A stretch of 24,284 bases of DNA from a virus. Where the stretch lies: positions 1 to 24,284 of IMG/VR virus record IMGVR_UViG_3300046449_000409. The stretch is one strand, 5' to 3'. The position numbers and the translations under genes are program-made. The notes under the pieces were generated by a model. That model saw only the letters and a program-made list of their open reading frames with translations. It made no database searches and was not told the DNA's origin. Below, piece by piece: positions 1-24,284 of the stretch; positions within the stretch are counted from its first letter, which is position 1; every line of letters begins with the position of its first letter.

Positions 1-487
1 CCGTAGGCGGCGCGATTTGATCGCCGCGTCCAACCCATGCCGTCACATGGTTTTCAAAAGGAGCGTCTGTCGCGGTTGCACCAGGTCCGTCAAAATCAAA
101 CGCATCCCCCGTGAGTTTCACATGGCGCTTGTCGAGATAGAGATCAAAGTCAGAGAGATCCGAAACGCGCGAGTTCAAGATCCAAACGCCATAAATAAAA
201 TCGCCTTTGATCGGCGTCCCCGCAGGCGTGCCTGTGGCGCGGCACTCGCCATACACAAACCGGTAAGCGGGGCTTGTGGTCGCTTGCGCCAATTCCCGTC
301 CCACATCTTGAGCCGATGGCGCACGCCCCATGAGCGCACTCGCCGCAAGGTTCAAAAGATACGAGCCCGCGATTTTCAAAACAGCGCTAGAAATCGCCAA
401 CGCGCCCCCGTAGCCAATCCCCAAAGCCAAAGCGCCACTCACGATGGATGCCCCGATCGCGTTCACCGCCGCGACTATGAATGGCAT
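1..487 (-). CDS. Phage tail tip / host-specificity-like protein (N-terminal part, cut by window edge)
   Basis: The minus-strand frame from the ATG at 487 is open to the window edge, giving about 162 residues with no stop. The start overlaps the end of the upstream gene by 13 bp, the tight packing seen throughout this tail operon. The N-terminus is rich in Gly and Ala and hydrophobic (MPFIVAAVNAIGASIVSGAL), followed by NLAASALMGRAPSAQDVG and then a segment with RFVYGECRATGTP and GDFIYGVWILNS. A YGE/YG-R motif followed by beta-rich sequence is common near the start of gpJ-like tail-tip proteins of lambda-like phages. Being the last visible gene after tape measure and minor tail genes supports a tail-tip or baseplate-hub role. 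Function is inferred from position and general character; the receptor-binding end is outside the window. Confidence 0.6.
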   Translation of the reverse strand, partial: MPFIVAAVNAIGASIVSGALALGIGYGGALAISSAVLKIAGSYLLNLAASALMGRAPSAQDVGRELAQATTSPAYRFVYGECRATGTPAGTPIKGDFIYGVWILNSRVSDLSDFDLYLDKRHVKLTGDAFDFDGPGATATDAPFENHVTAWVGRGDQIAPPT

Positions 488-882
488 CGCCAAGATCCTA
501 AAACTTTAGAGCGCACAATGATCATGCCTGTCTCCGTCTTTGCGGCGTACTCGCCAGATTGAATGCAAATGGAAAGCGCTGCCCCAAGTGGGCCAGAGCT
601 TTGGATCAAAACCAGATCACCGGCTTGCGGCGTCTCAGTTTTCTCGATGTCAAAAGTTGACCGGCACCACGCCAGATATCCGCCGGCACGTTTTAAGATC
701 AGACGGGCCTCAACCGCAGAGGTGTATGCCTGGTCAAAACGCGCCAAAGGATCCACGCCATGCAGCGCCTCGAAGACCACACACGCAGCGGTGCAATCGC
801 GCCCTGCCCGCCACTCAAACGGTTTGGACAGATGGCGGCGCGCAACAGCAAAGACGCGCTCAGGCGTGATCACTCTCGCCAT
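475..882 (-). CDS. DUF6950-like tail-region protein (NlpC/P60-like position)
   Basis: A protein of about 135 residues with the core pattern RDCTAACVVFEALHG, then DPLARFDQAYTS and ILKRAGGYLAW, which I recognise as the phage DUF6950 type. It sits exactly where lambda-like phages carry the NlpC/P60-type tail assembly protein (gpK slot), between a gpL-like minor tail protein and the tail tip. The Cys of DCTAA is placed like the nucleophile of NlpC/P60 folds, but I cannot confirm a catalytic His. The start is uncertain: ATG at 882 lies just after the upstream stop, while GTG at 888 would overlap it as GTGA. Neither has a convincing ribosome site, so translational coupling is likely. Confidence 0.65.
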   Translation of the reverse strand: MARVITPERVFAVARRHLSKPFEWRAGRDCTAACVVFEALHGVDPLARFDQAYTSAVEARLILKRAGGYLAWCRSTFDIEKTETPQAGDLVLIQSSGPLGAALSICIQSGEYAAKTETGMIIVRSKVLGSWRCHS

Positions 883-884
883 TA

Positions 885-1466
885 TCACTCAGGCCATTGC
901 TGTGCGTTGAACACGCGATTGATCGCATTTTGCACATGACGGCCTGCGGTATCATCTGGATATTTGGACACTTGGTCCTCATAGCCATGCGTGATCGAGG
1001 CCGATGCCCGCGCACTTGGTCCGATGCCAAGCCCCAAGATCATGTCGTGCGACAGGTTTTCACCGGCACGCGCCAAAGATCCCGTCCGGCTGTCAAAATA
1101 ACCTGCGAAGAAATCCACGGGATCATCTTGCAAGACATTCCCCCCAGGCGTTGTTGTTGTGGCAAACCACACTTTGACCATTCGATTGCGGATCACCTTG
1201 CCGCGCTCAGCCAAGATGTCTTCGATCGAGGCGGCGACCTTGATCGACGCCTCAGATGTTGCTAAGCCGCCCGCTTCTTCCGGCGCTTGAAACTGCACCA
1301 GCCAAGACGATCCCTGCCACACCTCGCCGCCCCAATTCAAATCGCCCGTGCCCGTGTGCAAGCGCACCATGCCATCCGGCCAATCCGCCTCGATGAGCAA
1401 CACCGGGCAAAAATGCCCCGCCATCGTGGCCAACATGTCAAGGGATGCGCCCCGCCTCAACTCCAT
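885..1466 (-). CDS. Minor tail protein (gpL position), family not named
   Basis: A 193-residue protein beginning MELRRGASLDML, with the segment VRLHTGTGDLNWGGEVWQ near residues 34-51 and a later FFAGYFDSRTG. The short beta-strand motif in which a G-D-L-x-W-G-G-x-x-W stretch follows a V-R-L-H-T-G is shared by many phage tail proteins encoded between tape measure and tail tip, where lambda carries gpL. It ends with INRVFNAQQWPE. The start overlaps the upstream gene by 10 bp and the stop abuts the DUF6950-like gene, so it is part of one tail operon. Structural role in the tail tip is inferred from position. Confidence 0.6.
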   Translation of the reverse strand: MELRRGASLDMLATMAGHFCPVLLIEADWPDGMVRLHTGTGDLNWGGEVWQGSSWLVQFQAPEEAGGLATSEASIKVAASIEDILAERGKVIRNRMVKVWFATTTTPGGNVLQDDPVDFFAGYFDSRTGSLARAGENLSHDMILGLGIGPSARASASITHGYEDQVSKYPDDTAGRHVQNAINRVFNAQQWPE

Positions 1467-2212
1467 GGATCAACCACCGTGAACCCATCGGAATATTCAT
1501 CCTCGAACACTTCGCGAAACTCCCACGTATATTCAAAATCAGACCCCAGCCCTTGCACAGCTCGTGGCACATCAATGGTTTCAAACGTGATCACCTCCGC
1601 GTCGCCAATGCTGACAACACCCGAGGCCGTGAACGCCTCTGCGCGATCGGTGCGCACCAGCGCCATGCCATCGGCATCAGACCATACGACAGACAAGCAA
1701 AAAGCACTTTGAGAATCCGCATCGCCAACGCCGACCTTGATCACATCAGACGGCCGCGCAACCAATGTGTTTGGCGGCAAGCCTGTGACCTCGAGCCCAT
1801 GCCAAGTTCCATCCGTCATCGGCACACCTTGCAAAGGATAGCTGCCATACAGCCAATTCAGATCGTCAGAATCCACGCTCCAAAGCAGGTCATCATTGCC
1901 AGCCGACCATTCCAAAACCGTATTGCGCAGATCAAGATTGCCCTTCGCGCGAAACCACAACGTCGGCAGGCACGTGACCCGCACCAATCGTGGCGCGCCA
2001 CCCCAAAGGCGATTGAGCATCCGCACATATCCCGCGCCGGCCATGTCTGGACCAATGCCGCGCACACTGGCTTTGGCAACGCGGCGTGATCGCAGGGCAG
2101 ACGATGTGCGCGCCCGTCCCCCGATCAAACCGACAGACCGCGATTGCGGGTGAAGTTCAGCCAGTTCCCACTTGGTAATCCCAAAGGGAGGCCATGCAAT
2201 TACATCCGTCAT
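1457..2212 (-). CDS. Distal tail / minor tail protein
   Basis: A 251-residue protein whose ATG overlaps the tape measure stop in an ATGA junction, indicating translational coupling. It has many Trp, Asp and Gly residues in a beta-rich pattern (for example LLWSVDSDDLNWLYG and GLEVTGLPPNTLVARPSDVIKVG) and no membrane segment. The gene directly after the tape measure in lambda-like phages is the distal tail/minor tail protein (gpM position) that starts tail-tip assembly. I do not recognise a named domain. The C-terminus, rich in acidic and aromatic residues, ends FTVVDPWS. Confidence 0.55.
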   Translation of the reverse strand: MTDVIAWPPFGITKWELAELHPQSRSVGLIGGRARTSSALRSRRVAKASVRGIGPDMAGAGYVRMLNRLWGGAPRLVRVTCLPTLWFRAKGNLDLRNTVLEWSAGNDDLLWSVDSDDLNWLYGSYPLQGVPMTDGTWHGLEVTGLPPNTLVARPSDVIKVGVGDADSQSAFCLSVVWSDADGMALVRTDRAEAFTASGVVSIGDAEVITFETIDVPRAVQGLGSDFEYTWEFREVFEDEYSDGFTVVDPWS

Positions 2213-4254
2213 GCCGGCTGACCGAACGATTTGGTGCTGCGCATTTTTGAGGACACCACAGACACGGCTTGGTCAACCGACTGTCCGGCCAAAACTTGAA
2301 CCCGCGCCATGATCTGTCCGCCATCCGACAAGGTGAGATCGCCGCCAATGACGCGAATTTCTTGCGGGCCGCTGTTAGAGGCTACGGATTGCCCCTTGGT
2401 GAAATCAATAACGCCCTCATTGGGGTGCATCATCGCCAAGAAACCGCCCTTGCCGTCCAGCCCGCCCATGCGCGATCCCGATGGTGTTAGCCCGCCCCCA
2501 TCAAACGACAGAAGGCTCCCCAGAAACTTTCCAAACCCACCAGAGCCACTTTGAGAATTGCCTAGAGTGGACTTGCCAACATCCCACAGCGAGTTGAATG
2601 CCTCATCAAACTTCGCGCTGGCCATTTTTTGCAGCAGCCCGCCGATTGCATCCCCAACAGATTTTGCCCCAAAGACCGCTTCCGAGAATGCCCCTCGCCA
2701 AGCATCACGCGTGGCATCGATCTTATCCGTCAGTTTTTCAACCTTGGATGTCGCATCCGTTGCACCAGTCCCTGAGCTGCCAATGATCGCGGTATCTATT
2801 GTTTCGCCCAAATCTAAAGCGGCATCTTTCGCATCTCGCAAAGAGGTTTCGCCCTCATCACCCACATCAGCCACAGCATCCTTCAAACGCTGAACAGAGG
2901 CCAAGGGCAAACTTGCCAAATTGCGCAAAGCATCTGCGGTATCATAATGAGATTGCGCCACATCTTTGGCGTTTTTTGCAACATCACTCAAGGATGCGGC
3001 CCAGGTCTTTGTTCCCTCAACATCAACCGTAATATCGGAACCGACGAGATCAGAAATCTTATTAATAGCTGGACCAATAAAGCCAATAAAGTCAGACCAT
3101 TTTTCAGCAAGATATGCGATACCACTGACCCAAATACCTTTGATGCCACCAACGGTACCTCGAAAGTCCTCTTTGAATGCATGGGCTTGCAACTGCATGT
3201 TGACCCAAACCTCGCCGGCCACGTCTTTCAAAACAGCCATCGCGCCGCCAAAGCTGCCCGTTACGCGAATAAGATCTGCAAAGATGCCAATCATGCGGTA
3301 CGCCCCAGTGGCAACACGCACGATCGGGGCAATCATTTTCTCAACATTGATTGTCAGGTCCGCAACCCAGCCACCTGCGTCTTTGGCCCGTATAAATTCG
3401 TCGAAGACTGAGCGCAGAATGACCCCGAAATCTTGAACAAAAGAAATTTGATAACTCACACTGGCACCGATACCGTCAATGACCGCAGACAGTGAGCCGC
3501 CAGATTTAAGCCCCTCAGTAAACCCTGTGGCCATATCCCGTAACGCAGGCGCGAAAGCGACAGCAATACGGTTTCCCAAGGCTTCTGTACCAAGCTTCAT
3601 GCGGCTCATGGCATCATTGGCAACTTCTACTTTTGCGGCATCAATTTCCGAAAGCGACAGACCTAAATCCACCACCTCTTTGCGCGCAGCGCGAATGGCA
3701 TCGCCACCACCAGACATCAGCAAGGCCATGTCTTTACTGCGCACGCCCATATCCATCAAAAACTGAGATGTCTGCGCAGAGGTGAACCCCAATGTTTTCA
3801 TGCGATCGGCAATTGTCGCCATCCGCTCATCCACATCCAATTTGGACAATGCATCCGCACTGAGCCCTACGCGCTCCAAAGCATCCGCCGATGCGCCCCC
3901 TTTCAAAGCAGCCTCCGCAAGTCGCGCGCTCATCATCTGTGCAGACTTATTCACTTCAGCTGTCGACACCCCAGCGTCACTTGCTGCCATCTGCAAAGAC
4001 CGCAGCCCGTCAATTGTACCATCGACAGAACGCGCCATTTTCGCTTGCCCATCCACAAAGGCCAAAGAGTTGCGCGCAAGGACGCCCACACTGGCAACTG
4101 TCGCCGCAGTTATCACAGCCGCCGCAGCTGCCATGTTGCGCCCAACGGCAACGGCGAATTTCTTCGTCCGGCTTTGTGACTTATCCATACCCCGATTGAA
4201 TTTTGTCGCATCCAATCCAAGCTGCGCTTTGAGCCGGCCAACGACACTCGACAT
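2209..4254 (-). CDS. Tail tape measure protein
   Basis: At 681 residues this is the longest tail gene. It is Ala-rich and mostly helical, and carries an N-terminal LGLDATKFNRGMDKSQSRTK segment typical of tape measure starts. A hydrophobic Ala/Val stretch follows at about residues 41-60, and further hydrophobic helices lie in the middle (LADLIRVTGSFGGAMAVL region). The C-terminus has Gly-rich sequence (SFDGGGLTPSGSRMGGLDGK) followed by AMMHPNEGVIDF, a pattern common in lambda-type tape measures. It would set tail length and scaffold tube polymerisation; 681 residues would predict a tail somewhat shorter than lambda's (853-residue tape measure). An AAAGGA element sits about 11 nt before the start, at the end of the preceding chaperone frame. 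Confidence 0.9.
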   Translation of the reverse strand: MSSVVGRLKAQLGLDATKFNRGMDKSQSRTKKFAVAVGRNMAAAAAVITAATVASVGVLARNSLAFVDGQAKMARSVDGTIDGLRSLQMAASDAGVSTAEVNKSAQMMSARLAEAALKGGASADALERVGLSADALSKLDVDERMATIADRMKTLGFTSAQTSQFLMDMGVRSKDMALLMSGGGDAIRAARKEVVDLGLSLSEIDAAKVEVANDAMSRMKLGTEALGNRIAVAFAPALRDMATGFTEGLKSGGSLSAVIDGIGASVSYQISFVQDFGVILRSVFDEFIRAKDAGGWVADLTINVEKMIAPIVRVATGAYRMIGIFADLIRVTGSFGGAMAVLKDVAGEVWVNMQLQAHAFKEDFRGTVGGIKGIWVSGIAYLAEKWSDFIGFIGPAINKISDLVGSDITVDVEGTKTWAASLSDVAKNAKDVAQSHYDTADALRNLASLPLASVQRLKDAVADVGDEGETSLRDAKDAALDLGETIDTAIIGSSGTGATDATSKVEKLTDKIDATRDAWRGAFSEAVFGAKSVGDAIGGLLQKMASAKFDEAFNSLWDVGKSTLGNSQSGSGGFGKFLGSLLSFDGGGLTPSGSRMGGLDGKGGFLAMMHPNEGVIDFTKGQSVASNSGPQEIRVIGGDLTLSDGGQIMARVQVLAGQSVDQAVSVVSSKMRSTKSFGQPA

Positions 4255-4258
4255 TGGA

Positions 4259-4606
4259 TCACCATCCTTTCTTGAACTTTTTGAAATATTCGGCCTTGGT
4301 CATCGTAGGATGCTTGGATGAAGCTGAGCGCAACGCACCCTCCAAAGCTTCAGGTGGAAGCACAATCGGCGCGTCGCCTCGCAAATCCATGATGTATTTG
4401 CGCACTTCATCCGCATCATAGTTATGCGCCACCCAAACAGCCTCTGTTGCACGGGCTTGTTTCATGTCTTCACGCTTTTTGGCAGCCGTCATACGTTGGA
4501 CAAACAAGCGTGGCGTGAGCCGCCAAAAGCCATCCGCATCAAACCCTGCGGTCATGTATTCTGAGTGCAGCGCAAGAATATCTATTCCTGCGCCGCTCGA
4601 CCTTCC
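4259..4606 (-). CDS. Tail assembly chaperone extension, gpT-like, reached by -1 frameshift
   Basis: The minus-strand -1 frame is open from 4615, across the stop of the previous gene at 4582, to 4259. It has no start codon with a ribosome site: the only ATG (4555) has no purine-rich element nearby. Read from a shift at the run of five G (4609-4605) the segment is about 115 residues: SSGAGIDILALHSEYMTAGF, then DADGFWRLTPRLFVQRM and basic, Ala-rich sequence ending FKKFKKGW. The FW-x-LTPR-L-F motif is one I associate with phage tail assembly chaperones. This is the same position and logic as lambda gpG/gpGT directly before the tape measure. A gene starting at 4555 (98 residues) is the conventional alternative. 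Confidence 0.75.
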   Translation of the reverse strand, partial: GRSSGAGIDILALHSEYMTAGFDADGFWRLTPRLFVQRMTAAKKREDMKQARATEAVWVAHNYDADEVRKYIMDLRGDAPIVLPPEALEGALRSASSKHPTMTKAEYFKKFKKGW

Positions 4607-4983
4607 CCCAGGGCGTCACCAATCTTCGCATCCTGATCTGCGCTCTCAGAGATTGGATCCACCTCAGCATCGGGGAAAGCAGCACCGACGGCATTCATCA
4701 ACGCGTTAGGCGCTACGGAAAGAATGCGCCCGGCATCTTTCAATGTCGCGTCTGGATGATTTTGCACCAAACATGTCCAAATGAATTGGCGCATGAGGGG
4801 CATCACTGTCGCCATGCCGGAACGTTTTTCCTCATCGCCCTTTTCAAGGCTCTCCAGAAACTCTGTCGCATCACGCCCGGTCAGCTCTTGGAAATCGATC
4901 ATCGCGTTAAAATCACACAACAGCGTCCAATCTGTCCCATCGACAGTGACGTTGATAGCACCCGTTTGAATTGTTCTACTCAT
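4582..4983 (-). CDS. Tail assembly chaperone, gpG-like
   Basis: A 133-residue protein starting at an ATG with a good AGGAGAG ribosome site 4-5 nt upstream. It reads MSRTIQTGAINVTVDGTDWT, then FNAMIDFQELTGRDATEF and the acidic tail AEVDPISESADQDAKIGDAL. It lies between the tail tube gene and the tape measure, where lambda encodes gpG, which binds the tape measure protein during tail assembly. Proteins of this slot commonly have a GAINV-like beta strand and an F-N-x-M-I-x-F-E-x-x-T-G motif, as here. The last 33 nt are where the downstream -1 frame opens, so this product is probably the major non-shifted form and a minor fusion of about 241 residues is also made. Confidence 0.8.
   Translation of the reverse strand: MSRTIQTGAINVTVDGTDWTLLCDFNAMIDFQELTGRDATEFLESLEKGDEEKRSGMATVMPLMRQFIWTCLVQNHPDATLKDAGRILSVAPNALMNAVGAAFPDAEVDPISESADQDAKIGDALGEGRAAQE
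4605..4609 (-). promoter_or_regulatory. Candidate -1 ribosomal frameshift site (G run)
   Basis: The minus strand reads CTG GGG GAA GGT here in the chaperone frame. The G5 run allows the P-site GGG codon to re-pair perfectly after a one-base backward slip; the A-site GAA re-pairs less well, to GGA. It is the only homopolymer of this kind in the 33-nt window (4615-4582) in which a slip must occur to join the two open frames. It is not a textbook X-XXY-YYZ heptamer, so the exact slip codon is an inference. Confidence 0.5.
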
Positions 4984-4992
4984 GCCACTCTC

Positions 4993-5415
4993 CTAAGCCG
5001 CGATTTTGGCTTGGACGGTGAAGGTCGACTTGGCCATCATAATCCCCTTTGGGGAAATGCCGGTTGGGACATAACCATTCAAATAGACCACATATTCCAC
5101 CGGATCGGCTCCGATGGCTTTGATCTCGAGAATGAAGGTTTCGCCACTTGCTTCCAATGCAGACAAGGCAACATCCATGTCGCTTTTAGGAACGTAGTGA
5201 TGGGACAAAGCCCAAACTGCGACCTTTTTCATGTCCTGAATCGCCTCTTCCGTATCATTGGGAGAGGTCAGGCATGTGGCATCGAGGTTGTCACGCGTTT
5301 GATCTGGAAACTCAAACTCTCCGATGCCGACTATCGATGTCACCACGGGTGTTTCACCGACTTTGATTTTGACGGTCGAGCCGTAGCCCCGCACCGCACC
5401 GCTGCTTGCTGCCAT
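4993..5415 (-). CDS. Major tail tube protein
   Basis: A 140-residue protein with a very strong ribosome site (AAGGAGG about 8 nt before ATG), fitting an abundant structural product. It reads MAASSGAVRGYGSTVKIKVG, then GIGEFEFPDQTRDNLDATCL, and later FILEIKAIGADPVEYVVYLN and GYVPTGISPKGIMMAKSTFT. The FPDQTRDNLDATCL-type motif followed by a beta-rich domain is typical of siphophage tail tube proteins that stack as hexamers around the tape measure. Its position between tail terminator and chaperone genes matches lambda gpV. The gap to the terminator gene (5416-5468) holds only its ribosome site. Confidence 0.82.
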   Translation of the reverse strand: MAASSGAVRGYGSTVKIKVGETPVVTSIVGIGEFEFPDQTRDNLDATCLTSPNDTEEAIQDMKKVAVWALSHHYVPKSDMDVALSALEASGETFILEIKAIGADPVEYVVYLNGYVPTGISPKGIMMAKSTFTVQAKIAA

Positions 5416-5468
5416 GTTACCGGCCTCCTTACATGTTTAAGATTAAAGAGATTGAGATCCGACACACG

Positions 5469-5891
5469 CTACTGCGCGACCGGATCCTCAAGTGATGTGA
5501 TGACCGTGAACTGCAGGGACAACGTGCCAATACGACTGCCCCCTTGCCCATCAACGGATGTGGTCGTGTTTTGCAAATCGCAGTCCACAGAAGCTGTTCC
5601 AAGCGCAGAGATAATTGCCACTTCAACGGCATCACTCAGCACATCCAATTCATCCTCAATGTCATCTCCCCCGAGGGTTTTGAGAACAACAACGAGATTT
5701 GTGCTGCGCATTGAGCTGGAATGGCTCTCGCGTTCTTTAGATTCAGTCGGTGTGGCCACGCCAAAAACAGGCAGAGTGTCCGCATCGATGTTTTGGGACC
5801 ATGCCGACATTGATTTGAACTCAGCCAAGGACGAAAGATCAACCAAAGCCGCACGCGCCGCCGCACGGTATTCAGAGCGATAATGTGTCAT
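5469..5891 (-). CDS. Tail terminator / minor tail protein U-like
   Basis: A 140-residue protein whose start overlaps the upstream joining-protein gene as ATGA. It reads MTHYRSEYRAAARAAL, then NIDADTLPVFGVATPTESKE and TNLVVVLKTLGGDDIEDELD, with a C-terminal beta region FTVITSLEDPVAQ. The opening R-x-x-A-R-A-A-L helix, the D-x-LP-V-F/Y segment, and an acidic LGGDDIEDELD followed by a long helix are typical of gpU-like terminators that cap the tail tube and join it to the head. Position between head-tail joining and tube genes agrees. Confidence 0.7.
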   Translation of the reverse strand: MTHYRSEYRAAARAALVDLSSLAEFKSMSAWSQNIDADTLPVFGVATPTESKERESHSSSMRSTNLVVVLKTLGGDDIEDELDVLSDAVEVAIISALGTASVDCDLQNTTTSVDGQGGSRIGTLSLQFTVITSLEDPVAQ

Positions 5892-6220
5892 TCCCGAAAA
5901 GCCTCAAGCTCGCAGACAATCATTGCATCACTTGCAGGCGAGCCGTTCGGCAAGCGATTGATTACGAAATAAACATCGCTTGGATTGGCCACGCTAGAAA
6001 CACGGTCGCCACGCGCTATGTTTGGCAAAACAGTCTTAGGCACCTGAAGTGTCGGGTTCATGATCAAGATCGGATGACCGTCGCCTCCTACCACCTCAAT
6101 TGGCCCCTCGCGCAAAGAGGCTTGCACTGTTGAGGCTTCACCCTCAACAGGCTGGTAAAGCACTTGCGCGCCAAAGGCCGCGTTCATAACGCCAGCCATG
6201 CCATCAAAAACCGATGTCAT
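5888..6220 (-). CDS. Head-tail joining protein (gpFII-like)
   Basis: A 110-residue protein, close in size to lambda gpFII (117). Its ATG shares one base with the stop of the upstream cement gene (TGATG), and its stop overlaps the next start (ATGA), so it is coupled on both sides. It begins MTSVFDGMAGVMNAAFGAQV and later has NIARGDRVSSVANPSDVYFV, a beta-rich pattern seen in phage stoppers/connectors. Placement between the capsid genes and the tail terminator is the main support; sequence motifs are weak. Confidence 0.62.
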   Translation of the reverse strand: MTSVFDGMAGVMNAAFGAQVLYQPVEGEASTVQASLREGPIEVVGGDGHPILIMNPTLQVPKTVLPNIARGDRVSSVANPSDVYFVINRLPNGSPASDAMIVCELEAFRE

Positions 6221-6567
6221 CAGGCCGAAGTGAGAGCCGCAGGCGACGCTCCGTTCAACCGCACGTCGCCAGTCGTGTCAGCACTCAGCTGATCACTCAA
6301 CGCAACACCGACAAAAAGATTGCCAGTGCCTGAGGTTGTCGTGCACGCCGTGCCATTCCAATAGAGCGCATCACCAACGGCCCATGCAGATCCCGTCGCC
6401 TTGGCAAGAGTGAACACGCCCGTCAATGTAATTTCCAAGTCGTCTCCGATCGCAGCATCATGCGCAGCAACACCGAACAAAACACCGACGCGCACGCCTG
6501 TGCCACTTGAGATCGCAGCAGCCGCAACAATGGAAACCGTGTTGCCCGGTTGAAGGAAGTTTTTCAT
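6220..6567 (-). CDS. DUF2190 family capsid decoration/cement protein
   Basis: A 115-residue protein reading MKNFLQPGNTVSIVAAAAIS, then VGVLFGVAAHDAAIGDDLEI and LYWNGTACTTTSGTGNLFVG. The MKNF-x-QPGNT start, LFGVA-x-x-DA and a late A-L-Y-W motif are the DUF2190 signature. In many phages this small protein is encoded directly after the capsid or protease gene and decorates the capsid. It follows the protease-capsid fusion gene, with a strong hairpin in the gap, so its level may be set by read-through past that hairpin. Confidence 0.85.
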   Translation of the reverse strand: MKNFLQPGNTVSIVAAAAISSGTGVRVGVLFGVAAHDAAIGDDLEITLTGVFTLAKATGSAWAVGDALYWNGTACTTTSGTGNLFVGVALSDQLSADTTGDVRLNGASPAALTSA

Positions 6568-6602
6568 AGCCTTTTCCGTTCTTTATTCGAGAGTTTCAAA
6601 AC

Positions 6603-6658
6603 GACAAAAGGGCGCCCGAAGGACCGCCCTTTTGTCAAATCGACATGTGGTATTTGAC
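6603..6658. terminator. Overlapping hairpins between capsid and cement genes
   Basis: Positions 6603-6614 and 6625-6636 are perfect 12-bp inverted repeats (GACAAAAGGGCG) with a 10-nt loop. Because the stem has an A4 tract on one arm and T4 on the other, it can act as an intrinsic terminator on either strand. A second perfect 7-bp pair, GTCAAAT (6634-6640) with ATTTGAC (6652-6658), shares three bases with the first stem and starts right after the capsid stop codon. The two pairings look mutually exclusive at their edge. The arrangement could end or weaken the abundant capsid transcript. Confidence 0.7.
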
Positions 6659-6659
6659 C

Positions 6660-8702
6660 TTATGCGCCGGGGTTTTTATAGCCGCCGCGATAATCAACAG
6701 CGCCCATACCAAAGTCATGTTCCAAAGACATCGCCATGCCTTGTTGGCCAAACGCTTCTTCGGTGCGCACGCGCGGAGCCTCGGCCCCTTCAAGATACCC
6801 ATGCACCCAGCAAGACCCACCGGGGCGATCCGCACCAGCCAAAAGATGCCATGCATTGCCTGTGATCTGTGCAGACACAATTGGCGTCAAACGACCTGTG
6901 AAGGGATTAACATTCCCCGCCTCTTGAGGCTGAATGGTCGCCACCAGCTGCTCGGCTTCGGTTTCTTTGTCTGGGCCGACAAGAATAATGGAAGGCGATA
7001 GGTTCAGTTTCTTTTTGTCGATCGACATTTGTTTACGCATTGCGGCACGGCCCGCCCCAACGCTTGCCACAGTGATGGCAGCCGCTGTGCCGATGTTATT
7101 GTGATCGGCATGGAAAACAGTTTTCCCATCTGACAACTTGGCAGACAGCGCAAAGGCATAGAATGTTTCTTCCTCAAAATCTGCAACGGACTGGCCGTAG
7201 TCAGACAGTAATTCATCAATAGCCCCTAGCTCATCGTTGATCATCATTTGGCGGCTGATGCGCAACGCGACACCATAGCTGTTCAAGACAGCGGTTTCGC
7301 GAGACTCGCCAAAGCTACCGTATTTGATTTCACCGTTCTCTCCGATCGGCCGTAACTTCGGAAAGTCGCCGGCACGCACCTGAGGATGTTCGCGGAAATC
7401 CGAAAAGTTGCGTTTGCGCGAGATCTGCTTAAATGTCGGCTCTGACAGCTGGTAGCGTTCAAGCAAAACTTTGTTCAAAGCATTCTCAAAGATGCCAGGG
7501 AAGTCAGATGTGGAATGGCTGGCATCCGCAAACACTTGCAGCTTTTGACCAGAGTTGCGCATCGGGCCGCGATGATCGATGCACTGCGCCGCCATTTCAA
7601 CCAAAGACATGTCCATAAAGGGACGTGCAATGCTGGCGACAGTCCCTGCTCCCGTGATTTGCGCCGTAATCGCTTGCATCATACCGGTCCGGCGGGTTGT
7701 GCGTTCATCGCGGATAATACGAGCGGTTGGACCGCCATTGCGTCGTGAGGTCACGGGGCTCTCCTTGCTGCGGTTTGAGGTGATTTCGGCAACGGCTTGT
7801 GCCAGCGTCAGCCCGCGATTGATGTAATCACGCGCTTCGGTATCCGGGCGATTGGTAGCAGCACAAATATCAAGAATTTGGACAGCAACAGGTGTCGTTT
7901 CATCATTCTGATCTTCATCAATCCCATCCGCATCATCGCCCGCAGATGCTTCGACGTCATCATCTAGCGCCACAGCGTCATCTTCAGGTGTCTCTGTTTG
8001 ATCATCCGTTTGATCGTTGTCTTTAGGCATAGTGCTCTCCTTGAGGTTTGGCGCGGGGGAACCGGCCATCATGGCCATGACGGCCTCTCTGCTTTGCTGT
8101 GAGGTGAAAGCCCCGCCAGCAACGCGCAGCTCTTGTGGGGCATTGGCATAAACGCGGTAGTCAAACCGCGCGACAGCCGCCGCTTGTGTTTCGATATCTG
8201 TGTGGGTGACAAAGCCCGCCTCTAAGGCCGCATCGCCATCAAAGAAGGTTTCCGCACGCATATAATCGCGCGCCTCTTCGACAGAAATCTTGGCGCGCGC
8301 GGCGTACACTTTGGCATAGGCGGTGCTGATAACACTCAGGCCTTTCGCGGCATTCAAGTGATCTTGCTCTGTGCCACGACCCTCAACCCAAGGGCTGGCA
8401 GGATCATGGATCATCAAAATCGCCCCCGTGGGCATGACGATTGTATCTCCAGCCATTGCAATCAAACTGGCAGCACTGGCGGCCACGCCATCAACCACGA
8501 TTTCCACCGTATCAGGGTAATCACTCAGCATTTGATAGATTGCCTGCCCCTCACTTGCGACACCGCCGCCAGAGTTGAGACGGACGGTTAAAGGCCCACC
8601 ACGCCCTTCAAGCGCATCACGCACAGATTGCGCTGTGAAAAAATCTTCATCACCAAAAAAGCTATTGCCGACAGTGCCGTACAGATAGATCTCATTCGCC
8701 AT
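6660..8702 (-). CDS. ClpP-like prohead protease / scaffold / Mu gpT-like major capsid fusion
   Basis: The start is set at the ATG at 8702 (MANEIYLYGTVG), which has an AAGGACAG ribosome site and overlaps the portal gene end by 11 bp; the frame upstream of it lies inside the portal gene. The product is 680 residues. Residues 1-200 are a ClpP-fold (S14-like) protease with LNSGGG at 42-47, probable nucleophile Ser76 in GVAASAAS and His99 in MIHDPAS. An extremely acidic, low-complexity linker follows at about 225-270, then a Mu gpT-like major capsid domain to the end (ISRQMMINDELGAIDELLSD, VFHADHNN). In one polyprotein it would supply protease, scaffold-like delta region and coat. An internal start with a strong ribosome site at 8030 probably yields capsid protein separately. 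Confidence 0.88.
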   Translation of the reverse strand: MANEIYLYGTVGNSFFGDEDFFTAQSVRDALEGRGGPLTVRLNSGGGVASEGQAIYQMLSDYPDTVEIVVDGVAASAASLIAMAGDTIVMPTGAILMIHDPASPWVEGRGTEQDHLNAAKGLSVISTAYAKVYAARAKISVEEARDYMRAETFFDGDAALEAGFVTHTDIETQAAAVARFDYRVYANAPQELRVAGGAFTSQQSREAVMAMMAGSPAPNLKESTMPKDNDQTDDQTETPEDDAVALDDDVEASAGDDADGIDEDQNDETTPVAVQILDICAATNRPDTEARDYINRGLTLAQAVAEITSNRSKESPVTSRRNGGPTARIIRDERTTRRTGMMQAITAQITGAGTVASIARPFMDMSLVEMAAQCIDHRGPMRNSGQKLQVFADASHSTSDFPGIFENALNKVLLERYQLSEPTFKQISRKRNFSDFREHPQVRAGDFPKLRPIGENGEIKYGSFGESRETAVLNSYGVALRISRQMMINDELGAIDELLSDYGQSVADFEEETFYAFALSAKLSDGKTVFHADHNNIGTAAAITVASVGAGRAAMRKQMSIDKKKLNLSPSIILVGPDKETEAEQLVATIQPQEAGNVNPFTGRLTPIVSAQITGNAWHLLAGADRPGGSCWVHGYLEGAEAPRVRTEEAFGQQGMAMSLEHDFGMGAVDYRGGYKNPGA
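8030..8042 (-). promoter_or_regulatory. Strong internal ribosome binding site inside the capsid fusion gene
   Basis: The minus strand reads AAGGAG (8042-8037), six bases, then an in-frame ATG at 8030 encoding MPKDNDQTDD. Residue 225 of the fusion thereby becomes the start of a 456-residue product made of the acidic scaffold-like segment and the capsid domain, without the protease. The site is as good as that of the tail tube gene, and falls exactly at a domain boundary, as with lambda Nu3 within gene C. Confidence 0.65.
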
Positions 8703-10206
8703 TTTTGCTGTCCTTCGTTTCTGCTTCATCCTCAGGTGTATTGGGTTGAACGACACCGGCGCTGGAAACCGCAGCCGCATCGCTGTCAAACATCAGGCCA
8801 GCAGCCGCAGCGTTCTTGGCATCTTCGGATTGCTCTTCTAGCAACCGCTCCGGATCATGGCCGAGCTTGCGCACCACGCCTTGTCGGCTTTCAAATCCGG
8901 CACGCACCGCAGCATTGAGCGCTGGTATTTCACGAGCAGGATCGACCAACATCCGATGCGGAGGCACCCAATTGAATGAACAGGCCATGATTTGATGCAT
9001 GTGTTCAGCATCACACAGCGCCCATTCTTCTTTGATCCAAGTGCCAATGGGGTTCATCATTTGCGGGATCAGCATCAGCCATTGCCAGCTCGACACATTT
9101 CGATCCATTTTCATCCGCCCCATCCGGCCAGACGAAAAGTTCACATTCAGCAAATCCCCAACAAATTCCTCATATGTGATGCCCAAACCTGCTGCGATCG
9201 ACAAAAGCCCCTGCCGCATCACTTGGTCATAGCCACCAACATCCGGCGGATTGGCAAAGGTGATTTCCTCATCGCTCGCAATTTCTTGAATCAGGCCTGG
9301 ACTAAGTGTCCCTCCGAGACCCTCAAGCTGAGTTTCGCCCTCTCCGCGCGCTGTGCTGCGTCTGTGAAACGCTGAAAAACACGCAGCCACCTTTTGGCGC
9401 ATTTGCTGCGCATCTTGGTATTCGCCGAGATCTTGCAAGGCGAGTGTGATCGGCGCAAACCACGTCACACCCCGTTGCTGCCCAGGGCGATCTTGGCGAA
9501 AAATGTGCAATACGTCTGCTGCCGGCACACGTCGAGATTTGCTGTTCCACCCCACGCCTCGGAACCATTCAGCCCCTGGGTGCTCATCATACAAATGATA
9601 CGCGGTCCGCTGGCCTGTTTTGTCGTATTCGATGCCGTTGCGGATATAGCCGCCATCAGCAAAAGCCCGATCCTGAAGGTCATCAAGATAATCAGGTTCC
9701 AGTACCCGCAGACGTAGATTGAACGTCTTTTTTCCGCGCGGTGCATTCTTAAACTCGCGCAAAATCAACACCTCGCCAGCATCAACAATGCTGTTCATCG
9801 CCAAGCGTTGAAGCCCGTAAAGGTTTTGACGCCCAAGCGCATCAATGCAGGTTGTATCGATAAAGTCCTCGATAAGCTTAAGGCCACGCTTGCGCAGATC
9901 CTCACTGCCCACCACATCTTCGGGGCACGTTATCTTTGGGATAATCCCATCACCAACCGTGTTGTTGACGATGACTTGCTGGCCACTGAGGGCAAACGGA
10001 TTATTGCGCACCATATCGCGCGACACGAACGACATGCGCTCGCGCTTGGATCCTGCAGCATCTGCATCGGTGCCCCGTGAGCGCCATGAAGCCCCACGCC
10101 TGCCCACCGTTGCGGCGTCATAGTGCATGATCGACAGTCTTGCCCGCGCACGATCTGCACCGATGCGCGGCGCGACCGCAGCGATTGCCCGATCTAGAAA
10201 GTTCAT
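8692..10206 (-). CDS. Portal protein, lambda gpB family
   Basis: The start is set at the ATG at 10206 (MNFLDRAIAAVAPRIGADRA), giving 504 residues, close to lambda gpB (533). The open frame extends further upstream to 10386, but only across the gpW gene. Family features include RNNPFALSGQQVIVNNTVGD, the ADVLHIFRQDRPGQQRGVTW motif (residues around 230-250) that is very characteristic of gpB-like portals, LTLALQDL-type helices, and a GLGITYEEF-VGDLLNVNFSS motif. The portal forms the dodecameric vertex ring through which DNA enters. The C-terminus overlaps the protease-capsid gene by 11 bp. Confidence 0.93.
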   Translation of the reverse strand: MNFLDRAIAAVAPRIGADRARARLSIMHYDAATVGRRGASWRSRGTDADAAGSKRERMSFVSRDMVRNNPFALSGQQVIVNNTVGDGIIPKITCPEDVVGSEDLRKRGLKLIEDFIDTTCIDALGRQNLYGLQRLAMNSIVDAGEVLILREFKNAPRGKKTFNLRLRVLEPDYLDDLQDRAFADGGYIRNGIEYDKTGQRTAYHLYDEHPGAEWFRGVGWNSKSRRVPAADVLHIFRQDRPGQQRGVTWFAPITLALQDLGEYQDAQQMRQKVAACFSAFHRRSTARGEGETQLEGLGGTLSPGLIQEIASDEEITFANPPDVGGYDQVMRQGLLSIAAGLGITYEEFVGDLLNVNFSSGRMGRMKMDRNVSSWQWLMLIPQMMNPIGTWIKEEWALCDAEHMHQIMACSFNWVPPHRMLVDPAREIPALNAAVRAGFESRQGVVRKLGHDPERLLEEQSEDAKNAAAAGLMFDSDAAAVSSAGVVQPNTPEDEAETKDSKNGE

Positions 10207-10210
10207 CCGC

Positions 10211-10414
10211 TCAAGTTCCCTTGCTAAACGTCGGGAAATGCTGGCGCGCACGTGGTTTGGCAGCCAATGCGCGTTCCATGACGGCGATTTGTGTGTGCAT
10301 TTCTTCCAGTGATCGATAGGTGATTTCTTCACCCACGGAATTGCGCAGTTTGGTGACGCCCTTGGCAGCCGCTGCCCGCAGATCATCCAGCTGTGTTTGT
10401 GTGTACTGTGTCAA
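10211..10414 (-). CDS. Head-tail connector gpW-like protein
   Basis: A small protein with TQTQLDDLRAAAAKGVTKLR, then YRSLEEMHTQIAVMERAL: a helix-turn-helix-like pattern ending in Y-R-S-x-E-E-M, the gpW signature. The best start is TTG at 10414, which overlaps the terminase stop and has AAGGA about 9 nt upstream; it gives 67 residues, nearly identical in length to lambda gpW (68). An upstream TTG at 10441 would add nine residues but has no ribosome site. gpW plugs the portal after packaging. Gene order terminase-gpW-portal matches lambda exactly. Confidence 0.85.
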   Translation of the reverse strand: MTQYTQTQLDDLRAAAAKGVTKLRNSVGEEITYRSLEEMHTQIAVMERALAAKPRARQHFPTFSKGT

Positions 10415-12549
10415 AACCAGTTTTTCCTTGGGTTGATCCAATCAGATGATCCGCGTGACTTGCGGGCCCCATGCGTTTCAGAGTGCATTGGTGTTGGCGT
10501 TTCAAAAGTCTCAGGTTCAATCGGCTCAGGCGCGCCAGTCCAAACCGCCACCGGATTGGTCGCGGCAAGCACAGCCCAACTGGGTGGATGCTTCCAGTTG
10601 ATACGCTCACCCTTGATCCAGATGTGTTTGGCGCGCGCCATAACGAGGTGATCAAGGCTTTCATTTCGCACCATGCCAGGGCGCTTTTCCCACCCTTTGG
10701 CCGTACGCCGCTCCGCTGTGAATTCCAGCAGTTCAGCTTCACTCATCCATTCCGCAATAGCGCAGTGATTTTGCCCTGCCTCAGTCAAACGCAAAGACGT
10801 GGCCACCGCATCTTTGATCCGGTCCGTTGCCATGTTCAGTGTCAAAATATCTTTGGCCACGCGTCGCTTGCCGCTGGCGCTTTCAGGCGCTTTCAACCAA
10901 ACGCGATCTTGCATATTGGCCCCAGACCGACCCCGCGTGATAAACCAACGATCTTGCTGCCCTGCCCGCTTGCGTCCTCGATAAAAGGAATAAGCGTTGT
11001 CAGTTGTCGCACCGCCACCTTGTTGATCCACGCTCAAGGCGATTGCCTTCAAGGACCACTCGCAGCCCTCAATCGGCCAAGACATATCCCCCAGAGCGAT
11101 CAGCACATCCCAATCTTCGGCAATTTCAAACGGTTTAAGCGTGCGCCCCTTGCCCTCAACGCCAACCCCCGGTGAACTTGCAGGCGGTGTATTCAGCTCA
11201 AATCTGTCGATTGGCTGGTGCCGACCCAATGCGCCCCATGCCGTTGCCCCGACAGAAAAATAGGTCCCTTGAACATCGACTTCGACGGTCACGTATTTAG
11301 TCCACGCCGGCGCAATGCCTTTCGGCATTTTGTTCCCGCGCGCTTTGTCTTTGAGGCCTTGCAACGTGACCTCCATGTCAGAGGTCGCACCACGCGGTTG
11401 ATAGGGGCGCGCCTGCCCCGTGTTCATGGCTGTTTTCAGGCTCTCTTCGTCGCCCGTAAGTTTGAACTTTCGCACCGCGCTCTCATATTGCGTCACAAGC
11501 TCTTTCCAGCTTGAGAATGATGCCGCAGCCCCGTCCAACCAGTAACTCAGCAGATCCGCACGGCGCACTTTGCCACTGGCCAAGGACGCTGTTTTCCCGT
11601 CATCCGTTTCATGCAACCAGCTGCCATGTTCATTGAGTTCGCGTTTGAGCACATGCTCGAACACATTCGCGCAATGTGGGCACCGCATAACCGCAGCTTC
11701 GCCCTGCTCCACCGGATCAAGACTGTCTGGATAGACAAGCAGATCAAACGTTGGCTCAAACAAAACACCGCAGCACGGGCATGGCCAATACCAACGGCCC
11801 CGCGTGCCTTCTGGATACAAAGACAGCACGCCATACTTCACCGGCGGACAATCGTGTGGCGTTTGAGGTCGCCACGTCTCATCCGTCAACGGCGCGCCAG
11901 GGCTGCTTTCGACAACAACCATGCCGCGCGACAGGAATGATCGCGCCCGTGCCCGCATTAACGTATAGGCATCCCCTTCGCCATCGATGCTTTCAGGGAA
12001 GTGATCGTAATCGGTCCCCAAGACCAAGCGGATAGAGGTCGAAGACAGTTTCGTAATTGTCGGCCAATCCAGCGTGAGTTGCGTGCCGCCCGAAAACAGC
12101 TTTTGGTACATGTTGTCAGCACCGCGCCCCGTTGCGAGGCGCTGTCTCAGCTCCGGACTGTTGCGAATTGTCGGCGCCAGCTTGTTGCGTTCGAATTCTG
12201 CTGCCGCATCCCGCGTCATCTGAAACAAAGCCACGCGCCCCGGATCACTCGCAATCGTATAGGCAATGGCAGCTTGCAGCATTTGCGTTTTACCCGATTG
12301 CGACGGGCCGCAAAATGCAAGGCCGCGGTACCGGCGAGAGGCAATCATATCGGTCGGCTCAACCATATATGGCGTCACATCGCGGCGAAACGGTTGCCAC
12401 TGGCCAGACACATTCACGCGCATATAACGCTCGGCAGCAGCTGTGACGCTGATTTGCTCAGCTGGTCTTAGCGATGGCAGCGCAATTTTGAGAGCTGATC
12501 TCGGATCCGTATAGGGTGGCAGTGGCTCATAATCGTGACGCATATTCAT
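10411..12549 (-). CDS. Terminase large subunit, lambda gpA family
   Basis: The start is set at the ATG at 12549, which has an AGGGGG ribosome element about 9 nt upstream and lies 15 nt after the small-terminase stop, giving 712 residues (lambda gpA is 641). The packaging ATPase domain has GPSQSGKT at 81-88 (Walker A-like) and LVLGTDYDHFPESIDGEGDA as the acidic/Walker B region. A zinc ribbon follows (CPCCG and CPHC), then the nuclease part with VDVQGTYFSVGATAWG and later YSFYRGRKR. This enzyme cuts the concatemer at cos sites and drives DNA into the prohead. The family implies cohesive ends, so a cos site should lie near the small terminase gene in the phage genome. Confidence 0.95.
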   Translation of the reverse strand: MNMRHDYEPLPPYTDPRSALKIALPSLRPAEQISVTAAAERYMRVNVSGQWQPFRRDVTPYMVEPTDMIASRRYRGLAFCGPSQSGKTQMLQAAIAYTIASDPGRVALFQMTRDAAAEFERNKLAPTIRNSPELRQRLATGRGADNMYQKLFSGGTQLTLDWPTITKLSSTSIRLVLGTDYDHFPESIDGEGDAYTLMRARARSFLSRGMVVVESSPGAPLTDETWRPQTPHDCPPVKYGVLSLYPEGTRGRWYWPCPCCGVLFEPTFDLLVYPDSLDPVEQGEAAVMRCPHCANVFEHVLKRELNEHGSWLHETDDGKTASLASGKVRRADLLSYWLDGAAASFSSWKELVTQYESAVRKFKLTGDEESLKTAMNTGQARPYQPRGATSDMEVTLQGLKDKARGNKMPKGIAPAWTKYVTVEVDVQGTYFSVGATAWGALGRHQPIDRFELNTPPASSPGVGVEGKGRTLKPFEIAEDWDVLIALGDMSWPIEGCEWSLKAIALSVDQQGGGATTDNAYSFYRGRKRAGQQDRWFITRGRSGANMQDRVWLKAPESASGKRRVAKDILTLNMATDRIKDAVATSLRLTEAGQNHCAIAEWMSEAELLEFTAERRTAKGWEKRPGMVRNESLDHLVMARAKHIWIKGERINWKHPPSWAVLAATNPVAVWTGAPEPIEPETFETPTPMHSETHGARKSRGSSDWINPRKNWF

Positions 12550-12563
12550 GATCACCGCCCCCT

Positions 12564-13262
12564 TCAAATGGTCCACTGCCGTTGCACCTCAACATCTTCA
12601 ACGTCGCGTTCACTCAGTTCCTTTTCCTCAATTATTTCACCCAAAGACGAGAGTAGATCTGCGCCAATCCGTTGCACTTTATCCACCTCGGCAGGTTTCA
12701 ATGACAATTCACGCTCAAGCACGTCAGGCATCGCTTCGATCTTGTCTCTGACCATCGAAAATATGGACTCGATCATCTCAACAACATCATCCAGTTGCAC
12801 CAGTTGCCGGCGCATATGCATGGCTTTGCTGTGCGCAATATCCGCCTGCGCCAGGGCCGCGCGTTCTTTTGCCGAAAGAGCCGCACGTGGATCCGAAACA
12901 TCGAGGCCTAAAAAGCTCGCTTGCAACGCATTGATTTGATCTGCGCTATGGGCGCGGCGTTGATGTTCTTCATGGTCGCGCGCACATTTCCATGCCCAGC
13001 AATGCGACAATCGCAGCACATAGGCTTTGCCGTTTTTTCCCTCTTGCACGACAGGCATATTCTCGGACGATATCCACTTTGAAATGCTGTTGACCGATGT
13101 GTTCAATGCCGCTGCCATCTCTGACTGGTTCATGTCGGCATCGCTGACACCTTCCGGTAGAGGGTGTTTTTCGAGCAAAACGGCAAGGCCAGCATCAAAG
13201 TCGATCGACATCATTTTTGGAGCGTCATTGTCAGACTGGCCACGATCAGGGACATCTGGCAC
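12564..13262 (-). CDS. Terminase small subunit, Nu1-like
   Basis: The start is set at GTG 13262 (VPDVPDRGQSDNDAPKMMSI), which has AAAGGA about 8 nt upstream and gives 232 residues; a longer frame begins in a GTTGTT repeat coding for Cys-rich sequence and has no support. The N-terminal part contains an HTH, MNQSEMAAALNTSVNSISKW, then MPVVQEGKNGKAYVLRLS, typical of Nu1/DUF1441 DNA-packaging proteins that recognise cos DNA. The C-terminal half is helical and acidic, ending EDVEVQRQWTI, suited to binding the large subunit. It is the first gene of the head operon. Confidence 0.82.
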   Translation of the reverse strand: MPDVPDRGQSDNDAPKMMSIDFDAGLAVLLEKHPLPEGVSDADMNQSEMAAALNTSVNSISKWISSENMPVVQEGKNGKAYVLRLSHCWAWKCARDHEEHQRRAHSADQINALQASFLGLDVSDPRAALSAKERAALAQADIAHSKAMHMRRQLVQLDDVVEMIESIFSMVRDKIEAMPDVLERELSLKPAEVDKVQRIGADLLSSLGEIIEEKELSERDVEDVEVQRQWTI

Positions 13263-13322
13263 GTTCAGGTTCCTTTCACAGTGACAACCACAACAACAAC
13301 CTATTCTCCAAGCGGCGCGCTG

Positions 13323-13367
13323 AAAAAAAACGCGCACAAATCGGGGTGCGAATTACCCCTGTACGCG
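13323..13367 (-). terminator. Intrinsic terminator after the isolated tail-associated gene
   Basis: On the minus strand CGCGTAC (13367-13361) pairs with GTGCGCG (13337-13331, one G-U), and inside it AGGGGT pairs with ACCCC; eight T follow at 13330-13323. It sits just after the stop at 13393 and before the small terminase gene, so unmodified polymerase would stop ahead of the head operon. Confidence 0.75.
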
Positions 13368-13392
13368 GCTTTATATGGAAGGACCCGCGCGT

Positions 13393-14094
13393 TTAGCTGC
13401 GGGCCATGACCTTCTGAAACGTGCGCTCAAAGTGAATAGGAAACCGTTTTTCAAAGACCTCTTCGGCCCCATCATAAAAGCCAAGCCGAGGATCATACTT
13501 CGGCATCGCAGTCGTAAAGTTTAATATCTTCGTCAGGTTGCGTTTAGCGTCACGCTTCCACACCCCCGCAGACAGGCTTGATCCTGATCTCGGCACAAAA
13601 TATCCAACGCGGCTCTTTCGCTTGGCCTTCGATGCCGCCGTGCTATTGCTGTGCGCGTCACGTTGGGACTGAACCGCCGAGAGCACTTGATTGCGCTCGC
13701 CTGCAGACCATTTGCCATACGAAACCCGCTTGGCATCCCTGGTCGGAATGACGCCATGAATTTGTCCGTCATACGCCAACTTGGCAGACATCAAGGTCTC
13801 AAGCCCTGTTTGAGGCCGCACGCCGCCAGCTTCTTGGATTTTCAAAAAGTGACGTTTACCAACCGAAGGCCGCTCTTTGACCTCTGCCAGCATTGTAGAT
13901 TTCGTGGCCCGCCAAACCATAAACGCATTGAGCGCCCATGGCGTTGGATCATCGAACACGACTTTCATGCGATCTTGGATGTGTTCAAGTGCATCAGCCG
14001 CCGCATCATTCAATGCCCACATCGCAGCCGTTGGAACATGCTGCTTTTGTGCGCGGCTCATACCGCGTGACAGATCAGACGCATCTACATTCAT
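13393..14094 (-). CDS. Phage protein resembling minor tail protein Z, in an isolated unit
   Basis: The start is set at ATG 14094 (MNVDASDLSRGMSRAQKQHV), giving 233 residues; a GGAGG element lies about 14 nt upstream, and GTG codons closer to it are alternatives. The protein has HVPTAAMWALNDAAADALEH, then a basic region SKAKRKSRVGYFVPRSGSSL, AGVWKRDAKRNLTKILNFT and KYDPRLGFYDGAEEVFEKRF. The early A-x-x-ALN-x-A-A-x-A and late G-V-W-K-R, L-F, and P-x-x-x-F pattern resembles gpZ-like tail completion proteins, but I cannot confirm the family. It is odd to find it upstream of the terminase genes and bounded by terminators on both sides, so it may also be an independently acquired gene (moron). Confidence 0.5.
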   Translation of the reverse strand: MNVDASDLSRGMSRAQKQHVPTAAMWALNDAAADALEHIQDRMKVVFDDPTPWALNAFMVWRATKSTMLAEVKERPSVGKRHFLKIQEAGGVRPQTGLETLMSAKLAYDGQIHGVIPTRDAKRVSYGKWSAGERNQVLSAVQSQRDAHSNSTAASKAKRKSRVGYFVPRSGSSLSAGVWKRDAKRNLTKILNFTTAMPKYDPRLGFYDGAEEVFEKRFPIHFERTFQKVMARS

Positions 14095-14130
14095 TGTAAA
14101 CACAGCCACCTCCACCAATGTTAGAAAGCA

Positions 14131-14168
14131 CCACAAACAAAAACGCCCTATCGTTTCCGATGGGCGTT
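14131..14168 (-). terminator. Strong intrinsic terminator downstream of the Q-like gene
   Basis: The minus strand has AACGCCCATCG, a GAAA tetraloop, and CGATAGGGCGTT (11 pairs with one bulged A), followed by a T-rich TTTGTTTG tract. It ends about 70 nt after a candidate promoter at 14207-14236 and about 85 nt after the stop of the Q-like gene. This layout matches the pR'-tR' late control of lambda, where the terminator is overcome by antitermination. Confidence 0.8.
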
Positions 14169-14206
14169 ACCGATGCGCGCTGGACGCATTTAGTGATGAT
14201 GATGTA

Positions 14207-14236
14207 TCTGTAGTATTTCGTTGACCAAACCGTCAA
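14207..14236 (-). promoter_or_regulatory. Candidate late promoter with palindromic -35 region
   Basis: On the minus strand TTGACG (14236-14231) is followed by TACTAC after 15 nt or TACAGA after 18 nt, so a start near 14200 is plausible. The -35 lies in an inverted repeat TTGAC-N6-GTCAA (14221-14236), a possible binding site. It is placed immediately after the Q-like gene and before a terminator. The -10 is weak and the call is tentative. Confidence 0.4.
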
Positions 14237-14251
14237 TACCTATTTTTGCCA

Positions 14252-15037
14252 TTAGCCTCCATAACCCTGCATGCGATCCAGAGCCCCGCGCAGCGCCACC
14301 CTAAGGGCCAACAGGTTGCGTGAGCTTTTTGACCAATCATATTTGCCCAAAACCTCACTCAGAGACAGCCCGTGCAAACACACCATGCGCACCACATCCA
14401 AGTCCGAGATCATCCCGCAAACCCGCCCGTCACCGCGCTTGGATGGACGCACCTTTCGCAAAGCCATCGCCACACCGCGACCAACCTTGCGCTCAAGTGC
14501 CTCGAACTCTTGCCGCGCAGCCAGTCGCAGATCAACAGCATCCAAGCCACCGGCACCACCAGACACACGATCCTCAACATAGGACGTGCCGCCAACGCCA
14601 CCACTGTGCAGGCTCTCGTGCAACCCAGCATAGTAGCGCGCCATCGACACCTGCCCTGCGTTGAACGGTTCCTCAAACACAGCTTTCGCATCTTTTGCTT
14701 TCGCCTTGGCATGCACGTTGAGCGCCTTTGCCCGCATCATGTCAAACACATCGCAGCGGTGCATTACCGAGCGCCCGAAATGGCCTGCATGTTGAAACTT
14801 ATCCGTTGAGCCTGGTACGAGCTCTTTCGGGTCGCTGATCCGCACAGCGCCCCGTGCGGGCGCGTTTGGCACTTCAGGTCCACATTGCGCAGGCGCAGCC
14901 CCAGCGGCCTTGATCTTGGCCACGCGGCCCGCTTCAGCACGCAACCGTGCCACACCATCGCTGCCAACCATGATCACCGCATTGCCCGTTTGCGTTTTCA
15001 AAGCGCGTTCCATCAACATCTCTTCACCCTGCCTCAT
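14252..15037 (-). CDS. Candidate late-gene regulator (Q-like position, C-terminal HTH)
   Basis: The start is set at ATG 15037 (MRQGEEMLMERALKTQTGNA) with AAAGG 8 nt upstream, giving 261 residues; ATG 15043 is too close to the ribosome site. The middle holds FNAGQVSMARYYAGLHESLH, then a helical domain LRLAARQEFEALERKVGRGV, and the C-terminus has DLDVVRMVCLHGLSLSEVLG followed by LALRVALRGALDRMQ. This end looks like a DNA-binding HTH related in style to Q or DUF6456-type phage regulators. The key support is place: last gene before a promoter, a terminator and the late operon. It could act by antitermination or as a transcription activator; sequence alone does not decide. Confidence 0.5.
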   Translation of the reverse strand: MRQGEEMLMERALKTQTGNAVIMVGSDGVARLRAEAGRVAKIKAAGAAPAQCGPEVPNAPARGAVRISDPKELVPGSTDKFQHAGHFGRSVMHRCDVFDMMRAKALNVHAKAKAKDAKAVFEEPFNAGQVSMARYYAGLHESLHSGGVGGTSYVEDRVSGGAGGLDAVDLRLAARQEFEALERKVGRGVAMALRKVRPSKRGDGRVCGMISDLDVVRMVCLHGLSLSEVLGKYDWSKSSRNLLALRVALRGALDRMQGYGG

Positions 15038-15053
15038 GTTCATTGCCTTTATT

Positions 15054-15632
15054 TCAAACCGCGCCCGCGTCACTCTGCGCCAAACCTTCGCACTTACGCA
15101 TCGCTGCGATGCGTTTGTCGCGCCAGCCTGCATCGATGACCGAGACGCTTTCCGCCCGCGCCAGCCGCCGTTCTATGTTTTGTTGACGATCGCGCGCGCC
15201 CTTGGCACTGTCCAAAATACGCTTCAACGCAAACTCAGTTGGCCAGCGGCGCGACTTGCGCAGGTCCACCAGCAACTCAGGGGCCCAATCGTCGCGCACA
15301 GCGCCCTTGCCCAGATCATGGGCGAACACGGCGCGGATCAAAGGCGAGTTGCTCTCATCCGGACGCTGGATCACAGCCGCCCATTCCAGCAGTTTGTTTG
15401 CGATCGGAAAGCGGTCGTGGTCTTTGCCGCTGGGGCTGGCCGCCGCCTGCTCTTCCAGCGCCGCCAAGTTCACATCGCTCATGTAGGCCAGCCGCGCGCA
15501 CAAATCTTGCACCATGTCCTCGAACTGATCTTTGGTCAGGCTGGACGGCTTGGTCAGCCCGCGTCGCAACAGTGGCGTCACCACCTGTTCTCTCACGCGC
15601 TTCTCGCCTGCGGCTTGTTCTGCACTGTTCAT
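15054..15632 (-). CDS. Unrecognised phage protein between origin and Q-like gene
   Basis: A 192-residue, soluble, charged protein (MNSAEQAAGEKRVREQVVTP, then SSLTKDQFEDMVQDLCARLA and FAHDLGKGAVRDDWAPELLV) with no signal peptide or membrane segment. I recognise no domain. It ends 16 nt before the Q-like gene, has an AGGTGA ribosome element, and its promoter region would be the repeat-rich non-coding stretch that I propose as the origin. Its middle, with helices spaced by W-x-x-x and RKSRRWPTEFALKRI, could be DNA-binding, but that is only an impression. A role in replication or late control is inferred from neighbours. Confidence 0.65.
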   Translation of the reverse strand: MNSAEQAAGEKRVREQVVTPLLRRGLTKPSSLTKDQFEDMVQDLCARLAYMSDVNLAALEEQAAASPSGKDHDRFPIANKLLEWAAVIQRPDESNSPLIRAVFAHDLGKGAVRDDWAPELLVDLRKSRRWPTEFALKRILDSAKGARDRQQNIERRLARAESVSVIDAGWRDKRIAAMRKCEGLAQSDAGAV

Positions 15633-15659
15633 CTCATCACCTGCCTTGTCTTAGCAATT

Positions 15660-15810
15660 CCGACTTATCCACAGCCTGTGCGCCTCAAATGGAGCGCAAC
15701 TGCCAATTTCTTTTTCTTTATCTTTGTCTCTATCCCTATCGTGCAGGACACTTCGAAAGTGTCCGAAGACTGTCTTGAACTGTCCACTGGACACTTTCGG
15801 GACACTTGAG
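15660..15810. other. Candidate phage replication origin / iteron region
   Basis: This gap (15633-15831) holds a perfect consensus DnaA box TTATCCACA at 15665-15673, a strand-asymmetric pyrimidine tract (about 15697-15740, TTTCTTTTTCTTTATCTTTG-like), and a repeat cluster. The octamer GGACACTT occurs at 15746-15753, 15789-15796 and 15800-15807, and inverted at 15757-15764. The first and inverted copies form an 8-bp hairpin with a 3-nt loop; the extended 11-mer GGACACTTTCG (15789-15799) is perfectly inverted at 15754-15764. Copies are 11 bp apart, one helical turn. It lies directly after the DUF1376 replication-type gene. An operator for the 15632 gene is the alternative. Confidence 0.5.
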
Positions 15811-15831
15811 AGACAGATTGAATTTGAGGAA

Positions 15832-16458
15832 TTAGGGCCGTCGCATACCGAGATCAAGCATGTGGTCGGACCAAGATCGCAACGCGCCCTCGATGACGCT
15901 TGAATTGCGATAGGCCACGCCCTGCTTGACCAAATACTCGTCAATCCAGCGCACAGCGGCATCATTCTCAACGAGCTTGGCGTCATAGCCTGCCAGCGTT
16001 GATCTCAACCGCTGCAAGCGTTTGGCGGCATTGGCGGCCTCGTTTCTGGCGCGATTGTCTTCGCGCCGCGACATCGCCTCATTGAGCGTGCGCAAGACCT
16101 GACTGTGCATCAAGCGCACCTCGCCGCCATCGCATTCGCACTGCACCCAATTGTGCAGCGGACCAAATGGCAGCTTGCACAAGGCTTCAAAGTGCCCGCG
16201 ATCCACCATCAGGATCTTGGCCAGAATGGCGAGGTCTGTCGGCAAAGTGCCAACCGGCGCTTGATCGTAAGAGATCCAGATCAAATCGAGATAGAGCGCG
16301 CGGCATTCTGGCGTGCCTTGCAATCGCATTCCAGAATTGAGCCACCGTCTGCGTTCCCAAGCGACAAAGAAATGGCTGTCGAGCCGGTTCTCAGCCCCAT
16401 AAGGATACAAAGGCAGCTCAACGCCAGACGTCCCACCGACAATTTGAAACGCATTCAT
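15832..16458 (-). CDS. DUF1376 (YdaU-like) phage replication-associated protein
   Basis: A 208-residue protein. Residues about 28-110 (DSHFFVAWERRRWLNSGMRL, ALYLDLIWISYDQAPVGTLP, LAKILMVDRGHFEALC) have the winged-helix pattern of DUF1376/YdaU: an early W-x-x-S/T-x-x-L region, L-Y-x-D-L-I/L-x-x-x-Y, then P-x-D and L-A-K/R-I-L. Such domains open phage replication-initiator-like proteins. The C-terminal half is helical (NEAANAAKRLQRLRSTLAGY). The start overlaps the stop of the previous gene as ATGA. The candidate origin follows its 3' end, which fits a role in recruiting host replication proteins. Confidence 0.7.
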   Translation of the reverse strand: MNAFQIVGGTSGVELPLYPYGAENRLDSHFFVAWERRRWLNSGMRLQGTPECRALYLDLIWISYDQAPVGTLPTDLAILAKILMVDRGHFEALCKLPFGPLHNWVQCECDGGEVRLMHSQVLRTLNEAMSRREDNRARNEAANAAKRLQRLRSTLAGYDAKLVENDAAVRWIDEYLVKQGVAYRNSSVIEGALRSWSDHMLDLGMRRP

Positions 16459-16826
16459 GGCGCAGCCCCTGTCTCGACATCGACCCGCGCCAGCCGCTCG
16501 AATTCGCCGTCAGGAAACAGCATCGCGCAGGCGTCTTTCAGATCGCCAAGCTCGCGCATCATGCCGGCTGAGAACTCAAGCCGCGCATCGAGCACAACAA
16601 AGCCACTGAATCCGGCCAAAACAAAGCTGGCCCCGCTGGCCTGCACGAATCGCACCAATCCAGTGCCGTAAATCAGTGCCCCGCGCTTGGCGGCCTGCGC
16701 TTCGGTCAGCGCCGTGCATCGATCCCGCGCAAACCGCTCATCCGCAGACCGCTGAACGATAAACGCCACCTGCCGCCCTTGCCGCGCGACCCGCGCGCAG
16801 CACCTCAGTTGTTCTTCAAAAGTCAT
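16455..16826 (-). CDS. Small phage protein of unknown function, early operon
   Basis: The start is set at ATG 16826 (MTFEEQLRCCARVARQGRQV) with AAAGG 7 nt upstream, giving 123 residues; a longer frame from 16883 lacks a ribosome site. The protein has FIVQRSADERFARDRCTALT, YGTGLVRFVQASGASFVLAG and a C-terminal LKDACAMLFPDGEFERLARV. It is mildly hydrophobic in the middle but has no clear membrane span. I do not recognise a family. Its ATGA overlap with the DUF1376 gene suggests the two are co-translated and act in replication or its control. Confidence 0.6.
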   Translation of the reverse strand: MTFEEQLRCCARVARQGRQVAFIVQRSADERFARDRCTALTEAQAAKRGALIYGTGLVRFVQASGASFVLAGFSGFVVLDARLEFSAGMMRELGDLKDACAMLFPDGEFERLARVDVETGAAP

Positions 16827-16970
16827 GGCAAAGCCTTTCTGACCCGCGCAGGGACTGTAAAAATAGGCGCGCGCTTCGCCCATGAAACGCGCGCCCTATT
16901 CCGGCCATCGAGAAGAAGTGTGGGAGGAGACGATGGCTGGAATTCGAAATTTGTGAATGAAAGAGGCCCA

Positions 16971-17444
16971 TCACCCTGCGCCCTCGGTTTTCACGAGCAA
17001 GGCCGCTCGAAAGTTCACGGCAGCGGCGATCAACTCATCCAACTCGACAAGCTGCTCGCTCGCTTCTTTGATCGTGTAATCACTGGGATCGTCCGAAGAT
17101 TTGGAGTGCGCCAGCGCATCCTTGGTCAAAACGTCCGAGAATTCTTTGGCTATGCGATAAATATCCGATGCAGTCACACCAGCCAGATCAACAGGCTGAA
17201 ACACCCCACCAGCCAACATCGCAAAATGCTTTGCAATCGGGACCGCCGCGCGCGTCTCAATCCGTCCTAAACTGTCAAGATAGTTCACCCCAATGCCACC
17301 TGGTCGATGGTCGCTGCGCTCCGTCCCGTAAGACAGCGTAGACACACCAAGGCCAAGATCGATCGACGCATTTTCCAGCCCGCCGACCGCGCCATAAGCT
17401 TCGCGTACTGCATTCTGGATGCTGCCGGGTCTAGTGTAGCGCAT
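16971..17444 (-). CDS. CII-like phage regulatory protein
   Basis: A 157-residue protein with a clear AAAGGAG ribosome site 8 nt before its ATG. The N-terminal part, SIQNAVREAYGAVGGLENAS followed by LGLGVSTLSYGTERSDHRPG, contains a recognisable helix-turn-helix of the phage CII/CP76 type (G-x-G-x-S-T-L-S-x-x-x-x). LDSLGRIETRAAVPIAKHFA and a long C-terminal helical part follow. Placed second in the Cro-side early operon, it occupies the slot of lambda cII/P22 c1 and would activate repressor or integrase synthesis or modulate early transcription. The exact target is unknown. Residues after 130 (EQLVELDELIAAAVNFRAAL) could mediate oligomerisation. Confidence 0.6.
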   Translation of the reverse strand: MRYTRPGSIQNAVREAYGAVGGLENASIDLGLGVSTLSYGTERSDHRPGGIGVNYLDSLGRIETRAAVPIAKHFAMLAGGVFQPVDLAGVTASDIYRIAKEFSDVLTKDALAHSKSSDDPSDYTIKEASEQLVELDELIAAAVNFRAALLVKTEGAG

Positions 17445-17517
17445 GTGAGAACTCCTTTAGGCATTTCACAAGACGCCGCGAGCGCTGCATGGCAATTTGG
17501 CGACAGACACCAAACAT
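17431..17517 (-). CDS. Possible 28-residue basic peptide coupled to Cro-like gene
   Basis: The Cro-like stop TAA and an ATG share one base (TAATG), opening a frame MFGVCRQIAMQRSRRLVKCL and eight more residues that ends just inside the CII-like gene. The CII-like ribosome site lies within it. It may be a real regulatory peptide or simply a frame that keeps ribosomes moving across the gap to couple the two genes. No family is recognised. Confidence 0.3.
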   Translation of the reverse strand: MFGVCRQIAMQRSRRLVKCLKEFSHALH

Positions 17518-17732
17518 TACGCAACCTCCCGCTGATCACAGGCGTCATCAGGTTTGTTTTCAGCCATGAACACACGAATACGATCCACGACGATCAATGT
17601 CGGGCTGGATTTCCCAGCCACCCAAGCATCCCATGTGCCCCATGATGCATTGATAGCCGACCGCAAAACCGATTGCGGTTTGCGGTCAACTTGAGAGGCA
17701 TAGGCCTCAATATCTGAGATCAATTGTTCCAT
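17517..17732 (-). CDS. Cro-like small DNA-binding regulator
   Basis: A 71-residue protein divergent from the CI-like repressor. MEQLISDIEAYASQVDRKPQ leads into SVLRSAINASWGTWDAWVAG and KSSPTLIVVDRIRVFMAENK, a compact helical layout where R-K-P-Q-S-V-L-R with W-x-x-W-x-x-G-K-S-S-P-T resembles the HTH plus following helix of small phage repressors. Size and place are those of Cro. The ATG has no ribosome site; the candidate promoter upstream would start transcription within a base or two of it, so the message may be leaderless. An operator sits in the promoter spacer. Confidence 0.6.
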   Translation of the reverse strand: MEQLISDIEAYASQVDRKPQSVLRSAINASWGTWDAWVAGKSSPTLIVVDRIRVFMAENKPDDACDQREVA

Positions 17733-17738
17733 AGGTCA

Positions 17739-17768
17739 TAAATAGGGGAATAAACCCCAACTTATCAA
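17739..17768 (-). promoter_or_regulatory. Leftward early promoter (pR-like) with operator in its spacer
   Basis: On the minus strand TTGATA (17768-17763), an 18-nt spacer and TATTTA (17744-17739) form a promoter-like pair. The spacer contains the operator GGGGTTTATTCCCC (17758-17745), so repressor binding would exclude polymerase. The predicted start, about 17732, coincides with the first base of the Cro-like gene. Confidence 0.55.
17745..17758. promoter_or_regulatory. Operator site 1 (Cro side)
   Basis: GGGGAATAAACCCC, identical over the 16 bp TAGGGGAATAAACCCC to the site at 18860-18873. It lies between the -35 and -10 of the leftward early promoter, the expected place for a repressor block. 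Confidence 0.65.
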
Positions 17769-17781
17769 GGATAAATATCCC
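17768..17781. promoter_or_regulatory. Operator site 2 (central)
   Basis: AGGATAAATATCCC fits the GGG-N8-CCC pattern with one mismatch in the left arm. Its centre is 23 bp from site 1. It overlaps the -35 of the leftward promoter and lies ahead of the repressor gene, a position suited to cooperative binding. Confidence 0.5.
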
Positions 17782-17803
17782 CCATGTCCCAAATTTATAA
17801 AAA

Positions 17804-17817
17804 GGGTATATATTCCC
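17804..17817. promoter_or_regulatory. Operator site 3 (repressor side)
   Basis: GGGTATATATTCCC fits the GGG-N8-CCC pattern and ends two bases before the repressor ATG at 17820, so occupancy would shut down repressor expression, like lambda OR3. It is followed by ATATGGA, as is the site at 18889-18902. Confidence 0.55.
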
Positions 17818-17819
17818 AT

Positions 17820-18461
17820 ATGGAAGCATCATTTAAAAACGCGCTTGAATACGCACTTACCCACACAGGTCGCTCACTGAGAAACGTCGCACTAGAAGCA
17901 GACGTTTCTTACGAGCAACTGAAGTCACTGATGCAGGGAAAATCCAAAACCACAAACGTCGACGATGGAATTAAGGTGGCAAATGCTTTTGGCGTTGCAG
18001 TTGAGGACTTCATCAAAGGCAACCTAACCCCTCGCGAGACGGAGACAATTGCAGTAGCAGGCAAAGTTGGCGCTGGCGCGAAAGTCCAACTTTCAGACCC
18101 ACACCCCAAGGGCGAAGGCATGTATCAAATCGCCTGCCCACCTCAAATCGGCCCGCGGGGCATTGTCGCAGTTGAAGTCTGCGGAAACTCTATGGAACCC
18201 GCCTATGAAGATGGCGACATTTTGTTTTATTCACGCGACACACTTGGCGTTCCAACCGAAGCCATCGGGCGCAGATGTGTCGTTGAAACCACCGACGGCA
18301 TGGTCTGGGCCAAACTCCTACGCCGCCGCGACGGCCAGCCAGAGGGCCTATTTGACCTGATCTCATTCCACGCCGACACCCCACCAATGTACGACGCCAC
18401 CATAAAATGGGCCGCCCCCATCAAGATGCACCTGGGTAAAGATTTGATCTCAAGAATGTAA
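17820..18461 (+). CDS. CI-type repressor, HTH plus LexA-like S24 autoprotease
   Basis: From ATG 17820 the protein is 213 residues; an in-frame ATG at 17784 would add twelve with the unlikely start MSQIYKKGIYSH. The N-terminal HTH spans about residues 18-45 (GRSLRNVALEADVSYEQLKS). The linker has IAVAGKVGAG, with a probable Ala80-Gly81 self-cleavage bond. The C-terminal S24 domain has Ser124 in CGNSMEPAYEDGD and Lys165 in MVWAKLLRR, spaced as in LexA and CI. It should hold the lysogen by binding the GGG-N8-CCC operators and be inactivated by RecA-stimulated cleavage in the SOS response. It is divergent from the Cro-like gene and read with the integration genes. Confidence 0.92.
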   Translation: MEASFKNALEYALTHTGRSLRNVALEADVSYEQLKSLMQGKSKTTNVDDGIKVANAFGVAVEDFIKGNLTPRETETIAVAGKVGAGAKVQLSDPHPKGEGMYQIACPPQIGPRGIVAVEVCGNSMEPAYEDGDILFYSRDTLGVPTEAIGRRCVVETTDGMVWAKLLRRRDGQPEGLFDLISFHADTPPMYDATIKWAAPIKMHLGKDLISRM

Positions 18462-18496
18462 TTAATTGCCAACTTACAAGAATTACCCTGAACTCA

Positions 18497-18827
18497 CTAA
18501 GTGACGTTAAAATCAGGAATATCACCATAATCCCTTAGAAGCTCAGCATTTACCGCAGCCTGTAAAAACTTCTTCAAGGCCGTAATTTCAATCTCTTTTG
18601 AGCCATCTGTAGCAAGTCGGACTGCACTACTGTTTGAAGTCTGAAAAGACAACAACCCACTAAAGCAACCCAACAATCGCCCAAAATCTCTTTTGTATCT
18701 TCTTTAAAAAACTCCACATTTTCGCAGCATGATGAAAGCTTAAGTGCTTGTGAAGTCATTTTGGAGAACCGCTCCTGCATACTCCCAAATTCACCCCGCC
18801 TAGTGTGGGGTTTTCTTTTGCCTGCAT
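18497..18827 (-). pseudogene. Minus-strand gene broken by two -1 shifts (unknown function)
   Basis: Three consecutive frames join into one protein-like sequence of about 110 residues. The first starts at ATG 18827 (MQAKENPTLGG). The second runs through EFGSMQERFSKMTSQALKLS and NVEFFKEDTKEIL. The third runs through LLGCFSGLLSFQTSNSSAVR and KEIEITALKKFLQAAVNAEL to a TAG at 18499. Each junction is a one-base backward step, the first at a GGGG run and the second at TTTGGGC near 18687-18681, which is itself an X-XXY-YYZ slippery heptamer in the correct frame. No family is recognised. Decay by indels is the simplest reading; sequencing error or programmed shifting are alternatives. The second frame alone would give a 68-residue product. 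Confidence 0.5.
18793..18819 (+). terminator. Intrinsic terminator between repressor and early rightward promoter
   Basis: ACCCCGC (18793-18799) pairs with GTGGGGT (18805-18811, one G-U) around a CTAGT loop and is followed by TTTTCTTTT. It would stop rightward repressor transcripts before the next promoter at 18881 and so insulate the two units. It overlaps the broken minus-strand gene. Confidence 0.6.
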
Positions 18828-18859
18828 TTCAAACCAGAATCACTAAATCAAAACTTTTA

Positions 18860-18873
18860 GGGGAATAAACCCC
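18860..18873. promoter_or_regulatory. Operator site 4 (rightward promoter, distal)
   Basis: GGGGAATAAACCCC, the same sequence as site 1, located just upstream of the TTGACA at 18881. With the site at 18889-18902 (centre 29 bp away) it forms a second operator cluster about 1.1 kb from the first, allowing cooperative or looped repression as between lambda OR and OL. Confidence 0.65.
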
Positions 18874-18880
18874 TACTATA

Positions 18881-18910
18881 TTGACACGGGGGTTATTACC
18901 CCCATATGGA
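18881..18910 (+). promoter_or_regulatory. Rightward early promoter (pL-like) with operator in its spacer
   Basis: A consensus TTGACA (18881-18886) is followed after 18 nt by TATGGA (18905-18910), with start expected near 18917. The operator GGGGTTATTACCCC (18889-18902) fills the spacer, the same design as the leftward promoter. It would drive the small early genes, excisionase and integrase. Confidence 0.6.
18889..18902. promoter_or_regulatory. Operator site 5 (in promoter spacer)
   Basis: GGGGTTATTACCCC, extended by one G and one C on its flanks, matches the GGG-N8-CCC pattern of the other four sites. It is followed by CATATGGA, a block shared with operator site 3. Binding here would directly prevent polymerase from using the promoter at 18881-18910. 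Confidence 0.65.
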
Positions 18911-18971
18911 TTATCTATCACCCGCCGAAGACGCCATGAGCTGATCGCGGAATTTCATGATGGAGAGACCG

Positions 18972-19229
18972 ATGTCAAAACTTCAACACAAAGACTTTTC
19001 GCTCAAAGGTGCCAAAGCACCTGATTGCCCATATTTCATAGAAGGCCTGATTTTCGGCCTCGACCCTTTGCGCATCGATCACGCGCAGATCATCGTGGAT
19101 ACGCCGCAAAATCATCCTGCCCTGCGCCGCGCACTGGCATTTCGCACCCTCAAAGAGGCCCGCGGCGAAACGGTGAACTCCCAACGCCTGATCTTATCTG
19201 CGCTCTCACAAGTCGAGGGCACGGCATGA
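18972..19229 (+). CDS. Small early phage protein, unknown function
   Basis: The start is set at ATG 18972 (MSKLQHKDFSLKGAKAPDCP), with GGAG six nt upstream, giving 85 residues. It continues YFIEGLIFGLDPLRIDHAQI and LRRALAFRTLKEARGETVNS. It is soluble with a helical C-terminus and no recognised domain. It is the first gene after the operator-controlled rightward promoter and its stop overlaps the next start as ATGA, so it heads a translationally coupled early operon. Confidence 0.65.
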   Translation: MSKLQHKDFSLKGAKAPDCPYFIEGLIFGLDPLRIDHAQIIVDTPQNHPALRRALAFRTLKEARGETVNSQRLILSALSQVEGTA

Positions 19230-19435
19230 CATTTACACCCGCAGAACAACGCACATTGCCGCTCCTCACCCAGCCCGAAAAGATCGCAGCCCACCGTTTG
19301 GGCGTAAGCCAATCGACGTTCAAATATCACAAGGCCAACATCATCCGCAAAACAGGCACGGCAAACCTATGCTCGGCAGTGGCGACACTGGCCGCACAAG
19401 GCCAAGCCTTCGAATGTCTGGAGGCGCGCGCATGA
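19226..19435 (+). CDS. Stand-alone LuxR/GerE-type HTH protein
   Basis: A 69-residue protein that is almost entirely one HTH domain. FTPAEQRTLPLLTQPEKIAA corresponds to the T-x-x-E-x-x-x-L-x-L/L opening of LuxR C-terminal domains. HRLGVSQSTFKYHKANIIRK is the turn and recognition helix with the usual V-K-x-H-x-x-x-I-x-x-K spacing (here F-K-Y-H). Then GTANLCSAVATLAAQG fits the last helix. There is no signal-binding or receiver domain. ATGA overlaps at both ends place it inside the early operon. It may regulate phage or host genes; the target is unknown. Confidence 0.75.
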   Translation: MTFTPAEQRTLPLLTQPEKIAAHRLGVSQSTFKYHKANIIRKTGTANLCSAVATLAAQGQAFECLEARA

Positions 19436-19740
19436 ACATGGCCACCAAAATCAACCGCCCGCGCCGCATTTGCGTCAAATACAAAAACGAAACACCGCAA
19501 GGCGCTGTATTCATTGGCCCAAAATCCAAATGGTGGCCAAAGCAGGTCAACACTGGCGGCACGCCTGCCTATGCCCGCGAAACCTATCGCCAGTCTCTGA
19601 CTGCGCCGCGCAAATGGCGCACCCGCATAGAGATCTGCAACGAGCTGCGCGGCAAAGACATCGCCAGCAAGTGCCCTGCAGATCAGCCCAGCTTTGTGGA
19701 TGTACTGCTAGACATCGCCAACAGTGGTGAGGTCGCATGA
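19432..19740 (+). CDS. DUF4326-like protein
   Basis: A 102-residue protein starting at ATG 19432, coupled to the previous gene by ATGA (a second ATG lies two codons on). The sequence GAVFIGPKSKWWPKQVNTGG, then ARETYRQSLTAPRKWRTRIE and NELRGKDIASKCPADQPSFV, ending VDVLLDIANS, follows the DUF4326 layout: V-Y/F-I-G-R/P with a K-W, R-E-x-x-x-x-Y, L-R-G-K-D-L-x-C-x-C and H-x-D-V-L-L-x-x-A-N. The second Cys and the His of that putative metal site are replaced here (KCPADQPSFVDVLL), so metal binding may be lost. The biochemical function of the family is not known to me. Confidence 0.7.
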   Translation: MNMATKINRPRRICVKYKNETPQGAVFIGPKSKWWPKQVNTGGTPAYARETYRQSLTAPRKWRTRIEICNELRGKDIASKCPADQPSFVDVLLDIANSGEVA

Positions 19741-20000
19741 CCCGCTACAGCCAGATGCACCCCGCGCAACAGGCTGGCATCCTGTGCAACGATCCGCAGT
19801 TTCAAAAGTTCGCAGCTATCCGCAGCGGTCTGCCCGACACCAAATTTTGCGCCAGCGCCGCAGCCCAATATCTGCGCGAAACATGCAAAATCAAAAGCCG
19901 CCGCGACCTCAACTCGGATACGGCAGCCCAAACGAAATTCGCAGCTCTGCGCACATCATTCGATGCATGGGCCGGACGCATAGCAACACCGAACCAGTGA
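19737..20000 (+). CDS. Small early phage protein, unknown function
   Basis: An 87-residue protein coupled to the DUF4326-like gene by ATGA. It reads MTRYSQMHPAQQAGILCNDP, then QFQKFAAIRSGLPDTKFCAS and AAAQYLRETCKIKSRRDLNS, ending FAALRTSFDAWAGRIATPNQ. The helical layout with a central A-x-A-x-Y-L-R-x-x-C-x-I-x-S-R-R-D-L is one I have the impression of seeing in Rhodobacterales phages, but I know no family name or function. Charge distribution (basic centre, acidic ends) would allow nucleic-acid or protein binding. Confidence 0.65.
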   Translation: MTRYSQMHPAQQAGILCNDPQFQKFAAIRSGLPDTKFCASAAAQYLRETCKIKSRRDLNSDTAAQTKFAALRTSFDAWAGRIATPNQ

Positions 20001-20012
20001 AAGGATCTGCAA

Positions 20013-20246
20013 TTGACTGCACTTGAAACCCCTCCCGCCTGTACAGCGGCACCCACTACACACCAGCCGCAAAGCAGCACCAAAAATAGCGCGAAACCTG
20101 TGCCTTTCGGGCTTAGATCTGCATGGCTTCACTTTGCAAACGAGATCGAAATTCGGCACCTCGCCAAACTTCACGGGCGTATAAATCGACGCAAACAAAG
20201 CTTGGATGAACTGATCGCAGAACGGCAGCTGATCATGAACCGCTGA
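20013..20246 (+). CDS. Small early protein with TTG start, unknown function
   Basis: A 77-residue frame beginning at TTG 20013, with AAAGGA 7-8 nt upstream, directly after the preceding gene. The N-terminal third is Pro/Thr/Ala-rich and probably disordered (MTALETPPACTAAPTTHQPQ). The rest, LRSAWLHFANEIEIRHLAKL followed by RRKQSLDELIAERQLIMNR, is a likely long helix. No family is recognised. The good ribosome site and operon spacing make it credible, but a non-ATG start and biased composition keep confidence moderate. The following 89 bp before the excisionase contain nothing I can name. Confidence 0.5.
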   Translation: MTALETPPACTAAPTTHQPQSSTKNSAKPVPFGLRSAWLHFANEIEIRHLAKLHGRINRRKQSLDELIAERQLIMNR

Positions 20247-20335
20247 ATCCGCCGCATGCGCCGCAAAAGCGGGAAAAACTGACCACCGCCGCCATCAACA
20301 AAACAAACCGCTACCACAAAGGGCGACGACTAACG

Positions 20336-20611
20336 ATGCAACCTTTACTCAAACCAGCTGATGCGGCCCACGTCTTAGGAGTCTGTACAAAAACCTTGCA
20401 AGAGTGCCGCAAACGCGGGCTAAAGTGTGTAAAAGTCGCGCGCGGAGCCATTCGATATCGGCAGGACGACATCATTGATTATATAGAGGCCCACTCTCAA
20501 TGCCATTTAGAACAGCCAAAACCCGCATCTATCAATACGACATCGTCGTCAAGGGTTGTCGCTTTCGAGGCAGTTGTGGCACCGAGGATTTCGAAGAAGC
20601 GAAAGCTATAG
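20336..20611 (+). CDS. Excisionase-like HTH protein
   Basis: A 91-residue protein whose first 55 residues form a MerR-like/AlpA-type winged HTH: LLKPADAAHVLGVCTKTLQE, then CRKRGLKCVKVARGAIRYRQ and DDIIDYIEAHS. The L-x-x-x-x-A-A-x-x-L-G-V-x-x-x-T-L start and R-Y-x-x-D-D-I-x-x-Y-I end are the HTH_17/excisionase pattern. It lies directly before the integrase and its last 112 bp overlap it in another frame. It should bend attachment-site DNA and steer the integrase toward excision, or regulate integrase expression. A purine-rich AAAGGG lies about 12 nt before the ATG. The Ser/Lys-rich C-terminus is encoded in the overlap. Confidence 0.78.
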   Translation: MQPLLKPADAAHVLGVCTKTLQECRKRGLKCVKVARGAIRYRQDDIIDYIEAHSQCHLEQPKPASINTTSSSRVVAFEAVVAPRISKKRKL

Positions 20612-21591
20612 AGGCGCAAATTCGTGCCAACGCGCAATCACTCAGCAAATCAAGCGGCTCGTACACGCTATCCGAAGCACTTGGCACCTATCACCGCGAC
20701 AAGATCATCGGAACATCGTCTGAATCAACCAATGCAGGTCAGGCACGCGCCATCTTGAAGTATATGGATGGCAATCAATCCATTTCAAAAATCACCGACG
20801 CTGATGTTTTGGCATATGTTGCCAAGGATCGCGCGCATTGCAAAAACGCGACCGTGAACCGTCGCCTTCAAATGCTGGGCCGTGCAATTCGCCATATGGG
20901 TAAGTTCTACAAGGCAGGCATCCCCGCTTTGGAACTCAAGGCTGCAGAAACTAAAGAGCCGCGAGAAATAGTCAGAGAGTTGACTATGGATGAGCAGCGC
21001 CGGCTGCTTGAACATCTGCCAGCCGAATATCATCCGATCGTTAGCTTCGCCCTCATGACCGGGGCACGCATTGGTTCCATTACGTCCCTATTGTGGGAAA
21101 ACATTGACATGGACAATCTAGAAATTTCGTTTTGGGTCAAAGGCGATGAACGCCTCACTTTCCCTATAAACCGCGAAGTCGCAGCACTGCTATCAGCCCT
21201 GCCACGCTCGAATATCCTTGCACACCGCAAATTTGTTTTCACGCGACTGAACAAGCAAACCATGGAACGCCAGCCAATCGATCCGCACGGCGGCATCCTT
21301 CCCGCGGCCTTCCGCAAAGCCCTAAAAGACGCCGAGATCGAGGCATTCAGGTTTCACGACCTAAGACACACCTTCGCAACGCGCCTGCTGCGCAAAACGC
21401 AAAACATCAAACTGGTATCAAAACTACTTGGCCACTCGAACATCGAAACAACAACAAAATATGCGCACGTCCTGATGGATGACATGCGAGATGCACTCGA
21501 TGATTTCAGTGTTTTAGGAAGCGGTCCAAAATCGACTAACGCGAAGCCGCTCAGTCAAACACGACACATGCAAAAGAAACGACCGATTTAG
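20500..21591 (+). CDS. int: Tyrosine recombinase, phage integrase
   Basis: A 363-residue integrase from ATG 20500 (GAGG 10 nt upstream). It has an N-terminal arm-binding region (RIYQYDIVVKGCRFRGSCGT), a core-binding SAM-like domain about residues 55-150, and a catalytic domain with Arg190 (TGARIGS), His286 and Arg289 (RFHDLRHTFATRLL), His312 (LLGHSNIETT) and the nucleophile Tyr321 (TTKYAHV), so all key residues are present. It catalyses site-specific integration and excision of the prophage. The attachment site is expected close to its 3' end; no tRNA gene is visible there. The C-terminal tail after 335 is basic and probably disordered. Confidence 0.95.
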   Translation: MPFRTAKTRIYQYDIVVKGCRFRGSCGTEDFEEAKAIEAQIRANAQSLSKSSGSYTLSEALGTYHRDKIIGTSSESTNAGQARAILKYMDGNQSISKITDADVLAYVAKDRAHCKNATVNRRLQMLGRAIRHMGKFYKAGIPALELKAAETKEPREIVRELTMDEQRRLLEHLPAEYHPIVSFALMTGARIGSITSLLWENIDMDNLEISFWVKGDERLTFPINREVAALLSALPRSNILAHRKFVFTRLNKQTMERQPIDPHGGILPAAFRKALKDAEIEAFRFHDLRHTFATRLLRKTQNIKLVSKLLGHSNIETTTKYAHVLMDDMRDALDDFSVLGSGPKSTNAKPLSQTRHMQKKRPI

Positions 21592-21777
21592 GTCATTTGG
21601 GGCGGAAACCAGTCATTCGCTGCGGTCCCAGAAAAAACTGCAAACTCAGCAATAGCGGACCTTTATAGTCGGTCTCGCCTTTGATGAAACGATACGAAGT
21701 GCCCTGATAAATCCGCTCATAATTACCCATCATGAACAGGCGGCGCTTTGGGCGGCAAGTCGGAGGACTAGGATTGC
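21592..21777. other. Non-coding gap after integrase, possible attachment-site region
   Basis: About 186 bp between the converging integrase and RloB-like genes. I see no tRNA, no strong terminator and no convincing open frame. Phage attachment sites often lie right beside the integrase, so one prophage end may fall here, but the other end is outside the window and no core repeat can be identified. If so, the defence pair to the right is outside the prophage proper. Confidence 0.3.
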
Positions 21778-22470
21778 CTACAATTCCTGCAGTGCTGCAA
21801 CTAGTTGATGAACATTAGAAGAAGGGTTCATTTCTCCAGTTTCTTGTGCATCGATCAATGATTTTACCGCGTTGGCGATAGCATCATCAGTTACGTCATG
21901 AAGTTTACCCAACATTTGTTTTGTCAAAGACTTTTCGTAACCTTCAAAAGGCGAATGTTTTTTGAGTTCAGCAGTGACCATCTCTGCAGCGGTTTTCCCA
22001 CTTGCAGCGGAGAATGGCGACCGACTATACGCAAAATGAAGAAGGAGCCAATATTCGAAACATGGGTATGAAACGACTGCAACGATACGCTCGCCTTTGA
22101 ATGAGGACCCTCGTTTGTTCGCATTAGCAATTTGGCCAAGTGCTTTGTAGAAGTCCTTGTGATCATCTCGGTCGATTACGCAGTAGACGTCATTATAGCC
22201 ACCTTTACTATACGAACCCTCTGCATCGGCTCTGGCGATGGCATAACGTACCACAGCGGTGGGACTAGAGTCGCATTCTTTGCCGCATATATCGAGGTCG
22301 ACATTCACCAAGGCAAGAATGCGCTTCAGCTCCTCAAAGTACTGAACTTCTGTAACCTCTCCTTCTGTGACGATCAGTACACGCCGGTTAGGTGCAATCG
22401 TAGCAGGTCGCCGGGTAAGATTTTTTGTAGTTTTCCGTCTTTGAAACAGCTTGTCACTCCGCGCCGGCAT
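21778..22470 (-). CDS. RloB-like / AbiLii-like protein with TOPRIM-type motifs
   Basis: The start is set at ATG 22470 (MPARSDKLFQRRKTTKNLTR), with GGAGG 7 nt upstream, giving 230 residues and a 17-bp overlap with the ATPase gene. After a basic leader, RVLIVTEGEVTEVQYFEELK (Glu36-Glu41, EGxxTE) and VYCVIDRDDHKDF (Asp100, Asp102) match the two acidic motifs of TOPRIM-like RloB proteins. SYPCFEYWLLLHF (134-146) and a C-terminal NPSSNVHQLV are further RloB family features. Such proteins pair with AAA ATPases in AbiL and related anti-phage systems and probably act as the nuclease effector. Catalytic activity and substrate are inference. Confidence 0.85.
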   Translation of the reverse strand: MPARSDKLFQRRKTTKNLTRRPATIAPNRRVLIVTEGEVTEVQYFEELKRILALVNVDLDICGKECDSSPTAVVRYAIARADAEGSYSKGGYNDVYCVIDRDDHKDFYKALGQIANANKRGSSFKGERIVAVVSYPCFEYWLLLHFAYSRSPFSAASGKTAAEMVTAELKKHSPFEGYEKSLTKQMLGKLHDVTDDAIANAVKSLIDAQETGEMNPSSNVHQLVAALQEL

Positions 22471-23749
22471 CCTGCATCCTCCGGATGTTAGGAATCGCCC
22501 CAAATTTACCTCCAAGATAAGCACGTTGAAATGCTTCGACCTCTCTCACTTTGAAATCCGATAGCGGCGTAAGTTCTGTATTTTGACCATTTGGACGATG
22601 GATAAACCAGATTTGGTCTTTATGCATGAAGCTCTTCGAGATGATCGACGTTTCATGGCTCGTGAATATCAGCTGTGCTCCTTTTGGGTTTTGCCTCTTG
22701 TCGTGAAAAACACCGACCAGCCCTTTTAGCGCCAATGGATGAAGACTGTTGCTGAGCTCATCGATCAGGAGAGTATCCCCATCCTCAAGGACGTCAATGA
22801 TTGGCCCGGCCATACCAAACATTGCTTGGGTCCCATCGCTTTCTTCTTCCAAAGCAAGTTCGACCGTATCCCCTGCAATATTTCGATGCTTTGCAAATAC
22901 ACGATATTCTTTTTCGTCTTCCACCGTTTTGCTTAGCTCGGACAACATTTTTTCGGAGAGCATCTGCTTCACTTCCTCAGGGAGGACCGCCTGCTTCTCT
23001 TCCACACGAAAACCTTCAATTGGGAGATCGAGAGCCTGTATAAAATCCAAAACCTTCGCTCGGTACTGCTCATTTTGCAGAAATTGTGCAGTAAAATCTT
23101 TGCTGATTCTCTGGTTGGCACCAATAACGTGGACGCCCAACCGAATCCAATCGTAAGGTTTCTTCAGAGATTTGGAATTCAATTGTACCGCCGTAGAAAA
23201 AAACAGTGCATTGTCGCGCGTCGCCGCTCTCCAACTTTCGCGTTCTCCGGGCAGCTGTCCCTCGTTTAGCGCCCACTCGTAGCTTTGCGACACTTCATCA
23301 TATTCACGTGTGAAAATTGTGCGTGTCTTGCTACCATGTTTCGAAGTTCGGGCGAACAGCCATTCTTCGACTACCCGTTGATTGGTCAATGAGAATCCAT
23401 ACTGGAAGACTTCACCATCGTGAGAGAAAACCATCTCCATCGTAGTTGCAGCATCTTTACAATCCGGAGCAACCTTATTCTGAGGAAATTTAATCTCCTC
23501 TCCTTGGCTACCCTTCCTTGCTGAGTTGCACACAAAGTCAACAAAGAACGCCACAGCCTTGAACAATGAACTTTTACCAGATGCGTTTGGACCGAACACT
23601 ACAGCGCTAGTCAGTACATCTGGAGCAAGGGAATTCCCTGTTCCGAAGGAAATACCCGGCTGTTTCGTTGCAGCAGCGCTGGCGACAGCTGAAAAGGTAA
23701 CTGGTGCCGAGATCGACCTGTAGTTCGACACAGTAAATTCAATCAACAT
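22454..23749 (-). CDS. AAA/ABC-type ATPase, AbiLi-like (COG1106 type)
   Basis: The start is set at ATG 23749 (MLIEFTVSNYRSISAPVTFS), with GGAGA 8 nt upstream, giving 431 residues; the frame extends upstream without a ribosome site. It is an OLD/RecF-like ATPase: an N-terminal strand F-x-V-x-N-Y/F-R-S-I, Walker A GPNASGKS at 53-60, a signature-like EESDGTQAMFG near 303-313, Walker B LLIDELSNSLHP from 327, and an H-loop FTSHET with His365. A helical insertion lies between. It overlaps and is co-translated with the RloB-like gene, matching AbiLi-AbiLii gene order. It would act as the sensor/energy module of an abortive infection or nuclease system. Confidence 0.88.
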   Translation of the reverse strand: MLIEFTVSNYRSISAPVTFSAVASAAATKQPGISFGTGNSLAPDVLTSAVVFGPNASGKSSLFKAVAFFVDFVCNSARKGSQGEEIKFPQNKVAPDCKDAATTMEMVFSHDGEVFQYGFSLTNQRVVEEWLFARTSKHGSKTRTIFTREYDEVSQSYEWALNEGQLPGERESWRAATRDNALFFSTAVQLNSKSLKKPYDWIRLGVHVIGANQRISKDFTAQFLQNEQYRAKVLDFIQALDLPIEGFRVEEKQAVLPEEVKQMLSEKMLSELSKTVEDEKEYRVFAKHRNIAGDTVELALEEESDGTQAMFGMAGPIIDVLEDGDTLLIDELSNSLHPLALKGLVGVFHDKRQNPKGAQLIFTSHETSIISKSFMHKDQIWFIHRPNGQNTELTPLSDFKVREVEAFQRAYLGGKFGAIPNIRRMQDAGAE

Positions 23750-24093
23750 AGCGACATCTCCGATTAAACGTGAGGTTTTGCAAATTTTCTGCAATTTTAA
23801 CACTTTTCTCAGCGTTGCGTTAATTTTTGGTGAACTGCAACCCCTGTTTGTCTTTTTCGCTACGCAAATGGCCTTTTCTGTTTGTCCGTGTAAAAAACGC
23901 CCGCGAACGACACCACTTCTCTTCCACTCTATCTTTCCCAAAAGATCATAGCGTTGCACTCACCTGTTGAAACCGCCCCGCCGCATTGCAGTCACCTGAT
24001 TAGCTCAGGATGCTGCATGCAGCACTAACGGCAGCTTTCGTGAAAACAGCGTGTTGAATTTAGCTCAACTCGAACAACCGGTAAGGGCCGTAA
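23750..24093. other. Non-coding stretch upstream of the ATPase gene
   Basis: About 344 bp without a convincing gene. A weak minus-strand promoter candidate for the defence pair is TTAACG (23823-23818), 17 nt, TTAAAA (23800-23795). There is a near-identical 13-bp direct repeat TTGCASTCACCTG at 23954-23966 and 23986-23998 (12 of 13 match), and a perfect 14-bp palindrome TGCTGCATGCAGCA at 24011-24024. None is assigned a function; the repeats or palindrome could be regulatory or mark an element boundary. Confidence 0.35.
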
Positions 24094-24284
24094 TCACCGC
24101 CCCGCCCAAGATTGCATCTGCCGCAAAACATGTTGCGCAGCACTACATCGGGCTTCCTGATCTTCGATTACAACAGCTTTGAGAAACTGCGCCATCAGCT
24201 GAGGGCCTTTTTCTATTTTGGACGCCACAAAGCCTAAGGCTTCGTTCAGTTCATCCGTACGCACGTCCATTTCAATGCAAGTAT
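24094..24284 (-). CDS. 3' part of an unrecognised gene at the right edge
   Basis: A minus-strand frame open from the window edge to a TGA at 24096-24094. It reads TCIEMDVRTDELNEALGFVA, then SKIEKGPQLMAQFLKAVVIE and EARCSAAQHVLRQMQSWAGR, a plausible soluble helical protein end. An ATG at 24270 would make a 58-residue gene but lacks a ribosome site, and the frame continues to the edge, so it is more likely the C-terminal end of a longer protein. No family is recognised; it may be host DNA or part of the same defence island. Confidence 0.5.
   Translation of the reverse strand, partial: TCIEMDVRTDELNEALGFVASKIEKGPQLMAQFLKAVVIEDQEARCSAAQHVLRQMQSWAGR

Follow-up and report, generated by a model that had tools for sequence, protein, structure and literature searches.

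We propose that a 261-aa protein encoded between the replication genes and the terminase genes of a virus acts on the late operon of this phage as a processive antiterminator of the Q type, a reading to which we give a probability of about 0.8. The window, i.e. the whole stretch of DNA that was analysed (24,284 bases; IMG/VR virus record IMGVR_UViG_3300046449_000409), carries downstream of this gene a promoter candidate, a putative pause element and a terminator-like hairpin. This unit recurs with fixed spacing among phages in which the protein shows no more than 25-45% identity. The original prediction had likened the arrangement to the Q-pR'-tR' geometry of phage lambda and had suggested a new antiterminator or late activator of alphaproteobacterial phages. 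Conservation of the unit at fixed spacing supports the lambda-like geometry, and its recurrence in related phages is consistent with the second suggestion, as is the finding that neither the protein family nor its DNA element is described in the open-access literature (subscription journals lay outside the scope). The Q-like late switch is a well-supported prediction resting on comparative evidence.

Gene order and the proposed late promoter in the window

Comparison with PHROGs revealed an integrase (20500-21591) and a repressor (17784-18461) on the plus strand, followed on the minus strand by early genes, a replication-protein-like gene (15832-16458), a partner gene (15054-15632), the 261-aa gene (14252-15037) and the late block with genes for a minor tail protein, the small and large terminase subunits, portal, a protease-capsid fusion, tail proteins and the tape measure. 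We read the window, DNA of a marine bacterial virus, as that of a temperate siphophage of Pacificibacter, because the closest relatives of the 261-aa gene (83-89% identical) are found in two Pacificibacter marinus genomes. The first late gene (13393-14103, minus; start GTG at 14103 or ATG at 14094) encodes the minor tail protein (phrog_1924, 2.3e-46). It is followed by a second terminator-like hairpin with eight T (13333-13350, minus) and by the annotated genes for the small (12564-13244, minus) and large (10411-12576, minus) terminase subunits. Beyond the integrase, at 21778-23959 on the minus strand, lies an AbiLii and AbiLi-like pair (RloB/TOPRIM-like and AAA ATPase), which is likely to be anti-phage defence cargo.

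The 261-aa gene (P0001) starts with ATG at 15037, has no internal stops and encodes a predicted sigma-region-4-like helix-turn-helix (HTH) at about residues 212-257, as expected for the HTH-ended gene originally described. The partner gene directly upstream encodes 192 aa without an assigned function; its product showed no Pfam match and no convincing PHROGs match. Relatives of it adjoin the Q-like gene directly upstream in 46 of the 62 viral loci that have enough sequence, and the protein may be a functional partner of the Q-like protein.

The promoter candidate noted earlier just downstream of the gene was found as a -35 hexamer TTGACG at 14231-14236 (minus), with 18 nt between the gene stop and TTGAC, and its TTGAC is invariant in relatives. 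A candidate -10 hexamer CTACAG (14208-14213, minus) follows after a 17-nt spacer and is weakly conserved in the family. A simple promoter scanner did not call a consensus sigma-70 promoter at this site, owing to the poor -10. Between the two hexamers, at 14218-14229 (minus), lies a candidate binding element for the Q-like protein (TTTGGTCAACGA; family consensus TTA-N3-C-N2-CCG), which was defined by column conservation and whose role is suggested by analogy with 21Q, AlpA and GafZ. The -10-like sequence CATCAT at 14196-14201 (minus) would occupy positions -1..+5 relative to the predicted start at 14200; YATCAT is nearly invariant 35-40 nt after TTGAC in the relatives, and PalpB of the AlpA system has CACGAT in the same place. 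The original prediction had also placed the promoter in a TTGAC-N6-GTCAA palindrome. This palindrome is exact at 14236-14221, but it stands at chance level (0.8 matches expected in the window with at most one mismatch) and its GTCAA half is kept in only 4 of 66 non-redundant relatives, so that we regard it as incidental and reject it as an operator.

The GAAA-loop terminator expected about 70 nt past the start was located at 14138-14168 (minus). It consists of an 11-bp hairpin (14168-14142) with a T-rich tail, reads AACGCCCATCG-GAAA-CGATAGGGCGTT-TTTG, and resembles tR' in its placement; the hairpin is conserved in relatives. A leader of about 62-66 nt is predicted from this, which comes close to the original estimate of about 70 nt. 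Folding of the leader (+1..+68) gave -23.7 kcal/mol (z = -2.8), a value reached in 2 of 200 shuffles. A small extra leader hairpin (14173-14189, minus) was predicted by folding only in the window phage and its nearest relative.

Conservation of the element and its co-occurrence with the gene

Searches with the protein (tblastn) detected relatives in the records of Paracoccus phages Pthi1 and Psul1, Rhodobacter phage RcapNL, Microcystis phages Mae-JY02 and Mel-JY03 and Pseudanabaena phage Pan4. The gene lies just ahead of HNH/terminase genes in all five phages inspected; where replication genes are visible in these records, it comes after them. A relative is also present in 32 of 395 sampled Rhodobacteraceae genomes. 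Among 36 loci examined for the element, TTGAC and an ATCATC-type hexamer were correctly spaced in 29, degenerate in three and absent from four (L008, L020, L025, L036); no late genes are attached to element-less copies among those with surroundings examined. The recorded Microcystis phage Mae-JY02 and Pseudanabaena phage Pan4 carry a Rhodobacterales-type gene with the element, and the true host of both may be an alphaproteobacterium in non-axenic cultures.

Several element-less copies per genome were observed in G094, G088 and G314 (L147, L148, L149, L161, L162) and in G002 (L010-L016). Where their context is visible, they follow phage early or replication genes, with host-type genes beyond. 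Within a few hundred nt 3' of these copies there is a G-rich hairpin (GGGGGAGGGTC...), in most cases followed by a stretch like GAAAAAAGCCCAC. Since G094 and G314 additionally hold copies with the element, the element-less ones could be satellites carrying a late switch, or decayed prophages.

The whole of IMG/VR was also searched at the DNA level, blind to the protein, with the pattern TTGAC-N3-TA-...-ATCATC-N6..8-GCGCCC, in which a TTGAC-ATCATC distance of 34-38 was permitted. This search revealed 86 stretches representing 80 loci (L061-L140). The profile of the protein family matched an upstream ORF on the same strand at 77 of these 80 loci, and 74 of the ORFs end -8 to +59 nt from TTGAC. 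Two of the three loci without a gene match are cut off by the end of the available sequence, which begins within 70 nt of the element; the third has an unrelated long upstream ORF and only 2.2 kb of available upstream sequence. The gap between gene and element amounts to 417 nt in L071, 917 nt in L121 and 1545 nt in L113, and the element is intact in all three. Extra ORFs lie between the gene and the predicted late promoter in at least L071 and L113, and the gap in the three loci appears to be a cargo site ahead of the late switch. At the other extreme, the TGA stop of the gene is the TGA of the -35 TTGAC in 22 of the 77 viral loci, and the promoter begins inside the coding sequence in 10 further ones. 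For the looser motif TTGAC-N29..33-ATSATC, a count over both strands of 1.55 Mb of viral DNA gave 80 occurrences at the element and a single one away from it. Eight host genomes contain five occurrences of the DNA pattern and none of the pattern read backwards. It is conservation that raises the arrangement above chance.

An alignment of 58 non-redundant loci, in which the search pattern itself accounts in part for TTGAC, TA and ATCATC, showed an A-tract and a G-run ahead of the -35, followed by TTGAC and gcTTA, C at column 13, CC at 16-17, G at 18, a poor -10 near 23-28, Y at 35, ATCATC at 36-41, A at 45 and the hairpin from 49. The conserved promoter part can be written A-tract-GGGG-TTGAC-gcTTA-N3-C-N2-CCG; from its position between -35 and -10, TTA-N3-C-N2-CCG is a candidate protein-binding element. 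YATCAT is assigned to -1..+5 because the 17-nt spacer puts the predicted start at column 36. ATCATC follows TTGAC at a distance of 36 nt in 55 of the 66 non-redundant loci, the element is 55 long in 78 of 80 loci, and the hairpin starts 7 nt beyond ATCATC. A terminator-like hairpin is present in 64 of the 66 non-redundant loci, with G-U pairs contributing 41 of 776 pairs. The 27 protein-found loci, which are free of DNA-pattern bias, gave a mean hairpin z of -2.9. The hairpin starts at about +14 in most relatives versus +33 in the window; U-tracts are short in many relatives, and the -10 hexamer is poorly conserved across the family. Element spacing is fixed to the promoter and not to the gene, with a stop-to-TTGAC distance that varies from -8 to +59. 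Gene position, the element with its fixed spacing, the hairpin and the near-perfect co-occurrence of gene and element are direct observations on these sequences.

The protein family and its comparison with known antitermination systems

The family shares the motifs APARG, a PFTPGQV-GR-Y--L-ER block, R-RRIG and VRRVRPS, and a C-terminal block LVD-VC---LS-VL--HGW---ALR-AL--ALDRM. Searches of Pfam and PHROGs with the 261-aa protein and 27 relatives, and of NCBIfam with the 261-aa protein, revealed no Q-family match, and membership in the lambda Q, 21Q or 82Q families was rejected on this basis. The family profile had no match among PDB sequences, and an IMG/VR protein-only pattern scan built from the single sequence gave none either (its patterns were too specific). 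The earlier statement that the protein lies outside the known Q families therefore holds for these databases, but the family probably has relatives, namely DUF6456 of GafA and GafZ.

The AlphaFold model of the 261-aa protein (mean pLDDT 79, pTM 0.68) has a C-terminal half that ends in a sigma-region-4-type HTH. Its match to sigma region 4 (Z 6.6, 71 residues, 2.8 A) is at a level where only a common helical arrangement may be meant, and the same applies to its weak match to AlpA (Z 5.7, 97 residues, 4.3 A). Foldseek against the PDB gave no match with E < 0.001. For the comparison with lambda Q, 21Q and 82Q proposed earlier, the model thus provided the HTH and the weak AlpA match, but 21Q and lambda Q were absent from the VIA list for the window protein, an absence that is not exclusionary.

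Viral fold neighbours of the model include a DUF6456 phage protein, and viral fold searches yielded neighbours common to the window protein and the GafA domain. DUF6456 (PF20057) gave no match above the Pfam cut-off for the window protein, and one of 28 relatives matched at E 0.025. A profile alignment (hhalign) of the family with 12 DUF6456 domains gave E 7e-6 and a probability of 84.5 for 28 sequences, and E 1e-4 and a probability of 57 for a larger set; the reversed control gave E 0.3 and a probability of 0.2. In the AlphaFold models, the last helices comprise 18, 7, 15, 10, 8 and 19 residues in the GafA domain versus 18, 6, 19, 10, 7 and 19 in the window protein. A distant relationship of the C-terminal half to DUF6456, the domain of GafA and GafZ, is likely but not proven on these profile and model comparisons; by this relation the regulation of gene transfer agents (GTAs) belongs in the interpretation. 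Two DUF6456 outliers (L059, L060) proved to have no element downstream, L059 being followed by a host-like queC gene; a 'phage' DUF6456 match (MW462191) was set aside because it lies among chromosomal-type genes such as sufE.

The database matches of GafA were annotated as DUF6456 by Sherlock and Fogg (PMC9638019). GafZ of the Caulobacter crescentus GTA corresponds to the C-terminal part of Rhodobacter capsulatus GafA, binds the GTA promoter between -35 and -10 and gives terminator read-through (PMC11150451). Like the window protein, it is a regulator of an alphaproteobacterial late or structural operon with a sigma-like HTH, and it resembles the window family in profile (E 7e-6) and in the succession and approximate length of the last helices. 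GafZ is a shown antiterminator, whereas the window protein is a predicted one with a candidate site in the same position. Unlike the compared GafA domain, the window family has a conserved N-terminal half with APARG and a beta hairpin ahead of the HTH; no DnaA-like GafY partner was seen beside the window gene, the -35 is consensus in contrast to the GafZ system, and the terminator lies at +14 to +33 and not after the first gene.

The 21Q system depends on two DNA parts, a -10-like sequence within the initially transcribed region and a QBE that lies between -35 and -10 (PMC6606751). AlpA requires the -10-like CACGAT at -1..+5 and an element between -35 and -10, ahead of a downstream terminator, and antitermination is harmed by changing A+1 or T+5 of CACGAT (PMC9371919). 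The candidate promoter site, the -1..+5 element and the terminator lie in the same places in the window as in 21Q and AlpA, and the candidate site between -35 and -10 also agrees with GafZ; likeness to these layouts was not used in choosing the element. With 21Q, lambda Q and 82Q the window shares the order Q, late promoter, short leader, terminator and late genes, the -10-like element just past the start and, as proposed here, a site between -35 and -10, whereas sequence match is lacking, flanking genes differ and the function in the window is predicted. AlpA of Pseudomonas aeruginosa is similar in the exact -1..+5 position of its -10-like element (CACGAT versus YATCAT), in the downstream terminator and in the weak fold match. 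However, no sequence similarity to the window protein was found, AlpA acts on a lysis operon, and its element GGGACG differs from the sequence conserved in the window family. The 'transcription antiterminator' gp34 of the Sinorhizobium phage phiLM21 likewise belongs to an alphaproteobacterial temperate phage and precedes HNH and terminase genes, but it was rejected as a relative, being an unrelated NusG/RfaH-like protein with no comparable promoter-terminator seen downstream. We rate the window system as probably using the same logic as Q, AlpA and GafZ, but with another protein family and another sequence code.

The model of the GafA C-terminal domain (L047, mf57e1be79a7c) matched 21Q (Z 6.6, 110 residues, 4.6 A) and AlpA (Z 5.9), which contrasts with the report that GafZ has no structural similarity to known antiterminators (PMC11150451). 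In line with these matches, the window phage family and GafA/GafZ may form one superfamily in which GafZ would be a domesticated phage Q. The antiterminators 21Q, AlpA, GafZ and the window family, regarded so far as unrelated, would then share an ancestral nozzle-plus-sigma-4-HTH fold and a promoter code made up of a site between -35 and -10, a pause at -1..+5 and a terminator. We offer this only tentatively and lean slightly against it.

The proposed late switch and alternative explanations

In the switch that we propose, host RNA polymerase with the housekeeping sigma factor would start constitutively at the TTGAC promoter by the 3' end of the gene and pause after about 15 nt, owing to contacts of sigma region 2 with the -10-like YATCAT at -1..+5. 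If the protein is missing, the polymerase would resume, stop at the hairpin (about +14 in most relatives, +33 in the window) and free a leader of about 45-65 nt. The protein would be made last when the early operon runs; its C-terminal sigma-4-like HTH would bind between -35 and -10, and the protein would load onto the paused polymerase, which could then pass the leader terminator and those further downstream and so reach the tail, terminase and head genes. Processive read-through would be needed because a further T-rich terminator (13350-13333) separates the first late gene from the small terminase gene. We infer promoter activity, transcription, pausing, DNA binding, loading on RNA polymerase and read-through from comparison of these sequences.

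Q-type antitermination is favoured by the same-strand upstream homologue at 77 of 80 protein-blind loci, by the spacing that is fixed to the promoter even where an intact element lies 0.4-1.5 kb from the gene, by the kept hairpins, by a putative pause element placed as in AlpA and 21Q and a candidate binding site placed as in 21Q and GafZ, by the position of the gene between replication and HNH/terminase genes in annotated relatives, and by the sigma-4-like HTH with its weak AlpA match and the profile match to DUF6456. The poor -10 that the scanner does not call, the short U-tracts, the low-level fold matches and some element-less copies point against it. The HTH and the poor -10 would also suit a protein that activates initiation at the late promoter through -35 binding, like GafY or an alternative sigma factor, with the hairpin as nothing but a 5' structure of the mRNA, and the earliest account of GafA presented it as an activator that contacts the omega subunit (PMC9638019). 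We consider this improbable, since TTGAC fits the -35 consensus and leaves no obvious need for help with -35 binding, the terminator-like hairpin is held at a fixed distance past the start, and the conserved -10-like element at -1..+5 would have no role in simple activation.

That the hairpin terminates the early operon, after whose last gene it comes, and that TTGAC is either an independent, constitutive late promoter or a fortuitous match, without antitermination, is less probable still: the distance of the hairpin is fixed to TTGAC and ATCATC and not to the gene stop, a promoter-like site lies upstream of it, and the unit persists at 0.4-1.5 kb from the gene. A conserved short leader with a terminator could also be an attenuator controlled by a host factor, a small RNA or a ligand and not by the neighbouring protein; the near-perfect co-occurrence with one protein family and the lack of an Rfam match make this very improbable.

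Rhodobacterales phages are abundant in the sea, and to our knowledge the control of their late genes is largely unknown. Q-type antitermination by this family would provide a concrete late switch for proteins that are currently annotated as hypothetical, with the gene in 32 of 395 Rhodobacteraceae genomes and the exact pattern in 80 viral contigs. The 55-nt DNA signature would be usable to locate late promoters and the boundaries of late operons. The relation to DUF6456 further suggests an origin for the antiterminator of gene transfer agents.
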